64,000 nucleotides of DNA. Source: Prochlorococcus sp. AG-409-P19. Lineage in GTDB: Bacteria; Cyanobacteriota; Cyanobacteriia; PCC-6307; Cyanobiaceae. Below, piece by piece: positions 1 through 64,000 of this stretch. Location of the stretch: contig QCKO01000002.1 in assembly GCA_003215315.1 (NCBI GenBank), positions 1-64,000 of the forward strand. Direction: 5' to 3'. The position numbers and the translations under genes were made by a program. How positions within the stretch are numbered: the first letter of the stretch is position 1; each line of letters starts with the position of its first letter. Under the pieces are notes generated by a model. That model saw only the letters and a program-made list of their open reading frames with translations, was not told the origin of the DNA and did not search any database.

Positions 1-100
1 TTAATTAACTTAAAAAAGTCTTAGTTCAGAAAGGCTCATTAAAGTTCAAACGAGGAATATTTAAATAGATAAAATAAATAATGATAATTCCAAGCCTTTC

Positions 101-451
101 CTACCTGGCATCCCAAACTGTTTCAAATTGATTTCCTATTAATTTAAGATCAGATTTGGGATATGCCTGACATAAAAGAACATAACCCTCATCTTGCAAT
201 TCGCTTTTTAAACCCATAACATCCATATCCACCAAACCTTCCTTTAATAGTGCCGCACATGTGCAGCACATGCCCACGAGGCATGAACTTGGCAAGTTAT
301 ATCCAGCAGCTTCAGCTGCTTCTAATACAGTTTGATTGGATTGGCAGCTAAACCTATGCTCAACTTTGTCAATCTCAATGCAAACAGTGAAGTTGTTACT
401 GGAAGGAGAATGACTTTTCATTAGCGGAATAAGGCACACCTTCATTATCAT
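101..451 (-). CDS. 2Fe-2S plant-type ferredoxin-like protein
   Basis: ORF with CLVGMCCTCAALL...LLCQAYP cysteine pattern typical of plant-type ferredoxins. Confidence 0.85.
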   Translation of the reverse strand: MIMKVCLIPLMKSHSPSSNNFTVCIEIDKVEHRFSCQSNQTVLEAAEAAGYNLPSSCLVGMCCTCAALLKEGLVDMDVMGLKSELQDEGYVLLCQAYPKSDLKLIGNQFETVWDAR

Positions 452-725
452 GCATCATTAATCACCGCTAAAGAAAGCTTTAGATACAAGCCTTTCATAT
501 GCCTTTCGAGGAGTTACTCAAAAAACAAATAGGACTTGGTTTATCTAGATGTTGTCCCACTTGAAAATAGCAGTACTTTGTAGTCCCAAAGAAAGATCTG
601 AAAGCATCATTTCGAAAATAATTGAGTCCTATGCTCTTTTGTTTTTTCCTATTTATTCTTTTTCGTCATTAGTTATTTTTTATTGAGGTAGATCATGGAA
701 TAATAAAAAGATTATTATTTGAACC

Positions 726-884
726 ATGACTGACCAAGAACCTAAGTGGGACTACACCTCAAAAGAAGGTAATTTTGCAGCAGGTGCTGCTGTTGTTGGA
801 GGGAATTTATTAGTTGTTCTTCTCTATATACTTTATAGAACTGTTCCCGCCGTTCATGATTTCATAGCTGGAGGCCCTAGGTAG
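726..884 (+). CDS. Small single-TM protein (52 aa)
   Basis: Hand translation MTDQEPKWDYTSKEGNFAAGAAVVGGNLLVVLLYILYRTVPAVHDFIAGGPR*. Confidence 0.6.
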   Translation: MTDQEPKWDYTSKEGNFAAGAAVVGGNLLVVLLYILYRTVPAVHDFIAGGPR

Positions 885-1073
885 CATATAGAAAATCATT
901 ACAATCCTTTACCTGAAGATTTCCATGCCATAAGGAAAGACAGTTTTCATGCAACAAATTATTTAGCAGAAATTGCAAAGAAGATATCCCTAAAGAAACA
1001 ACCAAAGAAAAATTACTCATTAAAAGTACTGTAATCAAGACGCAAGAAAAAGTATTTGCAGATTAAGAATAAA

Positions 1074-1099
1074 AATCCCCTGTGCAGACTCAGGGGATT
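1074..1099. terminator. Hairpin, possible terminator
   Basis: AATCCCCTG-tgcagact-CAGGGGATT perfect 9-bp stem; no clear T tract. Confidence 0.4.
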
Positions 1100-1481
1100 A
1101 GTTCGCCTTGATTTAATAAAAGCACAATATCAAGACTAGTCTCTCGTATCTAATACTCATTTTTCCTAAAATAGTTTTCATTTTCTTAATATTTGGTTAT
1201 TAAAACAGAATCAACTCAATTATGGAAAAGAAAAATCTTAATGAGTTTTATTACAGCTATGCATCTCAATAATGAAAGAAAAGGAATTATGGTGATTTAA
1301 ATTGAGTGGTAAAGAGCACTTTGATATCAAGAGTAGATATCTTCTAATTGAACTAGTGCTATGAATTAAGATCTGAAAAAACATCTTATTCTGAAGCATA
1401 GTAACTTTTTAAGTAATTGCTTCGATGACTTTGGCTGAAAAAAAAGCATTATTAATTATAATCTCTTTATTCTAAATATTA

Positions 1482-1868
1482 ATGAACCTCTCAAGAATAT
1501 TCATCAAACTATTTCTGGTAATAAGTCTTATCTTTTTAACCTTAGTACCTCCAAATAATCCAATTAATGCTGAAACAACAACATGGGAAGAAGTAGCCAC
1601 AACAGAAAAGGGGATTCAATATATAGATACTTCAACGATAAAGTATGACACACAAGGTATTCTTTCAGTTTCAACAAAATATTCTGAGATAAACCCTGAA
1701 GACCAGAAGATAATCAACACAAATATCTACATAATGGAAATCAATTGTGATAAAAGAATATTTAAAGATATATCAGTCAATGGAAAGTCAACACAAGGAG
1801 GCACATGGGAGTCTTCAAGAGATGACAAACTAATAAAAAAAACAATCATTAAAAGCTGTTCCTATTAG
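1482..1868 (+). CDS. Hypothetical secreted protein
   Basis: 128-aa ORF with N-terminal signal-peptide-like segment. Confidence 0.6.
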   Translation: MNLSRIFIKLFLVISLIFLTLVPPNNPINAETTTWEEVATTEKGIQYIDTSTIKYDTQGILSVSTKYSEINPEDQKIINTNIYIMEINCDKRIFKDISVNGKSTQGGTWESSRDDKLIKKTIIKSCSY

Positions 1869-2364
1869 GGTTCTATCAAATATCAAAGTAATAAATCAGT
1901 GAATGTACTAATATTTATATAGTTATTTATCAAGAAGAAAATTTCTGTGATAGTAAATTAATCATGACATTTAAATATAAAACTTTATCTAGTATTATTA
2001 TTCTAGTAAGAACTAAAATAAGAGTTTATTATTTTCATTTACTTTATCCATGCAATTAGGCTTTCTACACATAAAATAATATCAAGCAAAATATATATAA
2101 TCACTTCAAATGGCAGATTTGAAACCGAAAGTGTACTTCATAAAGATTTCTCCTATAGTTTCCTCCTTAAATAAATATCAAAAAATAATTCTCATTTCTA
2201 GCTGAAAAGATTAGATAAATATACAAAAGAGAATTTTCCCGTATCAAAGAGAAGGAAAATAACAGCAAAAGCTGGCTTCTGAATAACTTCAGGACGAAGA
2301 GGGTTAACCGAACTTCACATTGAGTAATACTACGTTAATATTTCTTTACGTTGCTTTTGCTCGC

Positions 2365-2478
2365 ATGGAAAAGTCCACCCAACATTCTGGAACAAATGGT
2401 GCAATTGCCATTATTGGACTCATTGCGTTGCTAAGCGCGTATGCCTCAACATGGCAATCAATTCCAACTTTTGTATAG
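2365..2478 (+). CDS. Tiny membrane protein (37 aa), overlaps the next ORF start
   Basis: MEKSTQHSGTNGAIAIIGLIALLSAYASTWQSIPTFV*. Confidence 0.4.
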   Translation: MEKSTQHSGTNGAIAIIGLIALLSAYASTWQSIPTFV

Positions 2479-2693
2479 GAGCTACTAATCCAATGAACTC
2501 AACCGCGAACGTTATTACCGAATACGGTAAGCAAAATATTTTTGCAAAGGAAGTAAGAACTCAATTAGTTGATAATTATGAAGGCTATTCAGAAGAAGCT
2601 GAAAAGGCTAATGGGCGTTGGGCAATGATTGGAATGATTGCAATGATTGGAGCATATACTGTCACTGGCCAGGTATTACCAGGTATTTTCTAA
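2451..2693 (+). CDS. High light inducible protein (HLIP)
   Basis: EEAEKANGRWAMIGMIAMIGAYTVTGQVLPGIF; chlorophyll-binding ExxNGRxAMxG motif; true start may be at 2494. Confidence 0.85.
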   Translation: MAINSNFCIGATNPMNSTANVITEYGKQNIFAKEVRTQLVDNYEGYSEEAEKANGRWAMIGMIAMIGAYTVTGQVLPGIF

Positions 2694-2804
2694 TAATAAA
2701 AGAAATTCCTAAAAAAAATCAAGTTCTTTCAACATTCAAATCATCTAGGGATCAATAAAATGCAAGCCATTCGATTGAACTATTTATAAAGGTACAAAAT
2801 AAAT

Positions 2805-2882
2805 ATGTCTTCTATATTTTGGATTGATGTCTTATTAGTCATCTTTACAGGATTATTCGTCTCCTTAACTATGGTTAAATAA
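2805..2882 (+). CDS. Tiny single-TM peptide (25 aa)
   Basis: MSSIFWIDVLLVIFTGLFVSLTMVK*. Confidence 0.4.
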   Translation: MSSIFWIDVLLVIFTGLFVSLTMVK

Positions 2883-3131
2883 AATTAACTAATCTATAAA
2901 AGGTTTGGCAATTTCATGACCTTCTCAACCTTATTTAAAGAGTCTTTAATTGCATTACACTTATAGGAAATCCTAGTTAAATCTATTCATTGTATGTTAC
3001 ATACATGACATAAAATTGTCATCGATACAACTATTTTAAATAAGTTCAGAATATTTAGTATATATTTTTTGTTATACTAAATATAATAGGCTTATTTGAA
3101 TTCAAATAAAACATTACTTTGATTTCTAGAC

Positions 3132-3587
3132 ATGTCTCTCAGAGTCGGCGATGCAATTCCAAAGTTTCAATTAATAGATCAGTTTGGTAACTACAGAAGT
3201 AATAAAGAGTTCCTAGGTAAATCCTTAGTACTTTTCTTCTACCCAAAAGATGACACACCAGGCTGCACAATAGAAGTCTGTGGTTTTCGTGATAAATATG
3301 ATCTATTTGAAATTATGGGTGCAAAGGTATGCGGGGTAAGCAATGGAGATAGAGAGAGTCATTTTTTGTTCTCACAGAAAAATAAACTTCAATATCCTTT
3401 GCTCTGCGATGAAAAAAATTATCTAAGAAAAGAATTTGGTGTCAAAAGTTTATTAGGTTTACTTGATAGAAGAATAACATATATAATTAACTCTAAAGGA
3501 ATCATTTGTCATATATATGAAGATCTTCTCAATGGCTCCTCACATATAAAAGAAGCAATTAAAGTTTTAAGCGAAATAAAAGCATAA
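3132..3587 (+). CDS. Peroxiredoxin, Bcp/PrxQ-like
   Basis: LVLFFYPKDDTPGCTIEVCGFRDKYD is the PrxQ active-site motif. Confidence 0.9.
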   Translation: MSLRVGDAIPKFQLIDQFGNYRSNKEFLGKSLVLFFYPKDDTPGCTIEVCGFRDKYDLFEIMGAKVCGVSNGDRESHFLFSQKNKLQYPLLCDEKNYLRKEFGVKSLLGLLDRRITYIINSKGIICHIYEDLLNGSSHIKEAIKVLSEIKA

Positions 3588-3671
3588 TATATTAGCTAAA
3601 TTAAATATTGAATTGGTATTCAAAACTTATCAAGATAAGGTTAAAAGATCACAAAAACATTATAAATAATT

Positions 3672-3935
3672 CTATCTTTGATTGAAGTAAAAAGAATTAC
3701 AGAAATTACCAATACTATTAGTTTCTGAATTAAGATTAGTTTTGCTCGCTATTACTTTAATAATTTTCTCTTTTTGAGTCCTTGAATAATCATCCTGATT
3801 TAAATAAATAACGTAATATTCTCTACATAGATTTGACAATTCTTTTTCCCGTGAGAAAGGAGTTCTCCCAACAGCTATCACAATCAAAGCAAAAGCAATA
3901 ACTCCTGTAAATGCTTTCTGTAGTGAGTCACCCAT
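3672..3935 (-). CDS. Hypothetical small protein
   Basis: 87-aa ORF with hydrophobic N-terminus. Confidence 0.5.
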   Translation of the reverse strand: MGDSLQKAFTGVIAFALIVIAVGRTPFSREKELSNLCREYYVIYLNQDDYSRTQKEKIIKVIASKTNLNSETNSIGNFCNSFYFNQR

Positions 3936-4946
3936 GAAAAATATTTAAAGCTCTTTAACCTAATCATAAATCAAATTATTAATATTTGGAGCAAACGATT
4001 AAGTAATGTGCAGAAAAATAAACCAAGCGAAATTAATAACGGCTATTCGATCTCCAAAATCAGAGGCAAGCGTAAATCTGAAACTGTTAATAAGCCTTGA
4101 TTTAGGTTATTACTTCTTCATGCCTAATATCAAAAACCATTTTGAAACCTTATCAAGTGCTGTTCGGATACAATCACTCTTATGTAAAAGCATTACAGCT
4201 TCCTTCCTACCATTAGCATTCTCTGCCATGGTCATGGTCATGACATACTCCAAATAAAGTTTATCTTTCGTCATTTAATTCCTTTATTTGTTTCTGGATG
4301 AATTAGAGAGCCAATATCTATTGCGTTCTAATTTTCGATAAAAAGTCGAACACATCATATTTAACAACCTCTTTTCAGAGTACTCTTAATATTAATTGGT
4401 CATATAAACGAAGATTGACTAATGCCTAAATGATCACAAGCAATGAGACACAAAAAATTACTTCACATGAAAGATCATCATTTGGATCAAAAGAAAATAC
4501 TAACACGTAAATTTAATTTTCATAAAAATTTATATTGAAAGATTTAAAATTAAAAAGACAATATTGAAGGATAATTAATACATTATTGATACCATAAAAA
4601 ATATCATTCAACAACTAATAATACATCTATCTATGATGCGTTATAGTATGTAACAAATAATTCTATGGATCTTTGAAATTAATATAGGCAGGGTATTAAA
4701 ACTTTCGTTTTGTGAAGGCATTACCCTCTGCGAAAAACTTATTTCTATTAAGACCAGCAACAAACGCAACCGGAAAAGCTATGGAGAGAAAAATAATCAA
4801 ATCCAAAGGAAACCTTCCTATTCCCCAATCAGACAAGGCTATAGCAAAATTCATAGGTACAGAGTCAATAAATACTAATTTATTCCTAACTATCCTTAAT
4901 TACTATTAAATTAAAAAAAAGTAGCAATTTATTATATTTTAATTAT

Positions 4947-5162
4947 ATGAACAATAAAGAAACACCGGAAGAAAGGAGAACTAGATATAAGGAATTACCT
5001 AGTAACGGTAGAAAGTCACTTATCAGGAAAAAGCTAAAAGCCCAAGGATTAGAAGAAGGTAGTGGAATAGTCGGAAAGGATCTCTCTGTATACAATAATA
5101 AAGAACTAATTGATCTTATTATTCTAACCAGAGAATTATATAAGAAAAAGAAAAGTAACTAA
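4947..5162 (+). CDS. Hypothetical charged small protein
   Basis: 71-aa ORF, charged composition. Confidence 0.5.
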   Translation: MNNKETPEERRTRYKELPSNGRKSLIRKKLKAQGLEEGSGIVGKDLSVYNNKELIDLIILTRELYKKKKSN

Positions 5163-5305
5163 ATAGCAGATTCCATTATTATAATTAATTACAACCATAT
5201 AATTTAATTGATTATTTTTCTTGTTTTTTCTAAAAACACAAGACTCCTTTAAAGGCTTATATACCTTATATATATTGAAGTTCCTAATCAAAATCGAGAT
5301 ATCAA

Positions 5306-5473
5306 CTAAGAAGGGCGACCAGTAATTATACTATGAAATATTGGATTATATTTATACAAAAGAAATATTGCTAAGAACATAATATTAAGACCAGTAAATA
5401 CTCCAAACTGTATCCATAAAAAGTTCCTACTCACATCTGGATTATCGCTTTTTGCATTAACTCTAAAAGCCAT
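5306..5473 (-). CDS. Small single-TM protein (55 aa)
   Basis: Hand translation MAFRVNAKSDNPDVSRNFLWIQFGVFTGLNIMFLAIFLLYKYNPIFHSIITGRPS*. Confidence 0.6.
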   Translation of the reverse strand: MAFRVNAKSDNPDVSRNFLWIQFGVFTGLNIMFLAIFLLYKYNPIFHSIITGRPS

Positions 5474-5640
5474 TAATTTCGATGAAATTTATATAAGAAT
5501 AGACTAATTTTTAGATTATAGGAACTAACGTTACAACTGCTCTTAAACCTCTCGGAAAGCATAAAAAAATTGTCACAAAGGGGGTCGTACAACAAAGAAA
5601 TTCTAATTAAATATTAGTTCTTCTAGTTCCTTAAAAAAAG

Positions 5641-5945
5641 GACACCTAAGTTTTCCACAGAACCTCTTGACTATTTTACTTAATCCCAGGAAGGAACAGC
5701 CTTTTCAATAAAAAAGACCCTAGGTATGGTGTCCTTCGGGCCTGGGTGATGGGGATCTTATTTTTAGCCCCTTTTCCCGAATAAATCAACCCCTACTAGA
5801 TGTAGGGTCTGTGGAAACATCTGATTGTGTAATTACCTCTATTTAGTTGCCTAATTCCATTGTTGTGACTAATATCTTGCCAAAGCCGGGTGATGGGGAT
5901 CAATCGGTGAAAAACACTAGCCCTCATAAAGAGGGTTTTTTTATT
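5641..5945 (+). ncRNA. Putative structured ncRNA, copy A of a ~300-nt duplicated element
   Basis: ~95% identical to reverse complement of 48409-48710; long-range pairing AGACCCTA/TAGGGTCT; two GGGTGATGGGGATC motifs; terminator CCCTCataaaGAGGGTTTTTTT; no conserved ORF seen. Confidence 0.65.
5921..5942 (+). terminator. Rho-independent terminator of copy A element
   Basis: CCCTC-ATAAA-GAGGG followed by T7. Confidence 0.8.
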
Positions 5946-6130
5946 CAAAATTTTTTATATTTAGATTATTCCCTATGGATATTCGCCTTAGTTGTCACCG
6001 AATAATGCTTTTTCCTAGTCTCAATGTTTTTTTATTAGCAGTTACATGACTTGTTTTGGCATCCTTTATCCAAGTTTGCAAATCTTTTAGGCCTGAATAT
6101 CAATATTTTATTAAACCCAGCGCCCGAATT

Positions 6131-6415
6131 GTATATCAATGATTAGACCGGTTGAACGAGCTTTGTTAAGAATTTCTCCTTTAAGCTGAACAAACCCAAG
6201 TGAAGGAGCTTTTTCTTGAAAGTTTCACTTGGAAGATAGTTTAGTAATTCAGGGATGGCGTTTGTTTTAGAGCCGTTACAAGTTTCTTAATCAAGGATCC
6301 AAGTTTTGGATATGACTTTACTAGCTGTTGGATTAGGTTCATCCCTGCGAGGTTACGATCCAAACTGACCATTTAGAGCCCTAGCACCAGCTTTAGTTGC
6401 AAGCGTTCTAGTCTT
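6131..6415 (-). pseudogene. Decayed pstS (phosphate-binding protein) C-terminal remnant
   Basis: Diverged, interrupted nucleotide similarity to the C-terminal part of pstS at 27181-28167 (e.g. gatagtttagt.attc / ctaaagaagcagc equivalents). Confidence 0.6.
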
Positions 6416-6519
6416 TAACTCCATTAACAACAAAAAAGGACTGACCTAAGCCAGCCCCAGATGTCCCTATCTCAATTACATATCAAGTAAACATTTTACT
6501 TTTCAATAGCGTTAATAAA

Positions 6520-7758
6520 TCAGAACCTAAAAGTGGTTTTCACTAAGGCACCTTTAACATCATCTTTACCATCTTTCTCAATGACAAAAACAGCAGGAGT
6601 AATTCTGATGCTATCACTCACCGTAAAATCATAAAAAGCTTCCCAAGCTAAAGGGTCGTCATAACCGCTGTCATCTCTATGTGTTTCTGCTGTTCCAATA
6701 CCAACTCCGAGATTATTTCCTTCAACAAACGCGTCATTCCATAAGAATCCCAACATCCAGGTGTTTCCTGGTTCAACCTTATTCATTGAAGTATCAGGGC
6801 TATCTTCGTTATCAGGGCTTTTCCATCCCATCCCAGCACTCAAGCTATAGCTATCACCAAATTTATAGCTCCCACTAATTCCATAGGAGGAGTAGTCATT
6901 TACATCAGGACAATCATGAGTCTTTCCATTATCTGCCTTTGTGTATGCAGCTGCAAGAGTAAATTTCTCGTCAACCCATGCTAACTGAGTGGTGATGTGG
7001 TCTTTACCTTCATCAGCTAAAAAGCCAATAGATGAATTTGATGCATCTTCTGAAACGAAAAGTGCAGAAGCAACTAATTTTTCATTTGTCCAAGAAATTC
7101 CAGCACCAGCTCCCATCTTTTTGGAATAAGTATCACTCGCACCCGCCTGGTTTAAAACAAATAAAACTCCATCGCCGGGGTAAGCACTAGGCCAAACTCC
7201 AAGCAAATCATCTTGGCGAAGCTTTGGACCAAAAGTTATCTGTATATCCTCTCCCATGGGAAATTGATAATAAGCCTTATGAAGATCCAAGGAATCATTG
7301 CTATTAAAAGCAGTATCTAGCCTTGCTTCACCCATCATCCCAAAGGGCTCCATCATGCCAAAGTTACCGATGCGAATAGCGGTTTTAAGCATGTCTTCAC
7401 CAGTAAAACTGGTCATAAACATTAACTTTGTATCGTAATTAAAAACTGTTGCATCCATTTCTGTTGAGCTATTCATTCCACCCATTCCACCCATTCCACC
7501 CATTCCACCCATTCCTGAATCAGTAACTCCATCAACACCTCCAACGACAAAAGTTGTTTTTCCCATAAACATTGTCGATGGATATGAATCCATATTCATA
7601 TGATCACCATGATGCCCTTTATGATCCTCTCCTCCAGCATTAGCACTTAATGGAAGCAATAACCCCAATAGAGATGGAGCTATAAGGAGTTTGTGCAAAA
7701 GTCTCATAAACCCTTTAATTCTAGGGAAACTAGTTAAACTAGTTAGTAATCCTGGCAT
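6520..7758 (-). CDS. Outer-membrane porin-like protein with His/Met-rich N-terminus
   Basis: Signal peptide, GEDHKGHHGDHMNMD and MGGMGGMGGMGGM segments, beta-strand-like sequence ending in ...LVKTTFRF. Confidence 0.7.
   Translation of the reverse strand: MPGLLTSLTSFPRIKGFMRLLHKLLIAPSLLGLLLPLSANAGGEDHKGHHGDHMNMDSYPSTMFMGKTTFVVGGVDGVTDSGMGGMGGMGGMGGMNSSTEMDATVFNYDTKLMFMTSFTGEDMLKTAIRIGNFGMMEPFGMMGEARLDTAFNSNDSLDLHKAYYQFPMGEDIQITFGPKLRQDDLLGVWPSAYPGDGVLFVLNQAGASDTYSKKMGAGAGISWTNEKLVASALFVSEDASNSSIGFLADEGKDHITTQLAWVDEKFTLAAAYTKADNGKTHDCPDVNDYSSYGISGSYKFGDSYSLSAGMGWKSPDNEDSPDTSMNKVEPGNTWMLGFLWNDAFVEGNNLGVGIGTAETHRDDSGYDDPLAWEAFYDFTVSDSIRITPAVFVIEKDGKDDVKGALVKTTFRF
7472..7516. repeat. 9-bp tandem repeat (cattccacc)n inside the porin gene, encoding (GGM)n
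   Basis: Consecutive cattccacc units visible. Confidence 0.85.
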
Positions 7759-7985
7759 GTTTTAGGTTTAGGGCTACTCATCGTCTGCTATTCCTAACAT
7801 TGTCAAGCGATTTGAGGAGTAAACGTGTTTCTTTCTTCTCTATTATTAATTCCGTAACCTAGAGCTCCATTTGCACTTAGGGCTGATTTGCTGAGTAATC
7901 TGACGAACCAGAGATGCAAACTAAGGATGACATTAATGAGTACTCGATTAATGTTGCAATAGTAAAACTAGTCAAGCTAGTAAGT

Positions 7986-8240
7986 ATGAAATTATTTCAT
8001 TCCTCTGCATCTGTTTTTTTTATTGCTTTTTCATTCTTATTTGTAGGATGTTCAAGCATTTCAAATCAAAGTAAAACACAATCACTTTTTAATACTAAGA
8101 CAGAAGCAGAAAAGGCGGCTAAGAATTTTAACTGTGTTGGTGCTCATAAGATGGGAAACAAGTGGATGCCTTGCGAGAAGCATGGCGATCATCAAAAGCA
8201 CAAGGGTGATGGTAGTCACGTTCATCACCACAACCATTAG
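7986..8240 (+). CDS. DUF3721-domain lipoprotein with His-rich tail
   Basis: Lipobox LFVGCSS; FNCVGAHKMGNKWMPCEKH (DUF3721-like) then GDHQKHKGDGSHVHHHNH; ORF extends upstream to 7914. Confidence 0.7.
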   Translation: MKLFHSSASVFFIAFSFLFVGCSSISNQSKTQSLFNTKTEAEKAAKNFNCVGAHKMGNKWMPCEKHGDHQKHKGDGSHVHHHNH

Positions 8241-8247
8241 TTCTCGA

Positions 8248-8691
8248 ATGATAGTTACAAACAACTCCGATCAACAACCATCAATTGGTCCAAATCATTG
8301 TGGAAGTAAGCCTAAAAAAATTGCGTTTGGTATTGCACCGCTTGGATACCTTTCTATTGGAATAGTCCCCATGGGCATTGTCACTATTGGAATTGTTCCA
8401 ATGGGAGTAGTTTCTCTTGGTGTTGTAGCGATGGGTGTTGTCAATGCTTCGATAGTAGGTATGGGAATATTTTCTGCAGGAATAACGACAATGGGCCTAA
8501 AAGTATGGAGTCCAACGGGACCAGCGATTGAACAACAAGTTGATAGAGATGGCACCCTGCCTTCTAAAAACATTTTTGCTTATCCTTCTAAATCCAAGGC
8601 AGAAGAAGAAGCTAAAGAACTTGGATGTATGGGTGTACATAAAATGGGAGACTTATGGATGCCATGTGCTACTCATGGAATTACTCAATAA
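8248..8691 (+). CDS. DUF3721-domain protein with glycine 5-residue repeat
   Basis: IAPLG YLSIG IVPMG IVTIG IVPMG VVSLG VVAMG ... then LGCMGVHKMGDLWMPCATHG; ORF track frame 8134-8691. Confidence 0.7.
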   Translation: MIVTNNSDQQPSIGPNHCGSKPKKIAFGIAPLGYLSIGIVPMGIVTIGIVPMGVVSLGVVAMGVVNASIVGMGIFSAGITTMGLKVWSPTGPAIEQQVDRDGTLPSKNIFAYPSKSKAEEEAKELGCMGVHKMGDLWMPCATHGITQ

Positions 8692-8779
8692 GCTTTTTCT
8701 TACATATTGATAGACCGCTCAACAATTATTCACTTCAAGTCCATTATTTAAGACAGTAAACAAAGGATCTTATTCAAAT

Positions 8780-9391
8780 TTATAAATCTTTTACTAGAGT
8801 TGAACCTTTTTCGCAGATAGATTTTTGTGATGGGAAATCCTTATATGAACAACAGCATTCGTCTTGCTTTGAATTGTTTATCCAATTTATTATTCCTGTG
8901 CGAATAGGTGAAGGACATCTTTCTCCATTTTGAAGAGAGTTCATTTCATCACAACTAAGAGGATCTCCATGTTCAATGAAAAGAGACTCTTTTAGTCTGA
9001 TAGAACAAATTTCATTCCATTGATCAAAACAATTTAGGTGTTTAATAAAATCATTCCATGCATCTTTAGTTGATTTGTATTGCTTTCTATTTAATTCTTT
9101 TATAAAAATCGCCTTAATAAAGTCATTGAAGTTTTTTGCATCCTCAGGTGTAAATATTTTTGTTTTTTTACTTTCATTAGAATCCATATGAAGACTTTCT
9201 TCAATACATTGGAGTCGATATTCGAGCTTATTAAATCGATTTTCTATTGTTTCAGGTTCTAGTTCTTCTATCTGGTTTATAAAACAATCAGAGACATAAC
9301 GGTTTAATGTCTTTCCTGATCTCATTGCGCACTCTTTGACCTTTTGCAAGAGGTTGGGATCAATACTTACATTTAGTTGAGTTCTCTTCAT
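8780..9391 (-). CDS. Ribbon-helix-helix-like protein
   Basis: N-terminus MKRTQLNVSIDPNLLQKVKECAMRSGKTLNRYVSDCF resembles RHH DNA-binding domains. Confidence 0.55.
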   Translation of the reverse strand: MKRTQLNVSIDPNLLQKVKECAMRSGKTLNRYVSDCFINQIEELEPETIENRFNKLEYRLQCIEESLHMDSNESKKTKIFTPEDAKNFNDFIKAIFIKELNRKQYKSTKDAWNDFIKHLNCFDQWNEICSIRLKESLFIEHGDPLSCDEMNSLQNGERCPSPIRTGIINWINNSKQDECCCSYKDFPSQKSICEKGSTLVKDL

Positions 9392-9649
9392 TAGACAATC
9401 ATTAAAATAAGAAGGTAAAAATGTTTATTTATTCAATTTTACTCATAAATATAATAAATGCTTTGTTATTTATATTTCTTGGATCGTTTCTAAGTTGGTT
9501 GAAGCAATCCTTGAGCGATCAGTTGGTACTCTATGGCACCATTGGCAAAAGATGTGTCAACTTGAAACTTGCCACTGTTACTACTTCTCTTGATTATCAA
9601 GTAATAGCCTCAAAATATTTTTTAGCTGCTGGTCACAAAATAGAAACGT

Positions 9650-9697
9650 GTTGCTTAGGGTGCACTAGGTCGCAGGTTCGAAGCCTGTCTTTCTTAA
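9650..9697 (+). pseudogene. Partial/decayed tRNA-Pro-like 3' half
   Basis: gttgcTTAGGGTgcactaGGTCGCAGGTTCGAAGCCTGTC: anticodon-loop-like, variable loop and T-arm (GCAGG-TTCGAAG-CCTGT) recognisable; no 5' half found. Confidence 0.5.
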
Positions 9698-9770
9698 TGG
9701 AAATTTTTGTTGTCCCCAAAAGTAAGATAAAAAATAAGGGCGGTTAGGCGGTGTGGGAGGGGGTAAAGGA

Positions 9771-10223
9771 TTATTCAGAAAAATTTGTAGTAACTAGTTG
9801 CTTAGTGGGCTTGGTACATAAATAAAGATTCCAAAGCGGTACAAGAGCCCAAATCCAATTTTTGCCTATATCTCTCAATCTTCTAATCGTTACAGTCAAA
9901 TTTACAAGAATCGATCCAAAATAATGGAGTATTGCTGAAATACCAATTATCCAAGAAATGGTCCCAAAGCTTACAGATAAAATCCAAGGAAGATCCCAAG
10001 ACGAAGCTGCAACTAATTCTCTACATAAGCTTGATAAACCTAAAAGAATATTTAAGGTAATACCAAAAAGAGTGTTCCCAAGGATGAAGTACCAATAATC
10101 TTTTCGAGTAGTCACTCCCTTGAAATCAAAAGAGCGTGACCAAGCTTGTGTAAATGAAGTAAATAGGATCAATTGAAAATCTATGCCCAAATTATTCAAG
10201 CACTCATTTAAGCCATAGACCAC
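9771..10223 (-). CDS. DUF805 membrane protein
   Basis: FKGVTTRKDYWYFILGN...VRRLRDIGKNWIWALVPLWN pattern typical of DUF805. Confidence 0.75.
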   Translation of the reverse strand: MVYGLNECLNNLGIDFQLILFTSFTQAWSRSFDFKGVTTRKDYWYFILGNTLFGITLNILLGLSSLCRELVAASSWDLPWILSVSFGTISWIIGISAILHYFGSILVNLTVTIRRLRDIGKNWIWALVPLWNLYLCTKPTKQLVTTNFSE

Positions 10224-10817
10224 CTCTTAACAGTTGCAGAACTTCCTCCGTAAAAATCAACACTCATATAGGTGTGGGTGTTCTCCTGTTGAACAATATG
10301 CCTGTGCCTGAATATTAGGGGTCTCTTCACCGATCATGTCATCCAAGTGTATTCTCCTATTCCACCTGTATTCAGGTAGGAGAAACCAGATGAATAGTTT
10401 CCTCTACCTCCTTAGTTATAACCAAAACCATATCCTCCATTGGTGCATCCAGGTAGTCATACTACTAACAATAGAAAAATAAATTACGCAAGAATTTAGA
10501 AGTTTAATCAAATAATCTAAGCACCCCTTTAAGCCATAAACTACCTTCGAACAGTTATAGGACTTACTAAATCCCATTACACGGATAAAGGATATCATTT
10601 TAGTTTTTTAAATTCTGGGTAATACCAAGTGAGGACCAACCAACAAGCCCTGCAAATTCGACTCGTTTAGTTTATGCGCAGGATACAAATTCGAGAAATA
10701 AAATTACTCTAGCTAATAGGAATTGATAATTACGATCTCATTTGTTGAGCTCTGCATAGAGGGGCACAAGTGGCGATTAAGGAGGAAAAATAAAAAGTCC
10801 AACGGACTTCTCATTTT

Positions 10818-10856
10818 GGTTGATGTGGATGAATCGACCTAGCAAAATGAGTTAGA
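10818..10856. other. Inverted repeat, possible RNA structure
   Basis: CTCATTTTGGT...ACCtagCAAAATGAG around 10818-10856. Confidence 0.4.
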
Positions 10857-11005
10857 ATTTATGTTCTTACTAAGTGAACTAATGTGCGTTATAGGGGAAT
10901 CGCTGTTTTGACAGGGATACTTATTGCAGTCTTTTTCGCTTGCTTTCATCAATCAGGGTCAGATTTTAGGAATGGCTTTGATCGGAAAACAGAGAAGAAT
11001 AAAAA

Positions 11006-11311
11006 ATGAATTATCAACTATTGCTCGAATGCTATGCCTCTGGATCGGAGATGACACAGGATGAATTACAGATGCTGGAGATAGAGCTAGATACTCAAAT
11101 CGAAAGTATTAAAGTTTCTCGAACTCAAGGTTGTCTAAAAATCGCTCCAAATCACATTTGTAAGTCTGTGCTTGTTTGCGAGGGTAGTACTTGGATTACT
11201 TGTTTGGCTGCTCTCTTGGATAAGTGTTTGCCTCCACGCTTAGGTCACAAAGCAAAAGGTGCCATTGTATTTGATGAATTATTTCGACAAGGCTATATCA
11301 TTACTGATTAA
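11006..11311 (+). CDS. Conserved small protein, family A (~100 aa)
   Basis: ELQMLEIELDTQIESIKVSRTQGCLKIAPNHICKS...TWITCLAALLDKCLPP; paralogs at 36706, 39045 and decayed copy at 56308. Confidence 0.7.
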   Translation: MNYQLLLECYASGSEMTQDELQMLEIELDTQIESIKVSRTQGCLKIAPNHICKSVLVCEGSTWITCLAALLDKCLPPRLGHKAKGAIVFDELFRQGYIITD

Positions 11312-11758
11312 TAAGTAATTGCTTTTCTCAATCATAAAAAAATGCGAACTTTTTGAAGTTATTATTCGACTAAAATATATTTTCGGCATACAGACTAATT
11401 AGTTTTTTAAGCCGATTTCCAGTTAATAAATAATCTTCTTGACTCTCACAATTTAGGTATTTATCTACTAATAATCTACATTACCACTTCAATAAGTATC
11501 TTACAAAATCATAATCTTTTCCTTTTACAGAGAGATCTATTGCTTTGAAACTTAAATATATTATTATAAGTCATTTATTTTTATTAAAAGAGATGCTGCA
11601 ACCTAGCCTGCATGAGATATTAATATAATCTCTGATTATTAATTTGCCTTTTAATATTGATAATCTTAATATTTTATCTATTTTGATCGAAATGAATTAT
11701 TTAATACAGATTTAAAACATTTATTGTTTTAAAAATATGATAATTTTCAATTATCATC

Positions 11759-11959
11759 ATGGGAAATGAGGCAGGTACAATTGATTGCTATGTTTTTATA
11801 GAATGCAAAGAGCAAATAGAGAAAATGCTACTAAGATTAGATAAAGTAGATAATGCAGAGCATATTTGTAGTCAACTTAAATCTATTCACCAACAAATAG
11901 ATGGAATGCACGAATTAAAGAAGACTAGACGTGAAAGTTTATCTCGATTTGGCTCTTGA
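11759..11959 (+). CDS. Hypothetical small protein
   Basis: 66-aa ORF. Confidence 0.45.
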   Translation: MGNEAGTIDCYVFIECKEQIEKMLLRLDKVDNAEHICSQLKSIHQQIDGMHELKKTRRESLSRFGS

Positions 11960-12055
11960 TTATAAAGGATGATCATGATACATGGCTACTCGATGTTTTA
12001 GTAACTATAGCAAAAGAGTATGGAATCAATGTCTAGGTATCCATAAATTTATCCG

Positions 12056-12084
12056 TAAAGGTTCGGAGTGAACGACTCCTTTTT
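12056..12084 (+). terminator. Probable terminator
   Basis: GGAGT-gaacg-ACTCC followed by TTTTT. Confidence 0.55.
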
Positions 12085-12349
12085 ATATTTATCTGATTAT
12101 TAATACTAATTGCCAAAAAATTATGTCAATTAGTTCAACTAGAAATTCAAAAGTTGATTCGGCTATAGCTTTCTCATTAAAAGAAAACAAGCTTCTTGTT
12201 AAAGAAGCTGCAAGTACCAGAAAAGAATCTTCAAAGGTTGGACATTTATATCCAGAAAAAAACACTCCTCAATATCGATGGTTTAAATGCAGTAGAGACA
12301 GAGGGGTGAGGGGAGATATCGCTCCTTAAATTGGGAGATTGAAGTCATG

Positions 12350-12615
12350 GTGGTGGAATTATACGTAGTGAAAGCTTTAATAATTCCAATTCTTTAGCCG
12401 CTTTAATAGGTAAGAAAATAGCCATTGATCCTGATTCGTCTGGTCATATGAAAGATCCAGGAATATTTAATAGCTTGGTCACGAATGAAACAGTTGAAGT
12501 TCATGTTTTTTACAAAGATCGATTCGCAATTCGTTTAGGTGTTGTTAATTGGCGTTTTTATAATGATCCACCTACAGCATCTGGTGGAGGGTTAGAAGGT
12601 ATGGTGCGCGGCTAG
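12350..12615 (+). pseudogene. Start-less gene remnant
   Basis: Open frame HGGGIIRSESFNNSNSLAALIGKKIAIDPDSSGHMKDPGIFNSLVTNETVEVHVFYKDRFAIRLGVVNWRFYNDPPTASGGGLEGMVRG* without a plausible upstream start. Confidence 0.4.
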
Positions 12616-12680
12616 TTACTTATCGTATTTCATAAGACCTCTCACGGGTCCTCTTGAGTATCAACTTGCAAGTGATAGAG

Positions 12681-12866
12681 CTATATCTTGCTTTTCCACC
12701 CAAACATTTCCGCCATTTTTCCTGTTAAAGTGAAGTATCCAATCGCTCCAAGAAATAAACCAAATGCAATTAGATTGAGAACAATGCCACCAATAATCTG
12801 AGCTTCTCCAAAAGTCAGAAACGTAATCAAAACAAAAAAACTTTCCCAGTTATCAGCGAAACTCAT
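12681..12866 (-). CDS. Small membrane protein
   Basis: 61-aa ORF, hydrophobic; overlaps the stop/start boundary with the next gene. Confidence 0.55.
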   Translation of the reverse strand: MSFADNWESFFVLITFLTFGEAQIIGGIVLNLIAFGLFLGAIGYFTLTGKMAEMFGWKSKI

Positions 12867-13069
12867 TAGGAGGATCGGAATAAATTAAAAATTACTGTGA
12901 GAAGCATACTAATGGCAATACAGCTAACTACTGGGAAATAAAAAGTTGAGTTTTCACCTCGAAGGATGATGTCCCCAGGCAATCGTCCCAATCCTATTTG
13001 TTTTAAGTAAGGATATAGAACACCGATCGAAGCGATTATGAGTCCAAGAGTAATTAGTATTCTTTGCAT
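12866..13069 (-). CDS. DUF2905 membrane protein
   Basis: LGRLPGDIILRGENSTFYFPVVSCIAISMLLTVI is DUF2905-like. Confidence 0.85.
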   Translation of the reverse strand: MQRILITLGLIIASIGVLYPYLKQIGLGRLPGDIILRGENSTFYFPVVSCIAISMLLTVIFNLFRSS

Positions 13070-13148
13070 TAACAGTTACCCCAAAGTTTGGGCTAGTAGT
13101 AAGAAGCTGTTCATTCTATGCAAATTAGAGACTTGAAAAAGAAATTGC

Positions 13149-13331
13149 TTAGTCTTTATCTTCTCTTTCTTGGTTGAACTTGAACCAACCTTCTTCTTTC
13201 ATTCCTTTTCTAATAGCAGTAACAAGTGCTCCAAGAAAAAAAGATCCTACTCCCGCAAAAATTGCCAGAGTTAATATAGGCTTAACTCCTGTTACCGCTG
13301 TACTTTGAAGGGCAGGATCTAACGGATCCAT
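13149..13331 (-). CDS. Small single-TM protein
   Basis: 60-aa ORF with a central TM segment. Confidence 0.6.
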   Translation of the reverse strand: MDPLDPALQSTAVTGVKPILTLAIFAGVGSFFLGALVTAIRKGMKEEGWFKFNQEREDKD

Positions 13332-13346
13332 CAGATTGTTGTTTTA

Positions 13347-13511
13347 TTAGTCTTCATAAACTTTGCATGTTGATGAAGTAGGGTGAATTTCACATTCTTC
13401 TTTCCAAAACTCTTCTCTTGTTTCAGCAGGAATTTCGTAATTGAAATCATGCATTACTCGAATATCACTCAAAGCATTTTTGATGACAGAAAATGGGGTT
13501 TTTAGCTTCAT
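13347..13511 (-). CDS. CP12-like C-terminal motif protein (54 aa)
   Basis: ...REEFWKEECEIHPTSSTCKVYED*; start at 13511 preceded by AGGAGG; ORF track extends to 13580. Confidence 0.55.
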   Translation of the reverse strand: MKLKTPFSVIKNALSDIRVMHDFNYEIPAETREEFWKEECEIHPTSSTCKVYED

Positions 13512-14309
13512 AAACCTCCTGTTCAGATGACTATGTTCTACTTGATTTCTTGTGATTTCAACACCTCGGCTTTTACCCAAGTACTACTTACTAGTTATTC
13601 GATAGGCAAGAGATGAAAGGACTTACCTAATTCAGCCCAAATGGTTTCGATAGCTATCGGCTATGAACCTTCTTTATTTTGACAGTTTCAAGAGAAAGCT
13701 CATGGTATTGAGTTTGGAAGTCATTAATGATGTGTCTATTGGTTTGCAGATATTCATCAATACTCTTAACCCAAGTCCAGCTCCTGTAGGCCCATCAGCA
13801 ATAACAAAGTGATTGTAAAAAAACCTTTTTCTTTGTGAGCTGCTAAATCCTCATCCCATCCTCCACCAGGAGCCATTGCTGCATAAGCAGTTTCCCACCA
13901 CTTAGAAAAAGTACCAGAGCTGAATTCGTGATGTACGATTAAAAGTTAGAGGCCATTGAGAATTAATTTTGCAGGATATTTTTAACTTAAAAAACGATTA
14001 TTCAGTTAATTAATCCTGTTTACATGACTTGGATTTTTGAAAAAGGTAAAGATTAATAAAAGCATTAACTTCTACCTTGGCATAGCTATAAGAGAGTATT
14101 AAATGATTGATGCGTATGTCTACAAGAAGTTGGCTGAGAGGTCTTAATTCAAATATTCATGCGCAAGGAACTGGATTTGCACTGATGCTTTTAGCTTTAA
14201 CTCGAGTTCCAGTAGCAATTAAAACCACTGCGGAAATTTATTGTATGGAAAAGCTAGGTCTGAAATATAATTCTGCAGTCGTAGCGATTATCCAATGTAA
14301 TGGTGGCAA

Positions 14310-14447
14310 ATGAATTCACCCCAATCATCGATCGTTTTATTAACTGTTTTCATTTTAGTGATATCTACTTGGTGGATATTTAGAACACTTAAAGAAGGTA
14401 GAAAAGCCGTAGAAGAAATGAAACAAGAAAAATCAAATGATAATTGA
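14310..14447 (+). CDS. Small single-TM protein (45 aa)
   Basis: MNSPQSSIVLLTVFILVISTWWIFRTLKEGRKAVEEMKQEKSNDN*; ATGA overlap with the upstream ORF 14107-14313. Confidence 0.5.
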   Translation: MNSPQSSIVLLTVFILVISTWWIFRTLKEGRKAVEEMKQEKSNDN

Positions 14448-14608
14448 CTTAATTGATCCCCTATAAGAATGGATAGTGGTGCCGAGCTTAAGGTGAACAT
14501 GTTTGATGCCTAAGTGGTAGTAAATAATCACTCCATTAGTTGGTTCTCTGATATTTGTATCCAAAATAAATTAAGTATGTAAAAATCTTTGAAATTGAAT
14601 TTTGTTTA

Positions 14609-14905
14609 ATGGCTAAGGGTTTTTGGCTTGTAACGACAACAGTGACGAATCCAGCCTTTGCTGAATATGTTGAAGCTTTTCAGCCATGGGTGGAATCGAT
14701 AGGTGGTTCAGTGTTCGCGAAGGATATGGAGGGACATACTGTCGAAGGAAAGGGTGGTAAATTAGCAGTAATTATTGAGTTTCCATCAAAGCAAGCTGCA
14801 ATTGATTCTTATAACAGTTCTGAATATCAAGAACTAAGCAAATTACGCTGGGCCAATTCTACCGATACCAATATCACCATCATGGATGGCGAAGTAACTC
14901 ATTAA
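14609..14905 (+). CDS. DUF1330 family protein
   Basis: GFWLVTTTVTNPAFAEYVEAFQPWVESIGGSVFAKD...VIIEFPSKQAAIDSYNSSEYQ is DUF1330-like. Confidence 0.85.
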   Translation: MAKGFWLVTTTVTNPAFAEYVEAFQPWVESIGGSVFAKDMEGHTVEGKGGKLAVIIEFPSKQAAIDSYNSSEYQELSKLRWANSTDTNITIMDGEVTH

Positions 14906-15392
14906 AACAGCAAATTTTCAAAAGCTAGATCATGCCAATTAATAAACCCATTCCTGATTCTATTATTGACTACTGGAAAAAGCTATTTAAGAATTTCCAG
15001 ACAAAATTTAGTGGACCTAAAAAATCAACCTGATATGGTTTTCATAATCAATTATTGAAGGCCAATGAAAGCACTTGTCCATCACCTTTTTGCTCCCTGG
15101 CATCTTGTTTTTGACGCAACCTTGTTAATTGGCTTTATTAATTGGGTTTATTTCCTTACAAGAAAAAGGATTGATAGCTAATGGGAATTCAATTACTTAT
15201 GCCTTAGAGAGTCTTACTGCTCTTGGATTATTTTGTATATGTCACCTATCGAGTGGCCAGGAAATAAAAAAATGCAAGATTCATTCCTGATAGAAAGGCT
15301 GATCCTTACCCAAAGCACAATGCAAGGTTCGCATAAATAAGGATGAATCCCTGAAGAGAAATGTCTAGGATCTTTTTATTGATAAATTTCTA

Positions 15393-15581
15393 ATGCTTTC
15401 TCCATTATTTGCAATACCTCTCAACATGGGTATAGGTACATGGCTTGTGACGATTATTGCTGGCATAGGTTTTGTTGTGATGTTTGGTCTTGCCTCAGCA
15501 GGTGGAGACTATCAAGGTTTGATAAATACAACGCTTGAAAATGATGCACTTGCTCGCGAAAAGAGGAAGGCCAAAAAATAA
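15393..15581 (+). CDS. Small single-TM protein, family B
   Basis: GIGFVVMFGLASAGGDYQGLINTTLENDALAREKR; paralog at 51499-51687. Confidence 0.65.
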   Translation: MLSPLFAIPLNMGIGTWLVTIIAGIGFVVMFGLASAGGDYQGLINTTLENDALAREKRKAKK

Positions 15582-16140
15582 GAAGGGCATCATTTTTACG
15601 AGGAAAAACTAATGAATCAATTAAAAGCTGTATTTCCATTTATTGCTGCAATTGGTATTTACTTCTTGACTCTTAATTCACCAATGTATAAACAAATGAA
15701 TTTAAACCACTCAGTCGAAAACGAAATAAGATCTATCCCTGTAAAGGGTTTTAATAGTCGATCTTCTTTCTAAGAAGAACAGTTTATGTTGTCTATGATA
15801 GTCAGTTGGAAGCAATTAAACGCAACAAAGACAAGAAGAACTTGATAATATTAAGGATTGTTGGGAGAGGTTAGAAGAGCAACAAGCTCTAGTCAATGTT
15901 CTTGCTCAAATTAAGAAAAAGAAAGTAAAAGCTCCTTAGTTAATACCGTAAATAGCTGAGATATAATTATGAAAGGGCAATTAGCCTCCCTCCCTTATCT
16001 TGTTACCCCTACCTCATAGGATCTATAGGAATAAAAATTCTCTAGTTATATTTTACGCACTTTAGTTCACGGAAGTGGACAACCAATCAGAGTTAAGGGA
16101 GCTGTACTGCATAGCAACTTCCTGTTCTCACTAAGCTTTC

Positions 16141-16290
16141 ATGAAATTAGAAATGAATTCAAGTAACAAGACCGATAATCACAGGTCTAATTACTTCAGA
16201 AGTGCAAGATTTGGGAAGATAATTGCTTACGGCATTGGTGTAAAGCTAATCCTTCTTACTGGATTACTTTTTTATATGATGGCTAATTAA
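16141..16290 (+). CDS. Small membrane protein (49 aa)
   Basis: MKLEMNSSNKTDNHRSNYFRSARFGKIIAYGIGVKLILLTGLLFYMMAN*. Confidence 0.5.
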   Translation: MKLEMNSSNKTDNHRSNYFRSARFGKIIAYGIGVKLILLTGLLFYMMAN

Positions 16291-16408
16291 GAAAACACGC
16301 TGATCAAAGTCATAAAAACTTGTTCCGATATCAATCGGCTATCAATTAGTCAAATGTTTAGTCTGATTTAGGCGGCTATTATGCTAAACATTTCGCTCAC
16401 TTTTCCAG

Positions 16409-18118
16409 TTAAAGCAATAGATATCTCTGTGCAAGAGGTAAAGATTCAGCTGGTTCACAAGTTAAAAGCTCGCCATTTGCAAAGACCTCATAAGTTTGAG
16501 GATCAACTTCTATTTTGGGCCTTGCATAATTGAGTTTCATTGATCTTTTGGATATATCTCTTGTGTTTTTTACAGCAGCACAAGATCGTTCTAATTTAAG
16601 TTTTTCCGGCACACCTGCGTTGATAGCAGATTCACTTAAGAATGTGAGGGAGCTTGTATTTATAGCTTTCCCAAAGGCGGAAAACATTGGTCGACCATGC
16701 ACTGGTTGAGGTGTAGGTATTGAGGCATTAGCATCTCCCATTTGTGCCCATGCAATAGATCCCCCTTTAACTACTAAATCTGGTTTTATCCCAAAAAAGC
16801 CTGGTTTCCAAAGTACTAAGTCAGCGAGTTTACCAACTTCTATAGAGCCAACATGACTACTGATTCCATGCGCTATTGCAGGATTAATAGTCACCTTTGA
16901 GATGTATCTTTTAATACGATGATTATCATTCCTCTCATTATCTTCTGGTAAAGAACCTCTTTGAATTTTCATTTTATGAGCAGTTTGAAATGTTCGACTA
17001 ATTACTTCTCCAACTCTTCCCATCGCTTGAGAGTCACTGGCGATAATAGAAAATGCTCCTAGGTCGTGGAGTATATCTTCAGCGGCAATAGTTTCACGAC
17101 GTATTCTTGATTCGGCAAATGCAACATCCTCAGGAATTTTTGGATCCAAGTGATGGCATACCATCAACATGTCTAAATGCTCTTCTAGAGTATTTAGTGT
17201 GTATGGTCTAGTAGGATTTGTACTGCTGGGAATAACATTAGATTCTCCACATATTTTGATAATGTCAGGAGCATGTCCGCCTCCAGCTCCTTCAGTATGG
17301 AAGGTATGAATTGTTCTTCCTTGGATTGCGCGAATTGTATCTTCGACAAACCCAGCTTCATTTAAGGTATCTGTATGAATACAAACTTGTACATCTAGTT
17401 GATCTGCAACAGTTAGGCAAGAATCAATACAAGCTGGTGTTGTCCCCCAGTCTTCGTGAAGTTTTAAACCACAAGCACCTGCTCTGACTTGTTCTTCTAG
17501 TGCAGATTTATTAGTTGCATTCCCTTTGCCAAAGTAACCCAAGTTAACTGGAAAGCCTTCTGCAGATTGAAGCATTCTTGCAATGTGGAATGCTCCAGGA
17601 GTACATGTTGTTGCATTAGTACCAGTAGCTGGACCTGTTCCTCCTCCTAGCATTGTTGTAACTCCACTAGCTATAGCTGTTTCTATTTGCTGTGGGCAAA
17701 TAAAATGAATGTGACTATCAATAGCTCCTGCTGTAATAATATTTCCTTCTCCAGCGATAGCTTCTGTACTAGGCCCTACAATTATATTTACACCTTGTTG
17801 AGTATCTGGGTTCCCAGCTTTTCCAATCCCTGAAATTTTTCCATCTTTAATGCCAATATCAGCTTTTACAATTCCCCACCAATCAAGAATTAGTGCATTA
17901 GTTATTACTGTATCAACTACTCCATTATCTCTAATTTGTTGTGATTGCCCCATGCCATCGCGAATAACCTTGCCTCCTCCAAATTTAACTTCGTCTCCAT
18001 ATTGAGTATGATCTTGTTCAACTTCGAGAATTAACTTGGTATCGGCAAGTCTAATGCGATCCCCTTTTGTAGGGCCATAAGTCTCAGCATAAGCTTGACG
18101 AGAAATTTTAAAAGGCAT
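16409..18118 (-). CDS. ureC: Urease alpha subunit
   Basis: 569 aa; [26 protein letters not shown] urease active-site signatures. Confidence 0.99.
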
Positions 18119-18122
18119 TTTA

Positions 18123-18440
18123 TTAATGTAGTGAATCGTTTATAAGTCCGTTAAATCCATAAACCTTACGGTCTCCTGCGTAAGGCACTAGATCAACATC
18201 TCTTTGATCACCGGGTTCAAACCTGATAGCAGTACCAGCGGGGATATCTAATCTCTTGCCAATAGATCGTTGACGATCAAATTTAAGACCTCTATTAGAT
18301 TCAAAGAAATGATAATGAGAGCCTATTTGAATTGGTCTATCTGAAATATTAGCGACTTTAAGAGTTGTAACTTCTCTACCTTTATTTAATTCAATAAAAC
18401 CATCTTCGGGAATAAGTTCTCCAGGAATTAAATGTGACAT
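18123..18440 (-). CDS. ureB: Urease beta subunit
   Basis: [11 protein letters not shown]...[13 protein letters not shown]...[15 protein letters not shown]. Confidence 0.98.
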
Positions 18441-18450
18441 GTTTTTTTAA

Positions 18451-18753
18451 TTAACTAATTGGATTGTGAAGTGTTACCAGCTTTGTCCCATCAGGAAAAA
18501 CTGCTTCTATTTGAACTTCATTGATTAGCTCGGGCACACCCTCCATAACTTGTTGTTTTGTGAGCCATGTTGTCCCCTCATTCATTAAAGTTGAGACACT
18601 TTTTCCATCCCTTGCACCTTCAAGTACTTGAAAGCTTAGCCAGGCAACAGCTTCAGGATGATTTAATTTAAGTCCTCTATTCAACCTTCGCTCTGCGAGG
18701 AGAGCAGCCGTAACTACAAGTAATTTGTCTTTTTCTTGAGGGCTTAAGTACAT
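18451..18753 (-). CDS. ureA: Urease gamma subunit
   Basis: [13 protein letters not shown]...[24 protein letters not shown]. Confidence 0.98.
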
Positions 18754-18802
18754 TTTCTAATTATTCCAATATTATTTTACTGAGAATCTGTTGATTAAAA
18801 GT

Positions 18803-19726
18803 TCATCGTGGACAATCTGTATCTGTTGATGCATTTTCTTGCATAGGCCAAATCCTCATATATCTAGGAATGCTTGATTTCCTTAAAGCTCTTGTAAGTT
18901 TCCAAATTCTATAAAACCAAAATCGAGCTGCTTGCGTTGATGAACCTCTATATCTTGCTGAGATTCCATTATTAAGCAGGCTACAAGTCATAAATCCCTC
19001 TAGCCCTTCTCTTTCTATCCGACATCCTTCTAATAAATTTGATAAGGATTGTTTATTTATACCTTTTGGTGTCACCCATGTTAATGATCCAAATACTGGC
19101 TGCTGGTCTAAACCATGAATTGATTCGAGCGCTTTACCGGATAATTCTAATCTATCACTGAATTCATATTGTTTCCCTTCGCTACTTTCTCTAAAGATTT
19201 CTAAAGATGATCTCCACACTCCACACCCAAGTTTTTCTCCTGCTGCAGTCCGTCCTAATCGAACCAAGTCGACACATAGGAAGCTTGATGTGTGATCCAA
19301 CTTGACAACCATATTCTGTTCAAAAAGACCGCCTTGGTAAATAATTAATTCTTGAGGCATCCATTCAAAGTCAGCATCTTTTTCAATATGAAAAAAACAA
19401 TTTTGATTTGCCCAGATCCCTTCAGGATTTAATTTTGACCTGCCTCTACTTCCATAAACTTTTTGAGCTGCAACTGAAGAACATATTGCACGGCTATTTT
19501 CTTCAGCATTTATATTTATTGCTAGTTGATCGCCTCCCACAATCCCTCCTGCACTGTGAAGAATTGGAACTACACACCTGCCATCTTCTGTGTTGTTGAA
19601 CACTTTCATTATTTTCAACGGAGCTTTGCACTTTGCTTGATGGATAGTTTTAAAATTGTCTATACCTCTTAATCCTGACTTGTTGAAAAGTCTTAGATCA
19701 CAAGTTCCATGCCATTTAGAAGTCAT
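18803..19726 (-). CDS. ureD: Urease accessory protein UreD
   Basis: LHSAGGIVGGDQLAININ...; position upstream of ureA. Confidence 0.95.
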   Translation of the reverse strand: MTSKWHGTCDLRLFNKSGLRGIDNFKTIHQAKCKAPLKIMKVFNNTEDGRCVVPILHSAGGIVGGDQLAININAEENSRAICSSVAAQKVYGSRGRSKLNPEGIWANQNCFFHIEKDADFEWMPQELIIYQGGLFEQNMVVKLDHTSSFLCVDLVRLGRTAAGEKLGCGVWRSSLEIFRESSEGKQYEFSDRLELSGKALESIHGLDQQPVFGSLTWVTPKGINKQSLSNLLEGCRIEREGLEGFMTCSLLNNGISARYRGSSTQAARFWFYRIWKLTRALRKSSIPRYMRIWPMQENASTDTDCPR

Positions 19727-19824
19727 TGATTTGTCATTATTTTGGTCAAATAGTTATTGAGGGATAAGAATTCTCTAATCTTGTAGATATAACGTTAAAA
19801 TCTAAATCCACAACTAATTGAAGC

Positions 19825-20265
19825 TTGTCAGCCAAATTAATCTATCTCACAGAGAGAACAAGTGCTCAGACTAACGAAAATTGTCTGATATTACCTTTGT
19901 CTGCTAAAGAGAGGGGGCAACTACGAGGTAAAAGATACACATTAGATGGAATTGAGGTTATTTTAAATTTACCTCGAGGAGGTGGCAGGTTAATCCCTGG
20001 AGAGGTATTAAAAAGTGATAATTCATTATTTTATGTCACCATAGAGGCGGCTAAAGAGGATTTAATAAAAATAAGTTCAGACAATAGACTGAAATTATTG
20101 AAAGCTGCATATCATTTAGGTAATAGACATGTTGAGATAGAATTACACCAGCAAGAGATATGTTTGCTAAATGATATGGTTATGAGAAAGATGTTAGAAC
20201 GACAAGGATTTGAAATAGAAATTTCTCAAGGGGTTTTCTCTCCCGAGATTGGAGCTTATGAGTAG
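19825..20265 (+). CDS. ureE: Urease accessory protein UreE (TTG start)
   Basis: LPRGGGRLIPGEVL...AAYHLGNRHVEIELH. Confidence 0.93.
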   Translation: MSAKLIYLTERTSAQTNENCLILPLSAKERGQLRGKRYTLDGIEVILNLPRGGGRLIPGEVLKSDNSLFYVTIEAAKEDLIKISSDNRLKLLKAAYHLGNRHVEIELHQQEICLLNDMVMRKMLERQGFEIEISQGVFSPEIGAYE

Positions 20266-20286
20266 AATCCTTGAAAAAATGAATTA

Positions 20287-20958
20287 ATGCAACTTGAAGT
20301 TTTACAGTTATTGAGCCCTTCATTACCAGTCGGTGCTTTTAGTTATTCAGAAGGACTGGAGTATCTTGTTCAAAGTGAAATAGTAAATAACGAGAAGACT
20401 CTTTTTAATTGGATTGAAAGTGAACTGATTCGGGGTCAGCTAACAATTGAGGCAAGTTCACTTTCTTACATAATGAAAGATTTAGATAACTGGAGAATTA
20501 ACAATGATTCTCAATCAAAGCAAATCATCAAAGAATGGGATTCTTGGCTAAGTTCATTAAGAGATTCTTCAGAGGTTAGATCTCAACAATGTCAAATGGG
20601 TCAATCCTTATTACAGCTTCTTAGTGATCTGGATTATCCACTTCCTGATAACGACAAGAAATTCATATGGCCTGTTGCTTGGGCTTGGGCTGGGATATCT
20701 TGGGATATAAAACCAATTGATCTTATTGAGGGTTTTTTATATTCTTGGGTGGCTAATCAATTAAGCGCCGCATTAAGACTACTGTCTTTAGGGCCAACAA
20801 AAGCTCAACAAATGCAAAAGAAGTCCTTGTCACTTATCAAATCTCAATCAAAATATTTATTGCAACAAAATCCCAAAGAAATTTGGATTAGTGATATTGG
20901 TGCGATCATGTCACAACAATCGCATATAGAACTTTATTCAAAACTATTTAGAAGCTAA
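20287..20958 (+). CDS. ureF: Urease accessory protein UreF
   Basis: [22 protein letters not shown]. Confidence 0.97.
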
Positions 20959-21563
20959 TGGAAAGTAAGTTAAGAGTAGGAATAGCTGGACCAGTAGGTT
21001 CTGGTAAAACGGCTATTATTCAGAGACTTTGTGAAAACCTTAGAGACAGATTAGAAATCGCAGTTGTAACAAACGATATATATACTCAGGAAGATGCAGA
21101 GTTTTTAACTAATTCAAATGCTTTGGCACCTGATCGGATAAAAGGTGTTGAAACTGGTGGGTGTCCTCATACGGCTATCAGAGAAGATTGTTCTATTAAT
21201 CGTATTGCGGTTGAAGAGCTAGAACAAAAATTTACCAAATTAGATTTAGTTTTTGTTGAAAGTGGTGGAGATAATCTTGCTGCTAGCTTTAGTCCCGAAT
21301 TAGTAGATTTATGCATTTATATTATTGATGTTGCCGCTGGAGATAAAATCCCCAGGAAAGGAGGACCTGGAATTACTCGTTCAGATTTATTAGTAATAAA
21401 TAAAATTGATCTCGCTGATATGGTCGGTGCAAGCTTAAAAGTGATGGAGAGAGACACTTTATTAATGAGGGGAAATCTTCCTTGGTGTTTCACAAACACC
21501 AAAACAGGGAAGGGCATAAAAACAATTGAAGAATTCTTGTGTAAACAGATACTTTTATCTTGA
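20958..21563 (+). CDS. ureG: Urease accessory GTPase UreG
   Basis: [51 protein letters not shown]. Confidence 0.99.
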
Positions 21564-21619
21564 AATATAGTATCTATTAATACAGAAAATCATTTTCGGT
21601 TAGTGAATTAAGCCAAATA

Positions 21620-21633
21620 GTGTTCTTAGCTAC
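21620..21633 (+). promoter_or_regulatory. Candidate NtcA site upstream of urtA
   Basis: GTGttcttagcTAC, one mismatch to GTA-N8-TAC, ~75 nt upstream of urtA. Confidence 0.4.
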
Positions 21634-21706
21634 AAAAGGTGGATATTGATTTTGATATTTTCCTGACGCCCAAAGGTGGGCAATTAACAATTTTAGTTAG
21701 TCATTC

Positions 21707-22984
21707 ATGAAGCTTTCAAAGCGCATTTTTGCAGGTTTAGCCACTACCTCATTAGCCCTAACTGTAACTGCTTGTGGAGGATCAGATACCTCTGGTAATT
21801 TTGATGACACCATAACGGTTGGAATCCTCCATTCTCTCTCGGGAACAATGGCAATCTCCGAGTCAACTCTTGTTGATACTGAGAAAATGGCTATTGAAGA
21901 GATAAATGCTGCAGGTGGAGTGAATGTTAACGGTAAAAAATATAAAATTAAGTATATCGTTGAAGATGGAGCCTCAGATTGGCCTACCTTTGCTGAAAAG
22001 TCTAAGAAGTTAATCGATCAAGATGGAGTGCCTGTTGTATTTGGTGGTTGGACGTCTGCAAGTCGTAAGGCAATGCTTCCTGTTTATGAATCTAAGGACG
22101 CGTTCCTTTATTATCCGATCCAATATGAAGCTCAAGAGTGCTCTAATAATATCTTCTACACTGGAGCGACTCCTAATCAACAATCTGAACCTGCTACAGA
22201 CTTCATGTATAAGCGCTCACCAGCAGCAGGAGGAGATTTTTTCTTAGTGGGATCTGACTATGTTTTCCCAAGAACTTCTAATACAATCACTAAAGCTCAA
22301 GTAAAACAACTTGGTGGAAAAGTTGTTGGTGAAGATTATCTTCCTTTAGGAAATACAGAGGTAGCACCAATTATTTCAAAGATAAAAGTTGCTCTTCCAG
22401 ATGGTGGAATCATTATTAACACTTTGAATGGTGATCAAAACGTAGCCTTTTTCAAACAAATTCAGGATGCAGGAATAACTCCATCGAATGGTTACTATGT
22501 AATGAACTATTCAATTGCAGAAGAAGAGATTAGTACCATTGGGCCTGAGTTCCTTGAGGGCCATTATGGTGCTTGGAACTACATGATGTCTATTGATACT
22601 CCAGCTTCTAAGAAGTTTGCTAAGAGCTTTAAGAAGAGATGGGGTAGTGATCGTGTTGTAGCCGACCCACAAGAATCAGCTTATAACATGGTTTATCTAT
22701 GGAAGCAAGCAGTGGAAGATGCCGGCACCTTTGACAATAATGCTGTTAGAGAAGCTTTAGTTGGACAGACATTCGATGCTCCACAAGGGCCAGTAGAAGT
22801 TATGCCTAATCATCACTTATCTCAAACAGTGAGAATTGGTGAAATTAACTCTAAAGGTGGGTTTACTATTCTCGAAGAAACAGGAGTCGTTAAACCACAA
22901 GCATGGAATCAAAAACATCCAAGTTCAAAAGGTTACGCTTGCGATTGGACTGATCCTAAGAAAGGCGAAAAATACAAGTTATGA
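21707..22984 (+). CDS. urtA: Urea ABC transporter substrate-binding protein
   Basis: Lipoprotein TACGG; DDTITVGILHSLSGTMAISE; next to urtBCDE. Confidence 0.98.
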   Translation: MKLSKRIFAGLATTSLALTVTACGGSDTSGNFDDTITVGILHSLSGTMAISESTLVDTEKMAIEEINAAGGVNVNGKKYKIKYIVEDGASDWPTFAEKSKKLIDQDGVPVVFGGWTSASRKAMLPVYESKDAFLYYPIQYEAQECSNNIFYTGATPNQQSEPATDFMYKRSPAAGGDFFLVGSDYVFPRTSNTITKAQVKQLGGKVVGEDYLPLGNTEVAPIISKIKVALPDGGIIINTLNGDQNVAFFKQIQDAGITPSNGYYVMNYSIAEEEISTIGPEFLEGHYGAWNYMMSIDTPASKKFAKSFKKRWGSDRVVADPQESAYNMVYLWKQAVEDAGTFDNNAVREALVGQTFDAPQGPVEVMPNHHLSQTVRIGEINSKGGFTILEETGVVKPQAWNQKHPSSKGYACDWTDPKKGEKYKL

Positions 22985-23006
22985 TGAATTTTTAATTTAT
23001 GCTTCC

Positions 23007-23034
23007 TAATAAGGAGTCTTTTGGCTCCTTATTA
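23007..23034. terminator. Hairpin between urtA and urtB
   Basis: TAATAAGGAG-tcttttgg-CTCCTTATTA. Confidence 0.6.
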
Positions 23035-23059
23035 ACTATAAAAAATATGAAGTAAGCTA

Positions 23060-24217
23060 GTGCAACTTATTCTTGAAAGTCTTTTTAATGGTGTTGCTAT
23101 TGGCTCTGTTTTGCTTATTGCAGCACTGGGATTAGCAATTGTTTTTGGGCTAATGGGTGTCATTAACCTTGCTCATGGTGAATTAATGATGCTTGGAGCT
23201 TATTCAACTTACATCACTCAATTAATCTTCAAACAAGTTTCTTTTTTAAACCCATTTTATGATTCCTACGTCATTGTTTCTATTGGTATTGCTTTTTTAG
23301 TTAGTGGGACAGTCGGTATTCTTTTAGAACGTACAGTTATTAGACGTCTCTATGGAAGCCCTCTTGAGACTCTTTTGGCAACTTGGGGAGTTAGTCTGAT
23401 ACTTCAACAATTTGTTAGGAGCGTTCCACTTGCATATGGAAGTGGACTGGTTATAGCAATTTTTATTAGTTTATTTACGCCATTAATTTTATCTGATGAA
23501 TTACTTCATGGTGCAAAAGGTAAATTAATCAGGGCATGTACTTGGGGTGTCTCTGCATTGATAGGCGTAGGAACAGGTGGTGTCTTATCATCTTTAGTCA
23601 GTAAGCTTAGTCGAGCAAGTGCAAGAAATGTTGATGTTACAGCTCCCTCATGGATGAGAGGAGGAATTGACTTCTTGGGAAGTACTTATCCTAAAACTCG
23701 TCTTTTAATAATTCTGATCACACTAATATCTGTTCTTGTTGTTATTTTCTTTCTTGACAAAACAGCTTGGGGGCTTCGGATTAGAGCAGTCACTCAAAAT
23801 AGGCCCATGAGTGAGTGTTTAGGTATCTCAACTGAGAAAGTAGATATTATTACTTTTGGTATTGGTTCTGGTCTTGCTGGCGTAGCGGGAGTGGCCGTAT
23901 CACTTCTTGGTTCGGTTGGTCCAAATGTTGGAGTAAATTATATCGTTGGATGTTTTATGGTTGTAGTTCTTGGGGGAGTAGGGAATTTATTAGGAACCAT
24001 ACTTGCTTCTTTATCTATTGGTCTAATGACTGATTTAATTGGAGCAGGAAGACTTTTAACGATTTGGCCAGATATGCCTTCACCTTTAGCCTCAACAGTA
24101 GATTTCTTTGCGACAACAAGCATGGCAAGAGTCATGATATTTGCTCTAATAGTTTTATTTTTGCAATTTAGTCCAACTGGGATGTTCCCTCAGAAAGGAA
24201 GAATGGTGGAGTCTTGA
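23060..24217 (+). CDS. urtB: Urea ABC transporter permease (GTG start)
   Basis: LAIVFGLMGVINLAHGELMMLGAY branched-chain-type permease, operon context. Confidence 0.96.
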   Translation: MQLILESLFNGVAIGSVLLIAALGLAIVFGLMGVINLAHGELMMLGAYSTYITQLIFKQVSFLNPFYDSYVIVSIGIAFLVSGTVGILLERTVIRRLYGSPLETLLATWGVSLILQQFVRSVPLAYGSGLVIAIFISLFTPLILSDELLHGAKGKLIRACTWGVSALIGVGTGGVLSSLVSKLSRASARNVDVTAPSWMRGGIDFLGSTYPKTRLLIILITLISVLVVIFFLDKTAWGLRIRAVTQNRPMSECLGISTEKVDIITFGIGSGLAGVAGVAVSLLGSVGPNVGVNYIVGCFMVVVLGGVGNLLGTILASLSIGLMTDLIGAGRLLTIWPDMPSPLASTVDFFATTSMARVMIFALIVLFLQFSPTGMFPQKGRMVES

Positions 24218-24220
24218 TTT

Positions 24221-25348
24221 ATGAAAATTATCTCTACAAAAAAACGTTGGATCAACCTATTTATATGGATAGTAATCATTGCCTTAATTATTGCTGCACC
24301 AATATTTCTTCCTGTTTTCAGATTGAATCTCCTGGGTAGATATCTATCCCTTGCAATTGTTGCTCTTGGAGTTGATTTGATTTGGGGATTTACTGGAATG
24401 TTGAGCTTAGGGCAAGGAATCTTCTTTGCTTTAGGTGGATATTGTTCTGCAATGTTCCTTCAATTGAATAGTTCGCAAGCATTTCCCCATGGCATTCCAG
24501 AATTCTTTGGTTTATATGGCGTCGAAAAACTTCCATTTTTCTGGGAACCTTTTAGGAATTCAATTTTTACTCTTATATCTATTTGGTTGCTACCTGCAAG
24601 CATTGCTGGTCTTCTTGGTTATTTGGTTTTCAGAAATAGAATAAAAGGTGTTTATTTTTCCATCCTTACACAAGCAGCTCTTCTTGTTTTCTTCAATTTC
24701 TTTAATGGTCAACAGAAGCTGATTAATGGAACAAATGGTTTAAAAACAGACGTGACTCAGCTATTTGGACAGATGGTAGGTTCAGAAATAATGCAAAGAT
24801 GGTTCTTTTGGATAACAGCTACCTTAGTAATATTTGCATGGTTTTTTGCACGTTGGATTGTTCGCGATAGATTTGGAGATGTCTTAATTGGAATTAGAGA
24901 TGATGAATCTAGAGTACGTTTTACTGGTTACAATCCAGTTGTTTTTAAAACAATAATCTTCTCCATAGCAGGGGGATTAGCAGGAATTTCAGGGGCCTTG
25001 TATACAGTTCAATCTGGGATAGTCTCACCTCAATTTATGACTGTACCTTTTTCTATTGAAATGGTTATTTGGGTTGCTGTTGGAGGAAGAGGAACTTTGC
25101 TTGGAGCTATCCTTGGAGCTGTGTTTATAAATTATGCAAAAAGTTTAGTTAGTGAAGCACTACCCGCTAGCTGGATGTTTATACAAGGTGGATTATTTAT
25201 TCTTGTTGTAACAGCACTCCCCGAGGGGGTTTTAGGTTGGGTTAGAAGAGGTGGCCTCAAAGAATTACTTTGTTTGATAGGCATTAATAAAAAATTAGAA
25301 ACATATCCAAGTCTTGAAGTTAATGAACAAGGTGAGGTGAAATCATGA
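24221..25348 (+). CDS. urtC: Urea ABC transporter permease
   Basis: LIWGFTGMLSLGQGIFFALGGY; operon context. Confidence 0.96.
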   Translation: MKIISTKKRWINLFIWIVIIALIIAAPIFLPVFRLNLLGRYLSLAIVALGVDLIWGFTGMLSLGQGIFFALGGYCSAMFLQLNSSQAFPHGIPEFFGLYGVEKLPFFWEPFRNSIFTLISIWLLPASIAGLLGYLVFRNRIKGVYFSILTQAALLVFFNFFNGQQKLINGTNGLKTDVTQLFGQMVGSEIMQRWFFWITATLVIFAWFFARWIVRDRFGDVLIGIRDDESRVRFTGYNPVVFKTIIFSIAGGLAGISGALYTVQSGIVSPQFMTVPFSIEMVIWVAVGGRGTLLGAILGAVFINYAKSLVSEALPASWMFIQGGLFILVVTALPEGVLGWVRRGGLKELLCLIGINKKLETYPSLEVNEQGEVKS

Positions 25349-26097
25349 ATTCTCCATTATTAGAGCTAAAGCAAATTTCAGTTAGTTTTGAAGGATTTCT
25401 TGCACTTAATGATCTTAATCTAGTTTTGAATAAAGGAGATCTTAGGGCAGTTATTGGTCCAAATGGCGCGGGTAAAACTACATTTTTAGATGTGATTACC
25501 GGGAAAGTAATCCCAACTAAAGGCGATGTGATTTTTAAAGAGAAATCGTTGCTTGGACAAAAAGAGTATCGTATAGCTCGTAAAGGTATTGGTAGGAAAT
25601 TTCAAAGCCCTAGAATATTTGAAAATTTATCTGTAAAAGAAAATTTAGCTCTATCAGTTAGCAGGCCTAAAACTCCCTTTTCATTATTAATCAATAATTT
25701 AAAGGTTAAACAACTTGATGAAATTCAACACTTAATGAGTATTGTTAATCTCCAACCTAAAGCCAATATCAAAGCAGGAGCTCTATCCCATGGCCAAAAA
25801 CAATGGCTTGAAATTGCAATGTTAGTAGGACAAGATCCAGACCTTTTACTTGTAGATGAACCTGTCGCAGGTTTAACAGATGAAGAAACAGATTTAACTG
25901 CTGATCTTCTTAAATCTTTATCTGGTGATCATACTGTTTTAGTTATTGATCATGATATGGAATTTATTCGTAGACTTGATTGCCCAGTTAGTGTTTTACA
26001 TCAAGGACATCTATTAACAGAGGGATCTATGAATGATATACAAAAAGACCCGTTAGTGATAGAAATTTATTTAGGGCAATCTGAGGAGGCATTTTAA
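25345..26097 (+). CDS. urtD: Urea ABC transporter ATPase
   Basis: GPNGAGKTT, LSHGQKQWLEIAML, LLVDEP. Confidence 0.96.
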   Translation: MNSPLLELKQISVSFEGFLALNDLNLVLNKGDLRAVIGPNGAGKTTFLDVITGKVIPTKGDVIFKEKSLLGQKEYRIARKGIGRKFQSPRIFENLSVKENLALSVSRPKTPFSLLINNLKVKQLDEIQHLMSIVNLQPKANIKAGALSHGQKQWLEIAMLVGQDPDLLLVDEPVAGLTDEETDLTADLLKSLSGDHTVLVIDHDMEFIRRLDCPVSVLHQGHLLTEGSMNDIQKDPLVIEIYLGQSEEAF

Positions 26098-26804
26098 TGA
26101 CCCTTCTTAAAACAAATGGCTTGAATACGTACTATGGCGAGAGTCATATACTTCGAGATGTTGATATAAATATTAAAACTGGTGAGATGGTCTGCCTGAT
26201 AGGACGAAATGGGGTAGGTAAGACTACATTTCTGAAATCATTAATAGGCTTATTAACTCCTCGTAGTGGCGAGATTATATTCAACGGAGAGCTGATCAAT
26301 AGAAAGCCTCCACATCAAAGAGCTCGTTCAGGTATCGCGTATGTTCCTCAGGGGAGAGAGATCATACCTTATCTTTCTGTTGAGGAGAATCTTCAACTTG
26401 GAATGGAGGCTTTGCCTGGAGGGTTAGCTAATCATAAAAAGATTGACGACCTTGTTTTTGAATTATTTCCTGTGCTTAAAAAGTTTTTACCCCGCAGAGG
26501 AGGAGACTTAAGCGGTGGACAGCAACAACAACTCGCAATTGCACGTGCATTACTTGGGAAACCAAAGTTGCTTTTACTTGATGAACCAACTGAAGGAATA
26601 CAACCCAATATCGTTCTAGATATTGAGTCAGCTGTTAAAAGGATAATTAGTGAAACAGGTATTGCAGTCTTATTGGTAGAGCAACATTTGCATTTTGTTA
26701 AGCAAGCAGATCGTTATTATGCAATGCAACGTGGAGGGATCGTGGCTAATGGGCCAACAAGCGAATTAAGTAAAGCTGTAGTGGAGAAATTTCTTAGCGT
26801 TTAA
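26097..26804 (+). CDS. urtE: Urea ABC transporter ATPase
   Basis: GRNGVGKTT, LSGGQQQQLAIARAL, LLLDEPTEGIQPNIV. Confidence 0.96.
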   Translation: MTLLKTNGLNTYYGESHILRDVDINIKTGEMVCLIGRNGVGKTTFLKSLIGLLTPRSGEIIFNGELINRKPPHQRARSGIAYVPQGREIIPYLSVEENLQLGMEALPGGLANHKKIDDLVFELFPVLKKFLPRRGGDLSGGQQQQLAIARALLGKPKLLLLDEPTEGIQPNIVLDIESAVKRIISETGIAVLLVEQHLHFVKQADRYYAMQRGGIVANGPTSELSKAVVEKFLSV

Positions 26805-27180
26805 ATATTATTTCTAGTAAAAAGGTGTTCATCTAATCATGACTGATCTTTTCCTACTTCTTTATATTCACTCGAATTAACACTTAGCCTAAAAAAATCT
26901 CTTACTTAATTCAATCTTCTAGAGCTCTATTGAATCTTTTATTTCTACTTTGACCTCTCTACTTTTATACAGTGGGAAAGTTTTTTTTATATGTTTACCT
27001 GATCTAACTATTTTAATATCTTTGAATTGCAGATTTATCTCGATCTTTAATATCTCGATCAATAGTCGGAAAGACTCTCAATTTTCACAGTTAGATTACC
27101 TCTTAAGGTTCTTATATGTTGCCTATAGCTTCAGTTCGTCAACTTTAATCGGTTGTTTTATTGCCTATAAAATATAGATA

Positions 27181-28167
27181 TTATCTACCTATACGCTCGA
27201 CTGCTGCGCGAGCTTTAGAAAGAATCTCACCCTGGAGAGGAACAAAGCCTAAAGAAGCAGCCTTATCTTGAGACTTATCACTTAAAAGATAGTTTAGTGA
27301 TTCTTGTATGGCAACTTGCTTATCGCCATTGCCGGTTTGATAAGCAAGTATCCATGTCAAGGTCGCGATTGGATAAGAACCTTTCACTCTTGGGTTTGGA
27401 TTCTTTCCTGCTAGGTTTTTATCTAAAGTGATTCCGTTAAGGGCTTTTGCTCCAGCCTTAGTCGAGGGCTGCACATACTCTCCAGAAAGGTTCTGTAAAG
27501 CTGCTGACTTAATATTTCCTGTGATATAAGACTGATTAACATAACCGATAGCACCAGGTGTATTTCTGATAATACCTGCGACTCCTGCGTTTCCTTTCGC
27601 TCCAACACCCTCTGGCCATGCAATAGATTTCCCTGTTCCTAATGTCCACTCTTTAGAGAAAGCCTGCATAGAATTAGTGAAAGCTTGGGTTGTTCCAGAT
27701 CCATCAGAGCGATGTGCCCACGTCAGTTGGCCTTCGGGACAGTTAAGTTCACTCCAATTGTTAATTTTTCCCATTGCAACTCGAACTGCTTGCTTTTGAG
27801 TGAGCTTGAGATCGCAGTCATAGTTATATCCAAATGCGATTGTCCCCCCAACCATTGGGATTTGAACCAATCCGCGAGTAACTTTAGCGATGTCTTCTTC
27901 TTTCATTGGGTCATCTGAGGCACCGAAATTAACGGTTTGATCAATGAAAGCTTTGCGACCAGAGCCAGAACCAATGGCTTGATAATTAACCCTTGGTCCT
28001 CCTTCTTTAGCAAGATCAGCAAACCATCGGGTGTAGATTTTGGCTGGGAAAGATGCACCTGCTCCGCTTAAACGAACTTTATTATTCTCCGTCGAACTAC
28101 AAGCAATAAGGCTTGATCCCAAGAGAAGAGTGGAGGACACTAAAAAGGTTTTCTTGACCAAGCTCAT
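27181..28167 (-). CDS. pstS: Phosphate ABC transporter substrate-binding protein
   Basis: LSGAGASFPAKIYTRWFADL; AHRSDGSGTTQAFT; TPGAIGYVNQSY. Confidence 0.95.
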   Translation of the reverse strand: MSLVKKTFLVSSTLLLGSSLIACSSTENNKVRLSGAGASFPAKIYTRWFADLAKEGGPRVNYQAIGSGSGRKAFIDQTVNFGASDDPMKEEDIAKVTRGLVQIPMVGGTIAFGYNYDCDLKLTQKQAVRVAMGKINNWSELNCPEGQLTWAHRSDGSGTTQAFTNSMQAFSKEWTLGTGKSIAWPEGVGAKGNAGVAGIIRNTPGAIGYVNQSYITGNIKSAALQNLSGEYVQPSTKAGAKALNGITLDKNLAGKNPNPRVKGSYPIATLTWILAYQTGNGDKQVAIQESLNYLLSDKSQDKAASLGFVPLQGEILSKARAAVERIGR

Positions 28168-28230
28168 TCCTTATATTTCCATTATCAATTACTATACATT
28201 TATCAATCATCTCTGCTTGCTCTAAAGCAT

Positions 28231-28259
28231 TAAGATAATAATAATAATAATAATAATAT
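28231..28259. repeat. (ATA)n microsatellite in the pstS upstream region
   Basis: ataataataataataataataataatat. Confidence 0.9.
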
Positions 28260-28945
28260 CTTATAGAAGTTAGAAGTGAACTTTAGTATTTGTAAATTAA
28301 GCTACTCCTAGCATAAGCAGAACTCACTCCGGAAATATTAGTCAATGATTAATATTATTACAACACTGCTCATTTTAGGAGACTCCATTCAGCGCAACTT
28401 ATTAAATAACTAAATAAATTATTTTAGAAAATTAAATCAGAAGTCAAATCATCGCACTTAGAAAAGGGCCTAATTTCTAGATACTTATTAGTGCAAGCCA
28501 TCAAGGTCCTATAAAGAGAGGGGTAATTATTTAATTCAATTAATTTTGATACTGCTTGTCTTATTAAATTAAATCTTGGACACAGTAGGTTTTAAGTAGA
28601 AGGAATTAATTCTCCCTTTTTAACTATTTGAATAGACAATAAGATAAATGTATATTCTCACCTGTTTTGCATTATAAATATGCATTATTCCCTACGTCAT
28701 TACAACTTTAGTCAGCCACATCAGATTGGTTGAGGCAAGACCATTCATAGTTACCTACGCTTCCAGCATTGGTGCAACCAGGTAGAAATATCACTAACCA
28801 AAGTAAAAACAAATAACGAAAGAATCAAAATTGATAGAGTTTATATAACACTCTCTAAGCAATGAACTCCTCAGCGTCAATTTTGAAAAAACATTAGCCC
28901 TTCCTACTTGAAGGAGGTATTTCAATGCGTGTTTTCTTTTAGAAT

Positions 28946-29140
28946 TTACTTTGAAAATATAGAGCTCTTTACACCACCTTGCTCCCACTTTTTAATTGTT
29001 GGCCTTAGAAATGACATTGGAAGGGCTGTCACAAGTGCAAATGAGACTACAAGTATTAAGTCAGTAGTGAAATGAGGTACCCCAAAATCAGTATCAGCAA
29101 GCCAGAGCCAAGGAGCAAGAGCAAATATAGAAATAGGCAT
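28946..29140 (-). CDS. Small membrane protein
   Basis: 64-aa ORF, two hydrophobic segments. Confidence 0.5.
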   Translation of the reverse strand: MPISIFALAPWLWLADTDFGVPHFTTDLILVVSFALVTALPMSFLRPTIKKWEQGGVKSSIFSK

Positions 29141-29437
29141 TGAAATTCTCTAAGGCTTCAAAAGATTAGTAGCCTACTGTATCAATTTATCCAGGAATTT
29201 GTAAAAATTATCAAAGATCAACTGCTCTCTAATCGATACTTGTCGATCTTATGTATCGACTTTGGAAAAGATTTTTGAGCACTTCTCCCTCCACAACAGG
29301 ATAGTTTCCCGGGTAATAATGCTCAACCCTATTACTAGAAAGGATGCAAGTGTATTCATCTAAGCTTAAGGATCATTCGAAGTAGTCTTAGTTCTTTCGA
29401 ATCTCAATAAAAAAGGAGGGTTTGTGGAACTAATGGA

Positions 29438-29602
29438 TTACTCTTCAATTCTTGCAGGGATAGGAACAGTACATATACCAAACTGCAAACACTCCATTGT
29501 TTCATCGTTTTTTGCTTGCAGCTTTGAAATATTTAATCTTTCTGAGAGTTGTTTAAGAACACTCTTAGCAGCATAATCAACTGCCTTAGAAGACAAGGAC
29601 AT
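29438..29602 (-). CDS. Hypothetical small protein (54 aa)
   Basis: MSLSSKAVDYAAKSVLKQLSERLNISKLQAKNDETMECLQFGICTVPIPARIEE*. Confidence 0.45.
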   Translation of the reverse strand: MSLSSKAVDYAAKSVLKQLSERLNISKLQAKNDETMECLQFGICTVPIPARIEE

Positions 29603-29715
29603 AATCAAGACTTAAGAAATTGCTTATTCCATTTCTACTCCTTTAAGGGTATTAATAACTAGAGAGTATTAATGCTGCTTTGGTTCAGCCTTTGAACACG
29701 TAGGGAGTGGGATAA

Positions 29716-29874
29716 TTAACAACATTCACAATCACTTTCAACTTCCGAAGACATGTTTTCAAATACATCTTCAATATCTCTAAGCTTTAAAGCAATAAAT
29801 TGAGGAAAATATTGATGCTCATTTAGATACCTAGCACATTGCTTTGCTATTCCTTGCATAGCAGGAAGAATCAT
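29716..29874 (-). CDS. Hypothetical small protein (52 aa) with Cys-rich C-terminus
   Basis: MILPAMQGIAKQCARYLNEHQYFPQFIALKLRDIEDVFENMSSEVESDCECC*. Confidence 0.5.
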   Translation of the reverse strand: MILPAMQGIAKQCARYLNEHQYFPQFIALKLRDIEDVFENMSSEVESDCECC

Positions 29875-30130
29875 TTACCCACTTACTCTTTAGTTGGTTC
29901 CCAAGTCGTTTTGGACTTGTTAGTAATTAACCCGGTTTAGTTTCATTGATCCATCATGCCCTTAATCTATTACTTATTTATGCATGCAAGGTGATTCTGA
30001 AATTAGTACTAAAACCCAGATTTGGAATCTCAAGCCAAAAGGCCAATTCAAAGTGTTTTCCTAAACTTGGAACGCAAAAATTAAACATCTTAGCAATTCA
30101 AATAATAAAAACTATCAACACCAAGCCTAT

Positions 30131-31738
30131 TCAAAAAGAAAGTAGTTCTATTGAAACTCTTTCCATTACTTCTTTCCAATTGTTTTTTTCTTGTTGTCTA
30201 AATAATTTTATTGATGGATACCAGAATGTCTTTTCTCCACTCATCCCCCACCTCCAATCAGGTACATTATGCAGAAGGCACCATACTTTTTTACCCATCC
30301 CTCCAGCAAGGTGAGCAATGGATGTATCACATGTAATTACAAGATCACAATTTGCAATAATTGCTACTGTTTCTAGAAAATCCCAAGTTTCGTCAACTTG
30401 ATTTTGACATCTAACAAATTGGTCTTTAAAAGAGCACCTATCTAATTGCTCAGAACCAAATCCTTTTTGTAAAGATAGTAGCTTGCACCCTTTATTTTTA
30501 GCAATCGTAGAGAACTCTTCTAAAGGAATAGAACGACCTTTTAGATTCATACTTTCGGCCTTCGGATTACCTTGCCAATTAATACCAATAATTCTTTTTT
30601 GCTCCGTAGATAATATATCTCTCCATTGATGAGTGAGATTATTTGATGAACGAATATAGGGATCGATGACAATTGGATTTTTTGGAGTTACATTTAGCAA
30701 CCGAGGAATTGACAACAATGGGATCCACTTTCCTTCTTTGACAAGATTTCCTTGCTTTGGAGTTAAAGGTTTAGAAATGATACCAGAAGCTTTGATGAGT
30801 TCATGTAATTTTGTTTGAGCACAAAAATCAATATCTATACCTAGTTGCTTTAAATAAGGTATATACCTCATGAACTGAATTGTATCCCCTAAACCTTGCT
30901 CACTAACAACTAATAATCGTTCATTTGAATCAAGATTATCTCCTTGCCATTTTTGTATCTGAGGATTTGAATGAGGTAAAATAGGATTTTTTAATTTTTT
31001 GAACCTATATTCATATTCCAACCAGCCTTCCTGATAATCTCCATTTAATAATAATGCAATTCCTAAGTTCTTATGAGCATCTGGGTAATCAGACCTAAAT
31101 TTGATTGCTTCTCTATAAGAAGAAATAGCGTCAATAAGATCACCTTTTTCTGCTTGCGCTATACCTAAATTGTAGTGAGTACTAGGATCGTCGTGTTTTA
31201 ATGTTAAAGCTTGTTGATAGGATTTAATCGCAGCAATTAAGTCTCCCTGTTTTTGTAAAGTATTACCAAGGTTGTTATAAGCTTCTGGATAGCAAGGTTT
31301 TAGTTGTAATGCTTGCTTATATGAAGCAATGGCCGCGGTGAAATCGCCTTTTTCTTGTAGAGCTTTTCCTAGATTGTAATGCGGTTCTGGATTGTTAGGT
31401 GTTAGTTCTATCGCTTTTTGAAATGAGGAAATAGCAGCGTTGAGATTACCTTGTCCTTTCAGAGCAACACCTAAGTTGTTATGAGCTCCCGAAATGTTTG
31501 GCTTAATTTGTAATGCACTTTTGAGAAGATCAATGATTTCAGCTTTATTCCCTCTCATGTGGCAAATAGCAGCAAGGTTTACATAAACAACATGATTCTT
31601 ACTTCCTTTAGATATTAGCTCTCTGTAAATTACTTCTGCTTCTTTTAGCTCTCCTGTTTGAATAAATTCGAGTGCTTGCTTTTCCTTGTTTTTATCTTGA
31701 TGCTTGTTTTCGTTTGACTGGCTATTAGCATCTCTCAT
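30131..31738 (-). CDS. TPR-repeat protein with glycosyltransferase-like C-terminal region
   Basis: Tandem 34-aa TPR units (AHNNLGVALKGQGNLNAAISSFQKAIELTPNNPEPHYNLG...); C-terminus CDTSIAHLAGGMGKKVWCLL. Confidence 0.9.
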   Translation of the reverse strand: MRDANSQSNENKHQDKNKEKQALEFIQTGELKEAEVIYRELISKGSKNHVVYVNLAAICHMRGNKAEIIDLLKSALQIKPNISGAHNNLGVALKGQGNLNAAISSFQKAIELTPNNPEPHYNLGKALQEKGDFTAAIASYKQALQLKPCYPEAYNNLGNTLQKQGDLIAAIKSYQQALTLKHDDPSTHYNLGIAQAEKGDLIDAISSYREAIKFRSDYPDAHKNLGIALLLNGDYQEGWLEYEYRFKKLKNPILPHSNPQIQKWQGDNLDSNERLLVVSEQGLGDTIQFMRYIPYLKQLGIDIDFCAQTKLHELIKASGIISKPLTPKQGNLVKEGKWIPLLSIPRLLNVTPKNPIVIDPYIRSSNNLTHQWRDILSTEQKRIIGINWQGNPKAESMNLKGRSIPLEEFSTIAKNKGCKLLSLQKGFGSEQLDRCSFKDQFVRCQNQVDETWDFLETVAIIANCDLVITCDTSIAHLAGGMGKKVWCLLHNVPDWRWGMSGEKTFWYPSIKLFRQQEKNNWKEVMERVSIELLSF

Positions 31739-32357
31739 TTATCAACTTTATGTTCTTTAATATTATGCCGCAATTCTTACTTTAGGTCATTAGCAGCATC
31801 GGAATGAGGCATAAGCTTTCCTCATTAATAAGGCTAATGAACTTTTTTGATCATTCCTAGTTCTATGATTTACAGGATTAATAGAAAATGTTTTATCGGA
31901 GCATAATAGGTCATAAATAGTTTTATCGACATTTTCTTAACTACCTGTTTATTAATACTCCCTGTTTATGCCTGGGCTGTGTTTTCTCGTGACAGAAAAA
32001 TAATAATAGTCCAAGGCAAATAGAAAGAAGAGTCCAAGCAAGATGACCTACCTCCATGGCTTTTTATAACTGCTATCAACATAGAACCAGATACCTGGCT
32101 TACTTTTCTAGAGATTTGGTTGAGTAGTATGGCGAGTCTTTCATTAATCTATAGGTTCATAAGTAGTCATAACTTAATTACTACCTTTTATAGGGTTAAC
32201 AGGAAATTTTTTTTTATAGTTCATTATTTTCTACTTGCTGGTGGGTCCTGTTTTTTCTATTTTAAATATTCACTGCTATAGGCTCCCTAAAAGGTCCAAA
32301 TTTAAAGGGAAATTACATGAAATATCTTATTTAACCATCATTTGGCATGATGGATTA

Positions 32358-32513
32358 ATGGACACACTGTTTGCTACTAGTACTCAATCAAATTCACTCT
32401 ATCTTTTAGGAGGTGGATTTATTTTGCTAGGAAGTTATTTTTTCGGGAGATTAGTAACCTTCTTTTTTCCTAAAAATCCCTTGATTAGAAAAAATAATAA
32501 AAAAGAGTTTTAA
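32358..32513 (+). CDS. Small membrane protein
   Basis: MDTLFATSTQSNSLYLLGGGFILLGSYFFGRLVTFFFPKNPLIRKNNKKEF* (inside ORF 32235-32513). Confidence 0.45.
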   Translation: MDTLFATSTQSNSLYLLGGGFILLGSYFFGRLVTFFFPKNPLIRKNNKKEF

Positions 32514-32516
32514 GAG

Positions 32517-32657
32517 ATGGAAAAGAAACTTAATTGGATGCGGTATTTTGCTCCCTTCGTAGGAATACTAGTTTGTCCAATCACAATTTTGTTTTTATGG
32601 ACTGCGTTTACTGGACCTCCTGACTCAGAGGTCGAAACTAATTTGATAGGCAGATGA
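32517..32657 (+). CDS. Small membrane protein (46 aa)
   Basis: MEKKLNWMRYFAPFVGILVCPITILFLWTAFTGPPDSEVETNLIGR*. Confidence 0.5.
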   Translation: MEKKLNWMRYFAPFVGILVCPITILFLWTAFTGPPDSEVETNLIGR

Positions 32658-33108
32658 TTCCTTAAGGTTTAACTTGTCATTTGCTTTCCCCACTCTTTAT
32701 GATGTTGGTCTAAGTCATTCAAGAAGCTCTTTTGAGGGTTTGTTTTCATCAGTCGATGTACTAATGCAATTTTTGTCTCAGTTATTTGTTTTGAGTAAAA
32801 CTTTAATGGCTGTTCACCATGCATGTTATCTCCGCTCATAATTTCTATTTTGTAAAATCAATTTATTTTTAAGATGAATTCAACAAACCTTGATTTTCTT
32901 AAGGATTTGTTTCTTTTTTCTTTACATAAGCAAGAATTAAGTTTTAGCAATAAAATAAAATATCAATGATTAACTTATAAACAAGTCATGTAATCAAGAA
33001 TAAGCAAAACTATAGCAAAGACTGCCTTCTCTTCAGACCAAGGCGTATTGTTTATATTTACCAAGCTCATTAGAAGCCAAAAGTTAGTATAAGGCTTTAA
33101 TTTATCGG

Positions 33109-33198
33109 CTAACCAGCAAAAACAGGTAGGCCTAGAGTAGCCGTGCTAACTAAAGCACAAGCAAACAAGAGGAATGGAACCAATGGATAATTTTTCAT
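33109..33198 (-). CDS. Tiny hydrophobic peptide (29 aa)
   Basis: MKNYPLVPFLLFACALVSTATLGLPVFAG*. Confidence 0.5.
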   Translation of the reverse strand: MKNYPLVPFLLFACALVSTATLGLPVFAG

Positions 33199-33326
33199 CG
33201 CCCTTTAAGAAACTTCATTAATTATATAGGTATTTTTACCCCTAGAGCCCAGGGGCCTGCGCATATTTACCTAATAGTAACAATTGCTTACTAGGGGTCT
33301 CTTTCGTCTTGTTTCACTTGCCGCAA

Positions 33327-33358
33327 AGTAAGAGAGGGCCAATTGGCCCCCTCTTACT
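33327..33358. terminator. Strong hairpin terminator downstream of DUF4278 gene
   Basis: AGTAAGAGaGGGCC-aatt-GGCCCCcTCTTACT. Confidence 0.65.
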
Positions 33359-33384
33359 CATTAAGCTAGTTAGCTTGCTCTCAA

Positions 33385-33528
33385 TCATTCCATTTCGGCC
33401 GTAATAGATTCATGGATTCTTTGACTCATAACTTCCAGTCCACGGTATGTAAGCTGAACAGTTTTTTTAAGTTGAGGACACTCTTTGTTTTGGAGGTACT
33501 TTTTGCCCCGGTATGTTAGAACAGTCAT
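33385..33528 (-). CDS. DUF4278 protein (copy 1)
   Basis: MTVLTYRGKKYLQNK...VQLTYRGLEVM; ORF track extends to 33606. Confidence 0.75.
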   Translation of the reverse strand: MTVLTYRGKKYLQNKECPQLKKTVQLTYRGLEVMSQRIHESITAEME

Positions 33529-33548
33529 TGTTTTTCTTCTATAACGCC

Positions 33549-33574
33549 CAAGTCCCCGTTCCATGGCTTGAGTC
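33549..33574 (-). promoter_or_regulatory. Conserved 26-bp leader of DUF4278 gene (copy 1)
   Basis: GACTCAAGCCATGGAACGGGGACTTG, identical to 34926-34951, 20 nt upstream of ATG. Confidence 0.6.
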
Positions 33575-34279
33575 TTACTGCGGCTTCTAATTAGCTGAAC
33601 GTGCAAAAATTATATATGAATACATTGGATTTATGTAGTTCTGGTTGATACATTCATCAATAAAAAAAATCCTGGAAACTATTCGTTTCAATTTTCAGTT
33701 ATTCGCCATTTAGGTACTATCTATACAGAGAAAAAGTTCCCTAGTAGAGTTCCTTTTAATAAAAGGCTTTCAGAAAAATGAGATTTAGAGCTATTTTCGC
33801 CAACAATTCTATAACTGTGGATAATTAATCAAACCTAAGTTTATAAAGACTTGACTTTTACTATCAAGAAACAAGACTAAATTCAAGTCAGTCTTTTTTT
33901 TAATATTTGCTGAGGCTTGCTTATGAGGAATTAGTTGATTTAATAAAGTATTCGCAAATAATTGAATGAAAAGCATCAGAGATCGAATCAATGATCATTT
34001 GCCAATAGTTTTGCAATTGCTTAGCACTGTTTCATTAGTGGCAATTGCCTTGTCTGCAATATGCGGTTCTCAATCCTTGAAGGAATTGGCAGGGTCTCAT
34101 AATATAGATGGGACTGAAGAGTTTCATAGAGACCACAATCATTGATTTAACCTTTATAAAAAGGATAATAATATTTAGAGCTATAAACGAAGAAAAACAA
34201 ATAAAGGAAAAGTTAAGACTGAATATAGAAAGTCTAATAAAAGCTGAATGGGTTTATAATAAATTAAAAGGGATTTTTC

Positions 34280-34483
34280 CTATTTTATTTTGTCTATTTG
34301 TTTTAGAATTGGGTCAAAAAGATATTTGTTAAGCGCTGTATCTGAATCTGGTGTAGTCATTACCCAATAAATAAATGCACCTGCACATAAAAGTGTTATT
34401 AACTTTGGCCAAAAGTTTTCAGGATAATTTTCATCTGATTTTAGATCTTTTTCTTTAGAGCGCAGATAATTTTTAAGAACCAT
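34280..34483 (-). CDS. Small single-TM protein
   Basis: 67-aa ORF with TM segment. Confidence 0.5.
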   Translation of the reverse strand: MVLKNYLRSKEKDLKSDENYPENFWPKLITLLCAGAFIYWVMTTPDSDTALNKYLFDPILKQIDKIK

Positions 34484-34669
34484 GGTCTTAATTAAATATG
34501 TTTAAATTTAAAGTTATCTCTATAGATTTATTATATAGATCTGTGTTTAGAAGGATGTAAATATCAGAACGTGAATGGTCAAAACAGAACGCTATTAATT
34601 CCACCTTTGATTATCTTAATCGTAATTAGTACAAGCTTTTCTAAAATTAGTTAATTAATGGTGAACTTA

Positions 34670-34906
34670 TCATCGCGTATATTTTTGTCCTCGATAGGTC
34701 ATTAGTGCTACTTGCTTAGAGGTAATCGTATTTTGCTGTAAATAGGCGAGACCTCTATATTTAAGTACAACTTGGCTAACCTGAATAGCTGCTTTTTGTT
34801 GTCTTTCTTTGAAACTAGTTTTGGAGTAGCTGAGTGTTTGCAACTCATTAGATGTTACTTCAGTTTTTTGAAGATACTCTTTACCTCTATAGGTTAGAAC
34901 AGTCAT
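34670..34906 (-). CDS. DUF4278 protein (copy 2)
   Basis: MTVLTYRGKEYLQKTE...VVLKYRGLAYLQQN...ALMTYRGQKYTR; three YRG units. Confidence 0.8.
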   Translation of the reverse strand: MTVLTYRGKEYLQKTEVTSNELQTLSYSKTSFKERQQKAAIQVSQVVLKYRGLAYLQQNTITSKQVALMTYRGQKYTR

Positions 34907-34925
34907 TGTAGGATCCTTCGTTGCT

Positions 34926-34951
34926 CAAGTCCCCGTTCCATGGCTTGAGTC
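34926..34951 (-). promoter_or_regulatory. Conserved 26-bp leader of DUF4278 gene (copy 2)
   Basis: Identical to 33549-33574; 19 nt upstream of ATG. Confidence 0.6.
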
Positions 34952-35098
34952 GATCTGCAGCTCGCATTGCGACGAGTGAACGTTTTCAGTAGCAGTTGCT
35001 ACAAAGTAATTATATAAGCCTGTGAATTTTTCCTGTAGTTCAGTTTGATACAAATAATTGATCTTTTTATAATCAGCTAAACGCTCTGTCAAATAGTT

Positions 35099-35395
35099 AT
35101 GGGATATAAATTAAGAAAAAAAGAAGGAGAGTTTGATTTTGATAATCTCCCTCCAGGTAATTACTCATTTTCTGGAGAAGAGGGAATAGTTGAAGTATTT
35201 GTTGATCAAAATCGAGCCCAAAAATGGGATTTTACTAATTGGTTTTCTTCATTAGACCCTGATGCTTACAAGAATCCTACTTTTGAGGAAATTGCTGCTA
35301 TCAAGCAAAGAATAGATATAAACTCTGGAACAATTAAGTCTTTGAAGAAGAAAAAAAAGAACAAATTCTTCAGGTATTTATTTCAGGACAAGTAA
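35099..35395 (+). CDS. Hypothetical protein
   Basis: 98-aa ORF. Confidence 0.55.
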   Translation: MGYKLRKKEGEFDFDNLPPGNYSFSGEEGIVEVFVDQNRAQKWDFTNWFSSLDPDAYKNPTFEEIAAIKQRIDINSGTIKSLKKKKKNKFFRYLFQDK

Positions 35396-35775
35396 TACAG
35401 CTTATCTATAAAATGGGTTATAAATACTAAAACACTATACCTTTTTCTTAAGCCTTTTTTTAATAGTAAGTAAAGAGATAGTTTCTAAGGGTATAAAAAA
35501 AACTTATATAGATTCCATCTGATTTTTATATGTAGGTTTATGTATGTCAATATTGCGACAAGATGATCTAATAAAGTTTATAAGATATTTTTTAGTCCTG
35601 TAAATATTTTAAGTAAAAATCTTCGTTTAAAAGGTAGGGTATATTCTTTATTCTTTTTTGCTTACTTTATAGTCCTATGGATGTTTCTCAGGAATTTTAA
35701 AAGATAACATAAGCATTAAAGGTTAGTGCAGTTGGTATAGATTCAATTTCTGCATTTAATACTTTGAACAGGTCT

Positions 35776-35922
35776 TTAATTAGTACCAATATTCTCTGTA
35801 GTGGCAACTTCTGACATTAAAGATAACAATACAATCTCTAATTCTTCTTCAGTGTTAAAACCTAAAACTTCCAAAGGTTCATCACCTAAAGATAGGACTG
35901 TTGTTGCTGATTCTCTAATCAT
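35776..35922 (-). CDS. Hypothetical acidic small protein (48 aa)
   Basis: MIRESATTVLSLGDEPLEVLGFNTEEELEIVLLSLMSEVATTENIGTN*. Confidence 0.45.
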   Translation of the reverse strand: MIRESATTVLSLGDEPLEVLGFNTEEELEIVLLSLMSEVATTENIGTN

Positions 35923-36375
35923 CAGGTTTATTAAATTCTTTCAAAATTAAAGATAATTTGGCTGTAATTAAAGGTTTTGTGTTGAATAGCACTTAAACAA
36001 GCAAATTAATGCTCAAATTTCAAAAGGCTTGTTCCGGCTCATAATCAAATTTTAATTTTCATAATTGATTTTGTCTCATGAACTTTGAAACGCTCTATTA
36101 ATGCCCCAAAGTTCACCTTTGTTTGATGCTTCAACAACTGCTTCGTAGACCTCTTTAGTCATAATCGTGACCTGTGGGGTTATTAGTATGAAGATAACGA
36201 ATAAATAATGCATATGCGAGCTAGTTGAGAAATTCTAATGGATGTAATCAGCCAAACTTATAAACAGAATTGATGATTAGTTAGTCATTATATTCACTTT
36301 TGAGCTCTTCAGTTATTCATAGTTATAAAAAAAGGGCCAATTAAGACCCTCGTTCAGACCTACTGTTAAATTTGT

Positions 36376-36495
36376 TTAGAAGACACCAGGGATAATTTGA
36401 CCTGTTGTTGCATATGCGCCGAATGCTGCAACTAATCCAAGCATTGCTGCCCAACCGTTGTACTTTTCCGCGTCAGAATTCATTAGTTTTTTCAT
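36376..36495 (-). CDS. High light inducible protein (short)
   Basis: MKKLMNSDAEKYNGWAAMLGLVAAFGAYATTGQIIPGVF*. Confidence 0.85.
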   Translation of the reverse strand: MKKLMNSDAEKYNGWAAMLGLVAAFGAYATTGQIIPGVF

Positions 36496-36705
36496 AAATA
36501 AACATTATTTTAAGGACAAAGACACTTTAACAATAGAAAGATAAAGAAGTGGTGCTTATCTAGACTAAAAGTAGGCAATAAAAGTTATAGGAAAGATAAG
36601 TAATATTAATTATAAGAATCTCTCGTTTCCTAATATATTACTATAGAATTAAAATAGATCCTAAATAATCGGTTATTTTTATTACGATAATATTACTCAT
36701 TTCTT

Positions 36706-36984
36706 CTATTTAAGAGAATAATTTTTAATTAAGCAATCTAACTTATTTACTCTGGAATTATGTTCTGGTCTGGCAGCATCAAGTACAACTGCACAACACA
36801 TTATCCAACTTGAACCTTCTTCAAGTTTTAGATCTACGCAAACATTGTTCGGAGCTGTAGACAAAGAAGTTACTTCTCTAATATTTTCAATAGTTTCCCA
36901 TAGCTCAGTTTCTAGAAAATCAAGTTCTATTTTTGATAGAAGTTCAGTAGCAGCATAATCTTTTACTAATTCTGTAAGTTCCAT
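36706..36984 (-). CDS. Conserved small protein, family A
   Basis: IELDFLETELWETIENIREVTSLSTAPNNVCVDLKLEEGSSWIMCCAVVLDAARP. Confidence 0.65.
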   Translation of the reverse strand: MELTELVKDYAATELLSKIELDFLETELWETIENIREVTSLSTAPNNVCVDLKLEEGSSWIMCCAVVLDAARPEHNSRVNKLDCLIKNYSLK

Positions 36985-37369
36985 GGTTGTGGGCTAAAGA
37001 GACTAAACCTTGTTAAAGTTTAGGTTATTGGACTCTTAACTATGGTAATGAAAGAATTTATTGGTGAAGCATCTTCCCTTTTCTTTTTACAAATTTATAA
37101 AGATGACTATAAGAATGTTAGTTAATATAAAAAATAATGTTTCATTTCCTCTATGGTTTTTATTATAAGCAGCTTTGGTGTTGATTTGATTAGATTTTAA
37201 GTATTTAATAATTAATTGAAAAGTTATTTTGATAATTACATAGGCTTATAGATAACTGATTGGGATAAGAGCCTCTCTATAAACAAATCACATCTTTTCT
37301 ATATATAATGGTAAGATAGACGGACCCTATGATGAAGTTAGAAAGAGCTCAAGAGATAATGATAGAGAA

Positions 37370-37570
37370 TTATTCTTCCCCTTCCTCCCATGATCGAAAT
37401 TGAAAAAAAATTATTAAGCATATCATGATTAAGATTAAGGAAAGACCTGTCCACCCCCAAAATTTATTTTCAATAAATAAATTTGTCAGCATAGATTCTT
37501 CTTGATACTTACTCTCCATTTCGTATTGGATAGTTGAAAAGAAATTAATCATATTTAATTTTCTTGGCAT
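37370..37570 (-). CDS. Small single-TM protein
   Basis: 66-aa ORF with TM segment. Confidence 0.45.
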   Translation of the reverse strand: MPRKLNMINFFSTIQYEMESKYQEESMLTNLFIENKFWGWTGLSLILIMICLIIFFQFRSWEEGEE

Positions 37571-37939
37571 ATATTCAAATTCTAAGTTAGCAACAAATAA
37601 AACACTTATCGTAGGACTGGAGGAATGTTAAAGATAATGAGAGGTCAAAAGCTTTACGAACAAATGAAAATCTTGCTTTTTTTATAGTAGTATCGTCTAG
37701 ATTCAAGGGTCAAGGATGGTTATTTCTTGATTTGTTTCTACAGCCTAAGAGTCATGCCATTTATAGCTCATTCTAACGGAACATATCGGTGAATTTTCTA
37801 GCAAGCTGATTACAGTGTACTTACACTAGCAAATATAGAAGCCGGAATTAGTGTTGGGGATTCCAAAATATGCTCGAGATATTCTACGAAGGGTCCCTAT
37901 AATAAGTTACCTTTCTTGGATATCTTCTGACTAAACTAA

Positions 37940-38986
37940 TTGTCAGAACAGCAAACTAACATGTTAAAAGATAGTATGCCAGGAATTCCTGTAACAATTC
38001 TCACAGGTTTTCTTGGATCTGGAAAAACTACACTTTTAAATCATATTTTAACAAATCAAAAGAAATTAAAAACCGCCGTTCTAGTGAATGAATTTGGAGA
38101 AATAGGTATAGATAATGAATTGATTGTAAAAACCGATGAAGATATTATTGAATTAACGAATGGATGTATATGTTGTACAATTAATGGAGAGTTATTAGAA
38201 GCAATAGGTAAGATATTAGATAGTAATAAAGATATCGAATATTTAATAGTTGAAACTACTGGATTGGCTGATCCTTTGCCAGTTGCAATGACAATTAATA
38301 GTGCTAGAGATCGATTAAGGTTGGATTCTATTGTTACCTTAGTTGACGCAGAAAATTTTACTGATCAAACCCTTAAGAGTGATATAGCGAGGTCTCAGAT
38401 TATCTATGGGGATATATTGCTAGTTAACAAGTGTGATTTAGTGTCTGAAAAAGAATTGTTATATATTGAATCAAAGTTGTCTGAAATAAAAAATAGTCCA
38501 AGAGTTTTGAGATCAGTAAATGGTAATGTTCCCTTGCCTCTATTGTTAAGTGTTGGATTGTTCCAGTCAGACAGAATAGCAAAAGATATCCATGACCATG
38601 ACCATGACCATGACCATAGTCATAGTCATAGTCATAGTCATAGTCATAGTCATAGTCATAGTCAAAATGAATTTTCCATAGAAGGTTTTACTTCATTCTC
38701 ATTTCAATCTAAATACCCTTTTTCATTAAGGAAATTTCAAGATTTCCTGGATAATCAAATATCATCTAATGTCTATAGAGCTAAAGGAATATTGTGGTTT
38801 GAGGAGAGCGAGATAACACATGTATTTCATTTGTCAGGTAAAAGGTTCACCATGGAAGATACCCAGAAGACATCTAAAAGAGAAAACAAGATTGTTTTAA
38901 TTGGGAAAAACCTTGATCGCAAAAGATTATATGAAAAGCTTGATCAATGCATAGCATATAAAACTCAACACAAGATGGAGGACTAA
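37940..38986 (+). CDS. CobW/COG0523 GTPase (putative metallochaperone) with His-rich linker
   Basis: ILTGFLGSGKTTLLNHIL, NEFGEIGID, GCICCTINGEL, NKCDLV; (DH)n(SH)n tract. Confidence 0.93.
   Translation: MSEQQTNMLKDSMPGIPVTILTGFLGSGKTTLLNHILTNQKKLKTAVLVNEFGEIGIDNELIVKTDEDIIELTNGCICCTINGELLEAIGKILDSNKDIEYLIVETTGLADPLPVAMTINSARDRLRLDSIVTLVDAENFTDQTLKSDIARSQIIYGDILLVNKCDLVSEKELLYIESKLSEIKNSPRVLRSVNGNVPLPLLLSVGLFQSDRIAKDIHDHDHDHDHSHSHSHSHSHSHSHSQNEFSIEGFTSFSFQSKYPFSLRKFQDFLDNQISSNVYRAKGILWFEESEITHVFHLSGKRFTMEDTQKTSKRENKIVLIGKNLDRKRLYEKLDQCIAYKTQHKMED
38591..38663 (+). repeat. 6-bp tandem repeats encoding (DH)n and (SH)n
   Basis: (catgac)n then (catagt)n. Confidence 0.9.
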
Positions 38987-39044
38987 TAGATTATATAATA
39001 TATTTACACCAAGATATGGAATCCTATAAACAAACATATTTGAA

Positions 39045-39338
39045 ATGAATAAGTTTGATCTAATTTTTAAATATGCAAAAGGGAAAAAACTAAATAAAGA
39101 AGAATTGAGATTTCTAGAAAATTATCTAGCCACCTTAATTGAGGAGACTAGATTGTCTGACTCTCGTCCTAAAATGGCAAGTAATGAGATGTGTGATTCT
39201 TTAGGACTTTGTCATGAATCCTTTGAAATGAGTTGCATAGCTTCAATCCTTGATAAGTGCCAACCTCTTGAAAATGAAATAAGTAGAGAGCAGAAGGTTT
39301 TTTATCTTCTTTTACAATCTAGATTTCTTTATTACTGA
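39045..39338 (+). CDS. Conserved small protein, family A
   Basis: ELRFLENYLATLIEETRLSDSRPKMASNEMCDSLGLCHESFEMSCIASILDKCQP. Confidence 0.65.
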   Translation: MNKFDLIFKYAKGKKLNKEELRFLENYLATLIEETRLSDSRPKMASNEMCDSLGLCHESFEMSCIASILDKCQPLENEISREQKVFYLLLQSRFLYY

Positions 39339-39804
39339 TAACACTAACATATATATCATTTAAAATGATTGATCTTATTTATTAGATTATATATACTTAT
39401 TCATTCTACTATCATATTTGTATATAGATTGAAAACTTATAAACATCAACTAATTAAATTTATTTTGCTTTTATGATTAATTTGATAGTTTAAATGTTTG
39501 GATCTACGATGAGATGATTATTTGATATAGATCTGATATGGAATATAGCTGAGTTATGAGAGTAGAATTATTTTTGTGTAGTAGTTTCCGTCTATTGCTT
39601 TGATTGATTCTATGCAATTATACATTTACTTAGGTTACTGAAGAAGATGGATGCACCTGTAATGCATGTAAATTTCTTGAATGCAATCATTGCTTTGTAC
39701 GTAATCTCATATCAAATCACAATATGCATTGATTGGAGTTGGATCCCAATGAACGAGAAGGATTATAAGCTTCCTTATCAAGACATATGGAGTGTTAGCC
39801 AAGA

Positions 39805-39945
39805 ATGATTCCAGAGATATTTCAGTCACCTGAGCCGACAAGACATTTTGAAGTATGGGTTGCTGTTGTTGGCATAATTATTGTTTTATTAGGAATGAGC
39901 GTAGGAGTTGAGATCAGAGTTAGCAATGAAGATGAAGACAAATAA
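39805..39945 (+). CDS. Small single-TM protein (46 aa)
   Basis: MIPEIFQSPEPTRHFEVWVAVVGIIIVLLGMSVGVEIRVSNEDEDK*. Confidence 0.5.
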   Translation: MIPEIFQSPEPTRHFEVWVAVVGIIIVLLGMSVGVEIRVSNEDEDK

Positions 39946-40137
39946 AAGAACAACAATAAACCAATATCGTTTTTTCCTATGGCTAGGAATTGTTGTCATT
40001 GTTCCTTAAAACGAAAACAGGAATGGTTCACAGTAATAAATGCAAGCTAAATTTGATTTTTTCTTCCAATGATGTGCGCTTTATCACCGCTCAACAAAGT
40101 AACTTTGGAAAGAAAACTGCTCCACTCTTCAGCGAAT

Positions 40138-40470
40138 TTATTTTAATTTCTCAAGTTGCGTCAATAAATTACCAACTCTTCTCCCATTTACACCAAGGTC
40201 GCCTGCACCAAATCTTGAAGCTGATTTAATTTGGATTATGGTATCTTTTCTGAGGATTTCAAGCTCATCTGGGAATCGAAAAATTAAACTTCTACAAACA
40301 CCTTTCCAATAGGTGTTGTTTTTTTCTAATACCTTTGTCCTAGGAAGATTCTCTGCAATATTTACAAGTTGTTCAAATTTCTTCTCTGCATTTTTAAATT
40401 TTCTTTGGAAGAAAACGCAATTAAGAGGGTTTATGCAAGGACTCAGCGCATATTCAGAATTAACCATCAA
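40138..40470 (-). CDS. DUF1499-like protein
   Basis: FRFPDELEILRKDTIIQIKSASRFGAGDLGVNGRRVGNLL resembles DUF1499 C-terminus. Confidence 0.65.
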   Translation of the reverse strand: MMVNSEYALSPCINPLNCVFFQRKFKNAEKKFEQLVNIAENLPRTKVLEKNNTYWKGVCRSLIFRFPDELEILRKDTIIQIKSASRFGAGDLGVNGRRVGNLLTQLEKLK

Positions 40471-40701
40471 GAAATTCTATGTAATGTTTTTATTTTAGTT
40501 CTGGATTGTATGCGTAGATTATTTTCTTACCTTGATGCTATGAGCTGTAGCTATTGATCCTGTTATGCAATGCGCTTAAGCAACATTACATATGCGTGAT
40601 CATTTCGGTTTGATCTTTTCAAATGTTATTGATTTTTCTATTCGCTTAGTGTGAACTTTATTATATTTGATGGTTATGTCGATAGTCCTTAAACCATCTA
40701 C

Positions 40702-41166
40702 ATGCATTTCTTAAATTATTTATCTATGAGAAGTTTTTTCCTCTTTGCATTAACTGCTGGTTTGTTTTTACCAATAACGAGTTGCAGTTCAAAAAATGAA
40801 AGAACTGAAAATATTCCTCCTGTTCTTCTTGAAACCCTTATAAGTGCTACCAAATCTTGGAATGGAGATTCTTATAAATATCCAAAAGGAAAGGCACAAA
40901 TGACCCTCCAGAAAATAACTGCTCAACCAGGTTTTAAAACAAATCTTCATTCCCATCCTCAACCTGGAATTGCTTATGTGGTGAAAGGCACTCTCTATTG
41001 TGAAACCAGTAAAGGTCAATCACTAAACGTAGGACCAGGAGACAGTTTTGCGACACCTCAGAATAGTGTTCACTTTTGCGAAAATGATGGTGATGAACCG
41101 GCCCTTATTTTTGTTGCTTCAGCTGGTGCCAAAGGCATGGAATCAACAGTTCCCTTTAACAAATAG
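40702..41166 (+). CDS. Cupin-domain lipoprotein
   Basis: SCSS lipobox; HSHPQPGIAYVVKGTLYCETSKGQSLNVGPGDSFATP...HFCENDGDEPALIF. Confidence 0.85.
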   Translation: MHFLNYLSMRSFFLFALTAGLFLPITSCSSKNERTENIPPVLLETLISATKSWNGDSYKYPKGKAQMTLQKITAQPGFKTNLHSHPQPGIAYVVKGTLYCETSKGQSLNVGPGDSFATPQNSVHFCENDGDEPALIFVASAGAKGMESTVPFNK

Positions 41167-41392
41167 ATACAGAAAACGTCCATTATTAACTGACTAGTAT
41201 ATGTATCTATAGGCATCCTTTTCACTTATTTAAAGAAATGAGGTTTTGGACACTTGCCAAGTGATTTGATTTTGAGGAATGGCAATTCAACTTCTTATTT
41301 CCCAATCGTCACTTTTATTGTTATAAGTTTATGGCTGGCTTTAATTTCTAATTTGGCTCGTGCTTCAAAGAAAAATTCTTACCAAGTGATAT

Positions 41393-42031
41393 ATGTGCAG
41401 CAGATATGAACTGAAAACTAAATTTGAAGAACTACCTTCTCTTTTAAAAAAAGATCTACCCAATAATTTTGAAAGGAATTATGAACAACAAAAGTTAATT
41501 AAGCCCACAGAACCTGTACTTGTTTTAAAAAATGAAGGTAAAACAACTTCTTCAATAATGCTTTGGGGGTTTCTTTCTGAATGGACCAAAGACCCTTTTT
41601 GTAAAGAAAGCATTAGACCTTTTAATGCAAGAGCTGAAACTATCGGAGAGAAGAAATTATTTAGAGGGAGTTGGAGACATAAAAGATGTCTACTCCCAGC
41701 AAGTGGATTCTTTGAGAAAGGCTATCGTATCAGTAGAAAAGATGAACAGCCTTTTTGGTTAGGAGGTATTTGGAATAGGTGGATGTCACCTGATGGAAGT
41801 GAGATTGAAAGCTGTTGTGTTTTAACAACTAAAGCAAATAAATTATTGAGACCACTACATAATCGAATGCCTGTAATCATCCCAAATGGAATAGAAGAAG
41901 AGTGGATAGCTTCAGTTAAAGCACTTCCTGAATTAAGAGCACTAGAACCAATTTTAGCTGGATGGAACTGCGAAAAATGGAGAGCAGACCCGATCAAAAA
42001 AACATTAAATTCACAAATGAGTTTATTTTAA
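41393..42031 (+). CDS. SOS response-associated peptidase (SRAP/YedK/HMCES family)
   Basis: MCSRYEL start, FNARAETI, RCLLPASGFFE, NRMPVII. Confidence 0.95.
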   Translation: MCSRYELKTKFEELPSLLKKDLPNNFERNYEQQKLIKPTEPVLVLKNEGKTTSSIMLWGFLSEWTKDPFCKESIRPFNARAETIGEKKLFRGSWRHKRCLLPASGFFEKGYRISRKDEQPFWLGGIWNRWMSPDGSEIESCCVLTTKANKLLRPLHNRMPVIIPNGIEEEWIASVKALPELRALEPILAGWNCEKWRADPIKKTLNSQMSLF

Positions 42032-42550
42032 ATAACCTTTTTTAATTGTACTAAAAAATATGAGTCTTAAAGTTTTTCAAATGGTAGTAAACAAAATATC
42101 CAGCGTTATCGAATACTTTATTATTAATCTTTTCCTTTATCTTGTAGATATATGTGTTTCTAGAATTATCATTGAATATATAGTGATGTTATTGAGTTTA
42201 TTTTATTTTAAAATTCTAAATATGTTGCAATCTTTGCAATGGAGATGACCTCCTTTTAAGATAGCTCTTATTTCTATCTTATTATTCTGATGCGCTTATT
42301 TCTTCGTTATTCATAAGAGGAGCTAGGAATGGAAAGCCTTCAATCAATAGAAATCAATCAATTTAAGATATTTTATCCGTTCATAGGAGTGATATTTCTT
42401 TATATCGGTTTAAGCATCTACACAACCATAGGGCAAGATGAGGATTAATTTAACCCATGCACAAAGATCAACAGCAAACTATTTAGACTAAGCCCTTTAT
42501 TCTTTTCTTATTATTTATAGCCTTAAAGGATTATCATAGGAGAATAGAAT

Positions 42551-43264
42551 TTGAATTTTAAAGCAATGCCAGAAAGTCAAGCTGATAATCAAAATATAAA
42601 ATTTAATATTTGCAATATCAACCCTGAACCTATTGGCCTTTTTACCTTGCCTGAGGCAAAACATTTAAAATACAAGAAATACATTCAATCAATTTGGGAA
42701 GACTCAAGAGAGGAAGAAATACAACAAACAAAAGCTGAGCCACATACTAGACATATATGCAATAAAAGTAATCAGAATCTTTTCATCTCTTACCCTCATT
42801 TAAAAGAGCTTAAAACTGATATTCAACTTATGGCAATTAAATATATTCAATCAATAGGTTATCAATGTGATGAAATTATTGTTAATTCTGCATGGTTAAA
42901 TAAAGCAAATAAAAATGCAGTGTTAGCTGATCATTACCATACAAATTCATATATATCGGGTAATTACTTTGTAAACTTTGATTCTTCCAAGCATAGTTTT
43001 TTAACATTTAAAAATGATAGAAATTCTTCTGTCAATAACACCTCGAGCCCAACTTTAACTTGTCCAGAGATCGACAAAAAGACAATTTATACAGCAATTT
43101 CAATTGGCGTCAAGGCAAAGGAAGGACAAATAGCTCTTTGGCGCAGTCATCTTATGCACGGATATTCAAACCCAAACATAGGTGATAATCGAATAACTCT
43201 TAGCTTTAATTCAATGCCAAAGGTCTTAAATGATGGAATATATTCCTTTTCTATATCAGACTAA
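42551..43264 (+). CDS. Putative 2OG-Fe(II) oxygenase (TIGR02466-like)
   Basis: NSAWLNKANKNAVLADHYHTNSYISGNYFVNF...GQIALWRSHLMHGYSNPNIGDNRITLSFN. Confidence 0.75.
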   Translation: MNFKAMPESQADNQNIKFNICNINPEPIGLFTLPEAKHLKYKKYIQSIWEDSREEEIQQTKAEPHTRHICNKSNQNLFISYPHLKELKTDIQLMAIKYIQSIGYQCDEIIVNSAWLNKANKNAVLADHYHTNSYISGNYFVNFDSSKHSFLTFKNDRNSSVNNTSSPTLTCPEIDKKTIYTAISIGVKAKEGQIALWRSHLMHGYSNPNIGDNRITLSFNSMPKVLNDGIYSFSISD

Positions 43265-43509
43265 ATATAAACTTACACTTTAACTTGTAAAGAAGATTTA
43301 CATAAAGTATTCAATATTAAAAGATAAATACTTAGCTTACTTAAGATCGCAATTTAGACTCAAACCATTACTTAACATAATTAATTGTTTCTGAGAATTA
43401 TCTTTTCATCGAGAGAGATATCACCTTAACTCACTTTAGGGCTTTAGTAATAAAAACGCATTGATTTAGTCTGTTTAAATGCTATTATAGTGAAATAAAG
43501 AGGTTAGCT

Positions 43510-43665
43510 ATGGATAGAATCAATCAAGAATTGGCCATGCACGCAAGAGATCCTATAGAAGATTATTTTGAATGTCTAGAGTTTTGCTCCCTTGAAAACC
43601 TCCGAGAAGAAGATGATTGTCAAACTATTTGCATGCAAAGGCATATTCAATCAAACTATTTCTGA
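43510..43665 (+). CDS. Conserved small Cys-containing protein (51 aa)
   Basis: MDRINQELAMHARDPIEDYFECLEFCSLENLREEDDCQTICMQRHIQSNYF*. Confidence 0.5.
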   Translation: MDRINQELAMHARDPIEDYFECLEFCSLENLREEDDCQTICMQRHIQSNYF

Positions 43666-43835
43666 TAAGTTTAGAATCAAGGAGCAATATAAATATTAAT
43701 ATATTAGTATTTTATTTACATGAATATATTAATCAATATTCCTTAATTTAAAATTACATTATTATCGTTTGGATATTTAATCATAATTATAAAGCATTTT
43801 TTATGGTTTTGATATTTTCTCATTCTGAGGCTATA

Positions 43836-43998
43836 AATGAGGCAACTGCATAATATTGAAATGGTTATTATTAACGCTGTTCAGGGGGTTGAGCTTTTTT
43901 CTCCTTTAGGTATTTTAATATTTACAATAGGAATTGTTTTTACGGTTGGACTTCCTGTCGTTATGATTAAGTATGGTAAAAAGGATTCTGATTTATGA
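43836..43998 (+). CDS. Small single-TM protein
   Basis: MRQLHNIEMVIINAVQGVELFSPLGILIFTIGIVFTVGLPVVMIKYGKKDSDL*. Confidence 0.45.
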
Positions 43999-44033
43999 TC
44001 GATGTTACTTAATCAGAAATTACAGATTAAAAG

Positions 44034-44234
44034 ATGTTAGTCATAAAGCCAGGAACTATTGAACTAATACTTCTTGGTATTACATTTGTAGGCCTTCAAT
44101 TCTGGTGGATAAGAATGACTATTAGAAATGGACGTACTGGAGAAGTTGATAAATGGGGGCAAAGGTCAACAACCAAGGAAGACTCCAACATTGAACTAAC
44201 TAAGAAACGGTTAGAGCAGATATTTCGTTCTTGA
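44034..44234 (+). CDS. Small membrane protein
   Basis: 66-aa ORF. Confidence 0.5.
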   Translation: MLVIKPGTIELILLGITFVGLQFWWIRMTIRNGRTGEVDKWGQRSTTKEDSNIELTKKRLEQIFRS

Positions 44235-44887
44235 TTTTTCAATGCAATATCAACTCTTCTCGGCTTTCTCTCTCCATTTATAAAGGATTTTTACCTAGTC
44301 TTAGATGCTTTTAATCATAATAACGATATCTAAGAATCATTGATCCTTCTTCAATGAACTTTCTTTAGGTGCTTTTAGTTAAATGCTTTATACATCATCA
44401 ATACAAATACTATAAACATCGCAACACGACCATGCATAATTTCTGATCTGCTTAATCGGGCAAAGATGGACATGAAACACTTTGCATATATCTTTGTTAT
44501 ATCTAATTTCTACCAACTGGCTAGCAAATTTCTTATATCTTTAACTAAAGCAATGAATCTTTCAACTGAGGTCAATCTTGTGAAAAGTTAATTCGTCTAA
44601 GTCCGTTGTTTTTTTAGCCTGCTAGTTATAAATGACGATATTGTCCTTTATTTGTAGCTATTCATACTAATTGGATCCAACAGCTCTTTATTTCTTTCCT
44701 GTCAGTTGATGGCTTTTATAGTTTCTGAGCTGAATCTTTCCATATTAAGAAGAGTTTTAATAGTCATGCTATTGATAAGTTGGTGTCTACGATCTAAAAA
44801 TTAAATTTTATTCAGACATATTCAAACGAGTCTTTACTAACCATTAAAAATTAGTTACAAGATATACATATTGATTTATTTATTCTA

Positions 44888-45130
44888 GTGATGGTTTCTA
44901 AAACAAAAATCAAGAGTTCTTTACGACAGGAATTACAAGAGGGAATCAACTTAGATCAATTCCCAGATCTTAAAGAAGCTATTGTCTCAAAAAATATGGT
45001 GTTGCCCATTGGATCTTTTAACACAAAAATAATTATAAGTGGTGGTGAGGTCGTTGAGCGTGTCTACAAGACACCTAAAGGTGAGCTGATTTCATTGTTT
45101 CCAAATACTATTCTTAATCAAGTAGCCTAG
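44888..45130 (+). CDS. Hypothetical small protein
   Basis: 80-aa ORF. Confidence 0.5.
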   Translation: MMVSKTKIKSSLRQELQEGINLDQFPDLKEAIVSKNMVLPIGSFNTKIIISGGEVVERVYKTPKGELISLFPNTILNQVA

Positions 45131-45941
45131 ACCCCACTTCTTCTCAAGAATTTTTTGTCGTCAATTCCTCGGTTTTTTGGATAATGCCTCTAGAGGAAGG
45201 ATAATCAGCATGTTTTTATTTTACGATCACTACTCGAATTTTCTTTTACACAAAGCCAGAGGTTTCTTAGTTTTTTACTTTGATTAGGTATAATAATATA
45301 CTTTTCCACAAAGTTTTACCTGTAGTTATTTTGATTCTTTATATAGATACGTATTCAGATTTAAAATAGAAATAAATTTCTTAAGAGGTTTTAGTTAATA
45401 TTACGATCAGTTTTTCTGAAATGTTTTTTTTCATACCAAGGTCTAAAAAGGAAAGAAAAAACAACTTAATTTAAATTTTTAAAATTAAGTCACTGCAGTT
45501 ATTTTAAAAGCTTTATTAAATTACTCGAAATATTTATTCATTATAAAAAGTATCTTAAAAACGATTTTATCGTAAAAACAGATAAAAATTTTTCTTGATT
45601 TGCATATACAAGATGAGACAATAAGAGATTACTATGTCTGTCATAAGAAAGTTTTATCAATTATCTTTTTTGTATTTTCCAGAGAAAAAAAAATGCTTCT
45701 CCACATTTTTTCCACAGGAACAATTCCTTTTAGCCCTTAAACAAAGGGTTAAGTGGAAAAGCTTCAAAAGACTTTCTTTTTGGGACTTTCGCCATCATTT
45801 CTATACATAAATATTTTTTTCTCTTGACACCGTTGCGAGACAATTGATCTCGAGTTGAGACCATATGAGAACTTGTTTTTGCACTTCCTTGACGTAAAAA
45901 AAAAAACGTTAATACTAATGACTTAACAGCAATAAATTTGA

Positions 45942-46223
45942 ATGGAAACCTTGTCCAAGGAACCGATCCAAAGAGCCAAACACGAAGAATCTGAATCGCT
46001 TACCAGAACTAACGGACTAATTAGCTTTATTGAAGATGTACCAAGTTACCTGAATGATGCAATGTCAGCTTTCATAGAAGAGCATCCTAATTGGGACCAG
46101 TACCGATTAATAGAAGCTGCTGTCTCAGGTTATCTTTTGCAGAAAGGTATCGAATCAAGAGAAATAAATCGGATTTATTTTAAAAGTATGTTTTGCAAGA
46201 AAGCCTTTGGAACAAGTCATTAG
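45942..46223 (+). CDS. Conserved hypothetical small protein
   Basis: 93-aa ORF LNDAMSAFIEEHPNWDQYRLIEAAVSGYLLQKGIESREINRIYF. Confidence 0.6.
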   Translation: METLSKEPIQRAKHEESESLTRTNGLISFIEDVPSYLNDAMSAFIEEHPNWDQYRLIEAAVSGYLLQKGIESREINRIYFKSMFCKKAFGTSH

Positions 46224-46745
46224 TCTTCAAAGAGAAATAACTGTGATTAATTAATTAATTAATTAGAATAATTTGTTCAGTTCTTATAGCTTTATTAAAA
46301 CAATTCAAGAAATTGTTTATTAACTGTTTTTTAATTTATAAATTTATTCTTTGAACCAATTATCTTACCGTCATTCTTTTTCATATATCATTATGAAAAC
46401 ATTTCCCCTTACCTAGTTTCCTTCTTGCTTCTCTAGCACAAAAGTCAGATATGCAATCAATGCTAGTTGACAACGATTCAGAGAAAGCACACTATGCTCT
46501 TTGAAACTAATAAAACATAGCTATTTACCAGATCAACTTAAAAGAAGCTTACGACCTGCTCAGCTGTTTTCCAATTGGTAATTTTTCTTTTGCTATAAAT
46601 CCATTCAGACTGATAGTCCCTTTTAATTCTTAGTTTTTGATAATCAATATCGCTTAAAGAATGGAATTAGCCTCACTACTGAGTTTAGAGGGTTACATTA
46701 CCCCAAGATTAATAACGAAAAAATAGTGAACTCAAATTAGAAAAA

Positions 46746-46937
46746 TTATTCTGGTAACCAACCAAATATCTCAGCTTCATATTCCAATTCTTCAGGAGTA
46801 AGGGCGATTAATTGTTGTTTTGTTATTTGGCTGCCTTTAATCAAAAGAAATGGCAGCCCAATGGTAAAAGCCACAGCAATCGTAAGAATAAAATAAGCTG
46901 TAGTTAATTGCTGACCAGGATCTATTGATGCAATCAT
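46746..46937 (-). CDS. Small single-TM protein
   Basis: 63-aa ORF with TM segment. Confidence 0.5.
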   Translation of the reverse strand: MIASIDPGQQLTTAYFILTIAVAFTIGLPFLLIKGSQITKQQLIALTPEELEYEAEIFGWLPE

Positions 46938-47481
46938 GAACTTTTAGTAATTACTTTTAAAAGTTCCCCTACTTATCTTTTGGATGCTAGAGAGATGAAA
47001 CATAACATAAAGAAAAACCTGGATATGTCAGGGGAAGGAAATTTATATCTTTTTAGGTTTAATTCTAAATTGACTAGTTCTCTTCTTTATCTATAAAAGA
47101 TGCCATAAATGACTAAATGAATTAATATGTTCAATATTTTGTTAATGAGAATCTCTTTCCTTCTCATTCGATTCAGGATCCTGTGATGACAGCTCTTCTT
47201 GAATTTCAAGTTCACGTTCATCCAAGATTCTGATGAAGAGAGATGAGAGAGTCAAAAAGGACAGAGTCAACTATTTAGAAATATATAATGTCTTGTGCGA
47301 AGTGCTTAACTACTTTGCACTAAGTTATTCATATCATAAAGGAATCAAACTGAAAGGACATAATCGGTCTTTATCACTCACTTCGATTACCACTACTTAA
47401 TAGTTGGGCATGCGATTATTCAGAAAGCCAGTGAGAGGGATTGCACCCCTCACTCCGCTTTTACGGATCTGGCTGCTTTGA

Positions 47482-48003
47482 CTAAGCCGTTGCAACTGAA
47501 GACCTAGCTTTTCTTGCTCGCCTGGCAGGCCTACCAGCAACTGCTTTAGCTATACGCTTAGCAACAGAACTCTTTGCGGTAGTTGCTTTTTTTGTTTGAG
47601 CGGAAGCTACTTTTTTAACTACAGATTTAACTTTAGCTGTTTTTACAGTTGCCTTAACGGTCCGTTTAGTAGCTGGCTTTTTAGCAATAGTAGTTTTCTT
47701 AGATGTAACACCCTTACGAGTGCGATGAGACAGGATTAAGGCCCACTCCTCTGCACTAATATTGGCTGGCTTGTTGCCATGAACCTCAGAGATTTTTGCA
47801 GCCTTTTCTATGTCTTTAATAAGGTTTTTCCAAGATGCTGCATAACGCTTATCAGACTGGGATTTCGCACCACTCTCTACAAGTGTTTCAACCACTTGCG
47901 AGGCAGTTACCTTCTTACGTCTTCTGTTAAAGATTTCCTTTTGCAACGTGGCGATCATTGCATCGCCTTTTGCACTAACTTTGATGGTTAATTGAGACAT
48001 CAA
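47482..48003 (-). CDS. Protein with histone H1-like Lys/Ala-rich C-terminal tail
   Basis: N-terminal ~100 aa domain plus KKTTIAKKPATKRTVKATVKTAKVKSVVKKVASAQTKKATTAKSSVAKRIAKAVAGRPARRARKARSS. Confidence 0.75.
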   Translation of the reverse strand: MMSQLTIKVSAKGDAMIATLQKEIFNRRRKKVTASQVVETLVESGAKSQSDKRYAASWKNLIKDIEKAAKISEVHGNKPANISAEEWALILSHRTRKGVTSKKTTIAKKPATKRTVKATVKTAKVKSVVKKVASAQTKKATTAKSSVAKRIAKAVAGRPARRARKARSSVATA

Positions 48004-48214
48004 TTTAAGAGTTATCTATATACGACATCTAGCACATTGAGGGTATATCAACCGAATAAGCTATTTACAAGTAGAGATGAAGTGTGTTTAATGACTCAAC
48101 AAAATTCAAAGCTTATATTGTCGCAAGGGTTATCGTTGCGATCTTTAAACATAAGGAATCAGTGAAGTTATATAAGGATGAAGGAGCTATCCAGGAGCAA
48201 GAATGAAGTGAGGT

Positions 48215-48349
48215 TCATCGATCTGAGCTTTTATCTAAGCCTTGTGCTTTACGGTTTGCAGAAACGCCTGCGAAGCCTATTCCAAGAAAAAACAAATAGA
48301 AGATGACAGTACCTCCTAGTACAGCTCCAACCACTAGAAAAGGGTTCAT
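48215..48349 (-). CDS. Small single-TM protein
   Basis: MNPFLVVGAVLGGTVIFYLFFLGIGFAGVSANRKAQGLDKSSDR*; ORF track extends to 48409. Confidence 0.55.
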   Translation of the reverse strand: MNPFLVVGAVLGGTVIFYLFFLGIGFAGVSANRKAQGLDKSSDR

Positions 48350-48408
48350 GTGATTTGCTCCTTTGAAGTAATCATCATTTATATTCGCTGATCGATTATA
48401 AATTTCCA

Positions 48409-48710
48409 ATAAAAAAACCCTCTTTATGAGGGCTAGTGTTTAACACCGATTGATCCCCATCACCCGGCTTTGGAAAATATTAGTCACAACAATGGAATTA
48501 GGCAACTAAATAGAGGTAATTACTCAATCAGATATTTCCATGGACCCCACATCTAGTAGGGGTTGATTTATTCGGGAAAAGGGGCTAAAAATAAGGTCCC
48601 CATCACCCAGGCCCGAAGGACACCATACCTAGGGTCTTTTTTATTGAAAAGGCGGTTCCTTCCTGGGATTAAGTAAAATACTCAAGAGATTCTGTGGAAA
48701 ACTTAAGTGG
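48409..48710 (-). ncRNA. Putative structured ncRNA, copy B of the ~300-nt duplicated element
   Basis: Reverse complement ~95% identical to 5641-5945; about 14 substitutions by eye; same terminal hairpin plus T tract. Confidence 0.65.
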
Positions 48711-48794
48711 CCATTTCTGACATAGACCTAGCAAAGCTAATCTCTTTCTATAGAGGCAGCATCCTTCTTGCCCTTCCAAATCCCAATTAAATGA

Positions 48795-49022
48795 TCAATT
48801 AACAGCCAATTGCATGCTTTGTCTTTGCTGAAGTTCGGTTAAATAGTTAACGAGTGAGTCCTTTAGCGAAGAATTTTTAATATATAGGTCATAAACCATT
48901 TCTAAAAAGACATATCCACAGATAACTGCAAAGATGAAATAGCAAATGATCGTATTTATATCCAATTTCAAGAGGCCAGAAAGTTCATCCCTAAACTTGT
49001 TACTAGAAAGTAGTTTATCCAT
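48795..49022 (-). CDS. Small single-TM protein
   Basis: 75-aa ORF with TM segment. Confidence 0.5.
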   Translation of the reverse strand: MDKLLSSNKFRDELSGLLKLDINTIICYFIFAVICGYVFLEMVYDLYIKNSSLKDSLVNYLTELQQRQSMQLAVN

Positions 49023-49634
49023 AAAATTAATAAGGCTTTTACCAAGATATTAGATGAAGACTATCTCGTAAAGAGATCGTGAATCTTTACATAATTATTA
49101 TAGATTCAATTTAGATATGAAGAGAAGTAGAAACATATAACTTTGACTGATGCATTGAACAAAGAAAGATATTCATCATACAGGTATAAATACAAAGCCA
49201 CTATTGATGAGTCGGCTTGTCAGGAGGCAAGCATGATTAGATTCATAAAAGGGAAAGTGCGATCTAGTTGATAAATGTTTTTAAGTTAAAAAGGCGAGTA
49301 GCAACTAGAACTGTCTTAAAAATTAGGAACAGTTCGATAAATGAGCAAAAACATTTGTGCTTATCGAGAAACCAAGAAGCAGCAGGTATGGCCAATTTTT
49401 CGTGGTGTCAGTGAAATAGTTTCCTCAATGGTGATGGCATAATTCAGGCTGAAAGAGGAGTGATATGAAAGTATATGGAAGGTAATAAAAAGGAAGAAGA
49501 CTCAGGTCAAATCATTGGCAACGAAGAATTTCCCGACTGGCTGTCTTCTTAATCTCACCTAAACACATTTAAAACAATATCAATACAAATAAGAGTAGTG
49601 TTGTTTAATAAAGAAAAGTTGAGCTAAGAAACTA

Positions 49635-49907
49635 ATGATCGAAACTACAGTTTGCACATTTAAAATAAGTGTCCCTTTTGCAGAATGGGTTGAAAAGTTT
49701 GACAAGGATGAGGCTCCTTCTAGAGATAAAAGTGGGGTAAAGGTTTTATTTCGAGGAGTTAACAAGAAAGATCCTTCTATAACAATTGTTATCTTTCAGG
49801 CACTCGAAGGTGTATTGGAAAAGTTTATTGATAGTAATATTGAATACTTCAAAGATAAAGGCGCAATTATGACTACTATCGAACCAACAGTTTGGTCTTC
49901 TTACTAA
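49635..49907 (+). CDS. DUF3764 family protein
   Basis: MIETTVCTFKISVPFAEWVEKFD...LFRGVNKKDPSITIVIFQALEG; paralog at 61348. Confidence 0.75.
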   Translation: MIETTVCTFKISVPFAEWVEKFDKDEAPSRDKSGVKVLFRGVNKKDPSITIVIFQALEGVLEKFIDSNIEYFKDKGAIMTTIEPTVWSSY

Positions 49908-49980
49908 TCAAGAAAGGAAGTAATCTTCCTATACATATTTCTAATTATCACGCAGAGACGTGCATCCTTTTTAAGAGTTT

Positions 49981-50169
49981 CTAACTAGAGCTGTTGTAAT
50001 ACCTAACTAAATCAAAGATAAGGAAAGTTACAAAGGCTGCGCCAATGAGTACTGGAAGAATTTGATTACGTCGAAATCTTCGGAAGACAGCTCCAAAGTC
50101 TTGCTTATCTTCTTTCTTTTTAACTTTAGGTGGTAGACCTAATTCTTTGCGTCTTTTAGCTTCCCCCAT
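49981..50169 (-). CDS. DUF2839 family protein
   Basis: MGEAKRRKELGLPPK...NQILPVLIGAAFVTFLIFDL. Confidence 0.85.
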   Translation of the reverse strand: MGEAKRRKELGLPPKVKKKEDKQDFGAVFRRFRRNQILPVLIGAAFVTFLIFDLVRYYNSSS

Positions 50170-50983
50170 TTAAGACATCCTCCTTATTCTTAATTTAATT
50201 AAATCCTCTTCATTCATAACTCTTGTCATGAAGATAAAAGACCTTCAAATCAATGCTGATACAAAAACATAATATGTCCAAATAATCACAAAATCCTACA
50301 CAACGCAATAGGCCTAAAATCAGTCACAAAGGTCAAAAGCCAGCCAATACCATATATAGCGTAACAAAACCTCGTTCAAAGGAGTATATGCTATATATTT
50401 AGTTTAACCCTTATAAGTTTCAGGACTTTCTCTGAAGCTTAAAATCCTAAATTGTGAAGTCGAAAAACCTTTAAAAGCCAATAACAAAGCTTTTTGATCG
50501 ACAGGACAAAACGAATGGGTTGCTGAACTCTGATCCATTAATGACTCTCTTCAAAAAGAACAAATTTTCAACAAGATCAAAATCCAATAGCAGCTGTGCA
50601 CCTGTTACTACTGCAGGATACCCAGCATTATCTCAAGAGAACAACGAGCTCCACCAACCTAACAAAAGTAAAGAAGCTATTCACTGTGAACAAATTGGCT
50701 TAATTGAAGACAGTTTTGTTCAAGAAATTGTTAGAGAAAAAGGAATGACTCATATTTAAGCCCTCTCAAATTAATTTCTAGAATAATTCTTAAAAGTTCT
50801 TTATTAATGTTTTCAATATCACTTCCATTAATTCTTATATAAGTTATTTAATGTTAGTTTTTTAACTAAAAATCACTAAGCAATTACTTGGCCAAACCAT
50901 AATTAATACAGAAAAACATTCCCACACTCCTTAAGTTGGGAGTAGGGTAAAGGGATTAAAGCAGTTAATCACTTAGATTTATA

Positions 50984-51190
50984 CTACTTCTTCAGTAGAG
51001 CCTCTAATCGCTTCTTCTGTTCAGATAGTGATATGTTTGTTTGTTCAAGTTTTGTATCCATACGATTCTTAATAGCTCCTTCAGCTTCTCTTGCCTTAAT
51101 AGCTTTTTTAACAAATAATAAAACTGACACCATCGCAAACAGGGTGGCCAACGAGCCCAATGGGACAACTGTTGTGCTCAGGTTCTCCAT
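50984..51190 (-). CDS. Small membrane protein
   Basis: 68-aa ORF, N-terminal TM and charged C-terminus. Confidence 0.5.
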   Translation of the reverse strand: MENLSTTVVPLGSLATLFAMVSVLLFVKKAIKAREAEGAIKNRMDTKLEQTNISLSEQKKRLEALLKK

Positions 51191-51498
51191 GACAATATAC
51201 TAATCAACTTTTCAAAATTTATTTTTAATCATATTAGAATTCTGTATAAAAGTTAAGAAAACACCGTAAAACTTAAAAGAATTATTAAAAAAAGCACTTG
51301 ATTAAACACAAAATTGAAGTTGAGGGTAAATCATTGATCTAGTTCATTCTTTTATTCCAAAAATAACCTACTTAACTTGACAGAAACTATTTCAATATCA
51401 AAGAAATATACCTAGAGTGTTAATTATACTTCTATCATAAGAAGATAAAAAATCTTTTCAAAAAATGATGATTAGTTTTGTAGTCTCAAAATAGAAAC

Positions 51499-51687
51499 AT
51501 GCATATACCCATAGCAATTGCTCTGAATATGAGGTCCACAGATTGGTTAATAGCGATATTTTGTGGAATTTCCTTTCTTATAATGTTTGGACTGGCTTCA
51601 GCTAAAGGAGATTTTCAAAGTCTTATAGATAATACCCTAATCAATGATGCAATTTCACGAAAGAAAAGGAACTATAAAAATGATTAG
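51499..51687 (+). CDS. Small single-TM protein, family B
   Basis: GISFLIMFGLASAKGDFQSLIDNTLINDAISRKKR; paralog of 15393-15581. Confidence 0.6.
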   Translation: MHIPIAIALNMRSTDWLIAIFCGISFLIMFGLASAKGDFQSLIDNTLINDAISRKKRNYKND

Positions 51688-51977
51688 TGCTAAAAGTATT
51701 CTATTAATTATCTTCGTTCCTCTTGCTCTACTAAAAATTTTTGGTTTTTACAAAAAACTTCTGGAGCTATCCTCTAAAAACTCACTATTCAAAATCAAGA
51801 CCCAATTAGAGAAAAATTTTAACTTACAAAGTATTATAAAATAAACCAAAATTTTATTATTATTTACTTTTTCAATAAACTGATCTTAAATGGAAAATTT
51901 AATTAGCTTTATAATAGACAAACAACATAAGTAATGATAGCAATCTTTTTGGATAATATTCATAGTTAAGCATAATA

Positions 51978-52015
51978 ATAAAAGAGCCTGCCACTATGTA
52001 GCAGGCTCTTTTATT
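51978..52015. terminator. Bidirectional terminator-like hairpin
   Basis: ataataaaAGAGCCTGC-cactatgta-GCAGGCTCTtttattat. Confidence 0.75.
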
Positions 52016-52324
52016 ATTATCAAGTTTAGATAGAGTAACTATATAAAACGATTAATAATAAAACCTTTCAAGGCAGGAGTCACTGAAACGTCAACTGATA
52101 TCAATCCCATTGACTCCTGACCGATTGGTAGATGCGACAATGGATCACCTCCTTTAAGAAACTATTAAAAGATTAGCCACTAAAAACTGATTTCTATAGA
52201 CATTAAGATAATCTTCCAAAACATCATAGAATTTTCTAACTATTGGGAAGCTGAGGTAAATAAGTAAAATTTCATTCTAAATTTTGAAGGGGTAACGGTA
52301 CACTCCTCTTAAACTAATAATGTT

Positions 52325-52640
52325 ATGTACAAAAAAGGTGCCAAGGGCTATTGGGTCTCAACTGGAACAGTTATAAATCAGGAGCCATATGCAGACCATA
52401 TCGAAAAGGTAGGCACTTAGCTTAAAAAAAATCGGAGGTGAAATTTTTGTCAAAAAAACCTCACCACAATGAAAGGAGCTGACAAAGGGCGTAAATCTTG
52501 CTGGTATTTGTGAATTCCCCTCGATAAGAGAGGCTGTAAAGGTTATGAATCAATTGAATAATAATATCTAGACTTCACAATGCGGCGACTAAAAACAAGA
52601 TTTCCACCATTATGGAAGGCATGAATGAAACCGAAAACTA
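52325..52640 (+). pseudogene. Decayed DUF1330 gene
   Basis: MYKKGAKGYWVSTGTVINQEPYADHIEKVGT* then frameshifted KIGGEIFVKK and GICEFPSIREAVKVMNQLNN; matches 14609-14905. Confidence 0.75.
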
Positions 52641-53393
52641 AGTAGAGCAATAGCTAAATAAATTAATTATTATTTTCTTATGGCCTAATAATATAACTTT
52701 AAATATGTTGATTAAACTACTCATCAATTTCTTTTTCTCAATAATTAAACGAAAGAAGTCAATCAACATCATCCATTAATCAAGAGGTAATATAAGCAAA
52801 AACTAAAGCTGAGCAATTATCAAGTGGTATGAATTAGTTGGACTTTAGCGCTTCTAACAGATATAATAACGGCAATTAATGTATAGACAATAGTTTCTTA
52901 TGGCTAATCCATTAGATTCTCTCAAAAGATGGTTTTTTGAATTAATTGAGGATGCTGTTGGAGAAAAAACCATGAAAAAGTACAAACAAGAAATGGACAA
53001 CAAAAAGGAAATTTAAAAACAACACACCTGAAACTATATTTTTCATTCCAAAATAAGAACAATAGATTCTTAAAAGCAACAATGTACTAATTAAATATCT
53101 ATAAGCTTATATATACCTTAAAAAAAGTTTAGCACTTGAAGTAAATTCCTTTAATCATTTAAATCTGAATATATCAAACAACTATAGTCATTTTAACTTT
53201 CGCAGCATCTATCCAAATTACCAACTGAATATTTTCAATATAATCAGTTAATAACATCCAGGTGTCAAATAATATGTCACGTATTATCAAAGGTAAACAT
53301 AAAAGGTAGATGGATCAAATTAATACAATACATTTATCAATGTTAAAAATGCTGTCGTCAGAGAGTTAATATCAATTACCTTAAAAAATAATT

Positions 53394-53993
53394 TTGCTTC
53401 ATCCAATATCAATACAACTGAAATCCAACACGGATCTTCTTAATAGCCTTCAAGAGTTAGCCCTAAGAGAGAACAAATTTGGATACATATTAAGCATTGT
53501 AGGCAATTTGTCTAAAGCAAAATTCCAATGTCCAGGAAAAAAAGAGCCTACAATAGTTAAAGATCACCTAGAGATAATAGCTCTGAATGGAACCATTTCA
53601 CCGGACAAATGTCATCTTCATATAAGTCTCTCAGATGGGAGCTGCAAAGTTTGGGCTGGTCATTTAGAAGAAGGAACAGTAATTCTTAAAGGTGCAGATA
53701 TTTTAGTTGGATTCCTTGACGAGAATAAAGCTAAAACAACATCACAAAATAGTAATAAGAAAGTTGATATTTATATTCTCTCAGATTGTCCATGGTCAAA
53801 AAGAGCAATTCGCATGCTCCGAACATTACAGATTCCTCATAATATTATGATAATTAAAAATGACAATGATTTTAACCTACTAAAGAAAAGAAGTAATTAC
53901 ACTTCTTTTCCTCAGATCTTTGTAGATGATGAATTCATAGGTGGTTATTCAGAGTTAACTGAATTAAATGCCTCTGGAGAACTAACGAATTAA
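53394..53993 (+). CDS. PPC/DUF296 domain - glutaredoxin fusion protein
   Basis: N-term GYILSIVGNLSKAKFQ..LEIIALNGTIS..CHLHISLSDGSCKVWAGHL; C-term VDIYILSDCPWSKRAIRMLRTLQI...FPQIFVDDEFIGGYSEL. Confidence 0.8.
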   Translation: MLHPISIQLKSNTDLLNSLQELALRENKFGYILSIVGNLSKAKFQCPGKKEPTIVKDHLEIIALNGTISPDKCHLHISLSDGSCKVWAGHLEEGTVILKGADILVGFLDENKAKTTSQNSNKKVDIYILSDCPWSKRAIRMLRTLQIPHNIMIIKNDNDFNLLKKRSNYTSFPQIFVDDEFIGGYSELTELNASGELTN

Positions 53994-54338
53994 ATTTAAT
54001 TGTAACTATCTCTCTTGTGAGAAGAAATTATCAAAGTAATCCGAAGATCCTCATTAAAATCCTATTTCTGGAGCAAAATAATGAATGGGACTAGAGCATT
54101 TCAAAAAACAATAGAAATACTATCTAAGAATAATATTCTAGTCCCAATCTGTGTCTTCCAAAAGGATAGAATAATCCAGATGATTGAAAAATGTATCTTC
54201 ATCAAGAAGATCTTCAACCTCTGCTCGAATCCAATAGCTTAATGCCATTTCCCTAAACGAATTTGGATTTAGTTATTGATTTGCAGATTTTTTGAATTCT
54301 TTGAAAGAATGGCTTATAAGGATTCATTTCCATGATAA

Positions 54339-54458
54339 TTAAAGAATACCTGGAACAATCCAACCAGTAAAGCCATAATTAATTACTGCTGCAAATAAAC
54401 CCATCATTGCTAAGCGTCCATTAATTTGTTCAGCAGTTTGCCAATAGTTGTGCTCCAT
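54339..54458 (-). CDS. High light inducible protein
   Basis: MEHNYWQTAEQINGRLAMMGLFAAVINYGFTGWIVPGIL*. Confidence 0.85.
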   Translation of the reverse strand: MEHNYWQTAEQINGRLAMMGLFAAVINYGFTGWIVPGIL

Positions 54459-54460
54459 AC

Positions 54461-54604
54461 TTATACAACTCCAGGAATCATTTGGCCTGTTGTCAAATAA
54501 GCACCAACCAATGCCCAGCACCCTAAAAATGCTGCATAACCATTGATTCTCTCAGCAATAACTTTGCCTTGTTCAATGTCTCTTTTTGATGTTGGACTTG
54601 TCAT
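54461..54604 (-). CDS. High light inducible protein-like
   Basis: MTSPTSKRDIEQGKVIAERINGYAAFLGCWALVGAYLTTGQMIPGVV*. Confidence 0.85.
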   Translation of the reverse strand: MTSPTSKRDIEQGKVIAERINGYAAFLGCWALVGAYLTTGQMIPGVV

Positions 54605-54724
54605 CTAAATAACTCCAGGAATAAGTTGACCAGTAATGGCATATGAGCCAGCTAAAAACATAAAGGCCATCATTGATGGGCGCCCAATGCCTCTTTCAAA
54701 AATTGTTTTGTTTGTGGGTTTCAT
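54605..54724 (-). CDS. High light inducible protein-like
   Basis: MKPTNKTIFERGIGRPSMMAFMFLAGSYAITGQLIPGVI*. Confidence 0.8.
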   Translation of the reverse strand: MKPTNKTIFERGIGRPSMMAFMFLAGSYAITGQLIPGVI

Positions 54725-54729
54725 TTTGT

Positions 54730-54837
54730 TTAGAAAATTCCAGGAATAATTTGACCTGTAGTGGCATAAGCACCAAATGCTGCAACAAAGCCAAGCATCG
54801 CCGCCCAACCGTTGAACTTTTCTGCTTCAGGAGTCAT
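54730..54837 (-). CDS. High light inducible protein (short)
   Basis: MTPEAEKFNGWAAMLGFVAAFGAYATTGQIIPGIF*. Confidence 0.85.
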   Translation of the reverse strand: MTPEAEKFNGWAAMLGFVAAFGAYATTGQIIPGIF

Positions 54838-54889
54838 TGATTCAATAAATAATTGATGTGAAGTAATATAACTTTATTATTAACCAATG

Positions 54890-55080
54890 TAAAGGTTCGG
54901 TTGTGTACGGTCGAGACCGCTGGGGGGCAGCCGCCCAAGAGATTAGACACAGACCATTAAAGGCTCAGTGCTAACGGTCTTCCCAGGACAGATCCCGGTC
55001 ATAAGACAAAGTCACACTAGTGACACTCTTTCAAAGCTCGTTTAAGTGTTTTGTTACAGAGGTTCCTTGACAACTAAAAA
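54890..55080. ncRNA. GC-rich structured intergenic; candidate ncRNA or hli leader, strand unclear
   Basis: Much higher GC than surroundings; hairpins GTCACACTAGTGAC, CCAGGAcagaTCCCGG, CGGTCgaGACCG. Confidence 0.45.
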
Positions 55081-55344
55081 TTCGTTTTAGGTTACACAAT
55101 TCTTTAAGCGTTTCCATGCACAAACAGTTTCTTTCTAAAATTCTAAGTCTTAATTATTATTAATGAATAGAAATCTGTGTAGAAGTATTCAATAATTATC
55201 AAAGACTTTAATTTCCTTCATACCTTCAATATATTAGATAATTCAAATTGACTTCATTTGCATTGACAAGATTATCTCAGGTATTTTAATTGACTTTTCT
55301 TTCCCATTTACCCAAAATTATAGCAACTGTAAAATAATTGCGCT

Positions 55345-55563
55345 GTGCCAGAGAAATGGAAGCCAACTCAAAGTCAACAATCAGGACCTATTTCTCGTAC
55401 CTTTGACTTGTTCAACAATGAGCTCAATGAATTACAAAGGGAATTGAATTGTCCTGATGAATTTATTTATGACTTTCTAGAAGTAATCAAAAGTATTTGG
55501 ACACCTGATAGCTGCCACTCAAAAGCAAGGCAAAAGAAGCGAGAAGATCCAAGCGCCTTTTAG
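55345..55563 (+). CDS. Hypothetical small protein
   Basis: 72-aa ORF. Confidence 0.5.
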   Translation: MPEKWKPTQSQQSGPISRTFDLFNNELNELQRELNCPDEFIYDFLEVIKSIWTPDSCHSKARQKKREDPSAF

Positions 55564-55706
55564 AAGAAGAGCCCTAAGCTTATACGTATAAATTCCATAA
55601 AATTAATAGACTTCTCTTAATTGCGCGCTAAGAACACAGCATATTTTTACAAACAAAGAAATTAAGAAAAAAACATGCATCATTAAAGAACTAACTTTTT
55701 ATTTAT

Positions 55707-56012
55707 ATGTGGGTAAGCATTGATTTTTGTCTTCTCCCTCTTGGCGTTGACATCTCTATATCGTCTTATGTAAGTGCTTGCATTAGCATTATTGAGAAAT
55801 ATGGGCTTGAGCATGAATTAGGTCCCAATGGCACTGCAATAGAAGGGGATTGGGAAGATGTTTTTGAATGTATCAAAAGTTGTCACGAAAAAATCCATGA
55901 ATTAGGAGCAAGTCGTATTCATACAACATTAAAAATCAATACACGAACAGATAGAAAACAGTCCTTTAGGGAGAAAATCCAAAGTGTCATTTCGAAAAAC
56001 GACTCAGAATAA
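55707..56012 (+). CDS. DUF77/UPF0045 (thiamine-binding-like, MTH1187) family protein
   Basis: LPLGVDISISSYVSACISIIEKYGLEHELGPNGTAIEGDWEDVFECIKSCHEKIHELGASRIHTTLKINTRTD. Confidence 0.88.
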   Translation: MWVSIDFCLLPLGVDISISSYVSACISIIEKYGLEHELGPNGTAIEGDWEDVFECIKSCHEKIHELGASRIHTTLKINTRTDRKQSFREKIQSVISKNDSE

Positions 56013-56307
56013 TATTCTCTTACTACTCTTTAAGACTCTAATAAGATGTAGTCGTTAAAACTTTACCTCAGCAAAAGAATTAATACTTTTAGGATTTCAA
56101 GTCAATAAAGTAAATTATTCCTCATAAGAATTTTAACTTTCATATCAAGGTTCTCCATTGATTTAATATTTCCTTGCTAAAACTTTATTGAAAGCATTTG
56201 AATTGTACTACTCTTAGGAAAAGAAGTGCCACATAAACAACAATTAAAAGGTTTTACCATCTAAGAAAAAAAATTATCAAATGTTGAATACTCTAAAAAA
56301 GTTGCAT

Positions 56308-56570
56308 GTATAAGCAAAAAGAAATAGCTATTTTGGATATAGAATTAGATTCTCAAATTGAGAGCATAAAAGTATTTAAGACTCAACATTGCCTTACAAT
56401 ACCTCCCAAGCATATTTGCAAGTCAGCTCTTTTTCGGAAAGCGGCTTCTTTAATACCTGCTTGGCTTTAGTAGCAAGCTAATATAACACTCGAGTCTTAG
56501 AATATAAATATAGAGACAAACAAAGTATTTGATGAATTAATGCAAAATAATATAAAGGGAAGGGTTTAAC
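56308..56570 (+). pseudogene. Decayed family A small-protein gene
   Basis: YKQKEIAILDIELDSQIESIKVFKTQHCLTIPPKHICKSALF matches 11006-11311, then interrupted. Confidence 0.7.
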
Positions 56571-57046
56571 CTATAAATATTATTATATTTATATCAATAT
56601 CTATACAGTTTTATTTATACAAATTTTACGATCAATACTAAATATTAGAAAATTTTTTTTTACAAAGAGCTTGTTTGATCTGATATATCAGTCCTGGTTT
56701 CGGGCACCGTAAATATAGTCCAGAGAAATAAAATAGTAACAGGACATAGAGCCATTTGAAATAGAGGTGCAAGGTACTTAAGGTAATGAAAATTTTTAGT
56801 CATAATGAATTATTTTCTAATGCAAGTAGCCTACAAAATAGATTTGAATTTTCTGAATAAAGTAAATCCAAAGAATCTTTCATATTTAACTTAATGTAAT
56901 TTTATTATAAAATTGAAAATTTAATTTAATTTTTTGTATAATGAAGTATCAATATAGCAGTAGATAGTTGAAAAAGATAATTTGCATCATTAAAAAAGAA
57001 CATTTCATACGTCAAGTTATCTAATCTGAATTATAACGGATTCATA

Positions 57047-57268
57047 TTAGTCAGCATATCCATCATCGTCCTCAGACTGAATAGTTCGAGGAGCATTGCG
57101 AATATGTTCATCCCATGGATGAACATAAGATTCTTTATCCGAATAAACCTCACTCTTCAATTCATTAAGTATGGATTCAAGGTTAGAAATAATCCTCTTT
57201 AGATTTTCTTTTTTCATAAGTGGTAAAAGTTGTGAAAAAGCAATGTATATACTATTTATATAAAGCAT
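57047..57268 (-). CDS. Hypothetical small protein
   Basis: 73-aa ORF; LKRIISNLESILNELKSEVYSDKESYVHPWDEH. Confidence 0.5.
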   Translation of the reverse strand: MLYINSIYIAFSQLLPLMKKENLKRIISNLESILNELKSEVYSDKESYVHPWDEHIRNAPRTIQSEDDDGYAD

Positions 57269-57470
57269 TTTTCATGAATCTGACATACTTGATATACGAA
57301 AAATCATAAATGAATTATAAAGACAAATTTCACTAAGACTTCCACGTAATAGATGGTTCAAAAATTTCCAGGAATTAACTTGTATTCAACTTCAAAGCCT
57401 AGTCGAAACTCATTCTAAAATAAATCATTAAATGCTCATAAGAAATACATAGAGTAATGAAGGACTTAAA

Positions 57471-57794
57471 TTAGGCATCTTCTTTGGAAATGAGTTCAGT
57501 ATCAACCACTGATTGAGAATCAACGAAATGACTTAATTTTCTATCAATCCAATTATTTATTCCAATCACTAGCGGCTGTGACCAGCGAAAAATAAAAATA
57601 GCCGTAGGTAAAACACTGATTATTCCAACAACTGGGCTTCGAAAAAGCAACCGGCCAGCTTTAATATTAAAAAGCACAATCAACAAAGAAGGGATTATCA
57701 CACTAACGAACGTCTTAAGAGCTGTAGACCAGCCAACTTGATAAATCCACCAAATTGCAGCTATGCCAGCAATGTATAAAAACAAATAGATCAT
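57471..57794 (-). CDS. Membrane protein
   Basis: 107-aa hydrophobic ORF. Confidence 0.6.
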   Translation of the reverse strand: MIYLFLYIAGIAAIWWIYQVGWSTALKTFVSVIIPSLLIVLFNIKAGRLLFRSPVVGIISVLPTAIFIFRWSQPLVIGINNWIDRKLSHFVDSQSVVDTELISKEDA

Positions 57795-57921
57795 TAAAAC
57801 AGCATAAAATGAATCAGGAAGCGCATGGTTTATCTGAATTCATTTTTTAACTTTAATCGCAATAGCGAAAATAGGCTCATATTGGATCCTCAAAAAATTT
57901 GAAACAGTGTTCGCACATGAT

Positions 57922-58044
57922 TTATTCCTCATTAGGATCTACTTCAGAGACTTTGAGATGCAATCCTACGTAAAGGATCAATCCTCCGATTAATGGGGTC
58001 CAAAGACCCAACGAACTTAAATGGTTTGATTGAAAAAAATCCAT
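57922..58044 (-). CDS. Tiny single-TM protein (40 aa)
   Basis: MDFFQSNHLSSLGLWTPLIGGLILYVGLHLKVSEVDPNEE*. Confidence 0.55.
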   Translation of the reverse strand: MDFFQSNHLSSLGLWTPLIGGLILYVGLHLKVSEVDPNEE

Positions 58045-58055
58045 AACTTCAATCT

Positions 58056-58154
58056 TTAAGCAATTTTTAAAGCAAAAACAATAACTTTACTCAAGGCCCA
58101 ACCAATCACAAGACAAGTTACAACTGGGAATAGAATACTTTTAAATAAATCCAT
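58056..58154 (-). CDS. Tiny single-TM protein (32 aa)
   Basis: MDLFKSILFPVVTCLVIGWALSKVIVFALKIA*. Confidence 0.5.
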   Translation of the reverse strand: MDLFKSILFPVVTCLVIGWALSKVIVFALKIA

Positions 58155-58426
58155 TTGCTTGAATCCTTAAATAGTAAACATATTATCCCTATTTCAATTG
58201 ATTTGAAAGTTTTCTACGAAGCATTAAGCAACGTCCTTTCAATCAAACATCTCTCAAAACCATAAAACCGAGAAGAATAAGGAGTGAGCTATATTAAGGA
58301 CACTCTTATAGGGATTGAACAAAGGAACCTTCATTTCCATCATCTAGCTATTATATTCATCTAGTAAAAAGTCAAGAAATCGTTTAAAAAACTATATTTT
58401 AAAATAAATATAAGCCTATAAAATAG

Positions 58427-58594
58427 CTATAAATTACTTATTTCTGAAATTTTTCTCTTCCAATACTCTCTTTCCTCTTCCGTTATCCAAGGAGAATGTC
58501 TCCTAACCCAAGACTCTTGTAGCCAATCAGATCTAGTCCATCCATCCTTAGGCTGACTGCTATATTTCTTATAAAGGTGATTATAATTATTCAT
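58427..58594 (-). CDS. Trp-rich small protein (55 aa)
   Basis: MNNYNHLYKKYSSQPKDGWTRSDWLQESWVRRHSPWITEEEREYWKRKISEISNL*. Confidence 0.5.
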   Translation of the reverse strand: MNNYNHLYKKYSSQPKDGWTRSDWLQESWVRRHSPWITEEEREYWKRKISEISNL

Positions 58595-58714
58595 TTAAAG
58601 ATTTGTATATATCTATCATAACAAAATCCATTAAGAAAATGTCAAAGGTAAATTCTTTATTTCTAAAGTATAAGATTAATTTAGTGACTCTAAGGTTTTT
58701 AGTGGTCACTTGCT

Positions 58715-58915
58715 TTAGCTGTTCTCTTCATTTTTGGATTCAAAAGCAACCCTTGCAGGCAGGTAACATTTATTCCTCCACATATATCTAAGGTTAGGAG
58801 GAATAATTTTTCTTTTTTTAGACCTAGTAATTAACTCTTGTTGATGGTTAATTCCTTCTATCATGTCTTTTAAGACATATTCTAGTTCCAACTCAAATAC
58901 CTGTTTTCTATTCAT
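58715..58915 (-). CDS. Hypothetical small protein
   Basis: 66-aa ORF. Confidence 0.45.
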   Translation of the reverse strand: MNRKQVFELELEYVLKDMIEGINHQQELITRSKKRKIIPPNLRYMWRNKCYLPARVAFESKNEENS

Positions 58916-59449
58916 TTATTGATAACTATAAATAGTTAATTTGATTTGGTTAAATCCTAGATAAAAAAAGAACAGGTGAATTCAGCTCTTCAAGACAACG
59001 TCTTAAAATAATAGCAAGCAATAGTCTTATCCATGCTATATAACTTCTAATAATTCATTTTTTCCCATAGATATAAATTGTTGATGCATTGTTTCTCCAT
59101 AAAGCCTTGTTAATTCATGCTCATTAGCTTCATAGCAATTATCTTTGCGACAGATCTAGCAATTTCTTATGCTCAGAATCCCTTTCCATCTTTTATAACA
59201 GCTATAAATACTAAACATCAAAGCCATCTAATAATAAAGGAAAGTCAATCTTTCAAATACTTTCTAGTCCAAAGATGTTCTTTAATCACATAGTTTTTTC
59301 ATCTATGGTTAAAATTATTAAAGTCACAAAAAACACTTTAATTAAAATAACAAAGTCATAAACTTAGATAGAATAGGAAAGAATATTAAACAAAAAAGGT
59401 TTTTAACTACTACATTTAGATAATTAATCAAAAAGATAATGACGCAATT

Positions 59450-60004
59450 TTAAAACTTTTCTCGAAAAGTCAAAGAGCTTGTTGGACGAGTAATTGGCGA
59501 AGGTATCACTCCATAGCCAACCCATAAAAATCCAATTATTTCTTCATCTTGAGGATTTATTCCAACTATTTCATATGTATGGGAATGCCTAGTTATTCTA
59601 CCTGTTGACCATTTACACCCAACGCCATCAGCAACAAGAGAAAGAGAAAGGTTTTGAATTGCACAGGCACATGATGCATAGTCTTCAAGTTTTTGGACTG
59701 GATCATTTGTAGAGATCTGACTCGCTATAAGCAAATGAGAAGGGTTAAACATCTTAGATTTTATTTTTTCAATTTTTTGTTCAGTTATTGAGTAGTCATC
59801 CCCAAAATTAATTTTCAACTGTAATTGAAAAAGAAGTTCTCTTTTTTTTTCCCCAAGGCTTGTAAAACGCCAAGGAAAAGTCAATCGATGGCAAGGGGCA
59901 TAATTAGCCGCATCAATAGATCTTTCAATTATTTCCTTAGAAACTTTGTTTGGAGAAAAAGAGTGAATTGTCCTTCGTTCTTTTATTGCCTGAAAAATGT
60001 CCAT
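59450..60004 (-). CDS. Nitroreductase family protein
   Basis: MDIFQAIKERRTIHSFSPNKVSKEIIERSIDAANYAPCHRLTFPWRF. Confidence 0.92.
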   Translation of the reverse strand: MDIFQAIKERRTIHSFSPNKVSKEIIERSIDAANYAPCHRLTFPWRFTSLGEKKRELLFQLQLKINFGDDYSITEQKIEKIKSKMFNPSHLLIASQISTNDPVQKLEDYASCACAIQNLSLSLVADGVGCKWSTGRITRHSHTYEIVGINPQDEEIIGFLWVGYGVIPSPITRPTSSLTFREKF

Positions 60005-60581
60005 AATTTCTCTCTAGGAAATTTTGATGCTAATCAATTTTCTGTTACGACTTTAAGTTATCCAAACACTTACGTCTTTAAGGTCAAGCAAAGTAGCAAA
60101 AAACAAAAAAATGATGTATTGTCTCGGTCTTTACACCTTAAATATGACCAGTACTGGATTTGATCGTAATGGACTTGATGGTGCTGGAATTCATTGGATG
60201 CAATATCTTTCAATGACATCCATGTCACTACTTATATTTTTTATCGCCTTAGATAAAGCATTGCCTAGCTTTCATCATTTAATTTTATTATCAATGGCAA
60301 AAGCTGGAATCATCTGTAATGGAATAAGTTAATAATCATTTAATTAATTAGCTTTTTTGTTATTATTCTCTAATGGATCGCATGCTTTTCTCATATATAT
60401 TAAGGAGTAAAAGATAGCTCATAAAAAATAAGCGTATAAAAGAATAAGTTTATTTATTCTCACTGGAGAAGATACAGAAGAACCAAAAAACTAATAAAAT
60501 GAATATTTACAATATTTTAAACACAAGATCGATAAATTATATAAAACTAATCATATTGGAATTTAATCCTGCCAAAGTATA

Positions 60582-60830
60582 ATGAATGATGCTACAAACA
60601 AAAGAATCTTTAATTGGTCCCAAATTAAATTCTCTCTCAATGAGTTCCTTATTTGGACTACTTTAATTTTATGTGCTTTTAGCCTAGCTTTAATTGCATT
60701 GAGTTTGCGACCAGTCGCCAAGTGGGCTAATTATCAAAGTATTTGCATCGCGCAAGAAAGTGAAAAAGCTCCTATTTCTTGGGCGGTTAGAAAATGCAAT
60801 GGTCGTTCAAAGGTATATCAAGTTAAATAA
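60582..60830 (+). CDS. Small membrane protein
   Basis: 82-aa ORF; ...GLRPVAKWANYQ-like SLRPVAKWANYQSICIAQES...WAVRKCNGRSKVYQVK. Confidence 0.6.
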   Translation: MNDATNKRIFNWSQIKFSLNEFLIWTTLILCAFSLALIALSLRPVAKWANYQSICIAQESEKAPISWAVRKCNGRSKVYQVK

Positions 60831-60961
60831 AAAGGTTTTAGCAAGAAGAGGAGCATCAGAATTGATAAAGATGCTATATGTTCCAAAAAATTTAGAATAG
60901 AAGAAAAACAAAGAAACTTCCTACGGAAGGAGTAAAAAGCATATAGCACTTTTCAAGATGA

Positions 60962-61174
60962 ATGATCAAAAAGTTATTTACCATGATCCTTAGCCTCATT
61001 CTTACTCTTATACCTTTGGCAGTTCATGCTGACGAATCAGAGTCACTACCACTGGAAGATAAGCAAAAAGTAGAAACCACATCACAAATGACTCAAGAAA
61101 AACTTGATGATCTATTAGGTCTAGACCCATACCTAGGACCAACATCATGGCTAGATTCAAAGGTTAGTGATTAA
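60962..61174 (+). CDS. Secreted small protein
   Basis: Signal peptide MIKKLFTMILSLILTLIPLAVHADES. Confidence 0.55.
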   Translation: MIKKLFTMILSLILTLIPLAVHADESESLPLEDKQKVETTSQMTQEKLDDLLGLDPYLGPTSWLDSKVSD

Positions 61175-61347
61175 ATAGTCTTATTTTATTCAAGTTAGAA
61201 CCTATAATTACTTATGATTATATAAAAAAATTACTTATATTTTTCTATATGAGTTGCAAAAGGGATCAAAGGAAAATAAAAAGCTAGGGAAACTGCTCTC
61301 AACTAGTGTTAGGAGGCTATCACTTACAAAGGCAAAAACCCTGAAAG

Positions 61348-61677
61348 ATGGTTAACTCAGCGAAAGTACCCTCAAAAATGACAATCGAAACTACGGTTTT
61401 TGATTTCAAAATCACTCAACCATTTGATCAATGGGCGGCTATTTTTGATAGCGATGAGAACAAGTCAATATTAAAATCAAAAGGGATATCTCCTCTCTAT
61501 AGAGGGCGAAACCAAGAAGACTCTTCCCGAGCAATTGTTATTTTTCAAGCAGAGAAGGGCGTTGCCAAGAAGATGTGGGTAAGCCCAGAGACACAAAAGG
61601 AAACCAACCCAAGTAAACATATCTATAACGAGCCAAAAATTACTTGTTGGGACTGGGGTACTTCTTACCCCTCTTAA
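61348..61677 (+). CDS. DUF3764 family protein
   Basis: MTIETTVFDFKITQPFDQWAAIFDSDENKS...LYRGRNQEDSSRAIVIFQAEKG; paralog of 49635-49907. Confidence 0.75.
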   Translation: MVNSAKVPSKMTIETTVFDFKITQPFDQWAAIFDSDENKSILKSKGISPLYRGRNQEDSSRAIVIFQAEKGVAKKMWVSPETQKETNPSKHIYNEPKITCWDWGTSYPS

Positions 61678-62007
61678 TTAAATTAATAATAAATTCTTAA
61701 ATTTATAGACTTATGGCTTTTGCTAAGGTTTGATCAAATTGAAATAATTAAAACTCTATGCCCTGGATTGTTAGGCCATTAGAGGCTAAAAGTAATGGTG
61801 TAGAAAAAATATTTATGGTAATTAATATAAACTTTTCTATAGGTCTTCCCTTATCAGTAAGGCTATCAGCTGTATACTGGGGTTATATTAATGGCTTCAA
61901 TCACTTCTTTTAAAGTTTGTCATATAAATGAATCTATAAAAATAAATATAGTATAAAAGACTCAATCCCTGTTAATTAAAGAAATCAAACTAAATATTCA
62001 ATTCATA

Positions 62008-62217
62008 TTAAGAGATAGACTTTGAATCAGGGGAAGGATTTTTAAACATCCTTTTTTCGGCAGTAACAATCGCTAACCAACCCAATGCCAAAATGCATGC
62101 TGATTGAAAGTCCCCTTTTAGAAAATCAACTAGCGATAGGGTGCTTGATGCAATAGCAAGACTTCTGACAATCCATCTAGCTATATTAACTTGTTGTTTC
62201 TTGTTAGAATTATCCAT
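62008..62217 (-). CDS. Small membrane protein
   Basis: 69-aa ORF. Confidence 0.5.
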   Translation of the reverse strand: MDNSNKKQQVNIARWIVRSLAIASSTLSLVDFLKGDFQSACILALGWLAIVTAEKRMFKNPSPDSKSIS

Positions 62218-62423
62218 TCTTATATAATGACAATAACAAAGATTAAATCCATTAAATAAATCAATAAGTAAAAGAAGGTCTAGCTAATACATGAATCAGA
62301 AATAATTTACTACCTGCCTACAAAGAGAATCAAGCGAGAAAACCAAACCAGCTCAAATCAAAAAGGATCACGCTTATCGTTAGTTGGTACAATATATATG
62401 ACAAGCATTGTGCTGTCAAAATT

Positions 62424-62508
62424 GGAGGGGTGGTCGAGTGGTTGATGGCTCTGGTCTTGAAAACCAGCGAGGTGAGAGCCTCCGTGGGTTCGAATCCCAC
62501 CCCCTCCG
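62424..62508 (+). tRNA. tRNA-Ser (TGA)
   Basis: GGAGGGG...CCCCTCC acceptor, CTGGT-CTTGAAA-ACCAG anticodon arm, long variable arm, GTGGG-TTCGAAT-CCCAC T-arm. Confidence 0.97.
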
Positions 62509-62658
62509 CTCAAAGCAATCCATAGAAAGCAAATAGAAACAAAGCCTTTCTATGTCTTTTCTTGTATAAGGTTATGAATTTATATTCTATTTCCTGCTAC
62601 TGAAATGCACGCATCATCACATTCATAAAAAGGATCAACAATATGCTTTAATAAAGAA

Positions 62659-62832
62659 ATGACTGAAAAAATTAAAAAAAAACAAATAGACTTAACTGAT
62701 CAACCTGATTTTAATGAGACAGATCAAAGATTAGAATGTGGATGGTATACCCAAATAGAAGGAAGTGGACAAAGGAAAAGATATTTAAGATCAATAAAAG
62801 AAAAGATAAATATTAATCAGCCTGCAAAATAA
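62659..62832 (+). CDS. Hypothetical small protein (57 aa)
   Basis: MTEKIKKKQIDLTDQPDFNETDQRLECGWYTQIEGSGQRKRYLRSIKEKININQPAK*. Confidence 0.45.
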   Translation: MTEKIKKKQIDLTDQPDFNETDQRLECGWYTQIEGSGQRKRYLRSIKEKININQPAK

Positions 62833-63680
62833 ACATAATACCAATAATCTTATAGAAAAGTATAAATACTAAATATATACAGATATAGCAAAGTAAATCA
62901 AGATTTTTTTTTCGAAATTCGATAAAAGAAATATAATTTCCATATAGTCAAGAAACTAAGTACATATCTAATACTTTATTCTGGAGTAAATGATGTTATA
63001 GTTAGAAAGCTATTAGAATCATAATTCTAGGTCAATCAGGATTTTATCAACAAACAAATAGACTATGCGCTAAACACATTTGAAATTAAAGGTGTTATTA
63101 TTAATAAGAATAAATCATTCAATCAACTTATCCAGAAGAATAATGAAAAAAGAACGTTACTTAAAAGATCGAGAAGCTATAGTAAGGGCTGATATATGGA
63201 AAGAGATCACTTCATCCTGCAAGTCAATGAGAGTAGAACTTGGCTATACAAATCTACAAATAGTTGATTTTCTAAAAGAAATTACCAGAACATTTGAGAA
63301 AGACCAAGTATAAAGGTACTTTAGTAATTAATGTACAAACTTAATTACTAAGATCATAAGCTGTCTATATCTAGCAATACAAAGTAAAAAGGTCAATAGA
63401 ATATTAGAAGTTAATTAATTATAAAAAGGTGAGTTTTATATTCACGTCTATAAGAAAGGAACAATAAAGATAATATAGTGGGCGCCTTATTTATCCTTGC
63501 CAAGCATCCCTTATTGAAATACATTATTGAAATTATTCTTACTCCAAATTAATTAGCACATATAACAAAGATAAAAAATCGACCTGCGAAGAATTAAATA
63601 TCACGGTCTGGCGAATAAAAAAATTATAATTAATTTACATATTAACTAAAATTGAAAGAAAAATTGAAAGAAATTTTATA

Positions 63681-63959
63681 TCAAATTCTAGCATTTGTAA
63701 GTTCTTCAATTCTTAAAATAGCTTTAGGAAAAGAGTTTATAGCTGATGGTATTCTCCAAAAGTAACCACCGATAACCGAACTAAAGTCTCCTAAACCCTT
63801 TACGACAATATTTTTATTGTTATGGTATGAGATACCTGCAATCCTTGAAGCTCTCCAAGGATTCCAAGCAGCTAGGTTAACTATTATTCGATATGCTGTA
63901 GGCCAAGGGTTATCTTTAAGCAGCAACTCTAACTTTTCTAAGTGATAATCTGCTTTCAT
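63681..63959 (-). CDS. Hypothetical protein
   Basis: 92-aa ORF. Confidence 0.5.
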   Translation of the reverse strand: MKADYHLEKLELLLKDNPWPTAYRIIVNLAAWNPWRASRIAGISYHNNKNIVVKGLGDFSSVIGGYFWRIPSAINSFPKAILRIEELTNARI

Positions 63960-64000
63960 AGGCCTATTAGCAAGTATGTATAAAAGCGATAAGTTCCATC

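Follow-up and report, generated by a model that had tools for sequence, protein, structure and literature searches.

Each copy of a duplicated element in the Prochlorococcus sp. AG-409-P19 window (the whole stretch of DNA analysed, 64,000 nt) probably carries two divergent short RNA genes, a left one whose product would block translation of the sigma factor gene rpoD4 and a right one whose product would capture the left RNA. Computational support was obtained for the two predicted genes, their strands, their conservation, their complementarity to rpoD4 and the co-occurrence of the left RNA with the matching rpoD4 sequence.

Organisation of the duplicated element

Copy A (5641-5945, plus strand) and copy B (48408-48709, minus strand) are inverted relative to each other in unrelated flanking DNA and are 95% identical over approximately 303 nt, in agreement with a preliminary description of the region. 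The window belongs to a draft genome (G000; 35 contigs, 67% complete). A search of Rfam 15 gave no family at or above gathering score at either copy, and phage records contained no match to the element. BLASTN detected relatives in 74 of the 199 related genomes, commonly at two to five places per genome; several paralogues occur in strains that include (presumed strain names) NATL2A, SS120, MIT9313 and marine Synechococcus, and the family is also present in high-light strains.

When aligned, the relatives share one order: AAAAAA and a 5' hairpin come first, the motif GGGTGATGGGGA follows, and beyond a variable middle part the motif recurs in a second hairpin ahead of a terminator. In copy A the motif GGGTGATGGGGATC stands exactly where it was first noticed (5744-5757 and 5888-5901), and the intrinsic terminator ascribed to the element was located at its right end (5920-5942). 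A second terminator, overlooked in the preliminary description, is present at the left end on the minus strand (AAAAAAG..., read as ...CTTTTTT). Since the mismatches of the 5' hairpin on the plus strand are A.C, that is, G.U on the minus strand, this hairpin is most readily interpreted as an intrinsic terminator on the minus strand. For the left hairpin, a comparison of minimum free energy between the strands was uninformative, and pairs were counted instead: read on the minus strand, 58 distinct hairpins contained 30 G.U versus 5 A.C, and a non-redundant alignment 15 versus 1.

Comparison across relatives thus supports a reading of the element as two divergent short RNA genes between outward-facing terminators, and the single structured transcript of about 250-300 nt originally envisaged is not supported, on three grounds: the G.U/A.C counts assign the left hairpin to the minus strand, promoter-like columns are conserved on both strands and point outward on both sides, and the full 300-nt fold was no better than that of shuffled sequences (z of -0.43 and -0.33 for the two copies). 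The predicted features are as follows.

5706-5757, minus strand: copy A left sRNA (anti-rpoD4), about 52 nt, 5'-GAUCCCCAUCACCC-AGGCCCGAAGGACACCAUACCUAGGGUCUUUUUUAUUG; predicted 5' end, to within a few nucleotides
48595-48646, plus strand: copy B left sRNA (anti-rpoD4), 5'-GGUCCCCAUCACCC...
5882-5944, plus strand: copy A right sRNA (putative rpoD4 target mimic), about 63 nt, with GGGTGATGGGGATC at 5888-5901 and terminator at 5920-5942; predicted 5' end
48409-48471, minus strand: copy B right sRNA (putative target mimic), with motif at 48452-48465 and terminator at 48411-48433
5760-5766, minus strand: copy A left -10-like TAAAAAT, proposed from conservation in relatives
5784-5789, minus strand: copy A left -35-like TTGATT, 17 nt from the -10
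5847-5852, plus strand: copy A right -35-like TTGCCT, conserved columns
5870-5875, plus strand: copy A right -10-like TAATAT, 17 nt from the -35
48563-48592, plus strand: copy B left promoter-like pair, TTGATT (48563-48568), 17 nt, TAAAAAT (48586-48592)
48477-48505, minus strand: copy B right promoter-like pair, TTGCCT (48500-48505), 17 nt, TAATAT (48477-48482)
5791-5807, no strand assigned: palindrome CCCTAC-ATCTA-GTAGGG just upstream of the left -35, possible operator

Upstream of the left RNA, relatives carry on the minus strand TTGATT or TTGCAT, about 17 nt, TAGAAAT or TAAAAAT, and then UCCCCAUCACCC; the -10-like variants preceding CCCC are TAGAAAT, TAAAAAT and TATAAAT. A TTGCCT-17-TAATAT-like pair is likewise conserved on the plus strand upstream of the right hairpin, and the spacer is 17 nt in all four promoter-like pairs of the window. 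A strict sigma-70 consensus scan returned no promoter in copy A or B, and the promoters are therefore proposed from conservation among relatives. Palindromes of the type ACACCA..TGGTGT occupy the matching place in relatives, and those close to the left promoter possibly form a shared operator.

Of the structures suggested earlier, the pairing of AGACCCTA with TAGGGTCT to close a domain fails in relatives, where the 5' arm belongs to another covarying hairpin and the 3' arm is variable. The proposed TGAT-GGGG-ATC mini-hairpin failed at the first motif, with variable bases following GGGGA; at the second motif the loop was conserved. The AGACCC/GGGTCT domain suggested earlier was thus not conserved. 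A pairing between m1 and the conserved AUCAACCCCC was dropped when this stretch turned out to be the -35 region of the minus strand.

The best-surviving alternative, which we nevertheless consider unlikely, is that the element is one plus-strand structured RNA of roughly 260-305 nt, a Prochlorococcus homologue of Yfr103 with a structural or protein-binding role. Yfr103 is an abundant non-coding RNA of 290-328 nt that has seven paralogues in Synechococcus CC9605 and has been described from NATL, SS120, MIT9313 and many Synechococcus; a palindrome at -29 to -58 is conserved (PMC5069720). By comparison of descriptions, the two are alike in copy number, in occurrence in similar strains of marine picocyanobacteria, in the length of about 300 nt, and in a palindrome, those upstream of the left RNA lying near the place of the Yfr103 palindrome. 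Yfr103 is, however, described as a single RNA, whereas two RNAs of about 52 and 63 nt are predicted here; the full-length fold and the minus-strand nature of the left hairpin speak against a single long RNA, and the element family occurs in high-light strains outside the published Yfr103 list.

The predicted left RNA and its conservation

The predicted left RNA consists of the 5' sequence GAUCCCCAUCACCC followed by a covarying terminator hairpin at its end. Covariation, a check proposed in the preliminary description, was seen on the minus strand for the left hairpin and on the plus strand for the right one. For the left stem (alignment A4, in which the seed was partly fixed by the sequence-selection procedure) 92.4% of cells were paired, compared with 19-69% when the alignment was slid, and 33 double changes were counted versus at most 9. 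An own terminator, a conserved single-stranded seed and a covarying hairpin are the features looked for in a trans-antisense RNA, and the left RNA has all three.

Model R2, built for the left RNA, matched copy A at 5711-5756 (minus strand, E 3.0e-12) and copy B at 48596-48641 (plus strand, E 3.3e-12). It matched 256 of the 272 family genomes that are at least 90% complete, mostly with E-values of 1e-8 to 1e-14, although weak matches to the antisense strands of rpoD4 and of the right motif probably make the counts per genome too high. Reversed patterns, used as a control, yielded almost no matches; a 14-mer scan of the genome contigs was too loose to be informative. By these model matches the predicted left RNA is near-universal in the family. 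In many genomes it is found without a right RNA nearby, and lone left-RNA genes were identified in G350 (972142, plus strand), G110 (709572, minus strand) and G064 (1182336, minus strand), which we take to be WH7803, MIT9313 and RCC307, respectively.

Complementarity to the rpoD4 start region

In this genome, NATL2A and MED4, the only place of GGGUGAUGGGGAUC outside the elements is over the rpoD4 start codon. GGTGATGGGGA is a rare sequence, which G000, G032 (presumably NATL2A), G019 and MED4 each have in the elements and at one other site. In the three genomes where the non-element site was read (G000, G032 and MED4), it lies over a start codon, as AGGAGGCCAGGGTG-ATG-GGG-ATC, in a gene of the RpoD/SigA family (TIGR02997). 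The MED4 gene carries both published primers for PMM1697 (PMC2921402), which identifies it as rpoD4. In MED4 it lies at 1632707 (plus strand), and elements were placed at 772354 (plus strand), 936743 and 348879 (both minus strand). Since GGGUGAUGGGGAUC is confined in these genomes to the elements and the rpoD4 start, the left RNA probably acts in trans as an antisense RNA against the start of rpoD4 translation, and the right RNA would copy the target site.

The 14-nt 5' end of the left RNA can pair perfectly with the rpoD4 start region, after which come one mismatch and then GGCC. The predicted seed-target energy was -29.2 kcal/mol, against -20.1 for the best of the non-element tiles (6396 tiles, 64-kb window), and the co-fold gain was -20.6 against -16.2 for the best of 394 random tiles. 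The 14-mer match was intact in rpoD4 of 20 genomes examined. Co-occurrence was assessed in 54 genomes in which the rpoD4 start could be read and the presence or absence of the left RNA was clear, an rpoD4 match being scored at a seed energy of -14 or lower: such a match was present in 36 of 37 genomes with a strong left RNA and in 5 of 17 without (Fisher's exact p = 2e-7, a value that ignores shared ancestry). Genomes that lack the left RNA thus tend to have lost the matching rpoD4 sequence, and losses within genera, as in G367 (GATAGAG) and G270 (GATGGCG), agree in direction. Four genomes (G075, G084, G293 and G089) have kept the full rpoD4 seed match without a strong left-RNA match. The functional trans-acting RNA postulated in the preliminary description is well supported by comparison. 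The 3' end of 16S rRNA, considered as a target of GGGUGAU, was set aside once rpoD4 had been found.

MED4 has five sigma factors, one principal and four of group 2, the latter including rpoD4 (PMM1697), the transcript of which cycles daily (PMC2663038) and rises on nitrogen depletion (PMC2758279). PMM1697 was earlier a predicted target of Yfr1 (PMC3142192), and searches of open-licence papers found no report of an sRNA against rpoD4.

The right RNA as a probable target mimic

The right RNA would present GGGUGAUGGGGAUC in a hairpin that covaries on the plus strand (alignment A3; 91.4% paired versus 13-50% when slid). Its conserved loop is GGUGAUGGGGAUC, and the rpoD4 start likewise combines a 16-nt loop with a short stem. 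The identical 14-mer of the rpoD4 target is present in the right RNA, which is predicted to pair with the left RNA, the co-fold of the two reaching -56.2 kcal/mol compared with -31.2 kcal/mol apart. The idea that the G-rich loops contact C-rich RNA is supported, the C-rich partner being encoded on the opposite strand of the element itself and the loop sequence also being that of the rpoD4 start-codon region. From sequence identity and arrangement, the right RNA is most likely a sponge, or target mimic, of the left RNA.

A different role for the right hairpin was given rather less credence than the Yfr103 reading: the left RNA would be real, but the GGGUGAUGGGGAUC hairpin would be a shared protein or ribosome site, and the right RNA would titrate that factor and not the left RNA. 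The occurrence of the motif in several mRNA leaders as well as in the right RNA, and the resemblance in loop and stem to the rpoD4 start, are in accordance with such a site, yet it leaves unexplained why an exactly complementary divergent RNA co-occurs with the rpoD4 sequence. That the complementarity is a mere by-product of an element derived from a copied rpoD4 leader and now in unrelated use is improbable, for all the likeness of the right hairpin to the rpoD4 start region, given that the left RNA stands alone in many genomes, that its hairpin covaries, and that the rpoD4 match tends to vanish when the left RNA is lost.

In the target-mimic interpretation that we prefer, the single-stranded 5' end GAUCCCCAUCACCC of the left RNA, followed by its terminator hairpin, would pair in trans with the part of the rpoD4 mRNA that holds the ribosome-binding site and the start codon (5'-GGCCAGGGUG-AUG-GGGAUC), and would most likely block its translation. 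The hairpin loop of the right RNA, offering the same target sequence, would most likely capture the left RNA and relieve the repression. Transcription, the start sites, the repressive direction of the effect and the sponge role are all inferred. A broader proposal, that the element is a duplicated self-contained cassette of antisense RNA and start-codon mimic, divergent from one centre, in which the ratio of the two RNAs sets RpoD4 translation across marine picocyanobacteria, is put forward tentatively, at somewhat less than an even chance.

Relation to known systems

Short RNAs that pair with each other through near-complementary conserved motifs and compete for mRNA targets have been described in MED4, namely Yfr1/Yfr10 and Yfr2, and Yfr10 genes adjoin Yfr2 genes (PMC6778093, PMC2518516). 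These would be the nearest functional parallel, as two short RNAs able to pair that act in strains without Hfq, which MED4 lacks (PMC6202907). The sequences differ, and the element was therefore not assigned there: the left RNA carries CCCCAUCACCC and not the Yfr1/Yfr10 motif ACUCCUCACAC, and the right RNA, with its loop GGUGAUGGGGAUC, does not carry the Yfr2 5' motif GUGUGUAGGAG, which is a near-complement of Yfr1 (PMC2518516). A Yfr2-type identity, prompted by size and near-complementarity to Yfr1, was rejected likewise, as the motif differs. Unlike in these systems, the genes described here diverge inside a single cassette that is itself duplicated, their motifs are exact complements, and rpoD4 appears to be the target.

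Sponges that capture an sRNA by offering a pairing site are known from enterobacteria (for example, SroC for GcvB), whereas here the proposed sponge and its sRNA would form a divergent pair that was duplicated together. In Escherichia coli, the trans-encoded DsrA, RprA, ArcZ and OxyS act on translation of rpoS; the sigma factor is a different one here, and the predicted pairing covers the start codon directly. Marine cyanobacteria may thus tune a sigma factor by an RNA plus its own decoy. Protein regulators are few in Prochlorococcus and marine Synechococcus, and a near-universal RNA at a sigma-factor start codon would, if confirmed, connect RNA directly with global transcription in the most abundant phototrophs, with the divergent sRNA and mimic forming a simple ratio switch.

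Additional loci and copy history

Targets beyond rpoD4 are likely, judging from the motif hairpin in a DUF565-gene leader and before a small ORF. At ten Synechococcus loci (L256, L257, L262, L263, L265, L268, L269, L273, L274 and L278), a DUF565 gene, apparently one and the same throughout (one protein was checked), has the GGGTGATGGGGATC hairpin in its 5' UTR. The hairpin adjoins a palindrome and TATACA, and in several genomes it lies opposite a C-motif terminator of the upstream gene. At a NATL-type third locus (L170, L005 and L013), the motif hairpin precedes a small ORF (MNLGLLFLESVSTGVITSEEMNW...), and the motif recurs about 530 nt after the first, before a terminator.

Copy patterns in G092, with nine matches to the 5' domain in a single genome, and in G097, with two near-identical direct copies 2.3 kb apart, suggest recent amplification. 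The gene adjoining copy B (47482-48003, minus strand) is approximately 95% identical over 98 aa to its element-side counterpart in other genomes of the genus, yet copy B is closer to copy A than to the elements beside that gene in those genomes, which suggests gene conversion between copies A and B. A small ORF starting MNPFLVVGAVLGGTVIFYLFF begins at 48349 and runs downwards on the minus strand, about 60 nt past the right terminator of copy B, and a read-through leader is possible there. Just beyond the left terminator, TTTTCCACAG is found at 5651-5660 (plus strand) and 48692-48701 (minus strand), and is kept in nearly all copies of the genus and in the genome taken as SS120; it resembles a cyanobacterial DnaA box. 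Other Rfam matches in the window were two Glutamine-II riboswitches (33547-33604 and 34924-34985, both minus strand) and a 5' ureB sRNA at a urease gene (17677-17963, plus strand).
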